This document shows positions 1 through 64,000 of a stretch of DNA of 64,000 nt, in pieces; the first letter of the stretch is position 1; each line of letters starts with the position of its first letter. Position numbers and translations under genes: made by a program. Under the pieces are notes generated by a model. The model was not told the origin of the DNA. It saw only the letters and a program-made list of their open reading frames with translations, and made no database searches. The DNA is from Flavipsychrobacter stenotrophus (GTDB taxonomy: Bacteria; Bacteroidota; Bacteroidia; Chitinophagales; Chitinophagaceae). Where the stretch lies: positions 124,001 through 188,000 of the forward strand of contig NZ_PPSL01000005.1 in assembly GCF_002954265.1 (NCBI RefSeq), in the 5' to 3' direction.

Positions 1-887
1 ACAGTAAGTACTCATCGGCTGCTGCAGGCACCAACCCGGGTAGCGCCTTCCTGCGCATGTTTGGTGGTGGTATATCTATGGGTAAGCGCCTTACCTGGCC
101 CGATAACTTCTTTGTATTCAACTACGGTCTGTATTACAACAACTACCGCCTGAAGAACTACGCTTTGGTAGACAACTTCAACAACGGTTTCAGTAATGAC
201 CTTCACTTCAAGTTTGTACTGTCAAGAAACAATATAGATCAGCCACTCTACCCCCGTAGCGGCGCTAACGTATCATTTACGTTCCAGATCACTCCGCCAT
301 TCAGCGCATTCAGCGGCAATGACTATTCAGGCGAAACCCCTGCCAACAAGTACAAATGGATCGAGTACCACAAGTATAAGTTTACAGCCGATTTCTACCA
401 GAAGGTTGCAGGTAACCTGGTATTGAGGTTAGCTTCTAAATATGGCTTCCTCGGTTACTACAATAAAGACATTGGTTTCTCTCCGTTTGAGCGCTTCCAG
501 TTGGGTGGTGATGGTCTGTCAGGCTACTCTTACTTCGTAGGTAAAGATATCGTTGCACAGCGTGGTTATGAAGTATATGCCAATTCTGCAACCATATACA
601 ATAAATACACAGCTGAATTACGTTATCCATTCTCCCTTGCACCTACAGCTACTATTTACGGTATCATGTTCGTAGATGCAGCCAATGCATGGAATACATT
701 TAAAGACTATAATCCGTTCAAGCTGAACAGAGACGTAGGTGTGGGTATACGTTTATACCTTCCTATGTTTGGTCTGTTGGGTCTTGACTATGGTATAGGT
801 TTAGACAGGTATGATCCTAACAATGGTATTAAGAGCGTGAAGGATATTGCTAAGTTTAACTTTATGTTGGGCTTCGAACCGGAGTAA
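1..887 (+). CDS. bamA: Outer membrane protein assembly factor BamA, C-terminal part (5' truncated by window edge)
   Basis: The reading frame is open from base 3 and has no start in the window, so this is the last ~294 residues of a longer protein. It is the outer-membrane barrel of a BamA/Omp85 protein, which folds and inserts beta-barrel proteins. Visible signs are alternating aromatic/polar strands, a FERFQLGG-DGLSGY segment (the family's conserved loop) and the stretch ELRYPFSL...FVDAANAW typical of the last Omp85 strands. Two OmpH/Skp-like periplasmic chaperones follow directly, the usual Bacteroidota order. The first ATG in frame, at 57, is internal to the barrel and is not the start. 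Confidence 0.9.
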   Translation, partial: SKYSSAAAGTNPGSAFLRMFGGGISMGKRLTWPDNFFVFNYGLYYNNYRLKNYALVDNFNNGFSNDLHFKFVLSRNNIDQPLYPRSGANVSFTFQITPPFSAFSGNDYSGETPANKYKWIEYHKYKFTADFYQKVAGNLVLRLASKYGFLGYYNKDIGFSPFERFQLGGDGLSGYSYFVGKDIVAQRGYEVYANSATIYNKYTAELRYPFSLAPTATIYGIMFVDAANAWNTFKDYNPFKLNRDVGVGIRLYLPMFGLLGLDYGIGLDRYDPNNGIKSVKDIAKFNFMLGFEPE

Positions 888-947
888 TCGATTGAATTGG
901 TATAGTAATTGATTTATTAGGTTTACTAACTTAAAAATTGCGTTATT

Positions 948-1469
948 ATGAAGAAAGTACTGTTTAGTGTTTTAATATTGGTAATGACTGCTGGAGCAGC
1001 CAATGCCCAGGCTACCAAGTATTGCATCATTGATTCCCGCTATATACTCGAGAAACTGGATGACTATAAAGACGCCCAGACCAAACTCGACAATATTTCC
1101 AAGACATGGCAGGAAGAAATTGATGCCAAGATGCTGGAAGTAGATAAGATGTATAAAAGCTATCAGGCCGAACGCCCTATGCTGAGCGACGAGATGAGAA
1201 AGAAACGCGAAGATGAAATAGTTGCCAAAGAAAAAGCTGCTAAAGACCTGCAGAAGCAACGTTTCGGCTACGAAGGCGACCTTTTCAAAAAACGCCAGGA
1301 ATATGTAAAGCCTATACAGGACCGCGTATTTAACGCGGTGCAGAAAATGGCCTCGCAGCGTGCATTCGACCTCGTATTGGATAAAGCAGGTGGTGTAACA
1401 TTATTTTATGCAGATCCTAAGCTAGATCGTAGTGATGATGTACTTAAGATAATGGGCCTCAATAAATAA
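948..1469 (+). CDS. OmpH/Skp family periplasmic chaperone
   Basis: A 173-residue protein with a signal peptide (about residues 1-21, ending ANAQ) followed by a long Lys/Glu-rich alpha-helical region (about 45-130), the coiled 'tentacle' of Skp/OmpH chaperones, and a short C-terminal beta segment ending near DLVLDKAGGVTLFYADP. Family members hold unfolded outer-membrane proteins in the periplasm for delivery to BamA, whose gene is 60 bp upstream. A second paralogue follows. Start chosen at the ATG that yields a clean signal peptide. Confidence 0.9.
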   Translation: MKKVLFSVLILVMTAGAANAQATKYCIIDSRYILEKLDDYKDAQTKLDNISKTWQEEIDAKMLEVDKMYKSYQAERPMLSDEMRKKREDEIVAKEKAAKDLQKQRFGYEGDLFKKRQEYVKPIQDRVFNAVQKMASQRAFDLVLDKAGGVTLFYADPKLDRSDDVLKIMGLNK

Positions 1470-1591
1470 TGCCCATTGTAGGGTAAAATTAACAAGTTAG
1501 TTAGCGGGATTTATTTTGTTATCTTAACGATTGGCATTTACTTTGCAGTCCTAACTCAAATAATCAAAATCAAATAAACAAAAAAATAGTA

Positions 1592-2155
1592 ATGAAAAAA
1601 TTCCTGATGATCTTCGCCTTCGGTATTATGGCAGGCACAGTTAGCTTTGCTCAGAAAGCGAAACCAGTAACTACTTCAGCAACAACTACAGAATCAAGCG
1701 AGCCGCACACAGGCCTTAAGCTGGGTTGGATCGTTTCTCAGGAGCTTCTCGCTTCCATGCCTGAAAAGATCAAGGCCGATTCTGATATCAGCAAGTATGC
1801 ACGTGCTTTTCAGGATCAGATAGAGTCTATGATGAAAGAATACCAGACGAAGGGTACTATCTTCCAGAGAGACGAAAAGACAATGAGCGAGCCTATTAAG
1901 GAAGTTAAGATGAAGGAAATACAAGACCTTCAGAACAGAATAGAAAGCATTCAGCAGAGCGCTAAAGAAAAGGTATCTCAGAAGCAGCAGGATCTTTATC
2001 AGCCGATCATTGATAAGGCTGAAAAAGCAATAAGCGCAGTAGCTAAAGAAAGAAACTACGATTACATATTTGATAAAGCAGGTGGTGGACTTTTGTTTGG
2101 CCGCGAATCTGATAACATCCTTCCTTTGGTAAAGGCTAAGATGGGCATCAAGTAA
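1592..2155 (+). CDS. OmpH/Skp family periplasmic chaperone (second paralogue)
   Basis: A 187-residue secreted protein, signal peptide about 1-21 (ending SFAQ), then a Thr/Ser-rich linker and the helical OmpH core (about 60-150). The C-terminal DYIFDKAGGGLLFGRES matches the same region in the upstream copy (DLVLDKAGGVTLFY), showing that the two are tandem paralogues. The predicted role is periplasmic carriage of outer-membrane proteins to the Bam complex. The 122-bp gap from the first copy contains the TTTACTTTG string at about 1539, which is only an approximate -7 box, so separate expression is possible but not shown. A strong hairpin ends the unit. Confidence 0.9.
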   Translation: MKKFLMIFAFGIMAGTVSFAQKAKPVTTSATTTESSEPHTGLKLGWIVSQELLASMPEKIKADSDISKYARAFQDQIESMMKEYQTKGTIFQRDEKTMSEPIKEVKMKEIQDLQNRIESIQQSAKEKVSQKQQDLYQPIIDKAEKAISAVAKERNYDYIFDKAGGGLLFGRESDNILPLVKAKMGIK

Positions 2156-2174
2156 AAGTCAAAACTTAAAAATA

Positions 2175-2221
2175 AAAACTAAAAAGAGCAGCTGGTATAT
2201 CCGGCTGCTCTTTTTAGTTTT
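2175..2221. terminator. Bidirectional intrinsic terminator after ompH
   Basis: A perfect 18-bp inverted repeat (arms 2175-2192 and 2204-2221) around an 11-nt loop. It has a GC-rich core (GAGCAGC/GCTGCTC) flanked by A-runs on the left and T-runs on the right, so it can work for the rightward ompH transcript and the leftward LytTR transcript. Confidence 0.85.
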
Positions 2222-2292
2222 GGCGCGTGTCGATATAACCTTGCAGTAGCTAGATTTGGGACTTCCACTTACGACTTATGACTTACGACTCC

Positions 2293-3051
2293 CTACTTAT
2301 TCAGCCATTTCTTAAAGTCTCCTACCCTAGCCCTGCTCACAAAAATGTCATTGTCTTCGCAATGTTTCAATGATATTTTAAGTCGGCCATTAAAGTGGTT
2401 ATGTATCTTATCTATCGACGACAAAGGCGCAATATACGTGCGGTTGATACGGAAGAAGTTGGCCGGATCCAATGTCTTTTGCAGTTCATCTAATGGATCA
2501 TCTATCAGGTGCTTCTTGCCATCGATCGTGTACAGCCACACTACCTTATCATCAGCCATAACATACGCCACATCGGCCACAGAAATAATGATCAGCCTGT
2601 CACCCAGCTTTACCAGGAACCGCGATTTATAGCTCTCCTTGCCGGTTGTCATTTGCCGTAACAGATCCGCCAACTGCGTGGTTGTGCCTGTTGAGGAAGC
2701 ACTATTACGAAACTTAGCAAAGGCCGCTTTTAACTCATCAACATCTATAGGTTTCAGCAGGTAATCAATACTGTTGAGTTAAAATGCCTTCAGTGTATAC
2801 GCATCGTATGCAGTAGTGAAGATAACCGGCGCAGGCGTACTTACCTGCCTGAAAACATCTAATGCCAGCCCATCTGACAGGTGAATATCAGAGAGTATTA
2901 TATCAGGGACATTGTTGATGCGCAACCACTCAATGGCATCTTTCACACTTTCCAATACGGCCAGCACTTTTGCTCCGGGCTCGGCTATGGCCAACTGTTG
3001 TTGCAACCTTGTAGCCGCTGCGGCCTCGTCTTCCAGTATCAGCACATTCAT
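2293..3051 (-). pseudogene. LytTR-family response regulator interrupted by an in-frame TAA
   Basis: One continuous frame of 253 codons encodes a receiver domain (acidic pair E7/D8, phosphoacceptor D55 in LSDIHLSDG, T79/T80) and a C-terminal LytTR DNA-binding domain (about residues 140-250, with FFRINRTYIAPLSSI). Codon 91 (TTA at 2779-2781 on the + strand) is a TAA stop between LKAF and LNSIDYLLKPID. In this family a residue such as Glu or Lys stands there, so a single base change explains it. The frame is intact on both sides and the rest looks well conserved, which suggests a recent mutation or a sequencing error. If it is real, an ATG at 2671-2673 could at most start a product with the LytTR domain alone. 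Overlaps its sensor kinase gene by 4 bp. Confidence 0.85.
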
Positions 3052-4052
3052 ATCAAAGGCAATTTTACAGTAAACATCTTGTTTGTTTCTTCTACCACTA
3101 CCGGCCTATCACTTACCAGGGCATAGCGTTGCTTAATATTAATGAGTCCTATATTGGTAGACTCCTCTATCTGAGCCCTGCGTTGCAGCGTGTTCTCCAT
3201 GATCAGGTAGTCATCGTTACTCCTTATTGATACAGTGAGTGGGTTATCAGTAGATATTTCATTGTGCTTTATGGCGTTCTCGGCAAGCATCAGTAAAGAC
3301 TGGGTGATGATCTGCCTTTGCATTACCGCGTCTGTCACTGCAATATCTATTCGCAGCTTACCTTCAAACCGTTGCTCATTAAGGAACAGGAACGACTGCA
3401 CTACCTTCAGCTCTGTACCTACGTCTATAGTATTCTCCGTACTGTTCTGCAAAGAATAACGGAACACTTTAGACATCTGCTCCACAAACTTCACCGCCAA
3501 CTCCGGCTGGGTAGAGATCATCACGGTAAGCGTGTTCAACGAGTTAAACAGAAAATGAGGATTTACCTGACTTTTTAATGCCTCGTATTGACTACGGATC
3601 ATCTCCTGCTTCATTCTTTCATTATCCTCCTTACTCTTCAGCAGGCTTTGTAAAAATTGTTGTCCGGTGGCCATCAACCCTATGATAAGAGTAAATAACA
3701 CACTATAAGAGGTAGCCGCAACATATTCGGCTGTGTTAGGCGCATGAAAGTGAAACACGATCACCATAGCATTAAGTGCTATGATCATCATCAATGCACC
3801 TTGAACAGCCAATATCAACATGGCAAACAGCAACGTACCAAGAGGGCGTTTTGTATCTGCAAATAGCTTCCTGAGAAGTTTACCAACAGGTATACCTATT
3901 AACCACCCCATAAGCGTTAAGGTCAAAACAAAAAATACACTTTGTTTCCAGTCGGCACCTTCTGCATAATTGCGATAGTTGCCGGAAATGTTTACCCCCA
4001 AAACAAGTAGAATAGAAACCAGTATAAAGACAAGCGTGTTTTTCCTTTTCAT
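3048..4052 (-). CDS. LytS/YehU-type sensor histidine kinase
   Basis: A 334-residue membrane kinase with four hydrophobic segments (about 6-23, 38-54, 72-100, 108-130), then the His_kinase domain. The phosphorylated His is H166 in SQVNPHFLFNSLNTL and the ATP-binding N box is LLMLAENAIKHNEIS. Members of this family pair with LytTR regulators. The regulator lies directly downstream with a 4-bp ATGA overlap, so the two are translationally coupled. That regulator carries an internal stop codon, so this kinase may have lost its partner. The gene is divergent from gldH. Confidence 0.9.
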   Translation of the reverse strand: MKRKNTLVFILVSILLVLGVNISGNYRNYAEGADWKQSVFFVLTLTLMGWLIGIPVGKLLRKLFADTKRPLGTLLFAMLILAVQGALMMIIALNAMVIVFHFHAPNTAEYVAATSYSVLFTLIIGLMATGQQFLQSLLKSKEDNERMKQEMIRSQYEALKSQVNPHFLFNSLNTLTVMISTQPELAVKFVEQMSKVFRYSLQNSTENTIDVGTELKVVQSFLFLNEQRFEGKLRIDIAVTDAVMQRQIITQSLLMLAENAIKHNEISTDNPLTVSIRSNDDYLIMENTLQRRAQIEESTNIGLINIKQRYALVSDRPVVVEETNKMFTVKLPLI

Positions 4053-4271
4053 AATATTGTTTTAATAACAGTACAAAACTCGCTGCTACAAGCTACAAAG
4101 AAAACGGATATCGGGCGAACGGTTGTTTGTGTAGGGCGAGTTGCACATACCCGCAAACACTATATGCATACGCAAATACATTATATATAACAAAATATTG
4201 CAGCTACACCTGCGGCATAATAAACAGACTGCAATAGGTTGTACTTTTGACATCTGAATTTAATCATAAAC

Positions 4272-4766
4272 ATGCCACGTAATATAGTATTGCTCCTTTT
4301 GTTGTGTTGTGTAATGGGCGGCTGCCTGCCATCGCCGTATTACCAGAAACAGGAATCAATTCCACAGAACCAATGGGCCTATAATTTCAATCCTACCTTC
4401 AAATTCGACATTACCGACAGTAGCGCTCACTACCGTCCTTACTTTATCATACAGCATACACAGGCCTATCCTTACAGCAACTTGTGGATGTGGATGTACA
4501 TTAAAACACCGGGGGCACTCACAATTAAAAAAGAGCGTGTGAACATAGTGCTGGCAGATGCTACCGGCAAATGGAAAGGCCGTGGCATGGGCGCCATTTA
4601 TGAAGAACGCGTAATGCTGGACCTTGGCGATTCAGTAAAGTTCGACCGCAATGGTACTTACGAGATCATGCTGGAGCAGAACATGCGTATCAACCCATTG
4701 CCTGAAGTACTCCATGTAGGTTTCAGACTGGAAATGGTAGGATCAGGTTATTTCAAAAAGATATAA
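4272..4766 (+). CDS. gldH: Gliding motility lipoprotein GldH
   Basis: A 164-residue lipoprotein with an N-terminal hydrophobic stretch and a lipobox ending at C18 (VMGGC). The mature part carries the family's YPYSNLWMWMYIKTPG segment and the ATGKWKGRGMG motif, both typical of GldH, a component required for gliding and T9SS-linked motility in Bacteroidota. A TACTTTTG -7-type box lies at 4242-4249, 23 bp before the ATG. It stands alone between the divergent LytS-type kinase and a second histidine kinase. The presence of T9SS sorting domains elsewhere in the window fits this call. Confidence 0.88.
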   Translation: MPRNIVLLLLLCCVMGGCLPSPYYQKQESIPQNQWAYNFNPTFKFDITDSSAHYRPYFIIQHTQAYPYSNLWMWMYIKTPGALTIKKERVNIVLADATGKWKGRGMGAIYEERVMLDLGDSVKFDRNGTYEIMLEQNMRINPLPEVLHVGFRLEMVGSGYFKKI

Positions 4767-4810
4767 TTGGCCAACATCAATAATTGGTTATAATTTAAAA
4801 GTTGCATTAC

Positions 4811-4846
4811 ACCTCCCTCTACTTTGGAGAGGGTTTGGGGTGAGGC
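4811..4846 (+). repeat. Short palindromic intergenic repeat
   Basis: CCCTCT (4815-4820) and AGAGGG (4828-4833) form a small hairpin followed by a G/T-rich tail, a form common between genes in this phylum. It touches the alternative GTG start (4840) of the next gene, which argues that the coding region begins further in. Confidence 0.45.
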
Positions 4847-4860
4847 TTAAACACTGGCTT

Positions 4861-5835
4861 ATGCGTTTTTTTTCATCCATCTATGTACTGTTGCTGGCCT
4901 ACATTGTTACCGCAGTAGTATTCTGGGAAATGAGCCTGCAGAAGCTGAGTGGCCGCATATACGCGCAGCAATTAATAACATTGCAAACCAGTATAGACAG
5001 TACCGCACACCCTGCTGAATACAACAAAGAGTTGCAGGAACGGCGGGAAGATCTTACTCGTAGAACCAAACAATACATTGCAGAGGGATCCACATTCATC
5101 ATCGTCATATTGATTGGTGCCGTAGTCGTCTATTCCTCTTTTAAGAGACGCATAGCCTTGTCTAAGCAGCAGAATAATTTTATGCTGTCCGTTACCCATG
5201 AGTTGAAGACACCTATTGCAGCCATAAAACTGAACCTGCAAACAATAGAGAAACACAAACTAAGCGAAGAAAAGAAAGATCAGCTACTTGGCCGCAGCAT
5301 AAAGGAAGCTAACAGGCTTAACGACCTATGTAACAACATTCTCTTTGCATCGCAGCTGGATGGTGGTATATACAAACACTCCCGTGAAAAGTTCGACTTC
5401 TCAGAACTAGCCGAGGATTCAGTTATGGAGTATTCCGGCCGCTATCCTGAGCGATTTGAGGACAACATAGGTAGCGGATGCTATGTAACCGGAGATAAGG
5501 TAATGCTGCAGATGGCCATAAACAACCTGCTGGAAAACGCAGTAAAATACACCCCTGCCGGCTCACCGATACGTGTAGAACTGCACAAACGGAATAATGA
5601 AATAGTACTGCAGGTAATAGATGAAGGTGCCGGAATACCCGACAGCGAGAAGAAGAAAATATTTGACAAGTTCTACCGTGTAGGCAGCGAAGAAACCCGC
5701 AATGCCAAAGGAACGGGACTAGGACTCTACCTCGTATGTAAAGTAGTGACACAAAATAAGGGCGATATCATTATTAAAGACAATCAGCCTACCGGCGCTA
5801 TTTTTGAGATCACCCTTCCGTTAGATAAAGCCTGA
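4861..5835 (+). CDS. Two-transmembrane sensor histidine kinase (HisKA/HATPase_c)
   Basis: A 324-residue inner-membrane kinase with TM segments at about 7-23 and 78-93 enclosing a short extracytoplasmic loop. The HisKA helix has H113 in SVTHELKTPIAAI, followed by an N box (NNLLENAVKYTP), G1 (DEGAGIP) and G2 (GTGLGLYL). No response regulator is adjacent, so it is an orphan kinase. A GTG at 4840 would add seven residues, but that codon lies at the edge of an intergenic palindromic repeat, so the ATG at 4861 is preferred. Its signal is unknown. Confidence 0.88.
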   Translation: MRFFSSIYVLLLAYIVTAVVFWEMSLQKLSGRIYAQQLITLQTSIDSTAHPAEYNKELQERREDLTRRTKQYIAEGSTFIIVILIGAVVVYSSFKRRIALSKQQNNFMLSVTHELKTPIAAIKLNLQTIEKHKLSEEKKDQLLGRSIKEANRLNDLCNNILFASQLDGGIYKHSREKFDFSELAEDSVMEYSGRYPERFEDNIGSGCYVTGDKVMLQMAINNLLENAVKYTPAGSPIRVELHKRNNEIVLQVIDEGAGIPDSEKKKIFDKFYRVGSEETRNAKGTGLGLYLVCKVVTQNKGDIIIKDNQPTGAIFEITLPLDKA

Positions 5836-5976
5836 CAAACGGACTCGGCTGTCCTACGGCTGGATTGCATACCACGTGTTTTGCGCTCCTAAACAAGTAA
5901 AATGACAATGATCATTTTAGGGCACTAGCCGCACCCACCTACAGGCAGGTTATTACTTTTGGCTTATCTTTACAGT

Positions 5977-7500
5977 ATGTCTAAAAAAGTAATGCTCATT
6001 ATTATGGATGGCTGGGGCCATGGTAAGGTTCCTGCATCAGATGCGATAGCTAATGCTAATGTACCATTTGTAAAATCCCTTTATAGTAAGTACCCCAACA
6101 CCGAACTCATTACTTGTGGTGAAGCTGTGGGGCTGCCAGACGGACAGATGGGCAACAGTGAAGTAGGCCACCTGAACATAGGTGCCGGCCGCATTGTATA
6201 TCAGGAGCTACAGCGTATAAATGTAGCCATACGCGAAGGCGAACTGGATCGCAGCCCTGTACTTACCGCAGCTTTCAATGCTGCCAAAGAAGTGGGTAAA
6301 ACACTTCACTTCATAGGCCTGGTAAGTGATGGCGGAGTTCACTCACACATCACTCACATAAAAGCTTTGTGCACACTCGCACAAAAACACAATATACCCA
6401 ATGTAGCAGTACATGCTTTTACCGATGGCAGAGATACTGACCCTAAAAGCGGCTTGGGCTTCATTACCGACCTGCATGCCCACATGCAAACTACCGGTGC
6501 AAAGCTGGCAACCGTTACCGGCCGCTATTACGCAATGGACCGCGACAAACGTTGGGACAGGGTAAAGCTGGCTTACGATGGCATGGTCCATGCTATCGGC
6601 GACCATACACAAGATCCATTGGCTGCTATTCAGGCATCATACAATACAGATATCAGCGATGAATTCATCAAACCAATTATTGCATGCGACACAGCAGGCA
6701 ATCCTATTGCTACCATAAAGGATGGCGATATAGTTGTTTGCTTCAACTTCCGTACAGATCGTTGCCGCGAGATAACGATGGCACTCACCCAGGAGTCTTA
6801 CCACGAGCAGAATATGCACCCACTCAACCTCCATTATGTAACAATGACGGAGTACGACAAAAGTTATAAAAACGTGGGAGTTATTTTCGAGAACAAAGAC
6901 CTCGTAAAAACATTGGGCGAAGTACTGGAAGACAACCACAAATCACAGATACGCATCGCCGAAACAGAGAAATATCCGCACGTTACTTTCTTCTTCTCAG
7001 GCGGCCGCGAAAATCCATTTAATGGCGAACGCCGCATTATGGCGCAATCTCCCAGAGATGTGGCTACTTACGACCTGAAACCGGAAATGAGCGCGCACGA
7101 GCTCACAGAAAAGATACTGCCTGAGATCAACGCGAAGAGTGCTGACTTCATAGTACTGAACTATGCCAATGCCGACATGGTAGGCCATACCGGTGTATGG
7201 AGCGCCGTAACCAAAGCTGTAGAAACAGTAGACAGTTGCGTAGCACAATTAGTGCCTGCTGCACTGGCCAACGGCTATGCGGTATTCCTCACTGCCGACC
7301 ATGGCAATGCAGACTACCTCATTAACGAAGACGGCACACCAAATACTGCTCACACGCTCAATCCGGTGCCATTCTTTATTATCAGCAATGATTTTACAGG
7401 ACCTATAAAACCAGGCAAACTGGGCGATCTGGCACCAACCATACTCACCTACATGGGCCTGCCAATACCCAAAGAAATGACAGGAGATGTATTGATATAA
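5977..7500 (+). CDS. gpmI: 2,3-bisphosphoglycerate-independent phosphoglycerate mutase
   Basis: A 507-residue cytoplasmic enzyme interconverting 3- and 2-phosphoglycerate in glycolysis. D11 (MDGWG) and the catalytic S61 (GNSEVGH) belong to the metal-dependent phosphatase-like site. The insert domain carries the HAFTDGRDTDP and NFRTDRCREIT motifs, and the C-terminal metal ligands are in NYANADMVGHTG and LTADHGNAD. Length is normal for the family. The ATG at 5977 is used; a TTG at 5959 would lie on a TACTTTTG -7-type box (5954-5961). An IS1595 element now separates it from murB. Confidence 0.95.
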   Translation: MSKKVMLIIMDGWGHGKVPASDAIANANVPFVKSLYSKYPNTELITCGEAVGLPDGQMGNSEVGHLNIGAGRIVYQELQRINVAIREGELDRSPVLTAAFNAAKEVGKTLHFIGLVSDGGVHSHITHIKALCTLAQKHNIPNVAVHAFTDGRDTDPKSGLGFITDLHAHMQTTGAKLATVTGRYYAMDRDKRWDRVKLAYDGMVHAIGDHTQDPLAAIQASYNTDISDEFIKPIIACDTAGNPIATIKDGDIVVCFNFRTDRCREITMALTQESYHEQNMHPLNLHYVTMTEYDKSYKNVGVIFENKDLVKTLGEVLEDNHKSQIRIAETEKYPHVTFFFSGGRENPFNGERRIMAQSPRDVATYDLKPEMSAHELTEKILPEINAKSADFIVLNYANADMVGHTGVWSAVTKAVETVDSCVAQLVPAALANGYAVFLTADHGNADYLINEDGTPNTAHTLNPVPFFIISNDFTGPIKPGKLGDLAPTILTYMGLPIPKEMTGDVLI

Positions 7501-7541
7501 TAAGACAGCAGTCTGTTGCACCCAACCGTCAGTAGAGACGC

Positions 7542-7571
7542 AAGATTTTGGTAACTATCGCTAACTTGGGA
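7542..7571 (+). repeat. Left end of IS1595-family element: 8-bp target duplication plus left inverted repeat
   Basis: AAGATTTT (7542-7549) is the left copy of the target-site duplication. The 22-bp inverted repeat starting GGTAACTATCGC (7550-7571) is the exact reverse complement of 10304-10325. An 8-bp duplication is the known signature of the IS1595 family. Confidence 0.92.
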
Positions 7572-7580
7572 CAAATAAAT

Positions 7581-7611
7581 TTTGTAATGTGAAAATATCG
7601 CTTTATCTTTG
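7581..7611 (+). promoter_or_regulatory. Promoter of the IS1595 transposase
   Basis: TTTG (7581-7584), exactly 19 nt, then TATCTTTG (7604-7611): a full match to the Bacteroidota -33/-7 consensus. It lies 10 bp inside the left inverted repeat and 22 bp before the ATG, so the element carries its own promoter. Confidence 0.88.
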
Positions 7612-7632
7612 TCCCATCAAAGCGATAATATT

Positions 7633-8571
7633 ATGTTTGCACAATTCAAAACACTACCACAATTATTTGACTTCTTTAAGGATGAAGCTACTTGTATGGC
7701 TTACTGGGAGCAGGTTAGGTGGAATGGCAATCCTACATGCCCACACTGTCAGGCCGAAAATCCATATAAGACTAACAGGGGTTACAAATGCCGCAATGTA
7801 GAGTGTCAAAAGAAATTCAGCCTTATTACTGGATCTATATTTGAGAATACCAAAATGCCATTACGTACATGGTTTGGTGCTATGTACCTATGTGCTAACC
7901 ATAAGAAAGGAATTAGTTCATTGCAACTTAGCAGGGACTTAGGAATACACCAGAAAAGCGCATGGTTCTTATTGCACCGCATACGTGAAACGTTTAAGGA
8001 AATAGACCCTGAAACGTTGGGCGGCTCTGGTGTTATGGTTGAAACAGATACTACCATTGTGGGTGGCAAGGTGAAAAATATGTCAAATAAGAAGCGTAAA
8101 GCGATCTTAGAGGATAAGAGCAAGCGCAACGATAATAAGACCAACGTTTCAGCATATATAGAGCGTGGAGGTAAGATAAGGTTCGATGTTGTTGATGCAA
8201 GCGAGAATGAGCCAGATTTACTTCGTAAGCACGTAGATACTGAATCAGTGTTAATGACCGATACCGCTAACACTTATGTAAAGGTTGGTAAGGAGTTTGC
8301 ACATCATGGCAGTGTTGACCATAGCAAGAGTGAATATTGCAGAGATAGCGTTTACCATACTAACACAATAGAGGGCGCATTTAGCCACTTTGACCGCATG
8401 GTGATAGGTGTGTACCACAACATCAGCCGTAAGCACATGCAAGCCTATTGCAACGAAAGCGCATACAGGTATAACACACGTAAAGCAGAGCAAACAAACA
8501 GGTTTGAAAATACAGTAGCTAAGGCTGCGGGTGTGAGGCTGAAATATGTAGCATTAACTGGTAAGGCTTAA
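7633..8571 (+). CDS. IS1595-family (ISXO2-like) transposase
   Basis: A 312-residue DDE-type transposase. The N-terminal zinc ribbon has C36/C39 (CPHC) and C53/C58. The catalytic domain shows acidic positions in VETDTTIVGG and MTDTANTY and a glutamate in TNTIEGAFSHFDR, the expected ISXO2-like order. Length is normal and there is no frameshift, so it appears intact. The ATG at 7633 is chosen because the TTG at 7609 lies within the -7 box. A terminator overlaps its stop codon, separating it from the passenger genes. Confidence 0.93.
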   Translation: MFAQFKTLPQLFDFFKDEATCMAYWEQVRWNGNPTCPHCQAENPYKTNRGYKCRNVECQKKFSLITGSIFENTKMPLRTWFGAMYLCANHKKGISSLQLSRDLGIHQKSAWFLLHRIRETFKEIDPETLGGSGVMVETDTTIVGGKVKNMSNKKRKAILEDKSKRNDNKTNVSAYIERGGKIRFDVVDASENEPDLLRKHVDTESVLMTDTANTYVKVGKEFAHHGSVDHSKSEYCRDSVYHTNTIEGAFSHFDRMVIGVYHNISRKHMQAYCNESAYRYNTRKAEQTNRFENTVAKAAGVRLKYVALTGKA

Positions 8572-8590
8572 TTGCCTTACCTTTGTTTTT
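8560..8590 (+). terminator. Terminator overlapping the transposase stop codon
   Basis: GGTAAGGC (8560-8567) and GCCTTACC (8574-8581) form a perfect 8-bp stem with a 6-nt loop containing the TAA, followed by TTTGTTTTT. Confidence 0.8.
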
Positions 8591-8638
8591 AAGAATGGAG
8601 TGAAAAGACGGGAATCAATTCACGAACCCAATGTAACT

Positions 8639-8669
8639 TTTGTCTGGCGACATAGCAAAGATAACTATG
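8639..8669 (+). promoter_or_regulatory. Putative promoter inside IS1595 passenger region
   Basis: TTTG (8639-8642), 19 nt, then TAACTATG (8662-8669), one mismatch to TAnnTTTG. It reads toward the short secreted ORF at 8694 and away from the transposase. Confidence 0.55.
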
Positions 8670-8693
8670 TTTTTAACCGATAAAAGTTTTTTT

Positions 8694-8924
8694 ATGTTTA
8701 AAAGTTTAATTTTAATTTTGGTCTTTAGTTCTAATGTTTATGGGCAGATAACTAAAGGCGACATAGATAAAGTAAATAGGAATATAGATAAAATGTCCAA
8801 GCATCTTGTAACTAATAATCTACCTCAACACAATTGGGTAAGAAAAGTAAAAATATGTTCTTCGGTTAAATTACCTATTATTTTAGTGCATCAATTACGT
8901 GATTCAGTGAAATACACCCACTGA
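8694..8924 (+). CDS. Short putative secreted protein, IS1595 passenger
   Basis: A 76-codon ORF starting MFKSLILILVFSSNVYGQ, a good signal peptide, followed by a polar Lys/Asp-rich segment and no recognised domain. A near-consensus promoter lies just upstream. The last 47 bp overlap the 3' end of the protease gene on the other strand, and the tail (VKLPIILVHQLRDSV) looks like accidental translation of that antisense region. It may therefore be a truncated remnant of a longer secreted gene rather than a functional one. Earlier in-frame starts (TTG 8640, ATG 8667) overlap the promoter. Confidence 0.4.
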   Translation: MFKSLILILVFSSNVYGQITKGDIDKVNRNIDKMSKHLVTNNLPQHNWVRKVKICSSVKLPIILVHQLRDSVKYTH

Positions 8925-9741
8925 TACCATTTGATGTAGTCTTGAATAATTCGGTGAACCCTGCAAATGTAATATTCGGGTCAACTCCCATTATTTTTAA
9001 TCCTGCTGCCCCTTTAAATTTACTTGTTAATTCATCCGCAATACCTGCGATAGGGTTAATAATAAAGTCTGCAATACCAATAACTTCATCTTTATCGGGG
9101 GTATCCCCTATTTTTATAATTGCCCCTCCTGAATTTCCTGGGTTCATTGTAACATCTAAAAGAGATTCGTGTCGGGGCATGGTCACTACTTTACCATCAC
9201 TTATTGCAATTGCATTATTCTCGTTTATGTACTTTGTAGAGATTATGCCTTTTGATACAAATTGCTGTTGTATTGCTAACGGATATCCACATGTATAAAT
9301 ATCGTCACCCTCATTTGCTAGGTCGTAAACACCCATCTTTAAAAATGGGTATTTCTTATTTTTAGGGTTTATTATTGCTAATAAGCAAAAATCATAAGCA
9401 ACGGCAGAAATGTTTAATTTGCTATCAAAAAAAGTAGTTGGGATAGCTACTTCTTCACTATCGCCTTTTGGATAAACGATGTATATTTTTTTAAATGACC
9501 GCCTATCTCCAATTTGCACTATTGATGGTTCAATAACATGCCAACATGTGAGCAAAGCCCCGCTTTCATTGACAAAAAATGCAGTCCCTATCGAGCCACT
9601 ACCTTCTATTACAACTCTAACCGTGCAAGATTTTATTCTTTTTACCCTTTCTTGCCCCAACGATTGTGCATCAGTTTCTTTTGTGCAAGTAAAAATAATA
9701 GCGAAAATCATTAAATATTTGAGCATACGCCAAACGTACAT
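8878..9741 (-). CDS. Secreted trypsin-like serine protease, IS1595 passenger
   Basis: A 287-residue protein with an N-terminal signal sequence (cleavage near TDAQ, residue 26) and a chymotrypsin/Trypsin_2-type domain. The catalytic triad is readable: H68 in TCWHVI, D117 in AYDFCLLAI and S204 in MNPGNSGGAI. A glycine-containing GTAFFVNESG strand precedes the His, as in HtrA-like proteases, but there is no PDZ domain. An alternative start is the second Met (9726), which gives a cleaner signal peptide. It is carried inside an IS1595 element, reading against the transposase, and is divergent from a small basic ORF 39 bp away. Substrate unknown; whether it helps the host or the element cannot be told. 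Confidence 0.82.
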   Translation of the reverse strand: MYVWRMLKYLMIFAIIFTCTKETDAQSLGQERVKRIKSCTVRVVIEGSGSIGTAFFVNESGALLTCWHVIEPSIVQIGDRRSFKKIYIVYPKGDSEEVAIPTTFFDSKLNISAVAYDFCLLAIINPKNKKYPFLKMGVYDLANEGDDIYTCGYPLAIQQQFVSKGIISTKYINENNAIAISDGKVVTMPRHESLLDVTMNPGNSGGAIIKIGDTPDKDEVIGIADFIINPIAGIADELTSKFKGAAGLKIMGVDPNITFAGFTELFKTTSNGISGCISLNHVIDALK

Positions 9742-9780
9742 AAAAGAGACAACAAAAAATAACTTTCGTAACTTTACTCT

Positions 9781-9945
9781 ATGGCAAAAGAAAAGAAAGA
9801 ACCAAAGCCAACCCCGAAACAGTATGCCGAGAAGGTGTGCTTAAACGTGGATTTTGAGCAGGCCATGAAGTTGCTTGCAGTTCACGCAAACACAATGGGG
9901 ACAAAGAAGATAACCTACAATAATAGAAATAGCCCGCCAATATAG
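9781..9945 (+). CDS. Small basic protein (54 aa), IS1595 passenger, function unknown
   Basis: The ORF starts MAKEKKEPKPTPKQYAEK and continues through a short amphipathic helix (FEQAMKLLAVHA) to a polar tail. It has no signal peptide. A TAACTTTC string (9758-9765) resembles a -7 box just upstream, and a terminator hairpin overlaps the stop codon, both consistent with a real short gene. I do not recognise the family. It is divergent from the protease gene, so the two may share a control region. Confidence 0.55.
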   Translation: MAKEKKEPKPTPKQYAEKVCLNVDFEQAMKLLAVHANTMGTKKITYNNRNSPPI

Positions 9946-9957
9946 TGGGCTATTTTA
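9928..9957 (+). terminator. Terminator after the small basic ORF
   Basis: AATAGCCC (9928-9935) pairs with GGGCTATT (9947-9954) around an 11-nt loop that contains the TAG stop, followed by a T-rich run. Confidence 0.7.
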
Positions 9958-9989
9958 TTTACATTTATGTTGCTAAACTAAAATGTAAT

Positions 9990-10154
9990 ATGGAAGAAAT
10001 TAAAGAATGCTTTATAGCATCTGCAACAACGATACCCGAACTAAACAAAATTATCAACGAATCGATCAATGATGGATATAGACTCAGGGGCGAAGTATCA
10101 TCAACATATATGCCCAATGTCGGGCTTATTATTATACAAATGATGGTTAGATAA
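9990..10154 (+). CDS. DUF1737-like small protein, IS1595 passenger
   Basis: A 54-residue protein. Its layout follows the DUF1737 fold: a first strand (CFIASATTIPEL), a helix (NKIINESINDG), then YRLRGEVSS and a closing strand IIIQMMVR, like the family's 'eGyxplGgvs...QaMvr' ending. The function of the family is unknown. The ATG at 9990 is preferred over an upstream GTG that would start in the terminator of the previous ORF. It is the last gene before the right end of the element. Confidence 0.6.
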   Translation: MEEIKECFIASATTIPELNKIINESINDGYRLRGEVSSTYMPNVGLIIIQMMVR

Positions 10155-10303
10155 GTGCAATTTCAATTATTGCTTTACTTTAATTGGCAACCCTGTTATT
10201 GGGTGCATAACATTTATTTTCTTCTTTTTCATAAACACTTTGATTTTAAAAGTACAAAGTTATGGAAAGTACTTTACATTTTATTCATTATATATTTTTA
10301 TAC
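10155..10303. other. Non-coding right arm of the IS1595 element
   Basis: AT-rich DNA with no convincing ORF. It contains a 7-bp inverted repeat AAAGTAC (10249-10255) / GTACTTT (10268-10274), which may be a sub-terminal site, then runs into the right inverted repeat. Confidence 0.5.
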
Positions 10304-10333
10304 TCCCAAGTTAGCGATAGTTACCAAGATTTT
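10304..10333 (-). repeat. Right end of IS1595-family element: right inverted repeat plus 8-bp target duplication
   Basis: Bases 10304-10325 are the exact reverse complement of 7550-7571. AAGATTTT at 10326-10333 repeats the left target duplication. It is followed by GCGTCTC, the second half of the palindromic repeat that was split. Confidence 0.92.
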
Positions 10334-10403
10334 GCGTCTCCAAATAACACGAGCCATCTAGATGAATTCTGCACCGTTTGCACAAAACTGACGAAACAAG
10401 CAC

Positions 10404-11405
10404 ATGCTCATACAACACAACATTCCATTAAAACCTTTCAACACCTTCGGCATCGCTGCCGAAGGTGTTGACTATATTGTTGTTGATGACATAGCCATGC
10501 TGGCCGAGATCGGCAATATCCCCCGCGACAAATTCATACTCGGCGGTGGCAGTAACATACTCCTCACTCACGACCCTGAGGGGCTGGTACTGCGCAATAA
10601 ACTCAAAGGCATAGATCAGATAAAAGAAGATGACACCCATGTATGGCTACATGCTGCATCGGGCGAAGTATGGCATGACCTGGTGATGTACACAGTAGAC
10701 AAAGGCTGGGGAGGAATTGAGAACCTCTCACTTATACCGGGCACCGTAGGCGCATCACCTATGCAAAATATCGGCGCATACGGAGTAGAAGCAAAGGACA
10801 CTATTGAAAGCGTCACTTTCTGGCACTGGGAAGAAGAAAGACTACTGACGTATAGTAACGCAGAATGCCACTTCGGTTACCGCGACAGCATCTTTAAACA
10901 CGAGTGTAAGAACAAAGTATTCATTACATCAGTAGTTTACAAACTGAGCAAGCACCCTATCTTTAATACAAGTTACGGAGCCATAGAGCAGGAACTGCAG
11001 CAAATGGGCGCAAAACCCGATGTGCAAACGATCTCACAGGCAGTCATCAACATACGCCGCAGCAAATTACCAGATCCTGCAGTGATTGGCAATGCAGGCA
11101 GCTTCTTTAAAAATCCTACTATCCCGTCTGCTCAATTTGAAGCATTAAAATTGGAACATCCGGCTATCCCATCCTATCCCGTCAGCAACACTACAGTTAA
11201 AGTACCTGCCGGCTGGCTCATAGAGCAATGCGGCTGGAAGGGCTACCGCAATGGAGACATAGGCGTACATGCCAAACAGGCACTGGTACTGGTCAACTAT
11301 GGCAATGCACAAGGCGATGCCATCTGGCAACTTTCGGGCGACGTTGTAGATTCAGTAAAACGTAAGTTTGGTATAGAACTGGAGCGGGAAGTGCAGGTGT
11401 GGTGA
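10404..11405 (+). CDS. murB: UDP-N-acetylenolpyruvoylglucosamine reductase
   Basis: A 333-residue FAD/NADPH enzyme that reduces enolpyruvyl-UDP-GlcNAc to UDP-MurNAc in peptidoglycan precursor synthesis. The FAD-binding motif GGGSNILL is near residue 50, followed by the LIPGTVGASPMQNIGAYG motif and the RxSxxPDP-VIGNAGSFFKNP region, which contains the proton-donor serine. Length is typical of the E. coli-type (type I) enzyme. The start is the ATG at 10404. The IS1595 element ends 78 bp upstream, so its insertion may have changed this gene's original upstream region. Confidence 0.95.
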   Translation: MLIQHNIPLKPFNTFGIAAEGVDYIVVDDIAMLAEIGNIPRDKFILGGGSNILLTHDPEGLVLRNKLKGIDQIKEDDTHVWLHAASGEVWHDLVMYTVDKGWGGIENLSLIPGTVGASPMQNIGAYGVEAKDTIESVTFWHWEEERLLTYSNAECHFGYRDSIFKHECKNKVFITSVVYKLSKHPIFNTSYGAIEQELQQMGAKPDVQTISQAVINIRRSKLPDPAVIGNAGSFFKNPTIPSAQFEALKLEHPAIPSYPVSNTTVKVPAGWLIEQCGWKGYRNGDIGVHAKQALVLVNYGNAQGDAIWQLSGDVVDSVKRKFGIELEREVQVW

Positions 11406-11451
11406 GTATATTAAATAATACTAATTACATCAATAACAGCTTCCGTGCCAC

Positions 11452-11475
11452 AGCCCTGAAAGGGCGACATAACTG
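11452..11475. repeat. Dispersed 'CCCTGAAAGGGCGACATAAC' repeat fragment
   Basis: AGCCCTGAAAGGGCGACATA lies between murB and the next gene. A related inverted form (TATGTCGCCCCTTCAG) occurs at about 39524. CCCT/AGGG makes a small hairpin. Confidence 0.4.
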
Positions 11476-11564
11476 TACATGCAAATTTTCCTATAGTCCT
11501 AAATTTGTCGTACGTAACGTCCTAACACAATATCATGGTACATAAGGTAGTTTATACTCATGAT

Positions 11565-12167
11565 ATGAAGTCTATCTTCTCCACAATTGTCCTCGCTTTT
11601 TTATTACCTTCTCTGCTTTTTGCACAAACAAAAAGCAGTCTCCGCAGGCAAGCAAAGAAAATAGCAACGGATATAGAAATGAGCCTGTCTCCCGCCGGTG
11701 GCTGTGATACACTTATGGACTTAAACGGTGATGGTTTTAAAGACATAGTTGTAGAATTTTATAGCGGCTGCGGCACCGGCGAAAAGAACGGAACGATAAT
11801 GGTGATGTACGACACCATGAAAAGACGGTTCGATATTAGCCATCAAGTCAATATCCCCAATGCTCATTTCGATTTTAAAAAGCATACTGTAACAAAGTAC
11901 TATGTGGCTAATGGTGGAGGTTATGCAATGCTATATAAATGGAAAGGCATAAAGCTAATGCCACTTGAAAAGATAGAAGTTGACGTAGACAGGGAACCGA
12001 CCCTTAAGTTTAGAATGACAAAGAAAAACATGATCACTGGTAAAACTGTTCATTGGGTATCTGATGCAGTCAGCCTGCCATCTGTCTATCATTATTACAG
12101 GTATAGGCATCTGATTCGTAGGTGCAGTGAAAGTGATGATGTAATTGGCAATCCGCCTATTTACTGA
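11565..12167 (+). CDS. Secreted protein with FG-GAP/VCBS-like DLNGDGFKD motif
   Basis: About 200 residues, beginning MKSIFSTIVLAFLLPSLLFAQ, a clear signal peptide. It then has a Cys-containing stretch (GGCDTLMDLNGDGFKDIVVEFYSGCG) with the calcium-loop-like DLNGDGFKD motif of FG-GAP repeats. The rest is beta-rich and not recognised. The upstream in-frame Met (11535) would put a polar extension before the signal peptide, so 11565 is preferred. It is followed after 69 bp by an NHL-repeat T9SS protein. The substrate or partner cannot be told. Confidence 0.65.
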   Translation: MKSIFSTIVLAFLLPSLLFAQTKSSLRRQAKKIATDIEMSLSPAGGCDTLMDLNGDGFKDIVVEFYSGCGTGEKNGTIMVMYDTMKRRFDISHQVNIPNAHFDFKKHTVTKYYVANGGGYAMLYKWKGIKLMPLEKIEVDVDREPTLKFRMTKKNMITGKTVHWVSDAVSLPSVYHYYRYRHLIRRCSESDDVIGNPPIY

Positions 12168-12236
12168 TCAAACAAAATGCCCCCTCATACAATAAAAGTT
12201 AAGATTAGCTGTTATAACTATTCCAAACTTATTAGT

Positions 12237-14630
12237 ATGAAAAGATGGTTCAGTACCTGCCTGGTCATTATTTTATTACTCGGTACAACCTCCCTGTTTG
12301 CCCAAAATTACATTGCTACTCTCGCTGGTAATGGCTTGCAATCCTATTCGGGCGATGGCGGGCCGGCAACTAATGCACAACTGAGCGGCGCTTTAGCCGT
12401 CAGGGGCGATGCGGTAGGGAATATCTATATCGTAGATGGGTCGAACTACCGGCTTAGGAAAGTGGACGCATCCACAGGAATAATTACCACCATAGCGGGC
12501 AACGGGGTGCAGGGTTCCTCCGGCGACGGCGGACCTGCTGTGAATGCTGCAATTACGGGAGGCGCTATTTGCATAGACCACTCCGGAAATATCTATATCA
12601 CCGACAGTAACCGAATCAGAAAGATTGATGCAACCACAGGCCTTATCAATACTTTTGCAGGAACAGGAATATCCGGCTATAGTGGAGATGGAGGTGCGGC
12701 CATTTCGGCCGCGTTCAATAATCTCTGCGGTTTGTTTGCAGACACTGCCGGCAATATATATATCTGCGATGGCGGCAATAATGCAGTTCGTAAAATAGAC
12801 CATCTCTCAAATATCATAACAACTGTTGCAGGTAATTCTATAGCCAGTTTCTCAGGCGACGGAGGCCCTGCTATATCGGCTGCACTTAATGGCCCCGTAG
12901 CAGTATGTCTCGACAACGCAGGCAACATGTATATCGCCGACAACAGCAATCGCAGGGTACGCAAGGTGCCTGCAGCTACAGTTAAGATATCCACCTTTGC
13001 AGGAACAGGAGGCTATGGCGTAGGAGCCGGAGATGGCGGCCCCGCTGTCAATGCTGTAATACCCAGCGTATTCGATATATGGGCCGATGGTGCTGGCGCT
13101 GTTTTCATTGCAGACTATGTACATACTATCCGGAAAATACAAGGTGGAATCATCAACACAATTGCAGGCAATGCCGGGCAGGGTTACAATGGCGATAGTA
13201 TTGCCGCTGTCAGCGCGCAATTGCATTATCCCGGTTCTGTATACGCCGATGTGGCCGGCAACATTTTCATAGGCGATAATTGGAATCACCGTATCAGAAA
13301 GATAAGCACCTGGGGCACCATCTCAACCTTTGCAGGTGGAGCGCCCATGTCGTTTGCTGGCGATGGTGGGCCATGTGCCGATGCCGAGCTTAATCTGCCA
13401 ATGAATATCGCAGTAAGCCCGGCCAACGACATCTATGTTTCCGACTACAGCAACAATAGGATAAGGAAAATTAATGCTGCCGGCACTATTACTACAATTG
13501 CAGGCGGTGGTTCAGCTGTTTCCGGCTTCGGTGGCGATGGTGGAGCGGCAACTAATGCTACTCTATACCACCCAAGAGGCATAAGTTTAGATGCCGCAGG
13601 TAATATCTATTTCGCTGATAGCCGCAATTTCCGCGTAAGAAAAATAGATGCAGCAACAGGCACTATCAGCACCGTGGCAGGCAATGGAAGTTCTATGATA
13701 TCAGGTGATGGCCTTCCCGCAACTGATGCAGCTATCTGGATGCCTTCAGCAGTATGTGTGGATGAAACGGGCAATTTGTATATAGCAGCAGGGAACACAG
13801 TAAGAGCTATATCTGCGGCCACTAGTATAATTTCTACAATTGCGGGTACTGGCGGCATAGGATATTCCGGAGATGGCGGACCTCCTGCATTGGCCACATT
13901 CGGAGAGATAGCCGGTATGTGCAGAGATGGCAATGGAGATTTGTACATCTGCGATTCAAGGTTCAATGTGGTAAGAAAAATTTCCTTCGCTACCGGAACA
14001 ATAAACACCGTTGCTGGTAATGGATATGTATTGACCACAATAGAAATGGGCAACTATTTTTATTCCGGAGGTTACTCAGGCGACGGCGGACCTGCAACCG
14101 ATGCTAAATTGAATGTGCCGTGGGGTATTTTTGTAGACCCTGCCGAAACATTGTATATAGCTGATGGTAGCAACAATATGATCAGAACAGTTACTGCCGA
14201 TGGAATTATTCATGCATTTGCCGGCAATACTATTCCGGGTTTCAACGGCGATGGCGGGCTGGCAACTAATGCCCGGCTGAACTGGCCTACAGCTATGTGT
14301 ATGAAGCAAGGCTCGCTGTTGATAGCAGATTGCGGAAATAACAGAATAAGAAAGATAACCAATCCCACAGCAGTGAACAATGTAGAAACAACAATACATT
14401 TTTCAATTGTCCCAAACCCGTCAACAGGTCTGATAACAATAACTACTGATCACAATACCAAATTCAACACCATTGACATCTACAATATTGTCGGACAAAA
14501 AATATTTCATTCAGAAGAAATTACTTCTCCTTTAAAGATGGACATCAGCAATGAACCGACAGGAATATATATAGTCTCCGCGAGTTATGGTGGCTCTTCT
14601 ACTACACAGAAGTTTGTAATTGCGCGATAG
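12237..14630 (+). CDS. NHL-repeat beta-propeller protein with T9SS type A sorting domain
   Basis: About 797 residues: signal peptide (about 1-23, ending SLFAQ), then roughly a dozen NHL-type repeats of ~55 residues. Each repeat pairs an 'IxTxAGxG..GxSGDGGPA..A.L' segment with a 'GNIYIaDxxNxRiRKI' strand. The last ~75 residues (VPNPSTGLITI to KFVIAR) form a Por-secretion C-terminal sorting domain, so the protein should be exported by the type IX system and anchored or released at the surface. Such propellers bind proteins or glycans. A homologous protein lies at 57191. The upstream ATG at 12177 lacks a signal peptide, so 12237 is used. Confidence 0.88.
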   Translation: MKRWFSTCLVIILLLGTTSLFAQNYIATLAGNGLQSYSGDGGPATNAQLSGALAVRGDAVGNIYIVDGSNYRLRKVDASTGIITTIAGNGVQGSSGDGGPAVNAAITGGAICIDHSGNIYITDSNRIRKIDATTGLINTFAGTGISGYSGDGGAAISAAFNNLCGLFADTAGNIYICDGGNNAVRKIDHLSNIITTVAGNSIASFSGDGGPAISAALNGPVAVCLDNAGNMYIADNSNRRVRKVPAATVKISTFAGTGGYGVGAGDGGPAVNAVIPSVFDIWADGAGAVFIADYVHTIRKIQGGIINTIAGNAGQGYNGDSIAAVSAQLHYPGSVYADVAGNIFIGDNWNHRIRKISTWGTISTFAGGAPMSFAGDGGPCADAELNLPMNIAVSPANDIYVSDYSNNRIRKINAAGTITTIAGGGSAVSGFGGDGGAATNATLYHPRGISLDAAGNIYFADSRNFRVRKIDAATGTISTVAGNGSSMISGDGLPATDAAIWMPSAVCVDETGNLYIAAGNTVRAISAATSIISTIAGTGGIGYSGDGGPPALATFGEIAGMCRDGNGDLYICDSRFNVVRKISFATGTINTVAGNGYVLTTIEMGNYFYSGGYSGDGGPATDAKLNVPWGIFVDPAETLYIADGSNNMIRTVTADGIIHAFAGNTIPGFNGDGGLATNARLNWPTAMCMKQGSLLIADCGNNRIRKITNPTAVNNVETTIHFSIVPNPSTGLITITTDHNTKFNTIDIYNIVGQKIFHSEEITSPLKMDISNEPTGIYIVSASYGGSSTTQKFVIAR

Positions 14631-14664
14631 ATATACCAATGCCTTCATTCCTATAAACAACAAA

Positions 14665-14683
14665 GCCAACCCCAAAGGTTGGC
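14665..14683 (-). terminator. Hairpin between convergent genes
   Basis: GCCAACC (14665-14671) pairs with GGTTGGC (14677-14683) around a 5-nt loop. Reading leftward it is followed by TTTGTTGTTT, so it best suits the acyl-CoA dehydrogenase transcript. Confidence 0.65.
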
Positions 14684-14746
14684 ATTGTCTATTACATTAA
14701 ATCATTCATTTCCACATTAGCTCATTTTCACACTTTCATATTAATA

Positions 14747-15889
14747 CTATCCCTTCAGTATAGTCCTGCTGATAACTATCTTCTGTACTTCGCTGGTACC
14801 TTCGTAGATCTGTGTGATCTTAGCATCACGCATCAGGCGCTCTACGTGGAACTCCTTAACATAACCATATCCGCCGTGTACCTGTATAGCTTCGTTGGTA
14901 ACAGTCTGGGCTATAGTAGAAGCATACAACTTAGCCATAGCTGAAGACAAGGTATAATCCATATGCTCATCTTTGTGCCATGCAGCCTTAAAGCAAAGCA
15001 GGCGTGCTGCTTCTATCTCAGTAGCCATATCAGCCAGCTTGAACGCTATAGCCTGGTGGTTAGATATTTCTGTACCGAAAGCCTTACGCTCCTTAGAATA
15101 CTTCAATGCCAATTCATAAGCACCACTAGCTATACCAAGTGCCTGTGCAGCAATACCTATACGGCCGCCGGACAATACCTTCATAGCAAATGTGAAACCA
15201 AAACCATCAGCACCAATACGGTTTTCCTTTGGCACTTTCACGTCCTGGAACATGATGCTGTGTGTATCACTACCGCGGATACCCAGCTTATTTTCTTTAG
15301 CACCAACAACCACCCCGGGAGCGTTCTTATCGATGATCAATGCATTGATACCCTTGTGGCCTTTCTCTACATCTGTCTGTGCTATAACAAGGTAAGTAGA
15401 TGCTGAATTACCATTGGTGATCCAGTTCTTGATACCATTTACCAGGTAATGGTCGCCCATATCTATTGCAGTAGTGCGCTGTGAAGTGGCATCAGAACCG
15501 GCTTCAGGCTCACTCAAAAGAAATGCACCTATTTTCTCGCCCTTAGCAAGCGGAACGAGGTATTTTTGTTTTTGCTCTTCGTTACAGAAGGTTTCCATAC
15601 CCCAGCATACCAGTGAGTTATTTACACTCATACATACCGATACCGATGCATCTACCTTAGAAATTTCTTCCATAGCCAGTACATAAGATATAGTATCCAT
15701 GCCGCTGCCACCATACTTAGGATCTACCATCATACCCATAAAGCCAAGCTCACCAAGCTTCTTTATCTGCTCTGCAGGGAATTTCTGATGCTCATCGCGC
15801 TCAATTACGCCCGGCAACAATTCATTTTTTGCAAAATCGCGCGCAGCCATCTGCACCGCTATCTGTTCCTCTGTAAGTTGAAAATTCAT
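14747..15889 (-). CDS. Acyl-CoA dehydrogenase (short-chain/butyryl type)
   Basis: A 380-residue FAD flavoenzyme that introduces the alpha,beta double bond in acyl-CoA during fatty-acid or amino-acid catabolism. The features are the helical N-terminal domain, the LSEPEAGSDATS flavin-binding segment, the RKAFGTEISNHQAIAFKLADM signature and the C-terminal QIYEGTSEVQKIVISR, whose Glu is the catalytic base in butyryl-CoA-type enzymes. The length is canonical. It stands alone between convergent and divergent neighbours. The exact chain-length specificity cannot be fixed from sequence. Confidence 0.92.
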   Translation of the reverse strand: MNFQLTEEQIAVQMAARDFAKNELLPGVIERDEHQKFPAEQIKKLGELGFMGMMVDPKYGGSGMDTISYVLAMEEISKVDASVSVCMSVNNSLVCWGMETFCNEEQKQKYLVPLAKGEKIGAFLLSEPEAGSDATSQRTTAIDMGDHYLVNGIKNWITNGNSASTYLVIAQTDVEKGHKGINALIIDKNAPGVVVGAKENKLGIRGSDTHSIMFQDVKVPKENRIGADGFGFTFAMKVLSGGRIGIAAQALGIASGAYELALKYSKERKAFGTEISNHQAIAFKLADMATEIEAARLLCFKAAWHKDEHMDYTLSSAMAKLYASTIAQTVTNEAIQVHGGYGYVKEFHVERLMRDAKITQIYEGTSEVQKIVISRTILKG

Positions 15890-16130
15890 ATTTATCGGAT
15901 AATATCGGGCGCAAAATAAGCCGTTTTTTTGAATTTAATAGTTAGAAGAGCGTAAATAACTCATTGATTCTAGCTATATGTTACTCAGTAGTAAAAAAAA
16001 AGAACAAAAATGCCACATATGCAATTATCACATTTCTATGTAAACACAAAAGGCAATCGCCGCCACTATTTGACCTACATCAAAAATCAACATCGCATGC
16101 CCCTATACTTTTGGTGCAAACAATGTTATT

Positions 16131-16688
16131 ATGGTATCAATAGTTGTTAAGATCATCATTGCCATTTTTGCTGCCGACCTCCTTACAGGTATTGTTCACT
16201 GGTGGGAAGACGCATATGGCAACCCCAACTGGAAGTTCCTGGGCCAATCCGTTATAGTCCCCAACCTGCAACACCACAAGACACCACGGGCATTTATAAA
16301 GGGTACCTACTGGACCCGCATCAACACATCACTCGGGTTAGGCGTAATATTGATTGCGCTGTGCTGGGTATTTGGCATACTCAATTTTTATTCTGTATTT
16401 GCGATACTATTGGCCGCACATGGCAATGAGTTTCACAGATTCTCACACCAAACAGTAAAAGAAAATGGCAAACTGGTCACTGGACTACAAAGCCTCGGCA
16501 TCCTCCAGTCCCGCCGCCACCACGGCATGCATCACCAATCACCATTTGTACACAACTACTGTGTGGTCACCAACTACCTCAACCCCTTCCTCGAACTCAT
16601 CCACTTCTGGACCATCCTCGAATTCATCCTCAAACACCTCTTCAACATCAAAGTCCTCCGCAGCTCGGAACTAAGAAATGGCCTATGA
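16131..16688 (+). CDS. CarF/TMEM189-type lipid desaturase (putative plasmanylethanolamine desaturase)
   Basis: A 185-residue membrane protein with hydrophobic segments at about 3-22 and 65-95. It has the family's ordered histidine motifs HWWED (H23), QHHKTP, HGNEFHRFSH and RRHHGMHH, which form a di-iron site. The family (Kua/TMEM189 domain) includes Myxococcus CarF and animal PEDS1, which make the vinyl-ether bond of plasmalogens, and plant FAD4, which desaturates a phosphatidylglycerol acyl chain, so the exact reaction is inferred. TACTTTTG at 16106-16113 is a likely -7 box. It stands alone, and no alkyl-ether lipid synthesis gene is adjacent. Confidence 0.78.
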   Translation: MVSIVVKIIIAIFAADLLTGIVHWWEDAYGNPNWKFLGQSVIVPNLQHHKTPRAFIKGTYWTRINTSLGLGVILIALCWVFGILNFYSVFAILLAAHGNEFHRFSHQTVKENGKLVTGLQSLGILQSRRHHGMHHQSPFVHNYCVVTNYLNPFLELIHFWTILEFILKHLFNIKVLRSSELRNGL

Positions 16689-16715
16689 ACAACATGAAAT
16701 AAAGAACAGTTCGTA

Positions 16716-16737
16716 GAGACGCAAGATTTTGCGTCTC
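16716..16737. repeat. Palindromic dispersed repeat (unoccupied copy of the IS1595 target)
   Basis: GAGACGCAA pairs with TTGCGTCTC around a 4-nt loop. The same palindrome, with the same internal AAGATTTT, was split by the IS1595 element at 7535-7549/10326-10340. Confidence 0.8.
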
Positions 16738-16784
16738 CACCCGAGGTGGGCTGTGGAAGCACCCGGACACTTGCCAACACCCTC

Positions 16785-16964
16785 CTACCCCACCTCCTCA
16801 ATATCCCGCTCTATCCCTCTCAATTTCTCCTCACAATATTTGATCAGCTCTTTCGCCCGCTTCACTTTTTCAGCAAGCGTATCCAGCTGAATGTCCTTAT
16901 CCTCTATCTGTGCCACCAGCTCTTCCAGCTCGGCAAAGGCAGTGTTATATGTTGGTGTTTCCAT
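16785..16964 (-). CDS. xseB: Exodeoxyribonuclease VII small subunit
   Basis: A 59-residue protein starting METPTYNTAFAELEELV, then IEDKDIQLDTLAEKVKRAKELIKYCEEKL, the canonical helical XseB pattern (F-E-LE-V--LE-g-l-L---l---k-g--L---C---L). It partners XseA in degrading single-stranded DNA to oligonucleotides. It overlaps the 3' end of xseA by 20 bp, so the two are co-transcribed and probably translationally coupled. Normal family length is 60-80 residues, so this is a compact but complete member. Confidence 0.9.
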   Translation of the reverse strand: METPTYNTAFAELEELVAQIEDKDIQLDTLAEKVKRAKELIKYCEEKLRGIERDIEEVG

Positions 16965-18099
16965 TATCTTGTTTTTGGGTTACAGTACTTAAAATAGTGT
17001 CTTGTTTCATTATGGTCTCTATCTCTGCACCAACGGCAATATCCTTTGCATCCACCACTATCTTGCCATTGCTCCTGATGATCGCAAACCCTCGGTTCAT
17101 TATTGTCTCGGGGCTGGAGCTTGCGATGATCCGCTTATAAGTATCCAGGCTCCTGCGCGCCCTGTCTATCAACCTTTCCGATGTAACCAGTATTCGATCA
17201 TGTAGCTGCATCACAGCATTTTCAAAGTCACCGTTATAATCTATTACAAACGTAGCCACTTCGGTGGGCGTCTTATGCTGCCGGGCCATCAGGTCGGTTA
17301 TACTCGTATTCCGGTCGTGGCCAATGCCCGTAAGTATAGGCACCGGAAACAACGCCACTGCCTTCGCCAACTCAAAATCATTGAACGACTTAAAGTCGGT
17401 GTCAGATCCTCCCCCGCGCACTATCACCACAATATCAAACTGCTCCTTAAGCTTATAAATACTGTGTAGCCGCTCCACTATCAGTGCCGAGGCTGCATCT
17501 CCCTGTATCTGCGTAGAAAAGTCGGTCACCGAAAAATGATACCCATATTTATTATTCTCTATCACCTTCCTGAAATCGCGGTAGCCATCGGTATTAGCTG
17601 AGGCAATGAGGGCTATCCGTTCAAACACCATGGGCATCTCCAGCGTATTATTCTGAGTATAGTACCTGCTGCTACCCTCCGGGTTCACCGCGATACCCTC
17701 TTTAACCAACCGCTCCAATATCTGTTTCCGTTCATTTTCCAGCTTGCCCACCTCATAAGCAAAATCTATCTCCATCACCTCCAGCCGCATCCCAAACCGC
17801 TTATGGAAAACTACCTTCACCAGGCAGGTGATCTCCAGCCCACTGGCAAACTGCTGACGGGTAGCCGCCTCAAAGTTCTCCATCTGGTTATAGCTATTCG
17901 ACCAGAATACCCCTCCCATTTCTGTAGTAATGAGGTTTCTATCTTTTTCAATGAATTTGAGAAAACACCACCGCTTATCCGGCTGCTTCTTTACATCTGT
18001 TATCTCCGCCTTTATCCAGAAAGCCTGCCCCACAAACCGGTTACGGATCGTAGCATCTATTTCATTGACAAGCTCAGATAGTTTTTTAGGTGTGGGCAT
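16945..18099 (-). CDS. xseA: Exodeoxyribonuclease VII large subunit
   Basis: A 384-residue protein with an N-terminal OB-fold (about 1-110, FWIKAEITDVKKQPDKRWCFLKFIEKD) and the Exonuc_VII_L catalytic domain, with the motif VIVRGGGSDTDFKSFNDFELAKAV and GIGHDRNTSITDLMARQHKTPTEVA. It is shorter than the E. coli enzyme (~450) in the C-terminal coiled coil. It lies just upstream of xseB in one operon. The enzyme trims single-stranded DNA in repair. Confidence 0.93.
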   Translation of the reverse strand: MPTPKKLSELVNEIDATIRNRFVGQAFWIKAEITDVKKQPDKRWCFLKFIEKDRNLITTEMGGVFWSNSYNQMENFEAATRQQFASGLEITCLVKVVFHKRFGMRLEVMEIDFAYEVGKLENERKQILERLVKEGIAVNPEGSSRYYTQNNTLEMPMVFERIALIASANTDGYRDFRKVIENNKYGYHFSVTDFSTQIQGDAASALIVERLHSIYKLKEQFDIVVIVRGGGSDTDFKSFNDFELAKAVALFPVPILTGIGHDRNTSITDLMARQHKTPTEVATFVIDYNGDFENAVMQLHDRILVTSERLIDRARRSLDTYKRIIASSSPETIMNRGFAIIRSNGKIVVDAKDIAVGAEIETIMKQDTILSTVTQKQDNGNTNI

Positions 18100-18534
18100 A
18101 TCGTAAAGTTAATGTCATTGTCTGAATCAGAATAATCAGAATTTAAGAATAGACAGAATTGCCAAATCGAGCTCCAATTCTATGTAATGATGCCGAAGGT
18201 ATCACATGTCTATAGCCAATACCCTATTCCAATCACCACGATGCCGAAGGTATCGAACGTTTATATAAGCAATGTTCTTCATCGGGATGCCCGGAAGGGG
18301 CAAATAATGTTAGCCCGCGGTTTTAACCGTGGGTAGCAAGCAATAACATACATCTCACCCCCCAACCTTAATTAACGTTAAAACGAAACCAAACACATAA
18401 AATAACCGTTTATAAACGGCGTTTAATAGTTTGAATAACAACCTCATGTGGTCAAAATCAATGACTAATTAGTGACAATGGGGCCAATCATTTGATAATT
18501 TTAATTATTTTTGTACATTAATCAACTTACGTGA
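18100..18534. other. Intergenic region with dispersed-repeat fragments upstream of dxs
   Basis: No ORF is supported. It contains two copies of GATGCCGAAGGTATC (about 18188 and 18240), whose inverted form appears near 41628, and a hairpin CCCGCGGTT/AACCGTGGG (18314-18333). It also has a 14-bp perfect palindrome (18406-18419) and a TATTTTTG -7-type box (18506-18513) 22 bp before the dxs ATG. Confidence 0.6.
18406..18419. promoter_or_regulatory. Perfect 14-bp palindrome upstream of dxs
   Basis: CCGTTTATAAACGG lies about 87 bp before the -7-type box of dxs. It could be a regulator site, or a chance or repeat remnant; nothing else identifies it. Confidence 0.3.
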
Positions 18535-20454
18535 ATGGAAGAGATTGCGGCAGGGCCACTTCTTAGTCTCATCGATACCCCCGAAGACCTAAGGAAGCTC
18601 AATAAAATGCAACTGCAACAGGTGTGCAACGAATTACGCCAGTTTATCATAGACTGCGTAAGCGTACACGGTGGTCACTTCGGTGCCAGTCTGGGCGTGG
18701 TAGAGCTTTCGGTAGCATTACATTACATATACAATACCCCCGACGATCAACTGGTTTGGGACGTAGGTCATCAGGCCTATGGACATAAGATACTTACCGG
18801 TCGCAGAAAGGTATTCCATACCAACCGTAAATATGGTGGTCTGAGTGGCTTCCCTAAGCGCAGCGAGAGCATCTATGATACTTTTGGTGTAGGACACTCC
18901 TCCACCTCTATATCCGCAGCATTGGGTATGGCTATCGCCAGCAAGTACAAGGGCGAGAACGATCGACGCCACATTGCCGTAATAGGCGATGGTGCTATGA
19001 CCGCAGGTCTGCCTTTTGAAGCACTTAACCATGCCGGCGTAAGCGGTGCCAACCTCCTGGTGATACTCAACGACAATAACATGTCGATAGACCCAAACGT
19101 AGGCGCGCTCAAAGAATACCTTACCGATATTACCACCAGCCACTCTTACAACAAATTCAGAGATGATGTGTGGAAGATGCTGGGTATGCTGCCAACCAAA
19201 GACTTCCAGAAACTGGCATCTAAGGTAGAAGCCGGACTGAAGGGTGTGTTATCAAAGAGCAGTAACCTGTTCGAGGCACTGGGCTTCCGTTATTTCGGAC
19301 CGGTTGATGGACATAATATCATCAAGCTCACCGAAACATTAAAGAGCCTGAAAGACATTCCGGGACCAAAGATCCTGCACATAAAGACAGTGAAGGGTAA
19401 AGGCTATGATCTGGCTGAAAAAGACCAGACTCTATGGCATGCACCCGGCACGTTCGACAAGATCACCGGTAAGATCAATAAGAAAATAATAACTGTACCC
19501 GAGCCACCTAAGTATCAGGATGTATTCGGTCACACCATATTGGAACTGGCGCAAAAGAACCCGGCTATAATGGGTATCACCCCGGCTATGCCATCAGGCT
19601 GTTCATTGAAGATCATGATGGATGCCATGCCTGATCGTGCTATAGACGTGGGTATTGCAGAGCAACATGCGGTAACCCTCAGTGCAGGGCTTGCCACGCA
19701 GGGCATACGCGTATTCTGCAACATTTACAGCAGCTTCATGCAGCGCGCTTACGACATGGTGATACATGATGTTGCCATCCAAAAACTACCCGTTGTCTTC
19801 TGTCTCGACAGAGCAGGATTGGTGGGTGATGATGGCCCGACACACCATGGTGCTTATGACATTGCCTTTATGCGTTGTATACCCAACCTGGTAGTGTCTG
19901 CACCAATGAATGAGGCTGAATTGCGTAACCTCATGTACACTGCTCAGCTCGATGAAACTAAGGTTCCCTTTGTTATCCGCTATCCACGCGGACAAGGTGT
20001 AATGCCTGAATGGCGGACACCTATGCAGAAGATAGAGATAGGTACAGGACGAAAAATATGCGACGGACAGGAAATAGCCATACTCACCATAGGTCACCCG
20101 GGCAACTTCGCCGTTGCAGCATGCAAGGAACTGGCTATGGAAGACATCTACCCTGCTCATTACGACCTGCGCTTTGTAAAGCCGCTCGACGAAGCAATGA
20201 TGCATGAAATAGCTCAGCGCTACAACAAGATCATAACCGTAGAAGACGGCACCGTAGTTGGCGGTATGGGCAGTGCTGTACTTGAGTTCCTGTCACAACA
20301 CGACTATGCTCCTGAAGTGAAAATGCTGGGCATCCCCGATAGCCTTGTAGAGCATGGCAAACCCGAAGAGCTGCACCGCGAATGCGGCTACGACGCACGA
20401 GGAATAGCCGAGGCAGTTAGAGAATTGACAGGTGTAAAGGAAATGGCTCTTTAG
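18535..20454 (+). CDS. dxs: 1-deoxy-D-xylulose-5-phosphate synthase
   Basis: A 639-residue thiamine-diphosphate enzyme condensing pyruvate and glyceraldehyde-3-phosphate, the first step of the MEP isoprenoid pathway. Visible features are HGGHFGASLGVVEL and DVGHQAYGHKILTGR near the N-terminus, the ThDP/Mg motif GDGAMTAGLPFEALNHAG...NDNNMSI, and the C-terminal EQHAVTLSAGLA, DRAGLVGDDGPTHHG and RYPRGQG motifs. Length is typical. The ATG is preceded by a TATTTTTG box. A good terminator follows. Confidence 0.96.
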   Translation: MEEIAAGPLLSLIDTPEDLRKLNKMQLQQVCNELRQFIIDCVSVHGGHFGASLGVVELSVALHYIYNTPDDQLVWDVGHQAYGHKILTGRRKVFHTNRKYGGLSGFPKRSESIYDTFGVGHSSTSISAALGMAIASKYKGENDRRHIAVIGDGAMTAGLPFEALNHAGVSGANLLVILNDNNMSIDPNVGALKEYLTDITTSHSYNKFRDDVWKMLGMLPTKDFQKLASKVEAGLKGVLSKSSNLFEALGFRYFGPVDGHNIIKLTETLKSLKDIPGPKILHIKTVKGKGYDLAEKDQTLWHAPGTFDKITGKINKKIITVPEPPKYQDVFGHTILELAQKNPAIMGITPAMPSGCSLKIMMDAMPDRAIDVGIAEQHAVTLSAGLATQGIRVFCNIYSSFMQRAYDMVIHDVAIQKLPVVFCLDRAGLVGDDGPTHHGAYDIAFMRCIPNLVVSAPMNEAELRNLMYTAQLDETKVPFVIRYPRGQGVMPEWRTPMQKIEIGTGRKICDGQEIAILTIGHPGNFAVAACKELAMEDIYPAHYDLRFVKPLDEAMMHEIAQRYNKIITVEDGTVVGGMGSAVLEFLSQHDYAPEVKMLGIPDSLVEHGKPEELHRECGYDARGIAEAVRELTGVKEMAL

Positions 20455-20483
20455 AGCCAAGTAACACACAAGAATGATATTGT

Positions 20484-20514
20484 AACCCTTGCCTCTGGCA
20501 GGGGTTATTTTTTT
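20484..20514 (+). terminator. Intrinsic terminator of dxs
   Basis: AACCCTTGCC (20484-20493) pairs with GGCAGGGGTT (20497-20506) with one mismatch and a 3-nt loop, followed by a run of seven T (20508-20514). Confidence 0.85.
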
Positions 20515-20550
20515 ATACTGCTCAGGCATTCATTTCATATTTTTTGTACA

Positions 20551-20631
20551 TCAACCACTCTCCGCCTTTTGAAGGAGGAGTACCCTGAGTTCCGGCTTTT
20601 TCTGCCGAAACTCAGGGGGAGGTGGTTATTG
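20551..20631. repeat. Long imperfect palindromic intergenic repeat
   Basis: Outer arms AACCACTCTCC (20553-) and GGAGGTGGTT enclose an inner stem CCCTGAGTTCCGGC (20583-20596) / GCCGAAACTCAGGG. The structure is about 80 bp long and lies between dxs and the hydrolase gene. It is typical of dispersed intergenic repeats in this phylum. Confidence 0.6.
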
Positions 20632-20719
20632 CGGCAGGGGATATTTTTTTGTATGAATCCTATAAAAAATTTTCATGAGACCTGACCTTAACTGTAACTT
20701 TATCACAAATAGTCATACC

Positions 20720-21499
20720 ATGAAATTGGCATTCATTGCACCGCTCTATTTGGTGCTTATATTTTGCTTTGCGCCGTCCGTTAAAGCCCAGACCACCCAG
20801 CCTACGTATCAGGTAAAAGAAGACAGCATGCTTCTATGGGACAAAACCCGCAACCGTAGTATACCGGTAGAAATATACCTGCCCAATACCACTCAGATAA
20901 AACACCCGCAACTGGTCATCATCAGTCATGGGTATAACAACAACAGGGAGGGTACTTATAAGTACTACTCTTCTATAGCTAATTGTCTTGCGGCACACGG
21001 CTATTTTGTAGCCAGCATACAACATGAGCTCGAAACAGATTCATTAGTACCCTCTATCGGCAAGCCTTACGTGGTACGTATGAGCAATTGGGTGCGTGGC
21101 ACAGAGAATATCCTGTTTGTTATCAACGACCTTAAGAAGACCCATAAGCAGCTCGACTACAAACATGTCACGCTCATAGGCCATTCCAACGGTGGGGATA
21201 TGAGTATGCTCTTCGCTCATAAATACCCCGACATGATCGATAAGGTCATATCTCTCGACAACCGCCGCATGCCTATGCCCGTCGTAAAACACCCGCACAT
21301 CTACTCCCTCCGATCCTCCGATCAACCCGCAGATGAAGGCGTGATCCCCTCTCCTGAACTACAAAAACACATGGGCATAACAATAGTTAAACTACCCAAC
21401 ACCATACACAACGATATGGCCGACAATGCCACCGAAGCCCAACGCAAAGAGATCAATAACTACCTACTCACCTTTCTAAACGACGAAACAAATAACTAA
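20720..21499 (+). CDS. Secreted alpha/beta hydrolase
   Basis: About 259 residues, starting MKLAFIAPLYLVLIFCF with a signal peptide ending VKAQ. The hydrolase core shows the oxyanion region VIISHGYNNNREG, the nucleophile elbow GHSNGGDMSM (Ser), and a late HND motif (NTIHNDMAD) that may provide the catalytic His. It resembles chlorophyllase/dienelactone-hydrolase-type enzymes; the substrate is unknown. Its stop overlaps the start of the beta-lactamase gene by one base (TAATG), so the two are translationally coupled. The upstream in-frame ATG at 20675 would bury the signal peptide. Confidence 0.8.
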   Translation: MKLAFIAPLYLVLIFCFAPSVKAQTTQPTYQVKEDSMLLWDKTRNRSIPVEIYLPNTTQIKHPQLVIISHGYNNNREGTYKYYSSIANCLAAHGYFVASIQHELETDSLVPSIGKPYVVRMSNWVRGTENILFVINDLKKTHKQLDYKHVTLIGHSNGGDMSMLFAHKYPDMIDKVISLDNRRMPMPVVKHPHIYSLRSSDQPADEGVIPSPELQKHMGITIVKLPNTIHNDMADNATEAQRKEINNYLLTFLNDETNN

Positions 21500-22389
21500 T
21501 GAAAACCCTTATTGTTACGCTCTTACTGCTTGTCGGCACGCAAGCCACGTCTGTAGCACAACACACTACCCTCCGCCAACAGTTGGCCACCATAGGCAAT
21601 GTACATTCCGGCAGTATTGGCATCTCTGTAAGAGCTATCGAAGATCAGGATACACTTACCGTCAACAATAGCCACCACTATCCGATGCAAAGCACGTTCA
21701 AATTCCCGCTGGCTTTGTACGTGCTTCATAAAGTAGATAAGGGACAACTGGCGCTTGACCAGAAGATACACATCAGCAAGGAAGAATTGTACCGCAATAC
21801 CTGGAGCCCGCTAAGGGAAAAATATCCCGACGGCAACATTGATATAACCATAGCTGAACTGCTTGACTACACCGTTTCAAAGAGCGACAATAACACCTGC
21901 GACATACTGTTTAAACTTGTGAAAGGAACCTACCCGACAAACAAATACATACACAAACTGGGGGTAAAAGACATTGACATTGTAGCTACCGAACTGCAGA
22001 TGGGCAAAGGCTGGGGCGTGCAATATACCAACTGGACCACACCTTCCGCAATGACCGATCTGCTCTATCAGCTCTACACCGGCAAATGCCTTTCACCCGG
22101 CAGTACTCAATTCCTTATGAAGCTCATGACCGAATCTGCCAATAGCGACAAACGGATAAAAGGTTTATTACCCGCAGGCACCATAGTCGCCCATAAAACC
22201 GGCACTTCCAATACCAGCACCGGTGGCATTACCGCTGCTGTAAACGACCTTGGCATCATCACCCTGCCCAACGGCAAGCACCTGGCCATAGCAGTTTATG
22301 TGTCTGATACAAAAGAAAAAAGTACTGAGGCGGAGCATGTGATAGCAGAGATAGCAAAGGCGGTGTATGATGAGTATGCAGGTAAGTAA
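21499..22389 (+). CDS. Class A beta-lactamase (subclass A2-like)
   Basis: A 296-residue periplasmic serine beta-lactamase with a signal peptide of about 21 residues. Catalytic motifs are complete: S65-T-F-K68, S129-D-N131, a candidate general-base E165 (VATELQMGKGWGVQYTNW) and K233-T-G235. The TELQM...QY.NW..P arrangement is that of the PER/CfxA/CME branch found in Bacteroidota, many of which hydrolyse cephalosporins. It is coupled by a 1-bp overlap to the preceding secreted hydrolase. No mobile element or integron flanks it, so it looks like a resident chromosomal gene. The spectrum cannot be read from sequence. Confidence 0.88.
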   Translation: MKTLIVTLLLLVGTQATSVAQHTTLRQQLATIGNVHSGSIGISVRAIEDQDTLTVNNSHHYPMQSTFKFPLALYVLHKVDKGQLALDQKIHISKEELYRNTWSPLREKYPDGNIDITIAELLDYTVSKSDNNTCDILFKLVKGTYPTNKYIHKLGVKDIDIVATELQMGKGWGVQYTNWTTPSAMTDLLYQLYTGKCLSPGSTQFLMKLMTESANSDKRIKGLLPAGTIVAHKTGTSNTSTGGITAAVNDLGIITLPNGKHLAIAVYVSDTKEKSTEAEHVIAEIAKAVYDEYAGK

Positions 22390-22415
22390 ATAGGTAAATA
22401 ATGAATTACAATCCT

Positions 22416-22539
22416 CGAAAATAAATGTCATGGTGAGGCTCTCGAACCACGACATTTATTTTTCATCAGCGGCAGGTCCTAAAACGAATACGTCCGCTTG
22501 CCCATTGTCATGGTTCGAGAGCCTCACCACGACAATGGG
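22416..22539. repeat. Paired hairpins with mutually inverted loop modules
   Basis: Hairpin one has an AAATAAATGTC stem (from 22419) enclosing GGTGAGGCTCTCGAACC. Hairpin two has a CCCATTGTC/GACAATGGG stem (22501-22509/22531-22539) enclosing GGTTCGAGAGCCTCACC, the reverse complement of the first loop. AAAACGAATACGTCC (22481-22495) lies between them and recurs at 29595-29733. Confidence 0.75.
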
Positions 22540-22545
22540 AGACAG

Positions 22546-22578
22546 AGAAGCCCCGCGATGCGGGGCTTCTTATACTTT
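22546..22578 (+). terminator. Intrinsic terminator between bla and gcvP
   Basis: AGAAGCCCCGC (22546-22556) pairs perfectly with GCGGGGCTTCT (22560-22570) around a 3-nt loop, followed by a T-rich TATACTTT. It lies between convergent genes. Confidence 0.85.
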
Positions 22579-22591
22579 AGTCGGTTATTGA

Positions 22592-25471
22592 TTATGCTTC
22601 CATGTATGATTCTGTAGGCTCGCAAGTACATACCAGGTTACGATCGCCGTAGGTGTCGTTGACACGGGCTACGCTAGGCCAGAACTTGTTGTTCTTTACA
22701 TATGGTAAAGGATATGCTGCCTGCTGACGGCCATAAGAATGGTTCCACTCATCGGCAGTAACTACGGCCTGTGTATGTGGTGCATTCTTCAGCGGATTGT
22801 CAGCGCGATCCATCTTACCTTCTTCTATAGCGCGGATCTCAGCACGAATACCCAGCAGAGCATCGCAGAAACGATCCAGTTCAGCCTTGTCTTCGCTCTC
22901 TGTAGGCTCTATCATTATAGTTCCTGCCACAGGGAAGCTCATAGTAGGTGCGTGAAAACCATAGTCTATCAAACGCTTGGCCACATCAGATGCTTCTATT
23001 TCCGCGCTCTTCTTGAACGGACGCAGATCTACAATGAACTCATGCGCACATGTACCACCGCTGCCGGTATACAATATGTCGAAATCGTGCTGCAGACGGG
23101 CGCGCATGTAGTTGGCATTCAGTATAGCATACTCAGTAGCTTTGCGTACACCAACCGGTCCCAGCATACGGATGTATGCATAAGAGATCAGCAGGATGCT
23201 TGCAGAACCATAAGGTGCCGCAGATACCGCGTGCTGTGGTTTGTCGCTACCTTCAGCCCACTCAGCATGGCCAGGCAGGAATGGCGCCAGGTGCTTACGT
23301 ACGCAGATAGGGCCCATGCCCGGTCCGCCACCACCATGTGGTATAGCAAACGTCTTGTGCAGGTTCAGGTGACAAACGTCAGCGCCTATCAAACCCGGAG
23401 CAGTTAAGCCTACCTGGGCATTCATATTGGCACCGTCCATGTATACCTGTCCGCCATAGCTGTGTACTATAGCCGTAATATCTTTTACAGTTTCTTCATA
23501 AACACCGTAAGTACTTGGGTAAGTGATCATGATACCTGCAAGGTTAGCCGCGTGTTGCGCTGCTTTCAGCTTCAGGTCTTCTACATCAATATATCCATTC
23601 TCCAGTGCCTTTACTACTACTACCTTGTAGCCCACCATTACCGCACTAGCAGGGTTGGTACCGTGTGCAGAGATAGGAATAAGGATCACATCGCGATGGC
23701 TGTCACCACGGCTCTCGTGGTAACCACGAATAGTCAATAGACCGGCATACTCACCCTGTGCGCCACTGTTTGGCTGTAGACTGCACGCATCAAATGCGGT
23801 GATCTCGCAGAGGTAAGCCGACAGCTCATTGGCCATCTGCTCATAACCCAATGTCTGATCTTTTGGCTGGAACGGGTGCATCTTGCTCCAATTGGCCTGG
23901 CTCAATGGCATCATCTCAGAGGCTGCATTCAGCTTCATCGTGCAAGATCCCAATGATATCATGCTGGTATTCAGACTAAGGTCTTTATTCTCCAGCATCT
24001 TTATGTAACGCATCATCTGCGTTTCGCTATGATGCGCGTTAAATACGTGTTGCGTCAAAAACTCGCTGGTACGGGTCAATGATGTAGGAATGTGTTCCAG
24101 AATCATTTCTTCATCCAGGCTCAATGAAACCGTAGCATCTATATCAATGAAGATACTCATGATAGCCATCAGGTCTTCAGCAGTAGTGGTTTCATCTAGC
24201 GAAATGCCTACCTGGTTAGCAGCATGATAACGGAAATTGATACCATGTGCTTCTGCCTTAGTGCGGATAACATCGGCATCGTTTACCATTACAGTAATGG
24301 TATCGAAGAAGTTCTTGCTGTGTAACTTAAAGCCTGCCTCAACCAATGAATCGCCCAAAGCCTGTGTCAAAGCAGCTACTCTTTTAGCAATTCTTGTGAG
24401 ACCATCAGGACCATGGTAAACCGCATACATTGCAGCCATGTTGGCCAGCAATGCCTGTGCCGTACAGATATTTGAAGTCGCTTTTTCTCTCTTAATGTGC
24501 TGTTCACGTGTCTGCAATGCCATACGCAATGCACGGTTGCCCTGAGCGTCTATGCTGATACCGATGATACGGCCGGGGATCTGGCGCTTGAAATCATCCT
24601 TTGTTGCAAAGAACGCTGCGTGCGGACCACCAAAGCCCATTGGTACACCAAAACGCTGAGCAGTACCCAATGCCACATCAGCACCCAGTTCACCAGGTGA
24701 AGTGAGCAAAGTAAGCGCCAGCAGATCAGTAGCCATAGCCACGTAACCGCCCGCTTCATGCATAGCATTAATAAAACCACGATGATCTTCAACACTACCC
24801 TTAGCATCAGGATACTGAATCAATGCACCAAAGTAAGTAACATCAATATCAGCAATTCTGTAGTCGCCAAATACCACTTCTATACCCAGCGGAGTAGCAC
24901 GGGTTACCACTACATCCTTGGTCTGTGCAAATACATCATGATCTACAAAGAACTTAGGACGGGTAATATTATTATCGTCTTTATTCAGCGTGTGGAAGAA
25001 CATGGCCATTGCTTCAGCAGCAGCAGTTGCTTCATCAAGCAAAGACGCATTGGTCAGTGGCAAGCCTGTAAGATCACATACCATGGTCTGATAGTTCAGC
25101 AAGCTCTCCAGCCTACCCTGTGCAATTTCGGCCTGATACGGAGTATACTGTGTGTACCATCCCGGGCTTTCAAATATGTTACGCAATATCACACTTGGCG
25201 TGTGCGTATCGTAGTAACCCTGACCTATGTAATTTTTGTAAACCTTATTCTTAAGTGATATTTCCTTTACCATTGCCAGGTAAGCAGCCTCACTTATAGA
25301 CGCCGGCAGGTTCAGCTGGTGATCCATACGGATGGCAGCCGGCACAGTGCGCCCAATCAATTCTTCCATGCTACCAATACCAATAGTATTGAGCATCTCC
25401 TTAGTATCATTCTCATTCGGGCCTATATGGCGACCGGTGAATTCTGCACTCTGAACAGAAAATAAATTCAT
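22592..25471 (-). CDS. gcvP: Glycine dehydrogenase (decarboxylating), P protein
   Basis: A 959-residue homodimeric-type P protein of the glycine cleavage system. It decarboxylates glycine on PLP and passes the aminomethyl group to lipoylated GcvH. The N-terminal half ([36 protein letters not shown]) and C-terminal half are fused in one chain. The PLP lysine is in [18 protein letters not shown]. Length is normal. A full-consensus promoter lies 41 bp upstream of the ATG. The other glycine-cleavage genes (gcvT, gcvH) are not in the window. Confidence 0.96.
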
Positions 25472-25512
25472 ATCTCTAAAGTTAAATTGACTACTTATTG
25501 TAAAAAGTTGCC

Positions 25513-25543
25513 CAAAGTTAATCGGATACCTCGGATTTGCAAA
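25513..25543 (-). promoter_or_regulatory. Promoter of gcvP
   Basis: On the minus strand: TTTG (25540-25543), 19 nt, TAACTTTG (25513-25520). This is an exact match to the Bacteroidota consensus. Confidence 0.88.
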
Positions 25544-25823
25544 AAAGACACCCTATGATATAAATCAATAGGCAAGTGGGGGAAATGCATATAATATCCT
25601 GATCTTCCGGTCTCTGCTTGTCAATCCTGGCCCGCCAATAATGATAATTGGTTATTATGTCATTATATCATCAAGCGGTACAACGTTGAAACAACCTACA
25701 GGAACATCATTTAAAAGCCACTCCTAAAACCATCGACACCAAATCCCATATTGTAATTTTTATCTAACTTTGTTAAGAGGCGATAGCAGTGTTATTGCCA
25801 AGCTTAAAAGAAGTGCGCATATG
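25544..25823. other. Intergenic region between gcvP and the toxin-antitoxin pair
   Basis: No supported gene. A TAACTTTG -7-type box at 25765-25772 reads rightward toward the antitoxin gene. The rest shows no clear structure. Confidence 0.6.
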
Positions 25824-26066
25824 ATGAACCTACAATATATTGCTGACAAATCTGGCCATACTACTGCAGTGCAACTGCAGATACCTATTGAAGATTGGGC
25901 ACGATTGAAACAGAAATATAAGGAATTTGAGGAGGAAGAAAATGCCATATCTGTTGACATCCCTGATTGGCAAATAAATCTGGGCAGGCAGGAATTAGAA
26001 AACATAGCAAAAGGCAATACCGAATTATTGGATTGGAACGAGGCTAAGAAACAATTTAAGTTCTAG
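25824..26066 (+). CDS. Antitoxin of a ParE/RelE-type module
   Basis: An 80-residue acidic protein starting MNLQYIADKSGHTTAVQLQIPIEDW, followed by an extended Glu-rich helix (KQKYKEFEEEENAI) and a C-terminal toxin-wrapping segment ending DWNEAKKQFKF. The 'MN-Q-I-D--G--TAV-IPI-EW--L---Y' opening is typical of Bacteroidota addiction-module antitoxins that lack a recognisable DNA-binding domain. The toxin gene starts 6 bp downstream. The longer frame from 25770 would start within the promoter-like box; the ATG at 25821 is equally possible. Confidence 0.75.
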   Translation: MNLQYIADKSGHTTAVQLQIPIEDWARLKQKYKEFEEEENAISVDIPDWQINLGRQELENIAKGNTELLDWNEAKKQFKF

Positions 26067-26072
26067 TTTTTT

Positions 26073-26360
26073 ATGGCCCTTTCTATCATCACTACTACTA
26101 ATGCAAGAAGAGATATTCAACAAGCAATAGATTGGGAAAACACCCGACAAAATGGCCTTGGTGAAAGATTTCTTGGTCTTCTGACATTAAAGTTACAAAC
26201 ACTTGCGGGTACCCCGTTCATAGGCAGCGTACGCTATGACAATGTACGATGCACGACCACAGATGTTTTTCAATACCTCATACACTACGTTGTCGATTTA
26301 GACCGATCTCAAATTACCGTGCTAAGAGTACTACACATCCGGCAAAAACCATTGTGGTAA
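26073..26360 (+). CDS. RelE/ParE-superfamily toxin
   Basis: A 95-residue protein with the compact RelE/ParE fold order: strand, two helices (ARRDIQQAIDWENTRQNGLGERFLGLLTLKLQTL), then GTPFIGSVRYDNVRCTTTDVFQYLIHYVVDLDRSQITVLRVLHIRQKP. The P-x-x-G---Y--VR pattern and the terminal VLRVLHIRQ strand are diagnostic. It is immediately downstream of its antitoxin. Whether it cleaves mRNA or poisons gyrase cannot be told from sequence. Confidence 0.85.
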   Translation: MALSIITTTNARRDIQQAIDWENTRQNGLGERFLGLLTLKLQTLAGTPFIGSVRYDNVRCTTTDVFQYLIHYVVDLDRSQITVLRVLHIRQKPLW

Positions 26361-26633
26361 TGATATTTCATTTTCCTAAAATTCTTTTTAGCTCTTCTCT
26401 TCAAAAAGGTTACCCCAAGACCGAGTTTACCCCCTACCTCCAGCAGGCTTGATGACGAACTACAGGAGAGAATAGGTAACATTTGAGGCAACCGGAATAA
26501 GCCTTTGAGATTAACGTACCTGGAGTGCATTTCCGCCAATAGTGGTTTTTTGCGTTTCCGACAGTTATTTTTGGTACGTTTCCTGTAGACGGCTTTATCA
26601 GAAAGGGTTTCGGCGGATTTCGAAAACCACCAG
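26361..26633. other. Gap downstream of the toxin gene
   Basis: No convincing gene. A leftward frame across it overlaps the toxin gene and is low-complexity. Single TTTCCGC/TTTCCGA words occur at 26530 and 26555, outliers of the phased set to the right. Confidence 0.5.
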
Positions 26634-26671
26634 TTTCCGCAGTTTTCCGCAGTTTTTCCGCTAATTTCCGC
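26634..26671. repeat. Four helically phased TTTCCGC direct repeats
   Basis: TTTCCGC starts at 26634, 26644, 26655 and 26665, spaced 10, 11 and 10 bp, one helical turn apart. The array overlaps the last codons and stop of the terminase-like gene. Confidence 0.75.
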
Positions 26672-27269
26672 CAAACTCTTCGTCTTTCTGCTCCTGCATT
26701 CCCTTTTTATATTTTTCGACTACGGCCTGCATTTCGTCCACATCGTCCTGTATACTCAGTTCATATCGGTACTGCTCCCATTCTTTGTTGCTGTCTTCCT
26801 CTTCGCTGTTTTGGCGGGTATATTCCTGCGTAAGTGAACGATTGAACGATCTGAGGTAGTCGGTCATACAGTCCATTATCTCTTCCATATGCTGAGGCCT
26901 GTTCTGACTGAGGTAGTTGCTGAAATGGGTGAATATCTCCATGGTTTCGCCAATACCCAGGCGCAGTCTCATTTGTTTGATACTGAGCGTAAGCTTGCGG
27001 ATTATTTCGGATTCTTCCTTTGTAGGAAACGGTCGCTCGGGCCTATCCCGAATAGAGTCGTTGATGGCATTTAACTGGGCATAGTAACGCTCGGTAATGA
27101 GCATTGGGGCATTGGCAGCTGCACTGCGTGCGCACTTCCAGTCGCCTTCGCGTATCCAGTCGAAAAGGGTGCGTGGCTTCACGTCAAGGATAGCAGCGAT
27201 CTGCGGTTTTGTGAGTTTGGACTGGAAGTAGAGGCGACGGGCCTGTTCTTTGAGTTCGGGATTGTGCAT
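26661..27269 (-). CDS. Terminase-small-subunit-like HTH protein
   Basis: A 202-residue cytoplasmic protein. Residues ~5-45 (ELKEQARRLYFQSKLTKPQIAAILDVKPRTLFDWIREGDW) are a homeodomain-like HTH as in phage small terminase subunits (gpNu1/DUF1804-like). The middle is helical, and the C-terminal third is very acidic (NSEEEDSNKEWEQ; DEMQAVVEKYKK). Such proteins recognise phage DNA for packaging. No large terminase, portal or capsid gene is nearby, so this is a remnant or a co-opted DNA-binding protein. The last codons overlap a phased repeat array. Confidence 0.65.
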   Translation of the reverse strand: MHNPELKEQARRLYFQSKLTKPQIAAILDVKPRTLFDWIREGDWKCARSAAANAPMLITERYYAQLNAINDSIRDRPERPFPTKEESEIIRKLTLSIKQMRLRLGIGETMEIFTHFSNYLSQNRPQHMEEIMDCMTDYLRSFNRSLTQEYTRQNSEEEDSNKEWEQYRYELSIQDDVDEMQAVVEKYKKGMQEQKDEEFGGN

Positions 27270-27385
27270 GGTGATAAAAGATTAGGTCTCACGCCTACCC
27301 AAAAGAAAGGGAGGTGTAATGAGACAGGGGTTATACATTAGCACAAAGGTGGAAAGAGGATTGAAATTGTGCAAATTGAAAAGTC

Positions 27386-27434
27386 ATGGTGGTACGAAAA
27401 GTGTACCATGATGGTACGGAAAGTGTACCACCAT
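27386..27434. repeat. Nested GTACC palindrome
   Basis: Outer arms ATGGTGGTAC (27386-27395) and GTACCACCAT (27425-27434) are perfect inverts. The centre, GTACCAT-G-ATGGTAC (27403-27417), is a second palindrome. Two GTAC-containing half-modules with related spacers result, as in a multi-site operator. Confidence 0.75.
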
Positions 27435-27446
27435 AAAAAAAAGTTA

Positions 27447-27455
27447 TGTGGATAA
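27447..27455 (-). promoter_or_regulatory. Perfect DnaA-box match
   Basis: TGTGGATAA, the complement of the consensus TTATCCACA. It is a single copy, 13 bp from the nested palindrome. One 9-mer can occur by chance. Confidence 0.35.
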
Positions 27456-27715
27456 GTGTGGTTATATGGTTTGTTTTGTGGGCGGTATACATGGCATTTA
27501 GTGAGTTTTGAAAAAATGGTTGGGCGGGAGTGATTTCGGGGCATTTTGAGGGTGGTTTTCGTCGTCTGAACGCCCGCACGGGCGGGACAGGCACTGATTT
27601 ATAAGATTAAAGGATTTTCATGATATGTGGATTTGTATCGTTGTATCGTCCTAAAATAAGTTGACAGTTTTCCCACCTCATTATGAAAAGCAACATTATC
27701 TGATTTTATAATTTT

Positions 27716-27752
27716 ATAAACATTTTTGTTTACACATAAATGTTTATTTTTG
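27716..27752 (+). promoter_or_regulatory. Candidate operator/promoter of the HTH-AbiEii pair
   Basis: ATAAACAT (27716-27723) and ATGTTTAT (27740-27747) form an 8-bp inverted repeat with a 16-bp spacer. The right arm overlaps the -7-type box TATTTTTG (27745-27752), 7 bp before the ATG, which would suit autorepression by the HTH protein. Confidence 0.55.
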
Positions 27753-27759
27753 TAGTGTG

Positions 27760-28221
27760 ATGAATGAACTAAACACATTAAAGGGCATACACCCGGGATT
27801 TGTACTGGAGCAAAAGCTAAAGGAGCGAAAGCTTTCCAAGGGCCGCTTTGCCTTGTCTATCAATGAGTTTCCACAAACGATAGGCGCAATTACAAAGGGC
27901 AAACGAAATATGAATACGCCACTTGCCATGAGAATAGAGCAAGCGCTGGGACTGGAAGAGGGGTATTTTATGACCTTGCAGGTTTATTATGAGATAAAGG
28001 AGGAAAAAAGGAAAGAAAATACAAAATCCCATCCCGACCTCACTAAGCTGAGACCTGTACTGTTCTGGGATACTGACATGAACAAAATTGACTGGATACG
28101 CCAGGAAAAGGCTGCCATAAAAAGGGTTTTTGAGCGGGGAGAAAAGGAAGAAAAAGACGAGATCAAACGTTTTTACGGCGAAGAGAAAGTAACCGGTATT
28201 TTAAACAATCTACAACCTTAA
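27760..28221 (+). CDS. HigA-like HTH antitoxin of an AbiEii-type module
   Basis: A 153-residue protein with an XRE/HigA-type helix-turn-helix near the N-terminus (about 9-65: IHPGFVLEQKLKERKLSKGRFALSINEFPQTIGAITKGKRNMNTPLAMRIEQALG) and a charged C-terminal region unlike HigA. Its stop is 2 bp before the ATG of a nucleotidyltransferase toxin, so the genes form one unit. It probably represses its own promoter, where an inverted repeat overlaps the -7 box. The GTG at 27757 is also possible but the ATG is preferred. Confidence 0.78.
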   Translation: MNELNTLKGIHPGFVLEQKLKERKLSKGRFALSINEFPQTIGAITKGKRNMNTPLAMRIEQALGLEEGYFMTLQVYYEIKEEKRKENTKSHPDLTKLRPVLFWDTDMNKIDWIRQEKAAIKRVFERGEKEEKDEIKRFYGEEKVTGILNNLQP

Positions 28222-28223
28222 CT

Positions 28224-28868
28224 ATGACGGGCAAAATTTACTGGAATACGGTAACACCATTACTGAAAGATGTTCTGCTACAATTGATGAGCGCCGACGA
28301 ATTTGATACATTCAGACTTGTTGGAGGTACATCTCTTAGTTTGCAATTAGGGCACCGTATGTCAGTAGACATTGATCTGTTTACCGATGCACTTTATGGA
28401 TCGGTGAATTTTGGCCTATTGGCGGCTTATCTCCAAAATGCATTCCCCTATTTCAGTGGGTTTGGTATTGGCCCCACCGCAATGGGTGTTTCATGCGCAG
28501 TAGGTATTAACAGGCAGGATAGTGTTAAACTTGACATCTATTATATAGACCCTTTCATAAGGAAGGCTTTGGCGCCGGACGGAATAAGAATGGCAACAAT
28601 TGAAGAGATAGCAGCAATGAAGATGGACGTGATGCAACGAAAAGGGCGGATGAAAGACTTTTGGGACATACACGAGATATTGGATATAATGCCTATCAGC
28701 AAAATGATAGCATTACACGAGGAGCGCTACCCATATGATCATGACGCGGCATTAATTACAACTAATCTTACCAATTTTTCGGAAGCAGACAATGATTTTC
28801 AACCCATCTGCCTTAGAGGTAAACATTGGGAAATAATAAAAACCGACATCATAAAAGCGGTTAGCTAG
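28224..28868 (+). CDS. AbiEii/AbiGii-type nucleotidyltransferase toxin
   Basis: A 214-residue protein with the nucleotidyltransferase signature G34-G-T-S-L-x-L...S-V-D49-I-D51-LF and the downstream MKMDVMQRKGRMKDFWDIHEIL motif of the AbiEii family. AbiEii enzymes are the toxins of type IV or abortive-infection modules that stop growth during phage infection, in some cases by adding nucleotides to tRNA. The HTH gene 2 bp upstream is the likely antitoxin, although classical AbiEi has a different C-terminal domain. It sits in an accessory island with another TA pair and a phage-like gene. Confidence 0.82.
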   Translation: MTGKIYWNTVTPLLKDVLLQLMSADEFDTFRLVGGTSLSLQLGHRMSVDIDLFTDALYGSVNFGLLAAYLQNAFPYFSGFGIGPTAMGVSCAVGINRQDSVKLDIYYIDPFIRKALAPDGIRMATIEEIAAMKMDVMQRKGRMKDFWDIHEILDIMPISKMIALHEERYPYDHDAALITTNLTNFSEADNDFQPICLRGKHWEIIKTDIIKAVS

Positions 28869-28990
28869 TAGGCCTAAGGCTCTCTGCACACACTTACTAC
28901 CCCAAACGGCACACTTATAAAGAACATTTTATCAGCATCACCCCATCCAGTAGTTTGCACGCATATCATAACACTTAAAACAAACGAACC

Positions 28991-29461
28991 ATGGGATTTC
29001 TACAGACCATTAAAAACAAATTGGGTATCGGCGGCGTATCAGTAGCATTGTCGGTACCGGGGCAGGTATCGCGCGAGGCGGGTACCGTGCAGGGCAGAAT
29101 AACACTCACCACCAAAAGTGACCAGGACATAGTAGACTTCACCGTGAAGATGTATGAAGAATTTACTACCGGCCGTGGCGAAGAAAAGAAAACCAAAGAG
29201 TATGTACTTGGTGAGATAAAGATACCGGGTGGCTTCACCATTAAGACGGGAGAGACAAAGGTGATCAACTTCACGCTGCCATTTAAAACCCTCAACTCCA
29301 ACAACGATGACCTGAAGCAGATGGGCGGTGCTATGGGCGCAATAGGCAAAATGGGCTCATTTGCCAACAACGAAAAATCGGAATACTTTATCCAGGCCAC
29401 AGCCGACGTGAAAAGCGCAGCCCTTGATCCGGACGATAAAAAAGATATTAAACTAGTTTGA
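28991..29461 (+). CDS. Spo0M/SpoOM-family arrestin-like protein
   Basis: A 156-residue cytoplasmic protein, MGFLQTIKNKLGIGGVSVAL..., with an arrestin-like beta-sandwich (VPGQVSREAGTVQGRITLTTKSDQDIVDFTVKMYEE; IPGGFTIKTGETKVINFTLPF). This matches Spo0M, named for its role in Bacillus sporulation control. Here, in a non-sporulating lineage, its role is unknown, perhaps scaffolding. It is monocistronic with a terminator after it. Confidence 0.75.
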   Translation: MGFLQTIKNKLGIGGVSVALSVPGQVSREAGTVQGRITLTTKSDQDIVDFTVKMYEEFTTGRGEEKKTKEYVLGEIKIPGGFTIKTGETKVINFTLPFKTLNSNNDDLKQMGGAMGAIGKMGSFANNEKSEYFIQATADVKSAALDPDDKKDIKLV

Positions 29462-29487
29462 CAAACCCCTTTTCACCTATGTAAAGT

Positions 29488-29524
29488 CCTGCCTCCATGT
29501 GTGTACAATGAGGCAGGCTTTTTT
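29488..29524 (+). terminator. Intrinsic terminator after spo0M-like gene
   Basis: CCTGCCTC (29488-29495) pairs with GAGGCAGG (29510-29517) around a 14-nt loop, followed by a run of six T. Confidence 0.8.
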
Positions 29525-30091
29525 ATGGGTGGGATGAATGTGATGGCTAATGGTATTATCGTTATTGAGCCTGATTGCCAATAACAGACTGTGCAAAACG
29601 AATACGTCCCGATGGTCGTCGGTCAGAGACCGACAACAGGCGTTCTTGCAGCTAGAAAACGAATACGTCCTGATGTGAGACTGCTTCGTTCCTCGCAGTG
29701 ACTGCCCAGGGGTGTCTCAAAACGAATACGTCCCGCTACTAGATTGCTTCGTTCCTCGCAAAGACCAGTTGAGGTTTGTGTTATTCTGGTTGCAAAGCGA
29801 ATAGGTCCAGATGTGAGATTGCTACGTGCCTCGCAAAGACCTACCGCATTATTTGTCTCATCAGATGATAATTGAGGGAAGACCCAATAAAAACGCTCAA
29901 AGTGCCGAATAAAAAAAGAGTGCTTAAAAAAGCACTCTTGTGGAAATCTAAATATTGGGTACTTCCGGGCCTTAAATTTCCATCGAACACACACACTATC
30001 TGGAAGTACAAATTAATATAGTCAAAAACCATGCCCTATCTCCGGTTTGTCAGTATAACGGCATGTTAAAACAATTCTTTATTAGAGCCTA
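29525..30091. repeat. Repeat-rich gap with four AAAACGAATACGTCC copies
   Basis: AAAACGAATACGTCC occurs at 29595-29609, 29656-29670 and 29719-29733, with a degenerate copy at 29794-29808. Between copies are variants of GATTGCTTCGTTCCTCGCAA, a motif common between genes in this phylum. Spacing is 61-75 bp. No gene is supported. A further copy lies at 22481. Confidence 0.75.
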
Positions 30092-30841
30092 CTAGCGGAA
30101 TCTGTACCTGATACCAAAGGTTTGAGGGAAGAAAAGCATATTGTACTTGGTAGTACCATGTGCGTCTGCCAGGCCATTTTCTTTGCTTGCAGTCATATTT
30201 ACATAACGGGCAGCCAATTCTACATTCACGCCCCACTTACGCAGGAAGTAGTAAGTATACCCCATTTGCACACCTACGCTGTAACCAATACCCATACCGT
30301 AGTTATAACCATTTACGTAGCGGTAAGAAGAATCGGGACGGTTGTTGTATTTGCCAAAGCTCTGAGAACCATCGCTTACAGTGGTTACGAGACCTGCACT
30401 GACGCCAAAGTAAAGATTGGCACGGTTCAGCACCTTGTATTTAGAATAGTAAGGGATAACGTAGTTAAGCTGGAAAGTTTCGGTGATAGCCGGCTTGCCT
30501 AACTGGAATTTCACTTCTGTAGGAGACAACTGCGTGCCATAAGTATAGGGATTAGACCATGTACCATAAGACTCCCATGTGCGCCAGCCCAGATCGAACG
30601 CCAGATGCCAATGCGGGGTAACCACATACTGCAGCTTTATAGAAAAATCGGGCACCACATTGGTACGCGATCCCTGGTAAAACTTTTCAGGGCCATTAGG
30701 ACGCGTGATAGTGCTTGCACCATAGTTAAACCCTATGTCCCAAGTTCTGTCAACGCCATAATCATTCCATACATTGGTTTGTGCGAAAGCACCACCAGTA
30801 AGACCCAAAAACAATGCAGCGGTTAGAAAAAATCCCTTCAT
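30092..30841 (-). CDS. Outer-membrane beta-barrel protein
   Basis: A 249-residue secreted protein with a signal peptide of about 21 residues (MKGFFLTAALFLGLTGGAFAQ). Alternating aromatic/polar strands run through the mature part, closing with FFPQTFGIRYRFR, the terminal aromatic-x-aromatic strand expected of a Bam-assembled barrel. The family resembles OmpA-type or porin-like small barrels; the cargo is unknown. A perfect-consensus promoter 28 bp upstream fixes the start at 30841; a longer frame reaching 31075 would run through that promoter and into the divergent gene. Confidence 0.85.
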   Translation of the reverse strand: MKGFFLTAALFLGLTGGAFAQTNVWNDYGVDRTWDIGFNYGASTITRPNGPEKFYQGSRTNVVPDFSIKLQYVVTPHWHLAFDLGWRTWESYGTWSNPYTYGTQLSPTEVKFQLGKPAITETFQLNYVIPYYSKYKVLNRANLYFGVSAGLVTTVSDGSQSFGKYNNRPDSSYRYVNGYNYGMGIGYSVGVQMGYTYYFLRKWGVNVELAARYVNMTASKENGLADAHGTTKYNMLFFPQTFGIRYRFR

Positions 30842-30868
30842 GTTATGAAGTAAGTTTATTTTAAACTT

Positions 30869-30899
30869 CAAATCTAAGTAATTAAGTGAAGAAGTCAAA
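30869..30899 (-). promoter_or_regulatory. Promoter of the beta-barrel gene
   Basis: On the minus strand: TTTG (30896-30899), 19 nt, TAGATTTG (30869-30876). An exact consensus match. Confidence 0.88.
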
Positions 30900-30981
30900 A
30901 TATAGAAGCCCTCCGCGTTAAAAACAGTTAACAATTGTTCCTTACACGTTTTACATACCCATTGAATATATTTGTCGCCGA

Positions 30982-32412
30982 ATGACATTGAAACCTTCCG
31001 ATCTTTTAGGGAAGTATAAATATGAGACGCTGACAGCCCTGATGCTGTTGTTGTTTCTGCTATACAAACTGCCATTTATGGCACTGCCCTATTATTATGA
31101 TGAGGCATGGCCTTATGCGGTAGCTATCCGCACCGTTCATGCCAATGGATTGAGCTTGTTGCCTACCGCATTGGACCCGGAACTATCTCGGGGACACCCC
31201 GTTATGTTCCACTTTTTGGGTGCATCGTGGATGAGGGTATTCGGCACCAGCTTATGGTCGGGGCACAGTTTCGCCATGGTCATTTCGGTGTTGACGGCAG
31301 TCTTTACCTATAAATTTGGCCAACGGTTCTTTTCCGACCGCATTGGAGCAGTGGCAGTCCTACTCCTAATTTCACAGGCATTGTTTATCAGCCATTCTGC
31401 GTTCCTTTTGCCGGAGATGCCCATGGCACTTTGGACCATCCTCTGTTTTTGGTTCTTTTTCAGGAGGAAAAAGGTGGCCTTTGTGATTTGCGCGGCGGCA
31501 ATGCTGTTGACCAAAGAATCGGGTGCGGTACTTATCTGTAGTCTGGCGCTTAGCGAACTGGTCGATTTTTTTATGGGCAAGGAGCGGAAATTCATAGACC
31601 TGGTAAAACGGGAGCTGTTAATCGGCTACCCTGTAGCTATCGCTTTTATCTACTTCCTGGCACAGAAGATCATCTATGGCTGGTTTCTTTTTCCTTTTTA
31701 CATGAACAACCTGAAGTCGGGATTGGCTTCATTTCTTGAAGACCTGGCCAGCGGAACGGCATTTATATTTGTTTATGAAGGCAGGAACGGCCTGATGTTT
31801 TTTGTTCTGGTGGGCATCATTATGTTGTGGCTTTCTAAGAAGGTAAATATACCACCACACCAAAAGAAGATCTGCTGGTATCTATTCTCGTTTGTGTTGC
31901 TGTACATAGTGTTCAGTACCTATAATTACTACATGCCCAGATACCTTACCGCAGTATTCCCTGCGTTTATAATTGTCTGCGCGTTTATTGTAGATAGCGC
32001 ATTTGGCAAATGGAGATGGGTTTACCCGGTTATCATTACCGGCCTGGCGGTTACCAATATCTACTATTATGTAACAGCCACCGACCATGGCGATTGCGAC
32101 TATTCACCATCGCTGCATGTGGCTATGAAAATGATAGATCACTGCGAACAAAGCGGCATGCACGATGCGCACATTTACACCACCTGTGTGCTGCGCTACG
32201 ACTTTAATGAACCCTATGCCGGATTTATAAAAGGAAAGAAATTTACCCATATAGACTGGCAGTTTGGCCCCGGAACGCAATACTGTATCTTCTCCAGCGA
32301 CGAGAATGACCCTACGGAAATAGATAAGATAAAACGAGAAAACAAGCTGACACTGGAGACAAAATTTACCGAAAAAGATAGGTGGATAGAGTTGTATAGG
32401 GTGGAGAAATAA
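30982..32412 (+). CDS. GT39/ArnT-type membrane glycosyltransferase
   Basis: A 476-residue polytopic inner-membrane protein with about 10-11 hydrophobic segments. The early periplasmic loop holds the conserved acidic pair D40-E41 (YYDEAWPYA), the catalytic or metal position of PMT_2/ArnT-like enzymes that use polyprenyl-phosphate sugars. The soluble C-terminal part contains EKDRWIELYRVEK. The acceptor is unknown. TATATTTG at 30967-30974 is a likely -7 box, only 7 bp before the ATG. It is divergent from the beta-barrel gene. Confidence 0.8.
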   Translation: MTLKPSDLLGKYKYETLTALMLLLFLLYKLPFMALPYYYDEAWPYAVAIRTVHANGLSLLPTALDPELSRGHPVMFHFLGASWMRVFGTSLWSGHSFAMVISVLTAVFTYKFGQRFFSDRIGAVAVLLLISQALFISHSAFLLPEMPMALWTILCFWFFFRRKKVAFVICAAAMLLTKESGAVLICSLALSELVDFFMGKERKFIDLVKRELLIGYPVAIAFIYFLAQKIIYGWFLFPFYMNNLKSGLASFLEDLASGTAFIFVYEGRNGLMFFVLVGIIMLWLSKKVNIPPHQKKICWYLFSFVLLYIVFSTYNYYMPRYLTAVFPAFIIVCAFIVDSAFGKWRWVYPVIITGLAVTNIYYYVTATDHGDCDYSPSLHVAMKMIDHCEQSGMHDAHIYTTCVLRYDFNEPYAGFIKGKKFTHIDWQFGPGTQYCIFSSDENDPTEIDKIKRENKLTLETKFTEKDRWIELYRVEK

Positions 32413-32461
32413 CAACCGGTCAAAGCAAAATAAATACATAAACAATAAAGAAGTCATAGCT

Positions 32462-33061
32462 ATGAAAAAGACAATTATCGTTTGCCTGCTGATGTGTCCG
32501 TTATTATGCCCTGCACAGGACTATGCAAAAAAAATAAGGGAGCGTGCCGCAAAAGACACAACAAATAATGTGGCCGGCTGGTGGCACAGTAATGACGTTA
32601 TAAATGACCCTGTGATAGGCACTTATCAGCGGAAAGACAGCGCATTGTATGCCGAGGCAAACCGTGCATACTACAATTCTAACCCTAAATATTATGACTA
32701 TGAGGAGATGCGTAACAGAGACCGAAAGGACTTTGTGGAAGCATATATAAGGAAGCACTACAGTAACATAGCATTCGATAATTATCAAAAAGAGATCAAA
32801 GGGGGTCTTACTAAAAAGTATGGTGCGGCAATAGCAAAAAGACTAATGGCACAAGAGGTATGGATAGGGATGACAGACAAAATGATGCTGGATGGGCTGG
32901 GGCGGCCATCAACTATAAAAAGGACTGTAACAGCCAGTGGCAATACGGAAGATTGGTATTACCTGCCCGACAACCCCAACTGCACGGGCAGCGGCTGTCC
33001 GGTACTTAATTACAGCATAAGGGTCAAAAATCATAAAGTTGTGATGCTGAGTGAATTTTAG
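32462..33061 (+). CDS. Secreted protein with BamE/SmpA-like C-terminal motif
   Basis: A 199-residue protein with a signal peptide (MKKTIIVCLLMCPLLCPAQ). The central region is charged and helical (YDYEEMRNRDRKDFVEAYIRKHY). Near the C-terminus, EVWIGMTDKMMLDGLGRPSTIKRT...TEDWYYLP follows the SmpA/BamE pattern 'V-iGMt---v---lG-P------g--e-W-Y'. The role is unknown; proteins with this fold are often envelope-associated. It starts 49 bp after the glycosyltransferase stop and may be co-transcribed with it. Confidence 0.65.
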   Translation: MKKTIIVCLLMCPLLCPAQDYAKKIRERAAKDTTNNVAGWWHSNDVINDPVIGTYQRKDSALYAEANRAYYNSNPKYYDYEEMRNRDRKDFVEAYIRKHYSNIAFDNYQKEIKGGLTKKYGAAIAKRLMAQEVWIGMTDKMMLDGLGRPSTIKRTVTASGNTEDWYYLPDNPNCTGSGCPVLNYSIRVKNHKVVMLSEF

Positions 33062-33146
33062 CCTAAACTAAAACAGGTTAGTCACCGGTGCTTTATAGCA
33101 GTAGCAACTAACCTGTAATATTTTCACTTTAAATGATCAATATCTA

Positions 33147-34670
33147 TTAACTAAAGTCGTCCTCTTCATCGTCGTCATTCTGGCTCATGTTCAGCATGCT
33201 GGCCATCATATCGCCAAATGAATAACCACCGCGCTCTACACCTTTCTTGCTGATCAGTGAATATTCTGACAAACCATGCAATAAGAACTCCATCAACAGC
33301 ACTGCACGGGTTTCATCCACATCGGGGTAAAACTGCTTTACTACACTGTAAAGCCCATCGACCTGATATAATGAAGCAGTGTGATCGGCATCAGAATCGT
33401 CCTGCAACAACATAGCGTCGTTACCCTTGCCAAACCAATCAATAATTGGCTGATAAGGACTGGTCTTTGCCTTAGCCTTCTGCGCATCGCGACCGGCCTT
33501 TTTAAATGATTGCGGATCGGGAAAATATTTGGTGAATGCGGTGCGCATAGCCTGTCCCATAAGGCGGTAAGCTACGTTGAGCGGGCCTTCCTGCTCTCCT
33601 TCATATACCAGCTCTATCTTACCGGTAATAGATGGGATGATACCTGTAAAGTCTGATATGCGAACAGTAGTGCGGGCATTGCCATGACGCAGTCCGCGTC
33701 TTTCGGCAGTGCTCACCAGGTTCTCGAAAGCAGATATTGTGAGACGGGCAGATACACCACTCTTCTGATCTACAAATTCGCTCTTGCGAGCCTCCATGGC
33801 TATCTGCTCTATAAGCATTCGGCACAGGTCGGGCACTTCAACAGCATCTTCCTGTGCAGGTAGTATATTAGCTTCCTGCTCGGTGATGGCTTGCGAAAGG
33901 GCTACCGTTTTAGGATAGTGAGTTATTATCTGGCTTTCAATACGATCTTTTAGCGGCGTAACAATACTACCACGGTTGGTGTAATCTTCAGGATTGGCGG
34001 TGAATACAAACAGTATATCCAATGGCATCCTCAATTTGAAACCACGTATCTGTATATCACCTTCCTGCAAAATATTGAAAAGCGATACCTGTATGCGAGC
34101 CTGCAGATCGGGCAATTCATTAATTACAAATATGCCCCTGTTGGAGCGCGGAATGATACCATAATGCAAGGCACGTTCATCTGCAAAACTGAGGCGCATA
34201 TTGGCAGCCTTAATAGGATCTATATCACCTACCAGGTCGGCAACAGACACATCGGGCGTGGCCAGTTTTTCGCCATAACGCTCGGTGCGGTGCAGCCAGG
34301 CAATAGGTGTTTCATCGCCTTTTTCTTCCAGCAGTTGTCTTGCGTATAGAGAAATAGGCGCATAAGGATCGTCATTGATCTCGCTACCTGCTATAAAAGG
34401 AATCCATTCGTCCATCAGGTGCACCATTTCACGTGCCATTCGAGTCTTGGCCTGCCCTCTCAAACCAAGGAACAGTATATTGTGACGCGACAACAATGCA
34501 CGCTCCACATCGGGCACTACCGAATCTTCATAACCCAATATGCTCTGAAAAGGACTCTTTTTGTCCTTTATGTTCTGCATAAGGTTGGTACGGATCTCTT
34601 CCTTTATACTTTTTGGCTTGTAACCCGACTGTTTTAATTGTCCAAACGTCACTATTTCTTTATGGTTCAT
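33147..34670 (-). CDS. MoxR/ChlI-type AAA+ ATPase
   Basis: A 507-residue ATPase. Walker A is G69-LRGQAK-T76, Walker B is near GIFVINELPDL, and sensor-type motifs follow (FVFTANPEDYTNRG; TPLKDRIESQI). The ChlI-like insert and a helical lid complete the fold. The C-terminal region (TKYFPDPQSFKK and an acidic tail NDDDEEDDFS) is typical of Bacteroidota magnesium-chelatase-like ATPases that usually work with a VWA protein. No VWA gene is adjacent here, and no chlorophyll genes are present, so the role is probably chaperone-like. Confidence 0.82.
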   Translation of the reverse strand: MNHKEIVTFGQLKQSGYKPKSIKEEIRTNLMQNIKDKKSPFQSILGYEDSVVPDVERALLSRHNILFLGLRGQAKTRMAREMVHLMDEWIPFIAGSEINDDPYAPISLYARQLLEEKGDETPIAWLHRTERYGEKLATPDVSVADLVGDIDPIKAANMRLSFADERALHYGIIPRSNRGIFVINELPDLQARIQVSLFNILQEGDIQIRGFKLRMPLDILFVFTANPEDYTNRGSIVTPLKDRIESQIITHYPKTVALSQAITEQEANILPAQEDAVEVPDLCRMLIEQIAMEARKSEFVDQKSGVSARLTISAFENLVSTAERRGLRHGNARTTVRISDFTGIIPSITGKIELVYEGEQEGPLNVAYRLMGQAMRTAFTKYFPDPQSFKKAGRDAQKAKAKTSPYQPIIDWFGKGNDAMLLQDDSDADHTASLYQVDGLYSVVKQFYPDVDETRAVLLMEFLLHGLSEYSLISKKGVERGGYSFGDMMASMLNMSQNDDDEEDDFS

Positions 34671-34919
34671 TGTCTGATCTATCGCTTTAATAGGCTAAAG
34701 TTATAGCGCACAGGAATAGGAGCAAATAAGTTTTATTTATGAAGGTATTTGTTGCAAACTCAAAATTTAAAAGTCAAAACATAAAAGTGCTTTCTTTTAT
34801 CTTGCCCACTGTATGAGCCTCTTAAATTAACTTTAAGCTACTTTAACTGCTTACTTTATTTTATCGACGTTCCTTATTATATTTGACTTCGAAACCATAC
34901 ATACAAAATTCCCGGAATT

Positions 34920-35327
34920 ATGAGCATACGCATTATTGTATTATTACTTGCATTGACAATTGGAATAAATACAGCAAGCCAGGCGGCATTTGTTGTCGAC
35001 AAAGCTAAAACAGAGCATAATCAGGCGCCAATAACAGCTACGAATGAGGAAAGTGTACTGCCTGCAGATGCAACAGTTACAGCAGCGCCTGCAACTATGG
35101 CCAGTGCTGCACCTACATTCGGCAAGGCAAGAATCTCCAAATTTGCATATGTAATGCTCTCTATATTTCTCCTTGGCTTCGTAGCCGTTGGCCTTAATGA
35201 CTACTGGAGAGGAAGCAGCTGGATAGTATGTCTGGTATTATGTCTGCTTTATGTGCCGGGACTTATTTATGCACTTGTGTCCATGCCAAAATACTATCAT
35301 AATAAGAATAAGTCGTTTAGATATTAA
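34920..35327 (+). CDS. Pmp3/YqaE-like small membrane protein with signal peptide (copy 1)
   Basis: 135 residues: a signal peptide (ending SQAA, about residue 22), an Ala/Thr-rich polar linker, then two C-terminal hydrophobic helices (YVMLSIFLLGFVAVGLNDYW; WIVCLVLCLLYVPGLIYALV). The second helix matches the Pmp3 'LLTLLGYIPGIIHAL' pattern; the first lacks the usual PP. Pmp3 proteins affect membrane potential in yeast. A paralogue of equal length follows at 35425 in the same direction, evidence of tandem duplication. Confidence 0.65.
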   Translation: MSIRIIVLLLALTIGINTASQAAFVVDKAKTEHNQAPITATNEESVLPADATVTAAPATMASAAPTFGKARISKFAYVMLSIFLLGFVAVGLNDYWRGSSWIVCLVLCLLYVPGLIYALVSMPKYYHNKNKSFRY

Positions 35328-35424
35328 TTGAGTGATGCCTGACTTTAGGTTAGTACGAGTATAGTTTCTTCCTTGATATTTTGTTATATTTGGTTAATAA
35401 TTTCACTCGCAAAATTTCTCATTT

Positions 35425-35832
35425 ATGAAGACACGTATTACCGTATTATTACTTGCTTTAACTATGGGGCTTACTACTGTAAGCCAGGCAGCATTCTTAA
35501 TTAAAAAGGAAGCAAAAACAGAGCAGGCGGCAACCAACGGCACAACCGGCACAGCTTTGGCAGATGAAAGCAATGCTACCACTGCTACGCCTGAGCCAAA
35601 GGCACATGCCAGGAAGCACTCCTCTTTGCACAAGAGACTAGCTGCAGGCAAGGCCGAGATCTCAAAGGGTGTTTATATTCTGCTGGCGATCATTGGGCTC
35701 GGCTTTTTAGGTATCGGACTGAACGAAAGTTTCGAAGGAATTAACTGGATAATTGGTTTGATCTTGTGCTTATTGTTCTGGTTGCCGGGTCTTATTTATG
35801 CCCTGATAATGATGAAGAACTACTATAAGTGA
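35425..35832 (+). CDS. Pmp3/YqaE-like small membrane protein with signal peptide (copy 2)
   Basis: 135 residues with the same architecture as the upstream copy: a signal peptide beginning MKTRITVLLLALTMGL, a variable Thr/Ala/Lys linker, then two helices (YILLAIIGLGFLGIGLNESF; WIIGLILCLLFWLPGLIYALIMM). Signal peptide and helices are conserved between the copies while the linker is not. The strong terminator after it ends the pair. Confidence 0.65.
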   Translation: MKTRITVLLLALTMGLTTVSQAAFLIKKEAKTEQAATNGTTGTALADESNATTATPEPKAHARKHSSLHKRLAAGKAEISKGVYILLAIIGLGFLGIGLNESFEGINWIIGLILCLLFWLPGLIYALIMMKNYYK

Positions 35833-35851
35833 TCTTAAATTATGCTTTCAG

Positions 35852-35886
35852 CCGCTCCCGAAGAAACCTTCAGGAGCGGTTTTTTA
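35852..35886 (+). terminator. Intrinsic terminator after the Pmp3-like pair
   Basis: CCGCTCC (35852-35858) pairs with GGAGCGG (35873-35879), with an extra inner CGAAG/CTTC pairing, followed by a T-run. Confidence 0.85.
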
Positions 35887-35916
35887 TTTGTTGCAATGCC
35901 GTGTTACCTATCTTTG
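35887..35916 (+). promoter_or_regulatory. Promoter of map
   Basis: TTTG (35887-35890), 18 nt, TATCTTTG (35909-35916), 18 bp before the ATG. Confidence 0.75.
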
Positions 35917-35934
35917 ACGACTAAATAACTATAA

Positions 35935-36699
35935 ATGTCTATTACCAACGATGCCGAATTTGCAGGAATGCAAGCCATAAGTAATGCAGTAGCCCTAACC
36001 CTGAAAAAAATGAGGGAATATGCGCAACCCGGCATGAGCACAAAAGAACTTGACGAGTTTGGTGGTACCATACTTACGGCAATGGGCGCGAGGTCTGCGC
36101 CGTTACTTACTTACGGTTTCCCCGGCTGGACATGTATCAGTACCAATAATGAGGTAGCCCATGGTATACCATCAGACAAGAAAATACTGAAAGAGGGCGA
36201 TCTTGTAAACATTGATGTATCGGCAGAACTGAATGGCTACTGGTCGGACAATGGCGGTTCTTTTGTATTAGGGGCAGATAATAACAACCATGCACATCTG
36301 GTCAATAGCTCTAAAGACATACTATTTAAAGCAATCAGCAATATAAAAGGTGGTATCCGCATTTCTGAGATAGGCCACCTTATAGAACATGAAGCAAAAA
36401 AAGCGGGACTGACAGTGATCCGTAACCTTGTAGGACATGGCGTAGGCAGAAGCCTGCACGAAGCACCCAATGAAATTCCGTGCTATTACGATCGGTTCAA
36501 CCGGACGAGATTTAAGAAGAACTCGGTGGTGGCCATAGAAACATTCATATCGACCGGGGCGAAGTATGCCAAAGAACAAGGTGATGGCTGGACATATATA
36601 ACCGGCGATGGTAGTTTTGTTGCGCAGCATGAGCATACAATTATGGTCACCGACGGTGCGCCGGTGATATTTACAGCGGCTAATGAAATATGGAATTAG
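35935..36699 (+). CDS. map: Type I methionine aminopeptidase
   Basis: A 254-residue cytoplasmic metalloenzyme that removes N-terminal methionine from nascent proteins. All five metal ligands are present: D94 and D105 (NIDVSAELNGYWSDNGG), H168 (GHGVGRSLHEAPN), E202 (AIETFIS) and E233 (GSFVAQHEHTI). The length is standard. The promoter is adjacent and the gene is monocistronic, away from the ribosomal-protein cluster where Bacteroidota often keep a map copy, so a second one may exist. Confidence 0.93.
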   Translation: MSITNDAEFAGMQAISNAVALTLKKMREYAQPGMSTKELDEFGGTILTAMGARSAPLLTYGFPGWTCISTNNEVAHGIPSDKKILKEGDLVNIDVSAELNGYWSDNGGSFVLGADNNNHAHLVNSSKDILFKAISNIKGGIRISEIGHLIEHEAKKAGLTVIRNLVGHGVGRSLHEAPNEIPCYYDRFNRTRFKKNSVVAIETFISTGAKYAKEQGDGWTYITGDGSFVAQHEHTIMVTDGAPVIFTAANEIWN

Positions 36700-36839
36700 T
36701 AAAAGGTGGTAATCGCGGCACGCCATTTGCATTTATAAGCGGTAATACCCAAATGTGGAAAATGATTTCCTGTGAAGGGGGTATGATTTTTTTAAAATTT
36801 AAAGCAAATCGGTACATTGCCGCACTGTAGGCCTTGAGT

Positions 36840-39440
36840 ATGAGCATCAAAACGTCTTTATTATTTATTTTCCTCTTTATTTTTTGTTTACCCACCCGGG
36901 CACAGACAACAGATACTACGCGTCGTGTCGATACCACTCATACACAGATCCTCACAGATTCTACCCATAAAGACACAATCAAGGCAGTTATTGCTCAACC
37001 TTTTGTGATAAACGGCAAGGTTGAAGATATGAACACCAGCGAGGGAATACCCTTTGCCGTGGTCTATTTTCCTCATGCCATGATCGGTACTACCGCCGAT
37101 ATGGATGGTAAGTTTTCGGTACTGGCGGATTCCATACCCAATGATTCGCTTCGTATTTCGGCTATGGGCTATAAGACAGTGAATAAATGGGTGGTGAACA
37201 ATGGTAAACATGAATACAACTTTATAATAGAACTGGAGCGCGCCAATAACCAACTGAAAGAAGCTGTCATCACCGCAAGTGGCGAAGACCCGGGTGTGAT
37301 ATTAATGCGCAAGATAATAGCACATAAACCCAATAATGACCCTGATAGAATTGACAACTACAGTTATGAAGCCTACAACCGTCTGGAAGCAGACCTGCAA
37401 AGGCTAAACAAATCTCAGTTTCAGAAGATACCCCTGCTGAAAAACTATAGCTTTATTTTTGACAACCTGGATACGGTTTCTGAGTCAAAACCTTATCTGC
37501 CACTGTACATGACAGAAACGCTGTCTGACTACTTCTTTACCCGCAAGCCCAAGAAGCAGCGAGAGTTTATAAAGGCAAGTATGGTGAAGGGAGTAAATAA
37601 TGAGAACATTGTTAAGTACCTGGGCACCTTGTACCAAAACGTGAACGTATACAAAAACTATATCCCCGTTTTCGACAAGAAGTTCATTAGTCCTATCAGT
37701 AACGATGGTATCTTTTACTACCGCTATAAGATAAAAGATACACAGACCGTTTATGGCCACCGGATAATACTGGTACAGTTTGCACCTAAGCGGGCAGGTG
37801 AAAGCTGCTTTGAGGGCGATTTCTGGGTGGCAGATACCACTTTCGCTATTCAGCGCATAAGCATGGATGTATCTAAACTGGCCAACATTAACTGGGTAGA
37901 CAGGATAAGCCTGTACCAGGAATTTGCACCAATGGGCGATGATGATACCTGGTTTTGCATCAAGGATAAATTCATAGCCAACTTTACTATTTACGGAGCA
38001 CAGAAGTTGCCGGGTTTTATAGGGAGGAAAACAACTACCTATCACAAGATAAAGCTCAATGATCCTAAGACGCAGGCTGTGCTTAACGATCCGCAGTATA
38101 AGGACGACATTATAAAAGCAGACTCTGCTAAGCACATGAGTGATGACTGGTGGATAAATAACCGCCCCGACTCACTCTCAAAAAACGAGAAGGCAATATA
38201 TAAGATGGTCGACACCATCAATAATATGCCCATTACTACAGTGTATAAAAATACCATCACCTTCCTGGCTAGTGGCGTAAAAGATATTGGGTGGCTACAA
38301 CTGGGACCCTATTACTATCTGTACAGCAATAACCCGGTAGAAGGTAATAGATTCCGTATATCATTGGGTACATCAAGAAAACTGAAGGACGCGCATTTTA
38401 CCGGCTTCCTTGCCTATGGCGATAGAGACAAAGAATTTAAGTATGGCGCATCGGGGTTGTGGGTATTGAACCGGGCACCTCGCATGACCATCTATGGCTA
38501 CTATGCGCACGACATTAATCAGCGTACTAACTACTACGACCAGGTGGGTAGTGATAACATCTTCAGCACCCTGTTCCGCAAATCGGGCATACCCTGGAAA
38601 CTGGCGTTCTCTGATGATAAACGTATAGAATTTTATAAAGAATACCACAGCGGATTCAGCCACAAACTGATCTTGCAGCACACCAATTTTACCCCGTTCG
38701 CTCCACTACCCTCTACCGACATATTTGTAGATAAAGACAACAACCCAAGTAAAAATGTGATCAGCAGTGAGATAGGGTTGGAGCTACGCTATGCCTATAA
38801 AGAGAAATATATAGAGGGCTTGTACAAACGTGCCAGGCTGGCTAACAAATGGCCGATACTGAAGTTTGAAATAACCGCCGGTATGAAGGGTGTACTGAAC
38901 AGTGCCTACGAGTATAAGAAAATGCGGTTCTCGGTTTCAGAGAGCATTAATATACCACCACTTGGGCACCTGTATTACAACCTGTTTGCAGGCAAATATT
39001 TTGGAAAACTGCCTTATTCTCTGTTGGAGATCCACCCTGGTAATGAGTACTATTACTACAACAAGTATGCCTTCCAGATGATGAACAATTATGAATTCCT
39101 GAGTGATGAATATTGCGGATTCAATATTGAACATAATATAGGTGGTGGGGTGTTTAATCGTATACCATTACTAAAGAAACTGAAATGGCGCCAGTTCTGG
39201 ACGGCAAAGGGAGTGGTGGGTACATTGAGTAAAGCTAACCAGGAATTGAACCTGCGCCCTACTGACTTCCCGTTCCGCACTTTGAAAGGGCAGCCTTACC
39301 TGGAGTTGGGAACGGGCATATCTAACATCTTCCAGGTATTCAGGATAGATTTTGTGTGGCGTGTAAATCCGAAGCCAATATCAGAAGAGGCAAAATCTAA
39401 GTACTTCGGCATATTCGGCAGCGCGAATTTTGAATTTTAA
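36840..39440 (+). CDS. DUF5686/carboxypeptidase-regulatory-domain outer-membrane protein
   Basis: An 866-residue secreted protein: signal peptide (about 1-22, ending TRAQ), a Thr-rich spacer, then a carboxypeptidase-regulatory-like beta-sandwich (about 55-140, VINGKVEDMNTSEGIPFAVVYFP...MDGKFSVLAD). A large DUF5686 region follows, with strand-rich repeats and a barrel-like C-terminus ending GIFGSANFEF, suggesting outer-membrane insertion. The family is widespread in Bacteroidota and has no assigned function. The ATG at 36840 is used; the TTG at 36834 is less likely. Confidence 0.85.
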   Translation: MSIKTSLLFIFLFIFCLPTRAQTTDTTRRVDTTHTQILTDSTHKDTIKAVIAQPFVINGKVEDMNTSEGIPFAVVYFPHAMIGTTADMDGKFSVLADSIPNDSLRISAMGYKTVNKWVVNNGKHEYNFIIELERANNQLKEAVITASGEDPGVILMRKIIAHKPNNDPDRIDNYSYEAYNRLEADLQRLNKSQFQKIPLLKNYSFIFDNLDTVSESKPYLPLYMTETLSDYFFTRKPKKQREFIKASMVKGVNNENIVKYLGTLYQNVNVYKNYIPVFDKKFISPISNDGIFYYRYKIKDTQTVYGHRIILVQFAPKRAGESCFEGDFWVADTTFAIQRISMDVSKLANINWVDRISLYQEFAPMGDDDTWFCIKDKFIANFTIYGAQKLPGFIGRKTTTYHKIKLNDPKTQAVLNDPQYKDDIIKADSAKHMSDDWWINNRPDSLSKNEKAIYKMVDTINNMPITTVYKNTITFLASGVKDIGWLQLGPYYYLYSNNPVEGNRFRISLGTSRKLKDAHFTGFLAYGDRDKEFKYGASGLWVLNRAPRMTIYGYYAHDINQRTNYYDQVGSDNIFSTLFRKSGIPWKLAFSDDKRIEFYKEYHSGFSHKLILQHTNFTPFAPLPSTDIFVDKDNNPSKNVISSEIGLELRYAYKEKYIEGLYKRARLANKWPILKFEITAGMKGVLNSAYEYKKMRFSVSESINIPPLGHLYYNLFAGKYFGKLPYSLLEIHPGNEYYYYNKYAFQMMNNYEFLSDEYCGFNIEHNIGGGVFNRIPLLKKLKWRQFWTAKGVVGTLSKANQELNLRPTDFPFRTLKGQPYLELGTGISNIFQVFRIDFVWRVNPKPISEEAKSKYFGIFGSANFEF

Positions 39441-39514
39441 TTTAAGTCAAAAGCAAGTAACGCAAAGTGACATTGGGTATATCAACCAAAATGTGATAAG
39501 TCTTTTGGTGCTTG

Positions 39515-39615
39515 CTAATATCGTTATGTCGCCCCTTCAGTGCTAGTGGTCACGTGGTTATCGACCCGAGGGGTTGCCCCCCCGCTATTTATGCCGCTCT
39601 TTCAGAGCTTCTTCC
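39515..39615. repeat. Dispersed-repeat fragments between convergent genes
   Basis: Contains TATGTCGCCCCTTCAG (inverse of the 11452 repeat) and CGACCCGAGGGGTTGCCCCCC, both typical of degenerate dispersed repeats. No gene is supported here. Confidence 0.45.
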
Positions 39616-39663
39616 AGTACAGAACGATCACACCAATCAATAGTGGAATCAGTTTATTTACCC

Positions 39664-41112
39664 CTACTTAAACAACTTCTCAATTTCCATTACCAGTTCG
39701 GTTGTTTGCATAGGAGATGGGGTGCGCTGGAGAGCGAAGTTGCCATCTTCGTCTATCAGATAGTACGCAGGTAAAGACTGTACGCCATAATCCTGCACTT
39801 CTTTAGCATTCCAACCGCTGAAGAGATTGGTATACAGGCCATCAATCCTGTACCGCTCAATAACTCCCCACTCACCGGCAGTGTCTGTACCTATGGAGGC
39901 ATAAACGAATTCCAGCGGCTTCTTCCTTATGAGATCTTTCACCATCCGCTCATTGATCATCTCACCCACACACTGGCGGCACCAGCCGGCCCAAAAGCCC
40001 AGGTATACCACCTTTCCTTTGAGGTCAGATAGCTTCATTATCTTCCCATCGGCAGTATGGATCTCCATATCGGGAGCGGGTTGGCCAGGAGCCAGCCTGC
40101 GGGCAAGGCCCACCTGCTTATCCAGCAAAGGCATATAGGTGCTAGCCGGCCAGCGTTGCTTAAATGTGGTCAATTGAGCTTCTGTACGAGCCAGGCGCTG
40201 CGTCTTTGCGCGGCCATATATGTTTTGTGCCAGAAAGTACTCCAGGCTTTTATCGGGCAGTACTTTGTAAGCCAGTTTGTATACACTATCTTCAAATTGC
40301 ATGTACTTCGTAGTGTCTTTCCCCAATACGGTATACCCATCGGCTTTTAGCCCTATCTCTAATACGCCTGTTAGATAAAGGAGGTAAGAAGGCACCTGCA
40401 GGAAGGAATCATTAAATACCACAGGCATTGACTTGACCACCTCGTAGTTCTCAGGCGGAATAGTATCTGTATAGCGGCGCAGTTTTACCATTTGCCGCGC
40501 CAACGGATATTGCTGTGTAAAGAAGTAATTGTAGTAGAGGTGAAAGGTGCGCCAGTAGCCGGTAAATGAAGGGGGTAATGCAGGTGTCCATTTTTCGGCC
40601 ATAGCCTGTTCAAGGTTATTTTCATTTTCAATTGCTTTCAGAAATTCCTTGGGCTCTTTTTGCAGTTGATTTTTTACATTGTTGGGATACTGATTGATGC
40701 GCCCCCTTTTTAAAACATGGGCGGCAAGGAAATTCTGAATATTGGCACCTCTGCCTGCGTAATTCACCGAACTATCAAAGCGTTTTGCATTTACCGTCAT
40801 TACAAGGCTATCGCCGGTAGATACAATAATATCGGCCAGCCTGTCGGCATAGGCTATCTGAACTATTGTGTACACGTTGACCGGTACCGGAAATGACAAT
40901 TTGAAACTACCTTTCTTATCTAAATGTGTACTGAACTTTTTAGGGTAATAGGCCAGGTTATTATCGTTGTAGCTTACTTCTATACTATCGGCAGTGGGAT
41001 TAATGATCTTACCGCTCAACTTCACATTGGCAGGAGCCGCATGTATGTATGGAGTAATGCCAGGGACCGTGATCAACACCAGTAAGATAGAAAAGAGACG
41101 ACGTGCGAGCAT
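39664..41112 (-). CDS. TlpA-like secreted thioredoxin
   Basis: About 482 residues, starting MLARRLFSILLVLITVPGI with a signal peptide. The N-terminal half is a beta-rich DUF4369-like domain (VKLSGKIINPTADSIEVSY) and a helical linker. The C-terminal ~150 residues are a TlpA/ResA thioredoxin fold with the redox motif WAGWCRQC. Such proteins reduce disulfides or help cytochrome or periplasmic protein maturation in Bacteroidota. A Met six codons earlier (41130) is an alternative start. It is alone, with no obvious partner. Confidence 0.85.
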   Translation of the reverse strand: MLARRLFSILLVLITVPGITPYIHAAPANVKLSGKIINPTADSIEVSYNDNNLAYYPKKFSTHLDKKGSFKLSFPVPVNVYTIVQIAYADRLADIIVSTGDSLVMTVNAKRFDSSVNYAGRGANIQNFLAAHVLKRGRINQYPNNVKNQLQKEPKEFLKAIENENNLEQAMAEKWTPALPPSFTGYWRTFHLYYNYFFTQQYPLARQMVKLRRYTDTIPPENYEVVKSMPVVFNDSFLQVPSYLLYLTGVLEIGLKADGYTVLGKDTTKYMQFEDSVYKLAYKVLPDKSLEYFLAQNIYGRAKTQRLARTEAQLTTFKQRWPASTYMPLLDKQVGLARRLAPGQPAPDMEIHTADGKIMKLSDLKGKVVYLGFWAGWCRQCVGEMINERMVKDLIRKKPLEFVYASIGTDTAGEWGVIERYRIDGLYTNLFSGWNAKEVQDYGVQSLPAYYLIDEDGNFALQRTPSPMQTTELVMEIEKLFK

Positions 41113-41202
41113 AAAAAAAATTATCAACATTAAGTTCCCGCAGTAGTTAGCCCGATAAGGAATTTAATGAAATGAACTATTTTAAAAATATTTTGAATTT
41201 AT

Positions 41203-41230
41203 GGGTTACCTTTTTCTCCTTTTAGTATTA
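41203..41230 (+). promoter_or_regulatory. Shared promoter-like motif of lipoprotein 1
   Basis: GGGTTACC (41203-41210), 14 nt beginning TTTTT, GTATTA (41225-41230). The ATG is 28 bp further on. The same arrangement precedes the two paralogues and does not match the TTTG/TAnnTTTG consensus, so it may be an alternative (ECF-type) sigma promoter. Confidence 0.7.
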
Positions 41231-41258
41231 ACCTTCATAACAATCTAAAAAAGAAATT

Positions 41259-41504
41259 ATGAAATTAGTAAAATTAAGCGTTTTCGCTCTTACAATGGGT
41301 CTTTTCCTTGCTTCTTGCGGTGGTGCTAAGACTGAAACTACAACTACAGATTCTACAACTATGGCTACTACAGCTCCAGTTGAAGCAGCTCCTGCAGTTG
41401 ATACAACTAAGCACATGGATACTATGACTGCTCAGCCTGCTAAGCCAGCTGAAGCTACTAAGACTACAACAACTACTACAACTACAGAAACTAAGAAGAA
41501 GTAA
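41259..41504 (+). CDS. Small Thr/Ala-rich lipoprotein (paralogue 1)
   Basis: 81 residues: lipoprotein signal MKLVKLSVFALTMGLFLASC with a lipobox ending at C20, then a disordered Thr/Ala/Pro/Lys tail (ETTTTDSTTMATTAPVEAAP... to TETKKK). There is no folded domain. It is one of three tandem paralogues, closest to the third (42206), which shares nearly the whole signal peptide and repeat units. All three follow the same promoter-like motif. The function is unknown; the composition suggests a surface spacer or envelope-stress product. Confidence 0.8.
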   Translation: MKLVKLSVFALTMGLFLASCGGAKTETTTTDSTTMATTAPVEAAPAVDTTKHMDTMTAQPAKPAEATKTTTTTTTTETKKK

Positions 41505-41529
41505 TTCTTTACCTGTATTTAGATATCAG

Positions 41530-41559
41530 AGCCATCCTGCATTGCAGGGTGGCTTTTTT
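41530..41559 (+). terminator. Terminator after lipoprotein 1
   Basis: AGCCATCCTGC (41530-41540) pairs with GCAGGGTGGCT (41544-41554), one wobble, followed by TTTTT. Confidence 0.85.
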
Positions 41560-41757
41560 GTTATTCAGGGGGTGAGTAAATGACTTGTTCTATTGTTATT
41601 GAGATGACTTACACGGACGTCCGATACCTTCGGCATCGATTCAAAATAATTAACTCAGGTGCTACATACATCTCATGCCTTCAGCATTAATTCTCAGAAC
41701 ACGACAATTTTAAAATATGTATGTTAGTAGTATCATCAATTATAATGATTCATAATT

Positions 41758-41785
41758 GGGTTACCTTTTTAAATGAAACGTATAA
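41758..41785 (+). promoter_or_regulatory. Shared promoter-like motif of lipoprotein 2
   Basis: GGGTTACC (41758-41765), 14 nt beginning TTTTT, GTATAA (41780-41785), 28 bp before the ATG. Confidence 0.7.
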
Positions 41786-41813
41786 ATAAATGAACCATTT
41801 AAAACGCACAATT

Positions 41814-42041
41814 ATGAAATTGATCAGACTAAGTTTTTTCGTTCTTGCCATGGGCTTTTTAGTTGCTTCCTGCGGCAATGGTAATGGAGATGCACCAAAA
41901 ACAGATACATTGGCGCCTGTCCCTTCAACACCGCCTGCTACACCACCACCTGCACCAGACAGTACTGTAAAGCCAATGGACACAACAGCAAAACCTGCCG
42001 ACATGACCAAAACTACCGGGACTACAGCAACAAAGAAATAG
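41814..42041 (+). CDS. Small Thr/Pro-rich lipoprotein (paralogue 2)
   Basis: 75 residues: MKLIRLSFFVLAMGFLVASC is a lipoprotein signal with the lipobox Cys at 20, then a Pro/Thr-rich tail (TLAPVPSTPPATPPPAPDSTVKPMDTTAK) ending TATKK. It is the most diverged of the three tandem copies, but keeps the same start, lipobox position and upstream motif. The ATG at 41814 is used; an in-frame ATG at 41790 lies next to the GTATAA element and would precede the signal peptide. Confidence 0.75.
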   Translation: MKLIRLSFFVLAMGFLVASCGNGNGDAPKTDTLAPVPSTPPATPPPAPDSTVKPMDTTAKPADMTKTTGTTATKK

Positions 42042-42060
42042 ATAATTTTGACATACAAAC

Positions 42061-42089
42061 AAAATCCACCTCTAATTGAGGTGGATTTT
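42061..42089. terminator. Terminator after lipoprotein 2
   Basis: A perfect 12-bp stem (42061-42072 with 42078-42089) around TAATT, with A and T runs at its ends. Confidence 0.85.
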
Positions 42090-42150
42090 CAATATAAAAT
42101 GGCTGGCAAATAAGCCAAAACAAATATTTTTAAAAATATTTAAAAAAGTT

Positions 42151-42178
42151 GGGTTACCTTTTTCCAGTTACGGTATAA
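42151..42178 (+). promoter_or_regulatory. Shared promoter-like motif of lipoprotein 3
   Basis: GGGTTACC (42151-42158), 14 nt beginning TTTTT, GTATAA (42173-42178), 27 bp before the ATG. Confidence 0.7.
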
Positions 42179-42205
42179 ACATGCATAACGTTTAAAAACA
42201 AAAAC

Positions 42206-42439
42206 ATGAAATTAGTAAAATTGAGCGTATTCGCTCTTACAATGGGTCTTTTCCTTGCATCTTGCGGTGGTGCTAAAACTGAAACTACAACTACAGATTC
42301 TACTATGGCTACTACAGCTCCAGTTGAAGCTGCACCAGCTCCAGTTGCTGATACTGCAAAGCCTGCTATGGATACAACTAAGGCAGCTACAACAACTGAA
42401 ACTAAGACTGAAACTAAAACTGAAACTAAGAAGAAGTAA
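42206..42439 (+). CDS. Small Thr/Ala-rich lipoprotein (paralogue 3)
   Basis: 77 residues, signal and lipobox identical to copy 1 over the first 20 residues (MKLVKLSVFALTMGLFLASC), then GGAKTETTTTDSTMATTAPVEAAP and a tail of TETK repeats ending KKK. Near-identity in the 5' coding part to copy 1 shows recent duplication or gene conversion, while the tails differ by repeat number. Same promoter motif and spacing. Confidence 0.8.
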   Translation: MKLVKLSVFALTMGLFLASCGGAKTETTTTDSTMATTAPVEAAPAPVADTAKPAMDTTKAATTTETKTETKTETKKK

Positions 42440-42458
42440 TTCTTTCTTATCAAGTTAT

Positions 42459-42493
42459 AAAAAAACCATTTCGTTCATTCGGAATGGTTTTTT
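42459..42493 (+). terminator. Terminator after lipoprotein 3
   Basis: AAAAACCATT pairs with AATGGTTTTT (arms near 42461-42470 and 42483-42492), a hairpin running into a long T-tract. Confidence 0.8.
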
Positions 42494-42650
42494 TGTTTTT
42501 GGGAAGGGCACTGGTATGTGGAACCATTAATACAACAGAATGTTCGCTTCATTTAATAATACACCTCAAATACGGGAATATTTGCCAAAACAACATGGTT
42601 ATAGGTGACCGAAGCAATAACAAAACACGTACAATATTAAAACTAGGCTC

Positions 42651-43073
42651 TTGACCTACAAAAACATTAAACTACCTATAATATTATATTTTTTTTGCAT
42701 TACTCTATCTTCTTGTTTAATGCACCCGGCAGGAGATTTACAAGTAACGTTCGTTAACAACTCTGCAAGTAGATATTTTGTAGACGAGTCAGAGGGCTGC
42801 GACTCTTGTAATATATACTCTGATGCTAAAAACTATTGCCAAAATAACTACCCTGATCACTGCTTCCCTAAAGTGATAATGCCGGGACAGAGTGTCGTCT
42901 TAGAGACAAAATTTAAATTTGTCATGAAAGCAATCGCAATAAATGCGGATTCCTTAGATAAATTTTGCGGAAACACAAATGAAGGAATAACCAACAAATG
43001 TACTTGGGTCAAAATATTTCACAATGATCACTTAGCTACAACAAATAAAACGTGTACATTCATAATAAAATAA
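42651..43073 (+). CDS. Cys-rich lipoprotein of unknown function
   Basis: About 140 residues: hydrophobic N-terminus with a lipobox LSSC (Cys 22), then a small beta-rich domain (LQVTFVNNSASRYFVDESEGCDSC) with at least seven further Cys residues (CDSC, YC, HC, KFC, KC, TC), suggesting disulfides outside the cytoplasm. No ATG lies before the signal peptide, so TTG at 42651 is the only plausible start. I do not recognise the family. Confidence 0.55.
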   Translation: MTYKNIKLPIILYFFCITLSSCLMHPAGDLQVTFVNNSASRYFVDESEGCDSCNIYSDAKNYCQNNYPDHCFPKVIMPGQSVVLETKFKFVMKAIAINADSLDKFCGNTNEGITNKCTWVKIFHNDHLATTNKTCTFIIK

Positions 43074-43183
43074 TTGACATGTTCGATTTAATTCACTTAT
43101 CCGGTAGGGAGTAGCTGAAAGATATCCCCCTCTCTCTTGATGAGACTGGCAAATAATTTATTAAACGACAAAGTCATAAAAGG

Positions 43184-43214
43184 AAAAGCCACTCTGATGA
43201 AGGAAGTGGCTTTT
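43184..43214 (-). terminator. Terminator of the M1 peptidase gene
   Basis: AAAAGCCACT (43184-43193) pairs with AGTGGCTTTT (43205-43214). Read leftward it ends in a T-rich run. Confidence 0.8.
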
Positions 43215-43236
43215 ACAGAAAAGAACTGTTATTGGC

Positions 43237-46200
43237 TTAAAACGCCCTGTTGATACCTATCACATACCTGTAAGCAAGGTATTGAGGATTGCTGTATGGC
43301 GTACGATTCACAAAAACTGGGAAGTCTATACGCAACGTAAGTGGCTTAGCTTTTTCAAACACTCCCCAGTTCTTAACCGTAAAGGCAAAACCAAGCCCGG
43401 CGTCCATGCGCACATCGCTCCACATATTGGTGGGTACAATGTTGTAAACATTGGAGGTAGAGAAATAACTCAGCTGCATGATACCGGCATCGGCGAATGC
43501 ATAGGCATTTACGTGTAGCCAGTTGCGGAACAAACGCGGGCGATAAGGGAAGTAGTTCTCAAAACCTATCTCCAGGTTTACCGCTGCTCCGCTCCTACCC
43601 TTATAACTTTCCAACACTGCTCCATTACGTTCATCGGGTGCATTATAACCGGCATAACCGCGTAGGTTCAATCCGCCGCCCTGCTGGAAATGATTCATAT
43701 CGTACTTTGATATGCCACCCCATTCATCGGGCACAAAACCTTTACTACGGGTGTATTTATTCTCCATAAGATCTTCGGGGCTGCCACCGGCAAGATACAG
43801 CAGGCTCTCGCTTGGGAACCTGTTACCCATACCATAACGGCCAAACACGCGGGTACGCACCTCAAATTTCTTTACAAAGTTGGTGTTTATCGACTCCAGC
43901 TGTGCATAAGAATAGTTAGAAGGTGTGTTGTTGCCATTGAGCATTGGTGCTCTCAGGCTAAGTGTATACCGGCCCGCACCGTGCATATAGTTGTAGTTAT
44001 GTGTCCAGGCAAGGTTAATGGATGTATTAGGACGGGTCCATGTGCTGGTAAAATCGCGCGGAGTAATGCGGTAATCACCGGCCTGTGCATCATGCATCCA
44101 CATACTTTGCGCATAACCCTGTATAAGATTCTTATCGCTCTGCATCCAGTTAAAGCCACCTCTCTGATACCAGATACCATCTATAAAGCGGCTGTTGATC
44201 TGCATAGCCAGCTTAGGATAATTGCGGCTAACCGGTGAAGCATAGTTGAAGGAATAATGTACCGGAGCATATATCTTATAAGGGCCATCGCCTCTGTAAG
44301 ACAAGTAAGCGTCTTCCTGTAGTAAGTGTGTATTGAGCCACACGCTTGCATCAAGCTTATACAAAGTGAACATATAATCGCCCTCTACGTGAGCACCAGC
44401 TTTGATACCATCTATTGGATTCCACCATACATCGGGACGGACATATAAACGATACCTGCGCCTGTCATACTGCTGATTAAGGCCACCATCTAATGTAGCT
44501 CTTACCGCACCTTTGCAGCCAAACAGTCCTTTGCGGCGATAGTTGTCTACCTCATCTCTGTCGGTAAGGCGGAAGGAAGTATCTATCTGTACACTCTTTA
44601 CACCACCCGGCACTGCTACCCTTGCGGTATACGATGCATTCATCTTACCCCAGCCATACCATTTTGGTAAAACTGTAGCATTGGTCTGCTTGGTAAACCA
44701 GGTATTAGGCACATAGAAATTGTACTTAGCGCCATCTTTTGCAGTGACTGTGAAATCAATAGGCATCTGCATCTCACCCTTTCTCCTGAACCTGATAGCC
44801 ACACTATCTGTACCACCTATCTTACTGATGCGGCCTACATGATAATCCAATGCCTTTGTGGTTTCGAACCACTCGTCAAAGAACCATGACAGATCTACAT
44901 GTGTGTATTGGATCATTGAGGCGCGGAAATCTTCGAAATACGGATGCGCGAATTTCCACTGGTCAAAGTAGTGCTTCAACGCATTCTGAAACAAAGTATC
45001 GCCCAGTACATACTGCAGGTTATAGAGCATGTTGGCTGTCTTATAATATACAGTACCGTAGCCGCCACCATGATTCAGTGCATTATGAAAGTCATCGGAA
45101 TGTGTATTCAGTGGCACTTCATTCTGATTAAGGGCGGCCATGGTGTAAGGATTAGATATATTCTTATCTAACACGATACCCGGGTCAGTAAATAATTTTC
45201 TGTAGCCCTTGGTAGGCTTAGAGCCAAGAATGGTATCACCATCTATGCGCCTTAAACCCCAGGCCGTGAGGAACTGTGTAAAACCCTCATCCATAGCGGC
45301 TCTGTAGGTTTCATTGCTACCTACCTGTCCGTAAAACCAGTTGTGCCCTATCTCATGCACCAGTAGTCCGCGATAGCCCGGCTCTGCACCGCCATCAAGC
45401 GTTAGCATCGGGTACTCCATACCATCGGCAGCATCAGCGGCTACGATCTTGGGATAGCGATACATACCTATATCTTCAGAAAAAGTCTTAATTATCTTAG
45501 TGATGTAGTCGGGAGCATTCTGCCACTTAGCTGCATGTGGCTCCTGCACTATTGCCACACACTCTATTCCTTTCCAATATGCAGTACCGATGCGATAAGA
45601 AGGATCTCCGGTGAAGGCGAAGTCATGCACATTATTAGCCACAAAGTGCCATTTCTTGCGTTCCCCTTTTACATAAGGAGTAATAGTAGATGGTGCTTCG
45701 TCCCACTTCTTGTCTTTAAAATTCTTTATGTCCAGTTTCTCGCGCAGGTCGGCAGGTAATACTTCGCTCCTGTTCTGCAATTCGCCCGATGCTTCTACTA
45801 CATAGTTAGACGGAAAATCTAACGTAACATCATACACGCCATAATCGCCATAAAACTCTTTGTTGAGATGCTGATAAGTATCCCAGCCATGCATACGATC
45901 ATATACCGACACCTTCGGAAACCACTGGCAGCCATTGTAGTGCTTAAAACCCCATGCATCGTACATCTTCATACGACGGCGGGTCTGGCCTTTATCATAA
46001 TAGGTATTGAAACCCATTTTGATAGTGATCTTACCACCGGGTTTTAGTGTGGTAGCCAGGTATACCTTCATTATGGTATTGTCCAGTTCTGTCTTTGCGG
46101 CAGTACCATTTACCTGCACATTGTCAATAACAATACCAAGACCTGCTGCCTCTTTCTCTCCATAACCGGGATCTGTATTATTCAGTTTTTCTAGCCCGCC

Positions 46201-46497
46201 CAGGTAAGAACCTTTAATAAAGGCATTCTGGTATAGGTGAAAATAAACGTACTGTAAAGTATCCGGTGAATTGTTCCAATAAGTAAGCTCTTCTTGTCCC
46301 TCTACCCTGTCATCTTCCTCGTGTATAGTGGCATTGATATTGTATGCCACGTCCTGCTGCCAGTAGGCCTTATCGGGCATACGGTTTTGCCAGTAATGCT
46401 CATTAGCCGAATTTCTATACACATTATCCCGCCATTGTGCAGAAACAGATAATGCAGACAGGATACAGGCAAAAGAAAGTAAAGTAAACAACCTCAT
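43237..46497 (-). CDS. M1-family metallopeptidase, large secreted form
   Basis: A 1,086-residue protein with a signal peptide (about 1-20) and an M1 aminopeptidase-like domain. The zinc site HEIGHNWFYGQVGSNETYRAAMDEGF is HExxH (around residue 381) with the third ligand Glu 18 residues on. C-terminal to the peptidase are ~450 residues of barrel-like strands ending YRYVIGINRAF, so the protein may be outer-membrane anchored. Large M1-barrel fusions of this kind are common in Bacteroidota. The substrate is unknown. Confidence 0.87.
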   Translation of the reverse strand: MRLFTLLSFACILSALSVSAQWRDNVYRNSANEHYWQNRMPDKAYWQQDVAYNINATIHEEDDRVEGQEELTYWNNSPDTLQYVYFHLYQNAFIKGSYLGGLEKLNNTDPGYGEKEAAGLGIVIDNVQVNGTAAKTELDNTIMKVYLATTLKPGGKITIKMGFNTYYDKGQTRRRMKMYDAWGFKHYNGCQWFPKVSVYDRMHGWDTYQHLNKEFYGDYGVYDVTLDFPSNYVVEASGELQNRSEVLPADLREKLDIKNFKDKKWDEAPSTITPYVKGERKKWHFVANNVHDFAFTGDPSYRIGTAYWKGIECVAIVQEPHAAKWQNAPDYITKIIKTFSEDIGMYRYPKIVAADAADGMEYPMLTLDGGAEPGYRGLLVHEIGHNWFYGQVGSNETYRAAMDEGFTQFLTAWGLRRIDGDTILGSKPTKGYRKLFTDPGIVLDKNISNPYTMAALNQNEVPLNTHSDDFHNALNHGGGYGTVYYKTANMLYNLQYVLGDTLFQNALKHYFDQWKFAHPYFEDFRASMIQYTHVDLSWFFDEWFETTKALDYHVGRISKIGGTDSVAIRFRRKGEMQMPIDFTVTAKDGAKYNFYVPNTWFTKQTNATVLPKWYGWGKMNASYTARVAVPGGVKSVQIDTSFRLTDRDEVDNYRRKGLFGCKGAVRATLDGGLNQQYDRRRYRLYVRPDVWWNPIDGIKAGAHVEGDYMFTLYKLDASVWLNTHLLQEDAYLSYRGDGPYKIYAPVHYSFNYASPVSRNYPKLAMQINSRFIDGIWYQRGGFNWMQSDKNLIQGYAQSMWMHDAQAGDYRITPRDFTSTWTRPNTSINLAWTHNYNYMHGAGRYTLSLRAPMLNGNNTPSNYSYAQLESINTNFVKKFEVRTRVFGRYGMGNRFPSESLLYLAGGSPEDLMENKYTRSKGFVPDEWGGISKYDMNHFQQGGGLNLRGYAGYNAPDERNGAVLESYKGRSGAAVNLEIGFENYFPYRPRLFRNWLHVNAYAFADAGIMQLSYFSTSNVYNIVPTNMWSDVRMDAGLGFAFTVKNWGVFEKAKPLTLRIDFPVFVNRTPYSNPQYLAYRYVIGINRAF

Positions 46498-46606
46498 AAA
46501 TAAAATTTGGGTTAAAAATAGATTATTATCAGTTAACGAGGTATCACCCTTATGACGCTATGTTATTATACGCAGCATAGCAGTATATTTGAACAAATAA
46601 TATTTT

Positions 46607-46939
46607 ATGATCGACACGCAACTCATCACCACATCTACGTCGCTTGAAGGATACCGTATTGTTAGCCACCATGGTGTAGTAAGGGGCATTACCGTGCGCT
46701 CACGCAGCATCTTTGGTAATTTTGCGGGTGGACTGCAAGCGATTGTTGGCGGCAAGCTATCGATATACGTAAAGCTGTGTGAAGATACCCGTGAAGAGGC
46801 TTTTACGCTAATGGTAGAACATGCTGAAGCAGCAGGAGCCAATGCTATCATTAATATGCGCTATGATGCCAATGAAGTAATGACCGGGATCACAGAGGTG
46901 TTGGCTTACGGCACAGCTGTAAGGGTGGAGAAGGTGTAA
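46607..46939 (+). CDS. YbjQ/UPF0145-family protein
   Basis: A 110-residue cytoplasmic protein of the YbjQ family (DUF74): TTSTSLEGYRIVSHHGVVRGITVRSRSIFGNFAGGLQAIVGG, then helical AREEAFxxMxxHAxxxGANAIINMRYDANE. It forms pentamers in structures of homologues; heavy-metal binding has been proposed, the role being unclear. TATATTTG at 46584-46591 is a -7-type box. Monocistronic. Confidence 0.88.
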   Translation: MIDTQLITTSTSLEGYRIVSHHGVVRGITVRSRSIFGNFAGGLQAIVGGKLSIYVKLCEDTREEAFTLMVEHAEAAGANAIINMRYDANEVMTGITEVLAYGTAVRVEKV

Positions 46940-46961
46940 AACTGTAACACATGTTTTGTTC

Positions 46962-46995
46962 AGATTTGACAACTTTTTGAAAAGTTGTCAAATCT
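46962..46995. repeat. 15-bp perfect hairpin between convergent genes
   Basis: AGATTTGACAACTTT (46962-46976) pairs with its complement at 46981-46995 around TTGA. There is no T-tract, so it is more like a dispersed hairpin repeat than a classical terminator. Confidence 0.65.
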
Positions 46996-47017
46996 TATGA
47001 ATGAAACCTAGTTCTAT

Positions 47018-47500
47018 TCACTCATTCTTATACCCAAGCGTCTCAAACCAGGGCTTCACAGGCCTTGTAGCCGGGTAACCATTTTGCACCCTGTAAACTT
47101 TTCGTTCTGCAGTAAAGTCCCACCAGTTTTTGGTTTTGTCTTTATTGTTTGCATAGTCGACTACCAGCCTGCACTGGTCTTCCACACATGGGTCTATCCA
47201 ATAGCCGCAGTGGGTTTCCAACTCATGAATAAGTGTCGGACCATCTTTGATTGCCAGTTCTTCCAATGAATAATAGCCAATAGAAATAAGGTCTTCAGCA
47301 AATTTGATACCTATTGAGGGTATAGATTGGAAGGTGATCAGTGCATTGATCTCTCTGGCCCTGACGGGTGCTACATTGAGTATAGATCCTATATCATCAG
47401 TTGATAATGAAGACAGGTCAGCTATCTTGAATTTAGCTGCCCTCAGTTGCGCCTTTTCCTCTACGGTGAGATCTACTTTATAAGTCCTTTTAGTTACCAT
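47018..47500 (-). CDS. Cdd1-like helix-hairpin-helix protein
   Basis: A 160-residue protein. Residues ~40-85 carry two helix-hairpin-helix motifs (NVAPVRAREINALITFQSIPSIGIKFAEDLISIGYYSLEELA), and the CGYWIDPCVEDQCRLVVDYANN block is the diagnostic motif of the 'pathogenicity locus' Cdd1 family. HhH motifs bind DNA backbones nonspecifically; no function is established. It is convergent with the YbjQ gene. Confidence 0.82.
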   Translation of the reverse strand: MVTKRTYKVDLTVEEKAQLRAAKFKIADLSSLSTDDIGSILNVAPVRAREINALITFQSIPSIGIKFAEDLISIGYYSLEELAIKDGPTLIHELETHCGYWIDPCVEDQCRLVVDYANNKDKTKNWWDFTAERKVYRVQNGYPATRPVKPWFETLGYKNE

Positions 47501-47697
47501 ATCTATTCGCTGCTACAAATATCCTCAAGTTTGTATACTCACGAAAATATAACCTTACAAATTAGCTGAACACCCTATTTTGCAGGCGATACCGCAAAAA
47601 TAGCCAGCTTACAACCCAGTTAAAAAAAATCGCATTTTTCTTTTGGCCTTCAAATGATTATTTTTGCAGCGTTTTATATCAAATAACAAAAAAAATT

Positions 47698-49011
47698 ATG
47701 GCAATCGTTGACCTGGTAATGCCTAAGATGGGCGAAAGTATAATGGAAGCTACAGTGCTTAAATGGCACAAAAAAGTAGGTGACGTTATTAAAATGGACG
47801 AAACCCTGCTGGATATAGCTACTGATAAGGTAGATAGTGAAGTTCCTTCGACAGCTGCCGGTACCATCACAGAATTACTGTATAAAGAAAACGACGTAGT
47901 GCCTGTTGGTGCTGTTATAGCTCGTATAGACGCGGGCGGCGCTGCTGCTGCTCCGGCTCCCGCGGCACCACAAGCTGCCGCAGCTCCTGCACCAGCTGCA
48001 GTAACTGTTCAGAATGCAGCCCCTGCTGCTCCTGTAGCTGCTCCTGCTGCCGGTGGATCACGCTTCTACTCTCCGCTTGTATTGAATATAGCAGGCAAGG
48101 AAGGTATTGGCATGGCCGAATTAGAAAACATACCGGGCACCGGCAATGAAGGCCGCGTGACCAAGAAAGATATACTGGACTATGTAGCTAACCGCGGCAA
48201 TATGCCAGTGCCGGTAGCTGCTCCTGCTGCTGCACCATCTGCTCCTGCCGCACCGGTTGCCGCTGCTCCTGCATCTGCACCATCTGCATCTGTTCCTTCA
48301 GGTAATGTAGAGATCATAGAAATGGACCGCATGCGTAAGCTCATAGCTGATCATATGGTGCGTAGCAAGGCTACTTCTCCGCATGTTACCAGCTTTACAG
48401 AAGCCGATGTTACCAATCTGGTAAAATGGCGCGATAAAGTAAAGGGACCATTTGAAAAGAAGTATGGCGAAAAGATCACTTTCACTCCTATATTCATAGA
48501 AGCAGTTGCAAGTTGCATCCGCAAGTTCCCTATGATCAATGTAAGCGTAGACGGCGACCGTATCATAGTGAAGAAAGACGTGAACATAGGTATGGCTACC
48601 GCATTACCTAGCGGCAACCTTATAGTACCTGTTATAAAGAATGCAGACACCAAGAATCTTATAGGCCTGTCTAAGGACGTAAATTCACTGGCTAATGCAG
48701 CACGTAACAACAAGCTGAAAGTAGATGATACACAGGGCGGCACATTTACCCTCACTAACGTGGGTACATTCGGCAGCCTGATGGGTACTCCTATCATCAA
48801 TCAGCCACAGGTTGCAATCCTTGCAGTTGGCTCTATCAAGAAGAGACCAATGGTATTGGAAACAGCGGAAGGCGATGTAATAGCTATACGCCACATGATG
48901 TACCTGTCACTCAGTTATGACCACCGCGTAGTTGATGGTTCATTGGGTGCCAGCTTCCTTACAGCAGTTGCTAATGCACTTGAAGCATTCGACCCGAAGA
49001 GAGATATCTAA
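47698..49011 (+). CDS. 2-oxoacid dehydrogenase E2 (dihydrolipoyl acyltransferase)
   Basis: A 437-residue E2 with a lipoyl domain at the N-terminus (K44 in ATDKVDSEV is lipoylated), a long Ala/Pro linker, the E3-binding domain (SPLVLNIAGKEGIGMAELENIPGTGNEGRVTKKDIL) and the catalytic core ending SYDHRVVDGSLGASFL (His/Asp acyltransfer). It could be the branched-chain or 2-oxoglutarate E2, since only a single E2 gene without E1 is present here. A TATTTTTG box is at 47659-47666 and a strong terminator follows. Confidence 0.9.
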   Translation: MAIVDLVMPKMGESIMEATVLKWHKKVGDVIKMDETLLDIATDKVDSEVPSTAAGTITELLYKENDVVPVGAVIARIDAGGAAAAPAPAAPQAAAAPAPAAVTVQNAAPAAPVAAPAAGGSRFYSPLVLNIAGKEGIGMAELENIPGTGNEGRVTKKDILDYVANRGNMPVPVAAPAAAPSAPAAPVAAAPASAPSASVPSGNVEIIEMDRMRKLIADHMVRSKATSPHVTSFTEADVTNLVKWRDKVKGPFEKKYGEKITFTPIFIEAVASCIRKFPMINVSVDGDRIIVKKDVNIGMATALPSGNLIVPVIKNADTKNLIGLSKDVNSLANAARNNKLKVDDTQGGTFTLTNVGTFGSLMGTPIINQPQVAILAVGSIKKRPMVLETAEGDVIAIRHMMYLSLSYDHRVVDGSLGASFLTAVANALEAFDPKRDI

Positions 49012-49030
49012 GGTTATTGAACAATAAAAA

Positions 49031-49066
49031 AAATAAAACCCGCACCAGTTGCGGGTTTTATTTTTT
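49031..49066 (+). terminator. Terminator after E2
   Basis: A 14-bp stem (49031-49044 with 49050-49063) with CCCGCA/TGCGGG core, loop CCAGT, ending in six or more T. Confidence 0.88.
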
Positions 49067-49756
49067 CAGGCACTATCTGCCCACAATTTCTCCAATATCC
49101 CATTGTTATTTCGTACATTTAATTGCCTTAATTACAGCCACGCACAATGATCGTAATATGAGCAAAGCGGCACGATATTTCTATCAACAGCATTGACACA
49201 AATTGATGTGGAAAACGTGGATGATAAGGTAGTAGTTACGAAGATTTTTTTTAACAACGGATGTGTATACGAGTTATTTTTGAAAACAAAAAGAAAGATA
49301 TTTTTACAGTAGAGAGTAAAGTAACAAAAAACAGATAAAATATAGAACATAAAACGCTGAAACGATTGCCTGTAAGCACTTTCAGAGGAATAAAAAGAAA
49401 AAGAAGATTAAAAAAAAGCATGGATTTTTTAAAATAAAAAGCATATAGTTGTTAACAATTTGACACAGGTATTAGCAGTCACAAAAACCTACAATCACGC
49501 CAATGCCCACACTGTAGTTCTAACTAAACTAACAATAGCTGTTCAATTTTTTTTTTCAACAAAATGTTAGCAATTTCGTTCTCCCGAAAAAGAAACGGAT
49601 ACTAACTTGAAAGGTGACGGGAATACGTACAAAGAGTAAACAATAAAACACAAACAGAAGGGCCGTAAAAAGTGGCTGAAAACAATTGATCATTTTCAGA
49701 TAGTTTTCTTGTCGCTGATACTGCCGGGTAACAAATTCAATTAACTTTGTTGAGCG
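49067..49756. other. Long AT-rich gap upstream of dnaA (possible origin region)
   Basis: About 690 bp without a supported gene. It has long A/T runs (for example 49395-49450 and 49549-49561), one near-DnaA-box TGTGGAAAA (49207-49215, one mismatch) followed by CGTGGATGA, and a TAACTTTG -7-type box (49742-49749) for dnaA. The box density is lower than expected for an origin, so this is a candidate only. Confidence 0.35.
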
Positions 49757-49768
49757 TTGTTAACAAAT

Positions 49769-51250
49769 ATGAATAAAGACATTTACAATACTGATATTAA
49801 TTCTCAAAATGATATTGAGCAACTCTGGGAAAAGTGTCTCGCTATCATTAAGGATAATGTCAACTGGCGCACATACCAGACATGGTTCGAGCCGATCAAG
49901 GCCGTTAGTCTGAATGACAATATCGTTACCCTACAGGTGCCGAGCCAGTTTTTTTATGAGTGGCTTGAAGAACATTATGTAGAACTATTGGGTAAGACCA
50001 TAAAGCGCGTATTGGGTAAAGCCGCACGCCTTGAATACCGCATAATGATGGAAGGCAGTAGCAGCACACAGCGCAACCCTGCTTCTATTAATATGCCGGG
50101 CAGCACACACACCCGCCCCCCCAAAGAAAACAATTTCATAGACATGCCACTGAAGTGGGATGATCCGCATAATATCAAAACGCCTTATGCCATACCTGGT
50201 CTTAAGCGTATGCAGATCGATCCGCAGCTGAACGGTAACTATGTGTTCGATAATTATGTAGAAGGTGATTGCAACCGTGTAGCCCGCTCAGCAGGTTTGC
50301 ACATTGCGCAGAAGCCCGGCGCTACCTCTTTCAATCCATTGGTTGTATTTGGCGGTGTTGGTTGGGGTAAGACCCACCTGGTACAGGCCATAGGCAATGA
50401 AGTACGCAGGCTGCACCCCAACAAGGCTGTGCTCTATGTAAGTGCCGAAAAATTCATCAACCAGTTTATAGATCACGCCAAGAATAATGAGATCAATGAT
50501 TTCATACACTTCTATCAGCTGATAGATGTATTGATCATGGATGATATTCATCTGTTCGTTCCTGCTGTTAAAACACAGGATGTTTTCTTTGCTATCTTCA
50601 ATCACCTGCACCAGAGTGGCAAGCAGATCATCCTTACCAGCGATACCGCACCACGCGATATGGAAGGTATGCAGGAACGTTTGTTAAGCCGTTTCCGCTG
50701 GGGTTTGAATGCCGATATACAGGCACCGGACTTTGAAACACGCCAGGCAATACTGCGCGTGAAGATGCGCCACGAAGGACTGGAGATACCGGATGATGTA
50801 GTAAAATACATGGCCTACAACATACAGAGCAATGTACGTGAGCTGGAAGGCGCATTGATAGCATTGTTTGCACAGGCTACCCTTAATAAGAAGGAAATAG
50901 ACATGGATCTGGCTAAGCGTGTCATGAAGAACTTCGTGAAGACAGCAGCCCGTGAAATGACCATAGAGAACATACAGAAACTGGTATGCGATTACTACCA
51001 TGTGCCGTATGAGAAGTTGCTGACAAAGACGCGTAAGCGTGAAGTGGTACTGGCCCGCCAGATAACCATGTACTTTGCCAAGAAGTTTACCAAGCAGTCT
51101 TTAAAGACCATTGGCGACCATTTTGGCGGCTTCGACCACACCACTGTTATTCACTCTTGCCAAACAGTTGAAAACCTGATGGAAACGGATACAGAATACA
51201 AAGAAAACCTGATGGAACTGTTGCAGAAAGTGCAGCTGGCCAGCATATAA
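49769..51250 (+). CDS. dnaA: Chromosomal replication initiator protein DnaA
   Basis: A 493-residue protein that binds DnaA boxes and melts the origin. The N-terminal domain (about 1-80), a linker, the AAA+ domain (Walker A GGVGWGKTHL; Walker B VLIMDDIH) and the C-terminal DNA-binding domain with GDHFGGFDHTTVIHSC are all seen. Position 5 of Walker A is W where L is common. The ATG at 49769 is chosen; the TTG at 49757 lies closer to the -7 box. The long AT-rich gap before it and the tRNAs after it are its context; dnaN is not adjacent. Confidence 0.96.
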   Translation: MNKDIYNTDINSQNDIEQLWEKCLAIIKDNVNWRTYQTWFEPIKAVSLNDNIVTLQVPSQFFYEWLEEHYVELLGKTIKRVLGKAARLEYRIMMEGSSSTQRNPASINMPGSTHTRPPKENNFIDMPLKWDDPHNIKTPYAIPGLKRMQIDPQLNGNYVFDNYVEGDCNRVARSAGLHIAQKPGATSFNPLVVFGGVGWGKTHLVQAIGNEVRRLHPNKAVLYVSAEKFINQFIDHAKNNEINDFIHFYQLIDVLIMDDIHLFVPAVKTQDVFFAIFNHLHQSGKQIILTSDTAPRDMEGMQERLLSRFRWGLNADIQAPDFETRQAILRVKMRHEGLEIPDDVVKYMAYNIQSNVRELEGALIALFAQATLNKKEIDMDLAKRVMKNFVKTAAREMTIENIQKLVCDYYHVPYEKLLTKTRKREVVLARQITMYFAKKFTKQSLKTIGDHFGGFDHTTVIHSCQTVENLMETDTEYKENLMELLQKVQLASI

Positions 51251-51315
51251 ACAACAACAGGCTTTAGTGCCGAGATATTAAAAAATAAAAAAGAAGTAGA
51301 ATTTTGAAATTTCTT

Positions 51316-51345
51316 TTTGTTTTGTTCACAGAACTCTTATCTTTG
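51316..51345 (+). promoter_or_regulatory. Promoter of the tRNA-Ser/tRNA-Pro pair
   Basis: TTTG (51316-51319), 18 nt, TATCTTTG (51338-51345), about 50 bp before tRNA-Ser. Confidence 0.75.
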
Positions 51346-51397
51346 CACTCCCTTAACGAAAGCGGAAAGGGAATTATCCGGTAAAATTAAATACTGA

Positions 51398-51487
51398 GGT
51401 GAGGTGGGAGAGAGGCCGAATCCACTAGTTTGCTAAACTGGCGTGCGTCGTTAAGATGTACCGAGGGTTCGAATCCCTCCTTCACCG
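51398..51487 (+). tRNA. tRNA-Ser(GCU)
   Basis: A 90-nt class II tRNA. The acceptor GGTGAGG (51398-51404) pairs with CTTCACC (51480-51486), discriminator G. The anticodon GCT is at 51432-51434. There is a long variable arm, a TPsiC stem GAGGG/CCCTC with the TTCGAAT loop, and no encoded CCA. Confidence 0.95.
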
Positions 51488-51537
51488 CTGAATAAATTAA
51501 TAATCGGCCGCTAACAGAAATGTTAGCAAACATTGTC

Positions 51538-51611
51538 CGGGAAGTAGCGCAGGCCGGTAGCGCACCTGGTTTGGGACCAGGGGGTCGCAGGTTCGAATCC
51601 TGTCTTCCCGA
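51538..51611 (+). tRNA. tRNA-Pro(UGG)
   Basis: A 74-nt cloverleaf. The acceptor CGGGAAG (51538-51544) pairs with CTTCCCG (51604-51610), discriminator A. The anticodon loop is TTTGGGA with anticodon TGG; TPsiC loop TTCGAAT. It starts 50 bp after tRNA-Ser and is probably co-transcribed. Confidence 0.95.
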
Positions 51612-51620
51612 CTCTTATAA

Positions 51621-51656
51621 AAAGCCTCACAGCAATGTGAGGCTTTTTTGTTGTTG
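51621..51656 (+). terminator. tRNA terminator and left copy of a 36-bp direct repeat
   Basis: AGCCTCACA pairs with TGTGAGGCT around GCAA, followed by a T-run, a strong terminator of the tRNA unit. The 36 bp recur at 55809-55844 with two mismatches. Confidence 0.85.
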
Positions 51657-51669
51657 GTTACTTGCCACC

Positions 51670-52101
51670 CTATTTACTTTTGAAATATCCATCGAGAGTA
51701 ATCAAAGCAGATTTGAATTCTTTAAACCTGGCAGATCCCATTATCTTAATAAGTGTATTTTCCAGATCTCCGTTTGCTTTCTTAAAATCAATCAGGAATT
51801 CCATTCCTTTCCGTGTCAACGAAAGTGTTTCTGACTTTTTATTGTTTTCTGTTGGGTTAACAGCTAAATAGCCGTTCTCAATTAATTCATGATTCAATTT
51901 CGAAATCGCTTGTCTGGTAATGCCCAACTGCTTTGCCAGAATATTATGATTATTCTCCTTTGCCTCAATTCTCAATAAGATACTTACATGAGTCGTTCGG
52001 ATATCAGCATACCCAATATCTTTCCATTTTTGATTCGACGAATTGGTCAACTGCCTTGACAAGTGATGTATTAACCCTGAAATATTTTTCTCATCAGTCA
52101 T
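51670..52101 (-). CDS. MarR-family transcriptional regulator
   Basis: 143 residues with a winged HTH: helix pair (NNHNILAKQLGITRQAISKLNHELIENGYLAV) and wing (NPTENNKKSETLSLTRKGMEFLIDF). MarR proteins respond to small molecules and often repress a divergent gene. The divergent neighbour at 52185 encodes an HbpS-like protein, and the gap contains a clear palindromic operator candidate. Confidence 0.88.
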   Translation of the reverse strand: MTDEKNISGLIHHLSRQLTNSSNQKWKDIGYADIRTTHVSILLRIEAKENNHNILAKQLGITRQAISKLNHELIENGYLAVNPTENNKKSETLSLTRKGMEFLIDFKKANGDLENTLIKIMGSARFKEFKSALITLDGYFKSK

Positions 52102-52130
52102 TTGGATGTATCGTATTATTTTATGAATTT

Positions 52131-52167
52131 TGTCAATAGTATTGACATGTTGTAAATACTATTGACA
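52131..52167. promoter_or_regulatory. Candidate MarR operator in the divergent promoter region
   Basis: TGTCAATAGTATTGACA (52131-52147) is a palindrome with 8-bp arms, and AATACTATTGACA (52155-52167) is a second half or full site in inverse orientation. GTCAATAGTATT and AATACTATTGAC are perfect 12-bp inverts. Both lie between the MarR gene and its divergent neighbour. Confidence 0.8.
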
Positions 52168-52184
52168 CAAAAATACATAATAAT

Positions 52185-52598
52185 ATGAGAATCGAGAATC
52201 TAATTACAGCCGGGATGACAGCTTTAAAAGCGGCAAAAGAACAACATATCGAAGTTTGTATTACCGTCATCGATTCGGGTGCACATGTTGTATACCAAAT
52301 CAGGATGGATGACGCCAACTTTATGACCAACGAGATATCATATTTAAAGGCTAAAACAGCATTTCTCTTCAAATGTCCTTCTCACATGCTTAGAACAATT
52401 ACGGAGAAAGTGCCCATTCTGGCACATGCAATTCAACAAGTACCTGGAGACGCATGTATGTTAGAAGGGGGCCTCCCGATAAAAGCAGGAGACAGATATA
52501 TAGGCGGTATTGGGGTTTCTGGAGGAAACTTTGATCAAGACTTGCTGATCGCCACAACATTTCTTCAATCTCTGGAAAAGACGATCCAGGAAAACTGA
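52185..52598 (+). CDS. HbpS/GlcG-like (DUF336) protein
   Basis: A 137-residue protein of the HbpS/GlcG family (haem-degrading domain): MRIENLITAGMTALKAAKEQHIEVCITVIDSGAHVVYQIRMDDA, then the conserved GGLPIKAGDRYIGGIGVSGG. HbpS members bind haem or sense redox in some bacteria; others occur beside unrelated operons. Divergent from a MarR gene, which may repress it. Confidence 0.85.
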   Translation: MRIENLITAGMTALKAAKEQHIEVCITVIDSGAHVVYQIRMDDANFMTNEISYLKAKTAFLFKCPSHMLRTITEKVPILAHAIQQVPGDACMLEGGLPIKAGDRYIGGIGVSGGNFDQDLLIATTFLQSLEKTIQEN

Positions 52599-52891
52599 TT
52601 TGATAATAGAGGATACTTCATGTACTGTCCAGGAATTACCATTCGTTGGGAATCTAGCCAATGAATTTTCTTGATTCAGTTATGTTGTAATGAAGTAACG
52701 ATCTTCAATGTTGTTATACTATCGACCAATGTCCGAGGCGAAAACGTTGGCGAAATTCCGGTTCTTTACTAACGGCTATTCCCTTTTATTGACAAACATC
52801 AACAGTTTGGGGAAAAGGCATAACTAGCTTTGCGGCTTATTACTAATGAACGCAAGCAGATATTTATTTCTACACGATAAAAACAACGAAA

Positions 52892-53251
52892 ATGAGCACC
52901 GTATTATTTGAAGAATTACAAGAAATACATGTAACTGGCTGGAATGAGCGAGACAGGGAAAAGCGCGATACCCTGCTGAGAAAAATATATGCAGAAGATA
53001 TCAAAATGTATGATGCCGGTTTTATTGTGGATGGCATAAATGCAGTTTCTGATTTTATAGGTAAGCTTATAACGGAAGACCCCAAATACCATTTTTCTGC
53101 CGCTAAGAAAATAGAACCTCTTCAAAATAGCGCAAGGTTATTTGGTCACATACAAACAAGTGGCGGATTGCTGAATAGTACGGACTTTTTTATACTCGAA
53201 GAAGGCAAAGTAAAACATTTGTACGCATTTATAGAACCAGCTGTAAACTAA
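52892..53251 (+). CDS. SnoaL/NTF2-like protein
   Basis: 119 residues with an NTF2-like cone fold: N-terminal helices (FEELQEIHVTGWNERDREKRDTLLRKIYAEDIKMYDAGFIVDGINAVSDFIGKLI), a strand-rich C-terminus (FSAAKKIEPLQNSARLFGHIQTSGG...). Such proteins are often small isomerases or hydrolases or bind ligands; the role is unknown. Located between HbpS-like and Crp/Fnr genes, with 293 bp of non-coding DNA before it. Confidence 0.75.
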   Translation: MSTVLFEELQEIHVTGWNERDREKRDTLLRKIYAEDIKMYDAGFIVDGINAVSDFIGKLITEDPKYHFSAAKKIEPLQNSARLFGHIQTSGGLLNSTDFFILEEGKVKHLYAFIEPAVN

Positions 53252-53346
53252 AGTATAGCTGTATTTTGCCTTGTATAACCCAGAGGAGGTGAGCTCTTTT
53301 TTCTCACCTCCTCTCATACGTTCTAAGCCTCTGAGATTTGAAAAAA

Positions 53347-53931
53347 TCACTTCTTTATAATTTTACCGCCTCTAATACGGCTCAGCGTTTCCTTTGTCAC
53401 TCCAAGATATGAAGCAATGATATGCTGTGGAAAGCGTTGCGCAAATAAGGGATTTGATTGGATGAAATCATCATATCGCTCATCGGCAGTGTGGCTGATT
53501 GCCATTTTCAATCTTCGTTGGTTAGCGAAATGTTGGTTATCATCAAGCAGTATACGCATTTCTGTAAATGCGGCTATTGCATTTACTTCGTAGTAGTAAA
53601 ACTTAGATAAAAGCAGTGCTTCTGTGTCTTCCCATGCATCAATATTGTAAATGGTGGGCACTTCTTTATGAAAGCTCTCCCTATCGCCGGTCCACCAGTT
53701 TTCAAGGCCAAGGTTTAGTATTTGTTCCCCTCCTTTATCATCAACCGAATATTGCCTGACGGCTCCTTTAATAATAAAGAAAAGGGACTTGCAAATTTCG
53801 CCTTCATGCAAGAGAAATTGTCTTTTTTTGTATCGTTTTAGAATAAATGCTCTTTCAATTAAAGCAATATCATCAGCTGTTAACGGCGTTTGCGACCGTT
53901 CACGTATATACTCAATAAGTACTTCATGCAT
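53347..53931 (-). CDS. Crp/Fnr-family regulator (1)
   Basis: 194 residues: N-terminal cyclic-nucleotide-binding-like beta-roll (about 25-110, FLLHEGEICKSLFFIIKGAVRQYSVDDKGGEQILNLGLENWW), a dimer helix and a C-terminal HTH (about 165-190, FPQHIIASYLGVTKETLSRIRGGK). No Fe-S Cys cluster, so not a classical Fnr. Many Bacteroidota have such regulators adjacent to small stress genes. A second member starts 273 bp away in the opposite direction. Confidence 0.87.
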   Translation of the reverse strand: MHEVLIEYIRERSQTPLTADDIALIERAFILKRYKKRQFLLHEGEICKSLFFIIKGAVRQYSVDDKGGEQILNLGLENWWTGDRESFHKEVPTIYNIDAWEDTEALLLSKFYYYEVNAIAAFTEMRILLDDNQHFANQRRLKMAISHTADERYDDFIQSNPLFAQRFPQHIIASYLGVTKETLSRIRGGKIIKK

Positions 53932-54204
53932 AAAATCTAAAGTCTGGGGGAATAAAGGTAGGCGTATATGGAGGAAATTTTGAGCAAGACGTAGAAAATA
54001 ACCCGTGTTGATTCAGGCGTTTTACTTTGATCGTTTCTTTACCTGTTGACAATTTACAACAACACAATTTCAGGTTGGCATACCTATCATATGTTGCAAG
54101 TTGGCATTGCAATTAACCGACTTACATAAGCTTATAGAATTCACCATTTTTCTCAGAATACAAAAAGAAATAGCTTTGGGAACAACATGTAATTTCAAAA
54201 ACGG

Positions 54205-54774
54205 ATGTTTGAAAAATTAGAACAATACTTTAGGGATAGAACCATTATTGACGAGCCAACACTCAGACACATTTGCTCTTATTTTACGCTCATCAAGACA
54301 AAAAGAAATGAAATTTTACTAAAGCAAGGAGATATTTGCAAGTACTATTATTTCGTAAACGAAGGTTGCCTGCGGCTATTTACGACAACTGATGATGGCA
54401 TCGAAACCACAAGATATTTCGCCTTCGAGGGTGCATTCGGCACAGCCTTACCAAGCCTAATAGAGCAAACCCCTGCGTTTGAATTCGTGCAGACAATTGA
54501 AAAGTCAAAAATTCTAAAAGTGTCGAGAGACAACTTTTTCAATCTCGTTGATACTGTCCCACAATTTGCAAAAGTTTACAGACAAATTTTAGAACGAGGC
54601 TTTATTACCGCTCAAAAGCGAATATATGGGTTTCAAGGTTTTGATGCCCTCGCGAAAGTAAAGTGGGTGATGCAATACCAACCCGACTTTTTAGTTAGGG
54701 TCTCTAACAAGATGGCAGCATCTTATCCGGGCATAACACCGTCAACATTAAGCAGATTAAAATCTCAGTTGTAA
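54205..54774 (+). CDS. Crp/Fnr-family regulator (2)
   Basis: 189 residues with a cNMP-like domain (KRNEILLKQGDICKYYYFVNEGCLRLFTTTDDGIETTRYFAFEGAFGT) and a short C-terminal HTH (KMAASYPGITPSTLSRLKSQL), which looks compressed relative to the first regulator. Its stop overlaps the ATG of a DUF5655 gene (TAATG), so the two are translationally coupled. The sensed ligand is unknown. Confidence 0.85.
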   Translation: MFEKLEQYFRDRTIIDEPTLRHICSYFTLIKTKRNEILLKQGDICKYYYFVNEGCLRLFTTTDDGIETTRYFAFEGAFGTALPSLIEQTPAFEFVQTIEKSKILKVSRDNFFNLVDTVPQFAKVYRQILERGFITAQKRIYGFQGFDALAKVKWVMQYQPDFLVRVSNKMAASYPGITPSTLSRLKSQL

Positions 54775-55172
54775 TGTGGACTTGCCCTAAGTGCGAAAGA
54801 GAATTAGGAACGGCTAACCAGTGGCATGACTGTGTAAAAGTGAATATAGGGGATCTTTTCTCCGGTAAAAATGTAGAATTGGAGTTTGTATTCGATAAAC
54901 TGCTTTCAACAATTATTGATTGGGATAGTGTTGCGGTAAGTGCAACGAAAAATTGTATAGTATTTGTTCACCACAAGACGTTTTTAATTGTGCGACCAAT
55001 GAAAACACAGTTAGACTTAAAATTCTATAGTGCAACAGAGCAAATAGAAGCACCGATCATAAAGAGTGTAATTTGGAACGCTAAATTTGAAAATCATGTT
55101 CGAATCTCCAACCTAGAACAGTTGGATCCAAATCTGTATAGCCTGATCAAGACCTCGTATAAATTATCGTAG
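54774..55172 (+). CDS. DUF5655-domain protein with zinc-binding N-terminus
   Basis: 132 residues. The N-terminus MWTCPKCERELGTANQWHDC has CPKC and HDC, a candidate zinc site. The DUF5655 region follows (FVFDKLLSTIIDWDSVAVSATKNCIVFVHHKTFLIVRPMKTQLDLKFYSA). Coupled by 1-bp overlap to the upstream Crp/Fnr regulator, so the two may act together. The function of the domain is unknown. Confidence 0.75.
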   Translation: MWTCPKCERELGTANQWHDCVKVNIGDLFSGKNVELEFVFDKLLSTIIDWDSVAVSATKNCIVFVHHKTFLIVRPMKTQLDLKFYSATEQIEAPIIKSVIWNAKFENHVRISNLEQLDPNLYSLIKTSYKLS

Positions 55173-55258
55173 CTTCTAAAAACGTTGACCTAGAACAATA
55201 CTTTTAAAAATTGATATCGTGATTTTTGTATCTCACAAAAGAAGAAAAGAGAACCGAT

Positions 55259-55648
55259 ATGGGTATTTCACTACACACAGTTGGCATAACTGTAAAAGAC
55301 CTGGGAAAGGCACTTCAGTTTTATCGCATTTTGGGACTTCCTATCCCTGAAGGACAAGATAACGAACACCACGTTGAGTATACTTCCGACAATGGTTACA
55401 GCATCGGCTTTATTCCCGAAAGTACTATGCTACAAACAAATCCACATTGGCAGGCACCAACCGGCGACAACAGGATAAGTCTGCAGTTTGGATGTGATAC
55501 GCCTGCGCAGGTAAACGAAACCTACGACAAGCTGGTTGCTTCAGGTTTCAAGTCATTTAAAGAACCCTGGGATGCCTTTTGGGGGCAGCGATTTGCTCAG
55601 GTTATTGATCCCGATGGTAATAACGTCGCGTTTTTTGCTGATCTATAA
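55259..55648 (+). CDS. VOC/glyoxalase-like protein
   Basis: 129 residues: a VOC-family fold with MGISLHTVGITVKDLGKALQFYRILGLPIPEGQ and closing GFKSFKEPWDAFWGQRFAQVIDPDGNNVAFFADL. Metal-site residues are H7-type, E-type and the late D/N. Members include glyoxalases, dioxygenases and antibiotic-binding proteins. The ATG at 55259 begins the conserved domain; the TTG at 55226 would add 11 residues of unlikely sequence. Confidence 0.82.
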   Translation: MGISLHTVGITVKDLGKALQFYRILGLPIPEGQDNEHHVEYTSDNGYSIGFIPESTMLQTNPHWQAPTGDNRISLQFGCDTPAQVNETYDKLVASGFKSFKEPWDAFWGQRFAQVIDPDGNNVAFFADL

Positions 55649-55808
55649 CCATACCAGCTAACTCCACACAAAATAAGGGCAGATGGGTATGTACGATATA
55701 CTTCCATCCGCCTTTTTAATATTTTTCCCCTGAGAAAAGACGGCATGTTGGCTTGAAATAGTCTCAGTTATTGCGAGTACTCGCAAATAGTTCCCCATAA
55801 TTCCCACT

Positions 55809-55844
55809 AAAGCCTCACAGCAATGTGAGGCTTTAGTGTTGTTG
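55809..55844 (+). repeat. Right copy of the 36-bp direct repeat
   Basis: Same 36 bp as 51621-51656 with two mismatches (TT to AG after the hairpin). The AGCCTCACA/TGTGAGGCT hairpin is intact but the T-run is interrupted. Together with the left copy it brackets 4.15 kb of accessory genes. Confidence 0.85.
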
Positions 55845-55930
55845 ACCCGATCTCGGTATATTTGTCATTACAACTAACCAACTTTTTCATAACCAATAAC
55901 ATCTATTCTCAAAATAGTCATCCCTATTAA

Positions 55931-56962
55931 ATGAACCGCTTCTTTATATCTCTGTTAGTTTGTTGCTTAATAGCACCCTTATGCAGGGCACAGCATAGTA
56001 AAGAGTGTGAGCAGCTGCTGAGCAGAAAACTAAATATAGAGAGCATAGACGCGATCACGGAAGACCTGTTGCAACTAAAGAATTGCGGACTTGACAGCTT
56101 CGATGTAGCAATGTTGTGCAAACCATCTATGCTGGGCCCACTGCTTAGTGACCTGGAACATATACCCACCTATGGCGACTTCTTTAAAAAAGTAGAGCCC
56201 ATGCTGATCATGCCGGAATATGTCTCTATGAAACAGAATGTCTTTGCACTGGCAGCCGTTCTCGACAAAGACGCAACCGCTGAGAACTGGGACAAAGACA
56301 CCCGCCCATTACTGGAACTGGGCTATACTGCTGAGGACCTGGCCACAGCGAAAGAATTCATGCTGAACAAACATTATGAACATCCCACCTATCGCTCTGT
56401 GTTCTTTGAATACACATCTGTACGAAAAGCAATAGAGGAGAAGTTAGCACAACAGAAAAGAGATTCAGTTGCTACTGCGCTTGATGCAATAAAAACCACT
56501 TTTGCGCCTTATTGCGATATTAGCCAGCTAAAAAGTACTGACTACAATACTGTGGCCTTCACAAACTATGAAGCGGGCATGCAATGCGCAAAAAAGATGC
56601 ACAGGCCTGTGTTGATCTTCTTCAATGCCTTCAACAGTGTCAACAGCAGAAAAATGGTAAAGGCTGTACTGGCCGATGCTGCTGTAAAATCAATGCTCGA
56701 GCAAAATTACGTGCTTATCGACTTGCTGTGCGATGACCGGGAACCATTACCCAAAAGCAAGGAACATTTCTCAAAAGCCCTTAACATGCAGATCGCCACA
56801 ATAGGCCTTGCCAATGCCGAACTGGAATTAGCAACTTATAAGAGCGAATACGTACCCTTCTTTGTGGTGCTCAACAGCGTTGGAAAGAAAGTAGCTACCA
56901 TAGGATATACCAACCTGCCAAAAGAGATGATGACTGTCCTAATGAAAGGAATTGGCAAATAA
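55931..56962 (+). CDS. Secreted thioredoxin-fold protein lacking redox cysteines
   Basis: 343 residues: signal peptide (about 1-20), a helical unrecognised N-terminal domain (about 21-200), and a C-terminal thioredoxin-fold domain like the DsbD gamma domain (AGMQCAKKMHRPVLIFFNAFNSVNSRKMVKAV...; EYVPFFVVLNSVGKKV). In DsbD the redox motif is CVNC; here residues 236-239 are SVNS, so both cysteines are serine and thiol chemistry is not expected. It may be a binding or scaffold protein. TTG at other sites was not considered; the ATG gives a clean signal. Confidence 0.75.
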   Translation: MNRFFISLLVCCLIAPLCRAQHSKECEQLLSRKLNIESIDAITEDLLQLKNCGLDSFDVAMLCKPSMLGPLLSDLEHIPTYGDFFKKVEPMLIMPEYVSMKQNVFALAAVLDKDATAENWDKDTRPLLELGYTAEDLATAKEFMLNKHYEHPTYRSVFFEYTSVRKAIEEKLAQQKRDSVATALDAIKTTFAPYCDISQLKSTDYNTVAFTNYEAGMQCAKKMHRPVLIFFNAFNSVNSRKMVKAVLADAAVKSMLEQNYVLIDLLCDDREPLPKSKEHFSKALNMQIATIGLANAELELATYKSEYVPFFVVLNSVGKKVATIGYTNLPKEMMTVLMKGIGK

Positions 56963-57190
56963 CAATTATATTCGGTGACGTATCTAATCACTTCCTGGTC
57001 TGACAACCAACTTTATTATCCTCATAAAAATAAAGACTTATCCGCCTCATGAGGCTTGTTTATTTCTGTGTTTACATAAGCGCTGCAAAACCAAATCCCT
57101 TACATAACCAACTGTTTTAGCAAATAAAGCAGTCTTTAACGGAGACAGCATCTGTCACATCCGAAATTATTTTGAAAACCATTTTTTAGC

Positions 57191-59545
57191 ATGGCCTATA
57201 GTAAAACAATAAGGCAGAAGGCGATCCGATTGCTTCTGTTATCGCTTACAGCTATGTATGCTGTTCAATCAAGGGCACAAATAATCACCACTATGGCCGG
57301 CCACTATGGCGCCAACAATGTAGTAGACAGCATACCTGCTACAGTGGCCCGGATAGTTGCGCCACAAAGTGTGGTAAAAGATGCCGCAGGCAACTTGTAT
57401 ATAGCAGATGCCGGCAATTACAGGGTACGCAAAATAGACCTTGCAGGCACAATATCCACATTTGCAGGCAGTGGCACTATGGGATACGGAGGAGACGGAG
57501 GACCTGCTACTGCTGCAAGTCTTTCTATTGTAACAGGTATGTGTATTGATGCCGCAGGCAATATATACCTTGCCGATGCCGGCAACAACCGCGTGCGTAA
57601 GATCACCCCGGCAGCTCTTATAACTACGGTGGCAGGCAATGGCACCGCGGGTTATGCAGGAGATGGTGCGTCGGCTGTTTTAGCCAACTTAACCTCGCCA
57701 TCTGATGTAGCTATTGACATTTCAGGCAATCTATATATTGCCGACAGAGATAATCACTGCATCCGCAAGGTAAATGCCGGGGGTATAATTTCGACTGTAG
57801 CAGGGCTTGGGTCTCCGGGTTTTACAGGCGATGGATCGGCTGCCACTCTGGGACGACTTAATCTGCCAACCGGCATTGCGGTTGATGCTGCCGGAAACTT
57901 ATATATCGCCGACCAGATGAATGGAAGGATCCGCCAGGTAAATACTTCTGGCGATTTCTCAACAATAGCTGGTACCGGAGTAACCGGCTATAATGGCGAT
58001 GGTGTTGCGGCAACGGTAGCCGATCTGCACCAGCCTGCAAAAGTAAGCGTAGATGGTAGCGGAAATGTCTACATATCAGACTTTGCCAATAACAGAATAC
58101 GCATAGTAGATCCATCGGCCACTATCAACACCCTGGCCGGCAATGGTACTGCGGGTTTTAGCGGCGATGGTGCAGCTGCAACAGGGGCAATGATCAACCA
58201 TCCTGCCGGTTTATATCCCGATGGTAGCGGACGCCTGTATTTTGCTGATGCTGACAATAACAGGATAAGGATGATAGATGGCACAGGCATCATCAATACA
58301 ATAGCCGGTGTTGACAGATATCTGGGCGATGGCGGCCCGGCAACCAGTGCCGACCTGCTAACCCCATCTTATATGTGCATAGACAAGGCGGGTAACCTAT
58401 ACTTCAGCGAACCAAACGGATATAGAGTGCGCAAGCTCACCTCTGCAGGCATCATAAGCACCTATGCAGGTAATGGCATCAATGCCTATACCGGCGACGG
58501 CGGCCCAGCCACCGCTGCATCTCTTTATCAACCCGAGGCCGTAACCATAGATACATCAGGCAACCTGTTTATCAGCATGTTTGACGGGGTAATACGCAAA
58601 GTAACCCCTTCAGGAACCATATCCACCTTTGCGGGAAATGGCGCGCTTGGGTTTTGCGGTGATGGCAGCCCGGCTATCAGCGCATGTATAGGTACACAAG
58701 GTATGGTAATGGACACTACCGGCATTATGTACTTATCTGAGGGTGGTTTTGCCCGCATACGCACTATCAATACAGCCGGGATAATAAATACAATAGGCGG
58801 CATAGGCAGTCCGGGCTATTCGGGAGATGGCGGAGCGGCAACCGATGCAAAGTTGGCATACCCCTTGGGTATACAGGTAGATGATTCAGGCAATGTTTAT
58901 GTTGCGGACCAAAATAACAGCGCCATAAGAAAGATCACTCCTTCGGGCAACATATCAACGATAGCGGGCACAGGTGTTGCCAGTTTCAGCGGAGATAATG
59001 GCCCCGCCGTTATAGCAGAATTACATTACCCATCGTCTTTTACATTGGCAAAGCACAATAGTATCCTTATATCTGACGGTTGGAATAACCGTATACGCGT
59101 AGTTACCACCGATGGAATGATCAACACTATAGCAGGCACAGGCGCCTACGGCTACTCGGGCGATGGCGGAAATCCTTTAAGTGCGGAACTCTGGCTTCCG
59201 GCAGGCATCACAACGGATACCGCAGGCAATATCTATTTCATTGACGCAGGCACGTATGTGATCAGGAAAATAAGTGGATGGACACCACCAGTTCCTGTGG
59301 GTATAAAAGAAACCCAGGATGATCACAACGCAATAATATCTCCTAATCCTGCATCCGCTTATATTAATATTGACACGAAGCAAATAACAACAAGCATAAC
59401 GGTTACCGACATTGTAGGGCGGATATTAATAAACAAGAAAGCATACAACGACAGACATATAACACTCAATATAGAGCACCTGGCACAAGGAACTTACTTT
59501 ATCAGAATTAACGAAAATGAGATAGTAAGGTTTGTGAAACAATAA
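57191..59545 (+). CDS. NHL-repeat beta-propeller protein with T9SS type A sorting domain (second)
   Basis: 784 residues: an N-terminal signal sequence (about 1-30, ending SRAQ), a dozen NHL-type repeats (GNLYIADAGNYRVRKIDLAGTISTFAGSGTMGYGGDGGPATAA...), and a terminal sorting domain (ISPNPASAYINIDTKQ to FVKQ). Same architecture as the protein at 12237, so they are paralogues exported by the type IX system. The target of the propellers is unknown. A start slightly later is possible but this ATG is preferred. Confidence 0.87.
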   Translation: MAYSKTIRQKAIRLLLLSLTAMYAVQSRAQIITTMAGHYGANNVVDSIPATVARIVAPQSVVKDAAGNLYIADAGNYRVRKIDLAGTISTFAGSGTMGYGGDGGPATAASLSIVTGMCIDAAGNIYLADAGNNRVRKITPAALITTVAGNGTAGYAGDGASAVLANLTSPSDVAIDISGNLYIADRDNHCIRKVNAGGIISTVAGLGSPGFTGDGSAATLGRLNLPTGIAVDAAGNLYIADQMNGRIRQVNTSGDFSTIAGTGVTGYNGDGVAATVADLHQPAKVSVDGSGNVYISDFANNRIRIVDPSATINTLAGNGTAGFSGDGAAATGAMINHPAGLYPDGSGRLYFADADNNRIRMIDGTGIINTIAGVDRYLGDGGPATSADLLTPSYMCIDKAGNLYFSEPNGYRVRKLTSAGIISTYAGNGINAYTGDGGPATAASLYQPEAVTIDTSGNLFISMFDGVIRKVTPSGTISTFAGNGALGFCGDGSPAISACIGTQGMVMDTTGIMYLSEGGFARIRTINTAGIINTIGGIGSPGYSGDGGAATDAKLAYPLGIQVDDSGNVYVADQNNSAIRKITPSGNISTIAGTGVASFSGDNGPAVIAELHYPSSFTLAKHNSILISDGWNNRIRVVTTDGMINTIAGTGAYGYSGDGGNPLSAELWLPAGITTDTAGNIYFIDAGTYVIRKISGWTPPVPVGIKETQDDHNAIISPNPASAYINIDTKQITTSITVTDIVGRILINKKAYNDRHITLNIEHLAQGTYFIRINENEIVRFVKQ

Positions 59546-59785
59546 ACGACTCTCAGCAATGAGTGACGATTGTCTCCTTAGTTGCTGTGAGTAAAAAATA
59601 TTGTTTATTAATAAACAGCAATACCCCATAGTAATATGGGGTATCGCTGTTTTCAAAAGGGTTATTATGGCGGCTGGCGGCTACATATATTGCAGCCAAC
59701 ATACACCCTGTCCGGCAGAAATATAAGTACACGTTAACAGACCAACATATAATTCAGCGCTAACTTTATACTACAATACCACCCA

Positions 59786-60085
59786 ATGTCCGACGACAAT
59801 AAATCCCAGCACATACTCAACACATCGTCCAATCTCTTTGGGTTTTGCTTCGTGGTGTTTATATCGCTCAGGGCCCTAAAAATAAGTGAGCGTTCTATCA
59901 TAGATGAATGTACCGCTCTGTCTATGTTCCTTTTTATCTCCAGTTGTCTGCTTTCATTCCTGTCTATCAGGAGCAAGACCAACAGATCAGCATTTTATGA
60001 AAGGATCGCCGACTATGTATTTCTTACCGGACTACTTACACTGTTTATAACAACAGTGTTTGTGGTGTTTAATGTGATACAGTAA
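59786..60085 (+). CDS. Small three-TM membrane protein
   Basis: 99 residues with hydrophobic segments at about 15-28, 43-60 and 74-97 (FGFCFVVFISL; LSMFLFISSCLLSFL; VFLTGLLTLFITTVFVVF). No recognised domain. It ends 3 bp before the convergent gene. The start ATG is 26 bp after a TAACTTTA string, a weak -7 box. Confidence 0.6.
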   Translation: MSDDNKSQHILNTSSNLFGFCFVVFISLRALKISERSIIDECTALSMFLFISSCLLSFLSIRSKTNRSAFYERIADYVFLTGLLTLFITTVFVVFNVIQ

Positions 60086-60088
60086 AGG

Positions 60089-60820
60089 CTACCATTGTGG
60101 TCGGATGATGTAAGAATGTTTGTATTTGTCTATTAGTGGCGTCCGGTAATAGATGAGTACCCCCATTGTATGCAACTTCTCACTACTTGTATCCATAACA
60201 ATTCTTACATTTTCAACACTATTACTTAACACAACTACCGACCTACTGGTCGTTTTATAACCAACATAACTTACAATAACCTCATACTGCCCGCTATCCA
60301 ACCCTTTCACAGAATAATTCCCATCAAAGTCTGTAATAGTGCCACCCTTCAATACTCCATTCTGTTTTATCTGCACTGCTGCATTCACCATCGGCTCTTT
60401 CTTATTATCCGTAACCACTCCCCTTATCTCAGTCATCACGGAATCTATTTTAACGTTACCTTCAGACATTAACAAAGAATCAACTGCCACTATCGGCGGC
60501 CTACTTTGTGCGCGTAATTCAGGGGTGTGTACAAACAATAACGTCAGGCCCATCGCTACAGCAATTCTATACAACCGGCTGTGCGGCTGATGTGGAATGT
60601 GAATTTGCCTGCCTACTTGTGTAGATAAAAAACGACCACATACATGCCCCCTGTTGCTGGCAAAAAATCCGTACAATTCACTATCGCTCCAGCTCGTAAA
60701 GTCAATCACGGTTTTCCTGCAGCTATCGCAATGCCTGCCCTGCCCGTTAGAGGTCATGTCGTCCCAGCTCTGGCTGCATGGCTTCGGAATATCTATCTGA
60801 AAAGAAGTTTGTTTCTTCAT
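60089..60820 (-). CDS. Carboxypeptidase-regulatory-domain membrane protein with Cys-rich N-terminus
   Basis: 243 residues: a cytosolic N-terminus with a zinc-type motif (PKPCSQSWDDMTSNGQGRHCDSCRKTVIDFTSWSDSEL), a TM helix (about 85-103, RIAVAMGLTLLFVH), then a periplasmic carboxypeptidase-regulatory-like domain (IRGVVTDNKKEPMVNAAVQI...TDFDGNYSVKGLDSGQYEVIVSYVGYKT). This two-part architecture is common in Bacteroidota and of unknown role. The ATG at 60820 is preferred over an earlier frame start at 60874. Confidence 0.78.
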   Translation of the reverse strand: MKKQTSFQIDIPKPCSQSWDDMTSNGQGRHCDSCRKTVIDFTSWSDSELYGFFASNRGHVCGRFLSTQVGRQIHIPHQPHSRLYRIAVAMGLTLLFVHTPELRAQSRPPIVAVDSLLMSEGNVKIDSVMTEIRGVVTDNKKEPMVNAAVQIKQNGVLKGGTITDFDGNYSVKGLDSGQYEVIVSYVGYKTTSRSVVVLSNSVENVRIVMDTSSEKLHTMGVLIYYRTPLIDKYKHSYIIRPQW

Positions 60821-60886
60821 GGCAACGCGCTTACCTGTATAGACGTGAATTAGGATGCTAATCTTGGGATGCATGCCAACTAATTA

Positions 60887-62425
60887 CTACCTCGCGCTGT
60901 ACACTCTAACTGCCGTTCCACCCGGCACCTTAATATCTATGACCGTTTTCTTATCATCAAAACCTAACGGATGGCCCCTGAAGGTGGTGATCATATAATC
61001 GCTGTTCTCTTCTGTGGTGAGTAAGAGCCGCTTCCTGTCCTGCACCGGCATCATCATAATATTATTCTCCACGCACGACCCGAAGTCCATATTACTCACC
61101 TTTATTACCTCCGACTGATCTCTTTTTATCAATGAATCCAACGCCTGCTTCACTCCCGTACCCCAATAATCAAATTCAAAGTTTTTTCTCAGATGATCAT
61201 CTTTGTGTGACACCAGTTCATTAAAGTAAAGGTTCTGCAATGGATGATTGACGACCATAAAATAGCAGATCATTAATACCTGTACCGAGCACAGCCCTAT
61301 CACCAAAAATTTCAATTTCCCATTCACGATCTTACCAACACCGTACACTGCCAGCAACACCAGCGGAGGATAGATAAAGTAGAGATGCCGCCACTCATCA
61401 TACACCACCGAATGGCGTACGATGACCACCAACAGTGGCGCCGAGAAACACAACAAGTAAATAAAGAAATTACGTTCAGTAGAATTATTTAGCAGCACAA
61501 CAGGCTTCTTAATAAAACCAATCACCAGCAGCACTATCCCAACTACCCCGCCGAGTAACCACAACAACGGTATAGTTATACCCATCCACTCGGGCAGGTA
61601 GTACCAGGGCAATTTATCAGACGGTATATACACTCCATTCAGCAGATCATTACCACAAAACCCTTTACCCGCCAGCTTACTTATACACCCTGCAAAATGC
61701 TGTAGCGGCTCATGCCAGAAATACGGGCAGCACATATACAACATCACACTCCACCCAATGGCAAACAACGCAAGGTTACCGATGGCCTTCAAAATCCGCT
61801 CTCTTTTGTAAATAGCAGTAACCAGATCTACCAACATGAACAATACCACAAACGCCATAGGCAGCAGCGCCATTATGCGTATGCCGGTGGTATAGCCCCA
61901 CACCATACCCAATAACAAGTACATCCATGGTCGCTTACTTTCAAATGCCTGTTGCCCCACCATCAGCGATATAACCAGCATACTGAGGAGTGGGATATCC
62001 TTCGTATTGAAAAAGGAGTGCGCATAGATCCTAGGCATAAATACCAGCACCACAAATCCCAACGATGCCAGGAAATGATTCTTCAGCAACCTATATATAA
62101 GCACATACCCGCAAAACATGGCCAGTAGAAAGAACGAGTGCGTTACCAAATGCCGCATCAGGTATATATTACGACTATCCGTGATCCCCATCCCCTTCTC
62201 TATCATCATCAACGGCAACTCAAATCCTGCACCATATTCCTTGTCATAAAAGTGTAACAGCGTAGTATCTCCCTTAAAAGCATAGTTGTAGTTCACCTCA
62301 CCAATCAGGTGCTGCGCGGGCTCATCCCACGCCATACCATAATCCTGGTAAGTAAGCATACCTATCACCATCGCTATGGCTAATAGTATGATACCCGGAT
62401 AGTAAGTAAGGATGAATTTTCTCAT
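60887..62425 (-). CDS. GT39/PMT_2-type membrane glycosyltransferase (second)
   Basis: 512 residues with a dozen hydrophobic segments and the acidic pair of the GT39 fold in MAWDEPAQH, followed by the periplasmic loop and C-terminal soluble tail (VIDIKVPGGTAVRVYSAR). The family transfers sugars from polyprenyl-phosphate donors to proteins or lipids. A consensus promoter just upstream fixes the start at 62425 rather than 62443. It shares the fold, but only low similarity by eye, with the protein at 30982. Confidence 0.82.
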   Translation of the reverse strand: MRKFILTYYPGIILLAIAMVIGMLTYQDYGMAWDEPAQHLIGEVNYNYAFKGDTTLLHFYDKEYGAGFELPLMMIEKGMGITDSRNIYLMRHLVTHSFFLLAMFCGYVLIYRLLKNHFLASLGFVVLVFMPRIYAHSFFNTKDIPLLSMLVISLMVGQQAFESKRPWMYLLLGMVWGYTTGIRIMALLPMAFVVLFMLVDLVTAIYKRERILKAIGNLALFAIGWSVMLYMCCPYFWHEPLQHFAGCISKLAGKGFCGNDLLNGVYIPSDKLPWYYLPEWMGITIPLLWLLGGVVGIVLLVIGFIKKPVVLLNNSTERNFFIYLLCFSAPLLVVIVRHSVVYDEWRHLYFIYPPLVLLAVYGVGKIVNGKLKFLVIGLCSVQVLMICYFMVVNHPLQNLYFNELVSHKDDHLRKNFEFDYWGTGVKQALDSLIKRDQSEVIKVSNMDFGSCVENNIMMMPVQDRKRLLLTTEENSDYMITTFRGHPLGFDDKKTVIDIKVPGGTAVRVYSAR

Positions 62426-62440
62426 TGAACGGTAGTGCTG

Positions 62441-62470
62441 CAAATATATCCTATTTACACTGCTTCCAAA
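62441..62470 (-). promoter_or_regulatory. Promoter of the GT39-type gene
   Basis: On the minus strand: TTTG (62467-62470), 18 nt, TATATTTG (62441-62448). It lies 16 bp before the ATG at 62425. Confidence 0.75.
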
Positions 62471-62546
62471 TTTGTGTCATTTGAATGCAAATACGACGAG
62501 CACAACCTCCACCCCGCCACTGTTGAACTTTTACATGTCATACTTG

Positions 62547-64000
62547 CTAGTCAACTACAAACATCGTTCTGTCTATAGACACAGAAGAAAAAGCATTAAC
62601 AATATAAATGCCCTTGGCAAAACCAGACACGTCGATCGTCGCTTCATTTTGGCTTGAATCAACACTACGATCATATACCTTTCGCCCCAATTGGTCAGTG
62701 ACCAATAATCTATCATAACGTGAAGATAGTTTCAGTACGATAGTTACTTGATTGCTGGCAGGATTGGGGTATACATTCAGCCGTTCGTCGGCACCTACGG
62801 TCTCGTCAATACCCGTGGCAAATGCCTGCCCTAATTTTGCAAGAAATACGTCTTCTACGCCTCCTACACTTGTGAGTCTGTCACCTCCAAAAACAAGCGA
62901 GTCTGCCCCATAATCACCTGCAATATAAACATTGGAAAAATTATCAACGGCAAGGGAATAACCGCATGAATTAGACCAGGGAGAACCTTGTGGAACCTTT
63001 CCCCAAATTGCATTGCCTGATGTATCAAATTTACCGATAAAACTACTCTTACTGGTAGTAATAAGCCTTGAAGGTCCAAGCACTATAGTATCACTAATAA
63101 AACATCCGGTTATATATATGTCAAACGAATCAATTGCAATTGAATACAGAAAATCCTCGTAGAGCCCCCCTATTCCTTTCGCCCATCTTACTGTTCCGGT
63201 CGGACTGAACTTTGCCAGGAACATATCAAAAGCATACCCATGGCCATACACTATCCGTGAATCGCAGAACATATAAGGACTGTTGAACGTACCTCCTACA
63301 TACACATTACCTGCTTTGTCTGTTGCTAATCCGTAACAATTATCATTTTGAGCTTCGCCCATTTTATTAGCCCATAATACAGCTCCCGCATTGCTATATT
63401 TAGCAATAAATCCATCTGTATTGCCTGAGCAAGTAAAAGGCCAGGTGCCCGAAACGACCATGCTGGTGCTACTGAACGAACCTGCGACATACACATCGTC
63501 AAATTGATCTACAGCCAAAACTGCGGGTTTCTCTTCACCAATCCCGGTTATATCATTGACCCATTGGGCTGTCCCCGACTCATCATATTTTACAATGAAC
63601 CCGTCCCCTGTTGCCGGAAACGAGTTCCTTAACCAAAATGTTCCAAAACGAATAGAATCACTGTAATACCCGGCCATAAAAACATTGTTATGAGAATCAG
63701 TCGCCAGAGCAGTTGCATAATCCCACTCATCTACGGATACTACATTCCGGCTGCCTATTCCTTTGGCCCATAAGTTAGCCCCGTTCTCGTCAAACTTCGC
63801 TATGAAAATATCACTGCTCCCATTCAATGAAACATTTGAAATAATAGAAGTACCAAAAGCCATTGTAGGACTGTAAAAAGAGCCTGCTATGTAAACATTT
63901 CCCAGTTGATCTGTGGCCACTGCGGTAGCGTCGTCATCATAAAGACCACCAAATGATTTTGCCCAGATAACATTCCCGCCAGGGCTGTATTTAACCAGAA
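62547..64000 (-). CDS. T9SS-exported SBBP-type beta-propeller protein (5' end outside window)
   Basis: At least 484 residues; the frame is open to the window end, so the start is missing. Repeats of the form 'G..WAKxxGG...D.a.aiAtDs.gNvYvaGxF.S...FG...l...G..DiFiaKfd..G' are the SBBP/beta-propeller type seen in surface proteins of this phylum. The last ~75 residues (VYPNPASNQVTIVLKLSSRYDRLLVTDQLGRKVYDR to MFVVD) are a Por-type sorting domain, so it should be secreted by T9SS. The GTG at 63920 is internal to a repeat. Confidence 0.85.
   Translation of the reverse strand, partial: LVKYSPGGNVIWAKSFGGLYDDDATAVATDQLGNVYIAGSFYSPTMAFGTSIISNVSLNGSSDIFIAKFDENGANLWAKGIGSRNVVSVDEWDYATALATDSHNNVFMAGYYSDSIRFGTFWLRNSFPATGDGFIVKYDESGTAQWVNDITGIGEEKPAVLAVDQFDDVYVAGSFSSTSMVVSGTWPFTCSGNTDGFIAKYSNAGAVLWANKMGEAQNDNCYGLATDKAGNVYVGGTFNSPYMFCDSRIVYGHGYAFDMFLAKFSPTGTVRWAKGIGGLYEDFLYSIAIDSFDIYITGCFISDTIVLGPSRLITTSKSSFIGKFDTSGNAIWGKVPQGSPWSNSCGYSLAVDNFSNVYIAGDYGADSLVFGGDRLTSVGGVEDVFLAKLGQAFATGIDETVGADERLNVYPNPASNQVTIVLKLSSRYDRLLVTDQLGRKVYDRSVDSSQNEATIDVSGFAKGIYIVNAFSSVSIDRTMFVVD

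Follow-up and report, generated by a model that had tools for sequence, protein, structure and literature searches.

The window, a stretch of 64,000 nucleotides from Flavipsychrobacter stenotrophus, contains one complete IS1595-family element at 7550-10325 (2,776 bp, one copy in the genome). This is probably a passenger-carrying IS1595 transposon, in which the ends, the DDE transposase and a transposase-matched peptide are constant while the rest is exchangeable cargo. Its ends, target duplication, family and division into backbone and cargo can be read from the DNA itself (Table 1).

Table 1 Features of the element and of its target site (positions in the window).
Feature	Position	Strand	Basis
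Target palindrome, left arm GAGACGC (not part of the element)	7535-7541	.	sequence, genome copies
Left 8-bp duplication AAGATTTT, palindrome centre	7542-7549	.	sequence
Left terminal inverted repeat GGTAACTATCGCTAACTTGGGA	7550-7571	+	pairs with right end
IS1595-family DDE transposase, 312 aa, zinc ribbon and DDE domain	7633-8571	+	open frame, profile scores
94-aa ORF, TTG start, signal-peptide-like stretch; overlaps protease 3' end	8640-8924	+	no Pfam match over cut-off
Cargo: secreted trypsin-like serine protease, 287 aa, HtrA-like without PDZ match	8878-9741	-	Trypsin_2
Backbone: basic micro-protein, 54 aa, one predicted helix between disordered arms	9781-9945	+	conservation, linkage
Cargo: second small ORF, 54 aa	9990-10154	+	DUF1737-like match
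Right terminal inverted repeat	10304-10325	-	pairs with left end
Right 8-bp duplication AAGATTTT	10326-10333	.	sequence
Target palindrome, right arm GCGTCTC (not part of the element)	10334-10340	.	sequence, genome copies

The perfect 22-bp inverted repeats and the flanking 8-bp duplication described in the initial annotation are both present; the repeats are identical at 22/22 bases and start with GG, as expected of the family. The span of 7535-10340 given there also takes in the outer GAGACGC and GCGTCTC; since these are part of the target palindrome, the element is limited to 7550-10325. With up to 3 mismatches allowed, the 22-bp end pattern occurs at only two sites in the 5.4-Mb genome (none for the reversed-pattern control). 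At this stringency the element therefore lacks an inner end 3' of the transposase, as had been noted before, and the genome has neither a second copy nor an isolated end. A compound transposon was rejected because the whole genome has one pair of end sites and no two IS copies bracket the cargo. Viral contigs contained no exact copy of the end pattern, and no relaxase was found among the Pfam matches of the ORFs of the element. In a plasmid search, 58 of 72,556 records matched, all below 60% identity; close relatives on plasmids were therefore rejected, the best match having 42% identity.

The transposase frame is open and exceeds the curated cut-offs of Pfam DDE_Tnp_IS1595 (97.1 bits, cut-off 27), Pfam Zn_ribbon_IS1595 (33.8 bits, cut-off 25.4) and the NCBIfam IS1595 family transposase profile (165.2 bits, cut-off 75), in line with the earlier description of a complete IS1595 element with an intact transposase. 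IS1595-family elements make an 8-bp target duplication, and their terminal inverted repeats start with GG. In the alignment of 14 transposase sequences, D139, D210 and E247, which we take to be the catalytic residues, are invariant. The profile scores, the 8-bp duplication, the GG ends and these putative DDE residues place the element in the IS1595 family. A fusion of transposase and micro-protein was considered and rejected, as none was present among the transposase frames compared. The transposases of L141, L143, L144 and L153 have a different C-terminal extension, which is not the micro-protein.

Judged by the other copies of its target, the element is inserted at the centre of a multi-copy palindrome, a feature absent from the initial annotation. 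The insertion split GAGACGC-AAGATTTT-GCGTCTC, and the duplication is the exact 8-bp centre. Elsewhere in the genome the palindrome has 31 copies with exact stems and 6 with one stem mismatch (1 for the reversed control), and an intact copy lies within the window at 16716-16737; in both window copies, GTAG directly precedes the stem. Among the 46 related elements described below, GAGACGC-type words are found at just 5 insertion sites, and a stem score of at least 8 at 6 sites. The sister sublineage of L067, L068, L069 and L072 is inserted in a different repeat, GAGTGCGACGCAAC, always in the same register. We rejected the GACGCAAC sites as a single target gene because they are flanked by different frames and their motif is a repeated one.

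The region between the transposase and the right end is 1,757 bp long and includes the protease, which agrees with the 1.7 kb of passenger genes previously proposed. The element thus holds more than the transposition genes alone that define a simple IS; with a passenger gene unrelated to transposition between its ends, it has the make-up of a transporter IS (tIS). The protease, correctly named as cargo before, scores 56.1 bits against Trypsin_2 (cut-off 27.6), its HtrA matches being weak and far below the cut-off, and by inspection H68, D117 and S204 are present. No counterpart was found in the 25 other elements compared, and homologues away from any transposase occur in 3 other genomes of 195. 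Two small proteins had also been assigned to the cargo. This holds for the ORF at 9990-10154, whose match to DUF1737 is weak (12.6 bits, cut-off 24, E 0.13), and fails for the one at 9781-9945, which is conserved with the transposase in the relatives L033-L037. The 94-aa ORF is possibly a remnant. The cargo may be of benefit to some party. No relative was seen with these passengers at this locus but no transposase: nine congeners had a murB match, and the five with gpmI on the same fetched piece, which form the informative set, have murB and gpmI without an insert, about 18, 70, 70, 290 and 530 nt apart.

Elements of this lineage regularly carry additional genes, and the window element is not the special cargo-bearing form that the initial annotation had taken it for. 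The survey covered 79 loci, chosen as the best transposase matches rather than at random (L197 and L198 came in via the micro-protein); in 46 of them we found ends with an exact duplication of 8 bp, the length searched for. The first end search, reaching ~420 bp upstream of the transposase, gave 26 of these elements, and widening it to 3 kb added 20. Accepted elements include some with weak ends, namely L040 (6/20 mismatches), L167 (7/20), and L068 and L071 (5 each), where control pairs reached 6; L078, L144, L146, L160 and L179 were left out. GG starts 43 of the left and 44 of the right ends. Beyond the transposase, each of the 46 elements holds 815 bp or more, and transposase-only copies are accordingly rejected among elements with defined ends (0/46). 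The cargo ORF set retained 88 of 89 ORFs, one ORF of L059 being left out. In 15 of the 33 loci without defined ends, a GG-type inverted pair (at most 6/18 mismatches) lies close around the transposase, none of them with an 8-bp duplication. In 26 of the 33, the fetched piece extends less than 2 kb to one side of the transposase, so their ends may lie beyond it.

The 54-aa protein at 9781-9945 appears to be backbone and not cargo. Compared with the five closest relatives, L033-L037, nucleotide conservation is limited to 7550-8558, 9762-9926 and 10289-10325 (union of blocks), which correspond to the left end with the transposase, to the micro-protein gene and to the right end. The micro-protein is encoded near the transposase in 36 of the 79 loci, 16 of which are outside the profile built from it. 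The profiles themselves contain 20 of the 36 locus matches and 12 of the 28 genome matches. Of the 28 matches found in 298 genomes, 25 have an IS1595-type transposase nearby, as do 13 of the 16 not used as profile rows. G080 is an exception, a match without a nearby transposase, and L230, which was reached from the micro-protein, is an element with ends and duplication. By these counts, the peptide is linked to the transposase, and since its relatives mostly adjoin the same kind of transposase, we assign it to the transposon core. Structure prediction places one helix at residues 25-36, over an F-x-x-x-[LMI] motif (mean pLDDT 67, pTM 0.28). One micro-protein searched against plasmids gave no match, and no description of the micro-protein was found in the open-access papers searched.

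In other clades, a P63C or KilA-N protein takes the place of the micro-protein as the second gene, and its C-terminal tail tracks the transposase, not the attached body. For 17 tails hand-picked by motif, with L038 and L178 left out as weak, tail similarity correlates with transposase identity, different bodies included (r 0.59; 0/5,000 permutations as high). In two of the three pairs among L041, L044 and L046, the DNA that codes for the tail forms a conserved block of its own. The test for kinship between tails and micro-proteins failed, in that a matrix built from the tails recognises 0 of 28 micro-proteins; direct comparison is weakly positive as a set (8/39 at p < 0.05, 2 of the 8 off the motif). 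The micro-protein and the tailed second gene exclude each other, which is weak evidence because the split is largely clade-wise, with 2 changes on the tree.

We propose that the transposase would bind the GGTAAC-type ends and that the peptide would dock on it through the F-x-x-x-[LMI] helix, aiding complex assembly or target capture. The element would insert at an AT-rich 8-mer, in this sublineage perhaps often in the middle of a repeated extragenic palindrome, so that genes are spared. In the window element the peptide is the free basic 54-aa protein, in sister clades a similar-looking peptide forms the C-terminal tail of a swappable P63C or KilA-N DNA-binding protein, and the protease and the second small ORF are carried as cargo. 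Peptide and transposase may well be physical partners, and the element may be active at present. In a wider form that we offer tentatively, as possible but short of probable, Bacteroidota IS1595-type transposons would be two-component machines of a DDE transposase and a matched peptide, free or as a tail, in which the peptide made the IS a general cargo carrier and helps it to reach AT-rich sites, including the centres of extragenic repeats.

The same elements could be plain transporter ISs whose 54-aa protein is a very common passenger with no role in transposition, perhaps selfish or of use to the host. Passenger-carrying IS1595 elements are established in the accounts of PMC3129680, PMC5704250 and PMC8496243, and the profiles find neither second gene in 8 of the 46 elements. 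We nevertheless consider this unlikely, since the 54-aa gene is kept with the transposase at the nucleotide level while neighbouring cargo is replaced, nearly all of its genome-wide matches (25/28) adjoin a transposase, and tails on unrelated bodies follow the transposase. The micro-protein might also be transposase-matched but work as a brake, as an inhibitor or by regulating copy number, so that the element stays at a single copy. The evidence for matching fits a brake as well as a helper, the ends are single-copy in the genome, and there is precedent in other IS families, where small element-encoded proteins regulate their own transposase; the presence of the tail on DNA-binding proteins suggests recruitment instead, as an argument only, and we regard a brake as decidedly improbable. 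A further alternative is selection on the DNA itself rather than on the peptide: the 9762-9926 block and the tail-coding stretches could serve, for instance, as an enhancer or as an internal site where the transposase binds. Two short blocks conserved at the nucleotide level would suit this reading, but it is hardly credible given that the micro-protein has a dN/dS of 0.06 to 0.16 (with dS near saturation in wider pairs) and that its gene lies on either strand at variable distance from the transposase.

Should the peptide prove to be a partner in transposition, a common lineage of transposons would possess a second component that has gone unrecognised and would be taken for cargo or overlooked because it is so small. 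This would help to account for the movement of unrelated genes by a single transposase lineage without a compound transposon, and would give a rule for separating backbone from cargo in these elements. The unrelated genes moved by the lineage include the protease, restriction-modification genes and unknown membrane proteins. The palindrome insertion is also a suitable case for studying how harmless sites are selected by a DDE transposase.

Passenger-carrying IS1595 elements as such are already known. tISCpe8 and MTnSag1 are described in PMC5704250, and the term transporter IS, for IS copies with passenger genes, is used in PMC3129680, both citing Siguier 2009. As presented in PMC5704250, they share with our elements an IS1595-type DDE transposase, inverted ends, a flanking duplication and passengers. 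In contrast, all 46 elements here carry extra DNA, have in common a second gene for either a micro-protein or a tailed DNA-binding protein, and in some cases are inserted in repeated palindromes; the passages on tIS in PMC5704250 and PMC3129680 mention neither a second gene nor palindrome siting. The palindrome resembles the GTAG-tagged REPs with RAYT transposases, as defined in PMC3733652, in being a multi-copy family with GTAG directly before the stem in the two window copies. It differs in that the genome has 5 Y1-transposase matches and the palindrome is on none of their fetched pieces of ~3.3 kb each. REPs as IS targets are likewise stated in PMC3733652, citing Tobes and Pareja 2006. Our case is the same in that the insertion is into a multi-copy palindrome between genes, and differs in that the inserting element belongs to a cargo-carrying IS1595 lineage and the duplication is the exact 8-bp centre.

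In the window element, perfect 22-bp inverted ends are flanked on either side by the duplication AAGATTTT, and the transposase frame is open and scores above the curated IS1595-family cut-offs in Pfam and NCBIfam; it is thus a complete IS1595-family element, as the initial annotation had proposed. The element is 2,776 bp long, and the ~1.7 kb of other DNA first reported behind the transposase measures 1,757 bp. The end matches the 5.4-Mb genome just twice at up to three mismatches, corresponding to one element copy, and no inner or lone end was found at this limit, in line with the claim that no inner inverted repeat follows the transposase. The internal inverted repeat, in which the left end pairs with a partial copy of itself, inverted, just before the transposase start, is perhaps a site for transposase action on its own promoter, and the 94-aa ORF may be left over from former cargo.

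Coordinates of the window element and of nearby features (window positions)
Feature	Position	Strand	Remark
IS1595-family element	7550-10325		
Left end	7550-7571		22 bp
Right end	10304-10325		22 bp
Internal inverted repeat	7556-7575 / 7608-7627		20 bp, 80%
Transposase	7633-8571		
94-aa ORF	8640-8924		signal-peptide-like stretch; just behind transposase, overlaps protease end
Protease	8878-9741	-	
54-aa basic micro-protein	9781-9945	+	
Left conserved block	7550-8558		
Middle conserved block	9762-9926		
Right-end conserved block	10289-10325		
817-aa repeat protein	12177-14630		behind murB region
Intact palindrome copy	16716-16737		GTAG preceding GAGACGCAAGATTTTGCGTCTC

When the element was compared at the nucleotide level with its five nearest relatives (L033-L037, whose transposases show 72-80% identity), the union of matches comprised only three conserved blocks (Table). 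The left and middle blocks are common to all five, in part or whole; for the right-end block, three of the five stay within the E-value limit. The middle block corresponds to the micro-protein gene, which also lies near the right end in these relatives; the remaining interior proteins of the window element have no counterpart in any of 25 further elements (E up to 1e-3). Two elements of the window's own genome, L059 and L060, have transposases 97% identical over 306 aa, yet they differ in length (3,026 and 5,012 bp) and over most of the interior, sharing the transposase region, both ends and ~200 bp at the left one; this is a change of cargo within one genome. Likewise, L151 and L152 (transposases 92% identical) have only the left end and transposase in common, and L041, L044 and L046, with transposases 87-89% identical, differ in their interiors. 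Because it lacks counterparts and interiors differ between such close transposases, the protease is cargo. Among 195 genomes of the family, 3 others contain homologues of it (42-44% identity), with no transposase match beside them on the fetched pieces. The lineage therefore has a constant core with a variable interior, and of the protease and two small proteins originally listed as passengers, the protease keeps that status while the 54-aa protein, retained with the transposase in L033-L037, loses it.

For the 88 proteins of 110 aa or more encoded in the interiors, Pfam matches at E up to 1e-4 were to P63C (9), KilA-N (5), RhuM (2), N6 DNA methylases (3), type I R N-termini (2), PIN (2) and others singly. 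The N6 methylase and type I R matches (N6_Mtase and HSDR_N) are to families of the restriction-modification type, and PADLOC gave methyltransferases and candidate families among the matches listed (the first 25 of 155 families). By these matches, most cargo proteins belong to no recognised family. The cargo of one element, L174 (3722-6563), includes two large ORFs of 552 and 306 aa.

We tested 79 loci with related transposases for ends and an exact 8-bp duplication, namely the window, all 16 from one transposase search, 20 and 40 from others and 2 found via the micro-protein. Both features were present in 46 loci, 26 at an upstream limit of ~420 bp and 20 more at 3 kb; control pairs, made by complementing the right end without reversing it, never fell below 6 mismatches in 20 in either end search, a range into which the accepted L040 (6 in 20) and L167 (7) fall. 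Fifteen of the 33 other loci have a GG-type pair near the transposase (up to 6 of 18 mismatches) with 3-8 of 8 duplication bases differing, and in 26 of the 33 one flank of the transposase is shorter than 2 kb. The 46 elements are 1,739-5,443 bp long and all hold 815-4,453 bp beyond the transposase, and ends enclosing a transposase only were absent among them. Cargo is thus the normal state among resolved members of the lineage, and the cargo-bearing form named in the initial annotation is no special one. The window's own genome contains six such elements (the window's and L059-L063). In L141, L143, L144 and L153, the transposase has a 68-76-residue C-terminal extension that resembles a NUMOD-type DNA-binding domain.

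The window element lies between gpmI and murB. Five of nine congeners with a murB match have gpmI on the same fetched piece, separated by about 18, 70, 70, 290 and 530 nt without an insert. The reconstructed target would be GAGACGC-AAGATTTT-GCGTCTC, and the duplication is precisely the central 8 bp of this palindrome, which recurs elsewhere in the genome 31 times with perfect stems and 6 times with a single mismatch in the stem (reversed control, 1). The element thus inserted at the centre of a repeated palindrome. The same type flanks L033, L040, L041 and L046 on both sides, and L043 and L066 on the left, their right ends not being found on their contigs. Further copies lie ~90 bp off on each side of L033 (1896-1917 and 4612-4633), indicating insertion within a palindrome cluster. 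Of the sites of the 46 elements, 6 have a stem score of at least 8 and 5 carry GAGACGC-type words; among 2,760 control positions taken from these loci, the counts are 29 and 9, respectively. With 6 of 46 reaching that score, the majority of insertion sites are not palindromic. The AT fraction per position is 0.70-0.93 within the duplication and 0.46-0.72 outside. A second sublineage (L067, L068, L069 and L072) uses another repeat, with the duplication GACGCAAC or GACGCAAG, reverse-complemented in two of the four. These elements sit within GAGTGCGACGCAAC in a single fixed register; counting both strands, three genomes of the sublineage contain 94, 597 and 137 exact copies of this repeat, and the window's own genome none; the controls also gave 0. 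Behind the murB region, the 817-aa protein consists of repeated GDGGPA...IYIADxxNxRIRKI units, which are NHL-like.

With a profile of 20 stand-alone copies (E up to 0.01), the micro-protein was found in 36 of the 79 loci, never more than 2.8 kb from the transposase; 16 of these copies are outside the profile, one of which (L197) was fetched because of the micro-protein. A first 6-row search matched 9 of 196 genomes: three matches are the window element, L033 and L034, in three (L075, L197 and L198) the retrieved piece includes a transposase, and for L194-L196 none was found on the pieces, L194 showing by eye an end-like stretch adjoining the gene. A 28-row profile gave 28 matches in 22 of 298 genomes of the order. 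Twenty-two lie within ~3.1 kb of a listed transposase and for three more (L229-L231) the retrieved piece contains one, leaving two at contig ends and a lone match, G080, whose frame contains a stop; a transposase is nearby for 13 of the 16 matches that were not profile rows. L230 (3,651 bp, duplication CAAAAATT, ends with 1 mismatch in 20, transposase frame broken) is known as an element solely via its micro-protein. The dN/dS is 0.06 for L168/L163 and ~0.16 for window/L034 and window/L037, two pairs with dS close to saturation. The gene is under purifying selection and stays with the transposase. A model from 8 sequences (mean pLDDT 67, pTM 0.28) predicts one helix, residues 25-36, over a conserved F-x-x-x-[LMI], and no structure elsewhere; Pfam gave one match far below cut-off and NCBIfam none.

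By profile, the second gene is the micro-protein in 24 of the 46 elements, a P63C-/KilA-N-type protein in 14, both in none and neither in 8. Each label changes twice on the transposase tree, so the pattern is largely clade-wise. The P63C-/KilA-N-type proteins end in a tail of ~16 residues starting F-[DN]. In L041, L044 and L046, where the P63C gene overlaps the transposase stop, the bodies are 30-38% identical, compared with 87-89% for the transposases, and the tails are nearly identical; the tail-coding DNA is the only conserved block from transposase to right end in L041/L044 and L044/L046, and no such block passed in L041/L046. Similarity among 17 tails correlates with transposase identity (r 0.61), as it does in different-body pairs (n=94, r 0.59) and same-body pairs (n=42, r 0.62); in none of the three sets did any of 5,000 permutations reach the observed value, indicating that the tail tracks the transposase more closely than its body. 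As to a possible common origin of tail and micro-protein, a tail-derived matrix recognised 0 of 28 micro-proteins. Compared directly, 39 related sequences give a weak positive signal as a group (mean z 1.2), with 8 of 39 at p<0.05, two of these off the motif, and L142 best; a leave-one-out matrix mixing tails and micro-proteins reached p<0.005 against shuffles in 29 of 46 elements. We suspect that the micro-protein or tail peptide binds the transposase and helps transposition, and that the P63C and KilA-N bodies might add recognition of target or ends. That the peptide restrains transposition instead is our second choice.

REPs are described as IS targets in PMC3733652, and the excerpts of PMC10214660 and PMC7986276 have no bearing here. 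No account of the micro-protein was found in searches of an open-access library. Carriage of passenger genes by IS1595 elements (tIS) is established in passages of PMC3129680, PMC8496243 and PMC5704250, all of which credit Siguier 2009, and the last names MTnSag1 and tISCpe8 as such elements. The micro-protein would be a new, testable component of an otherwise known kind of element.
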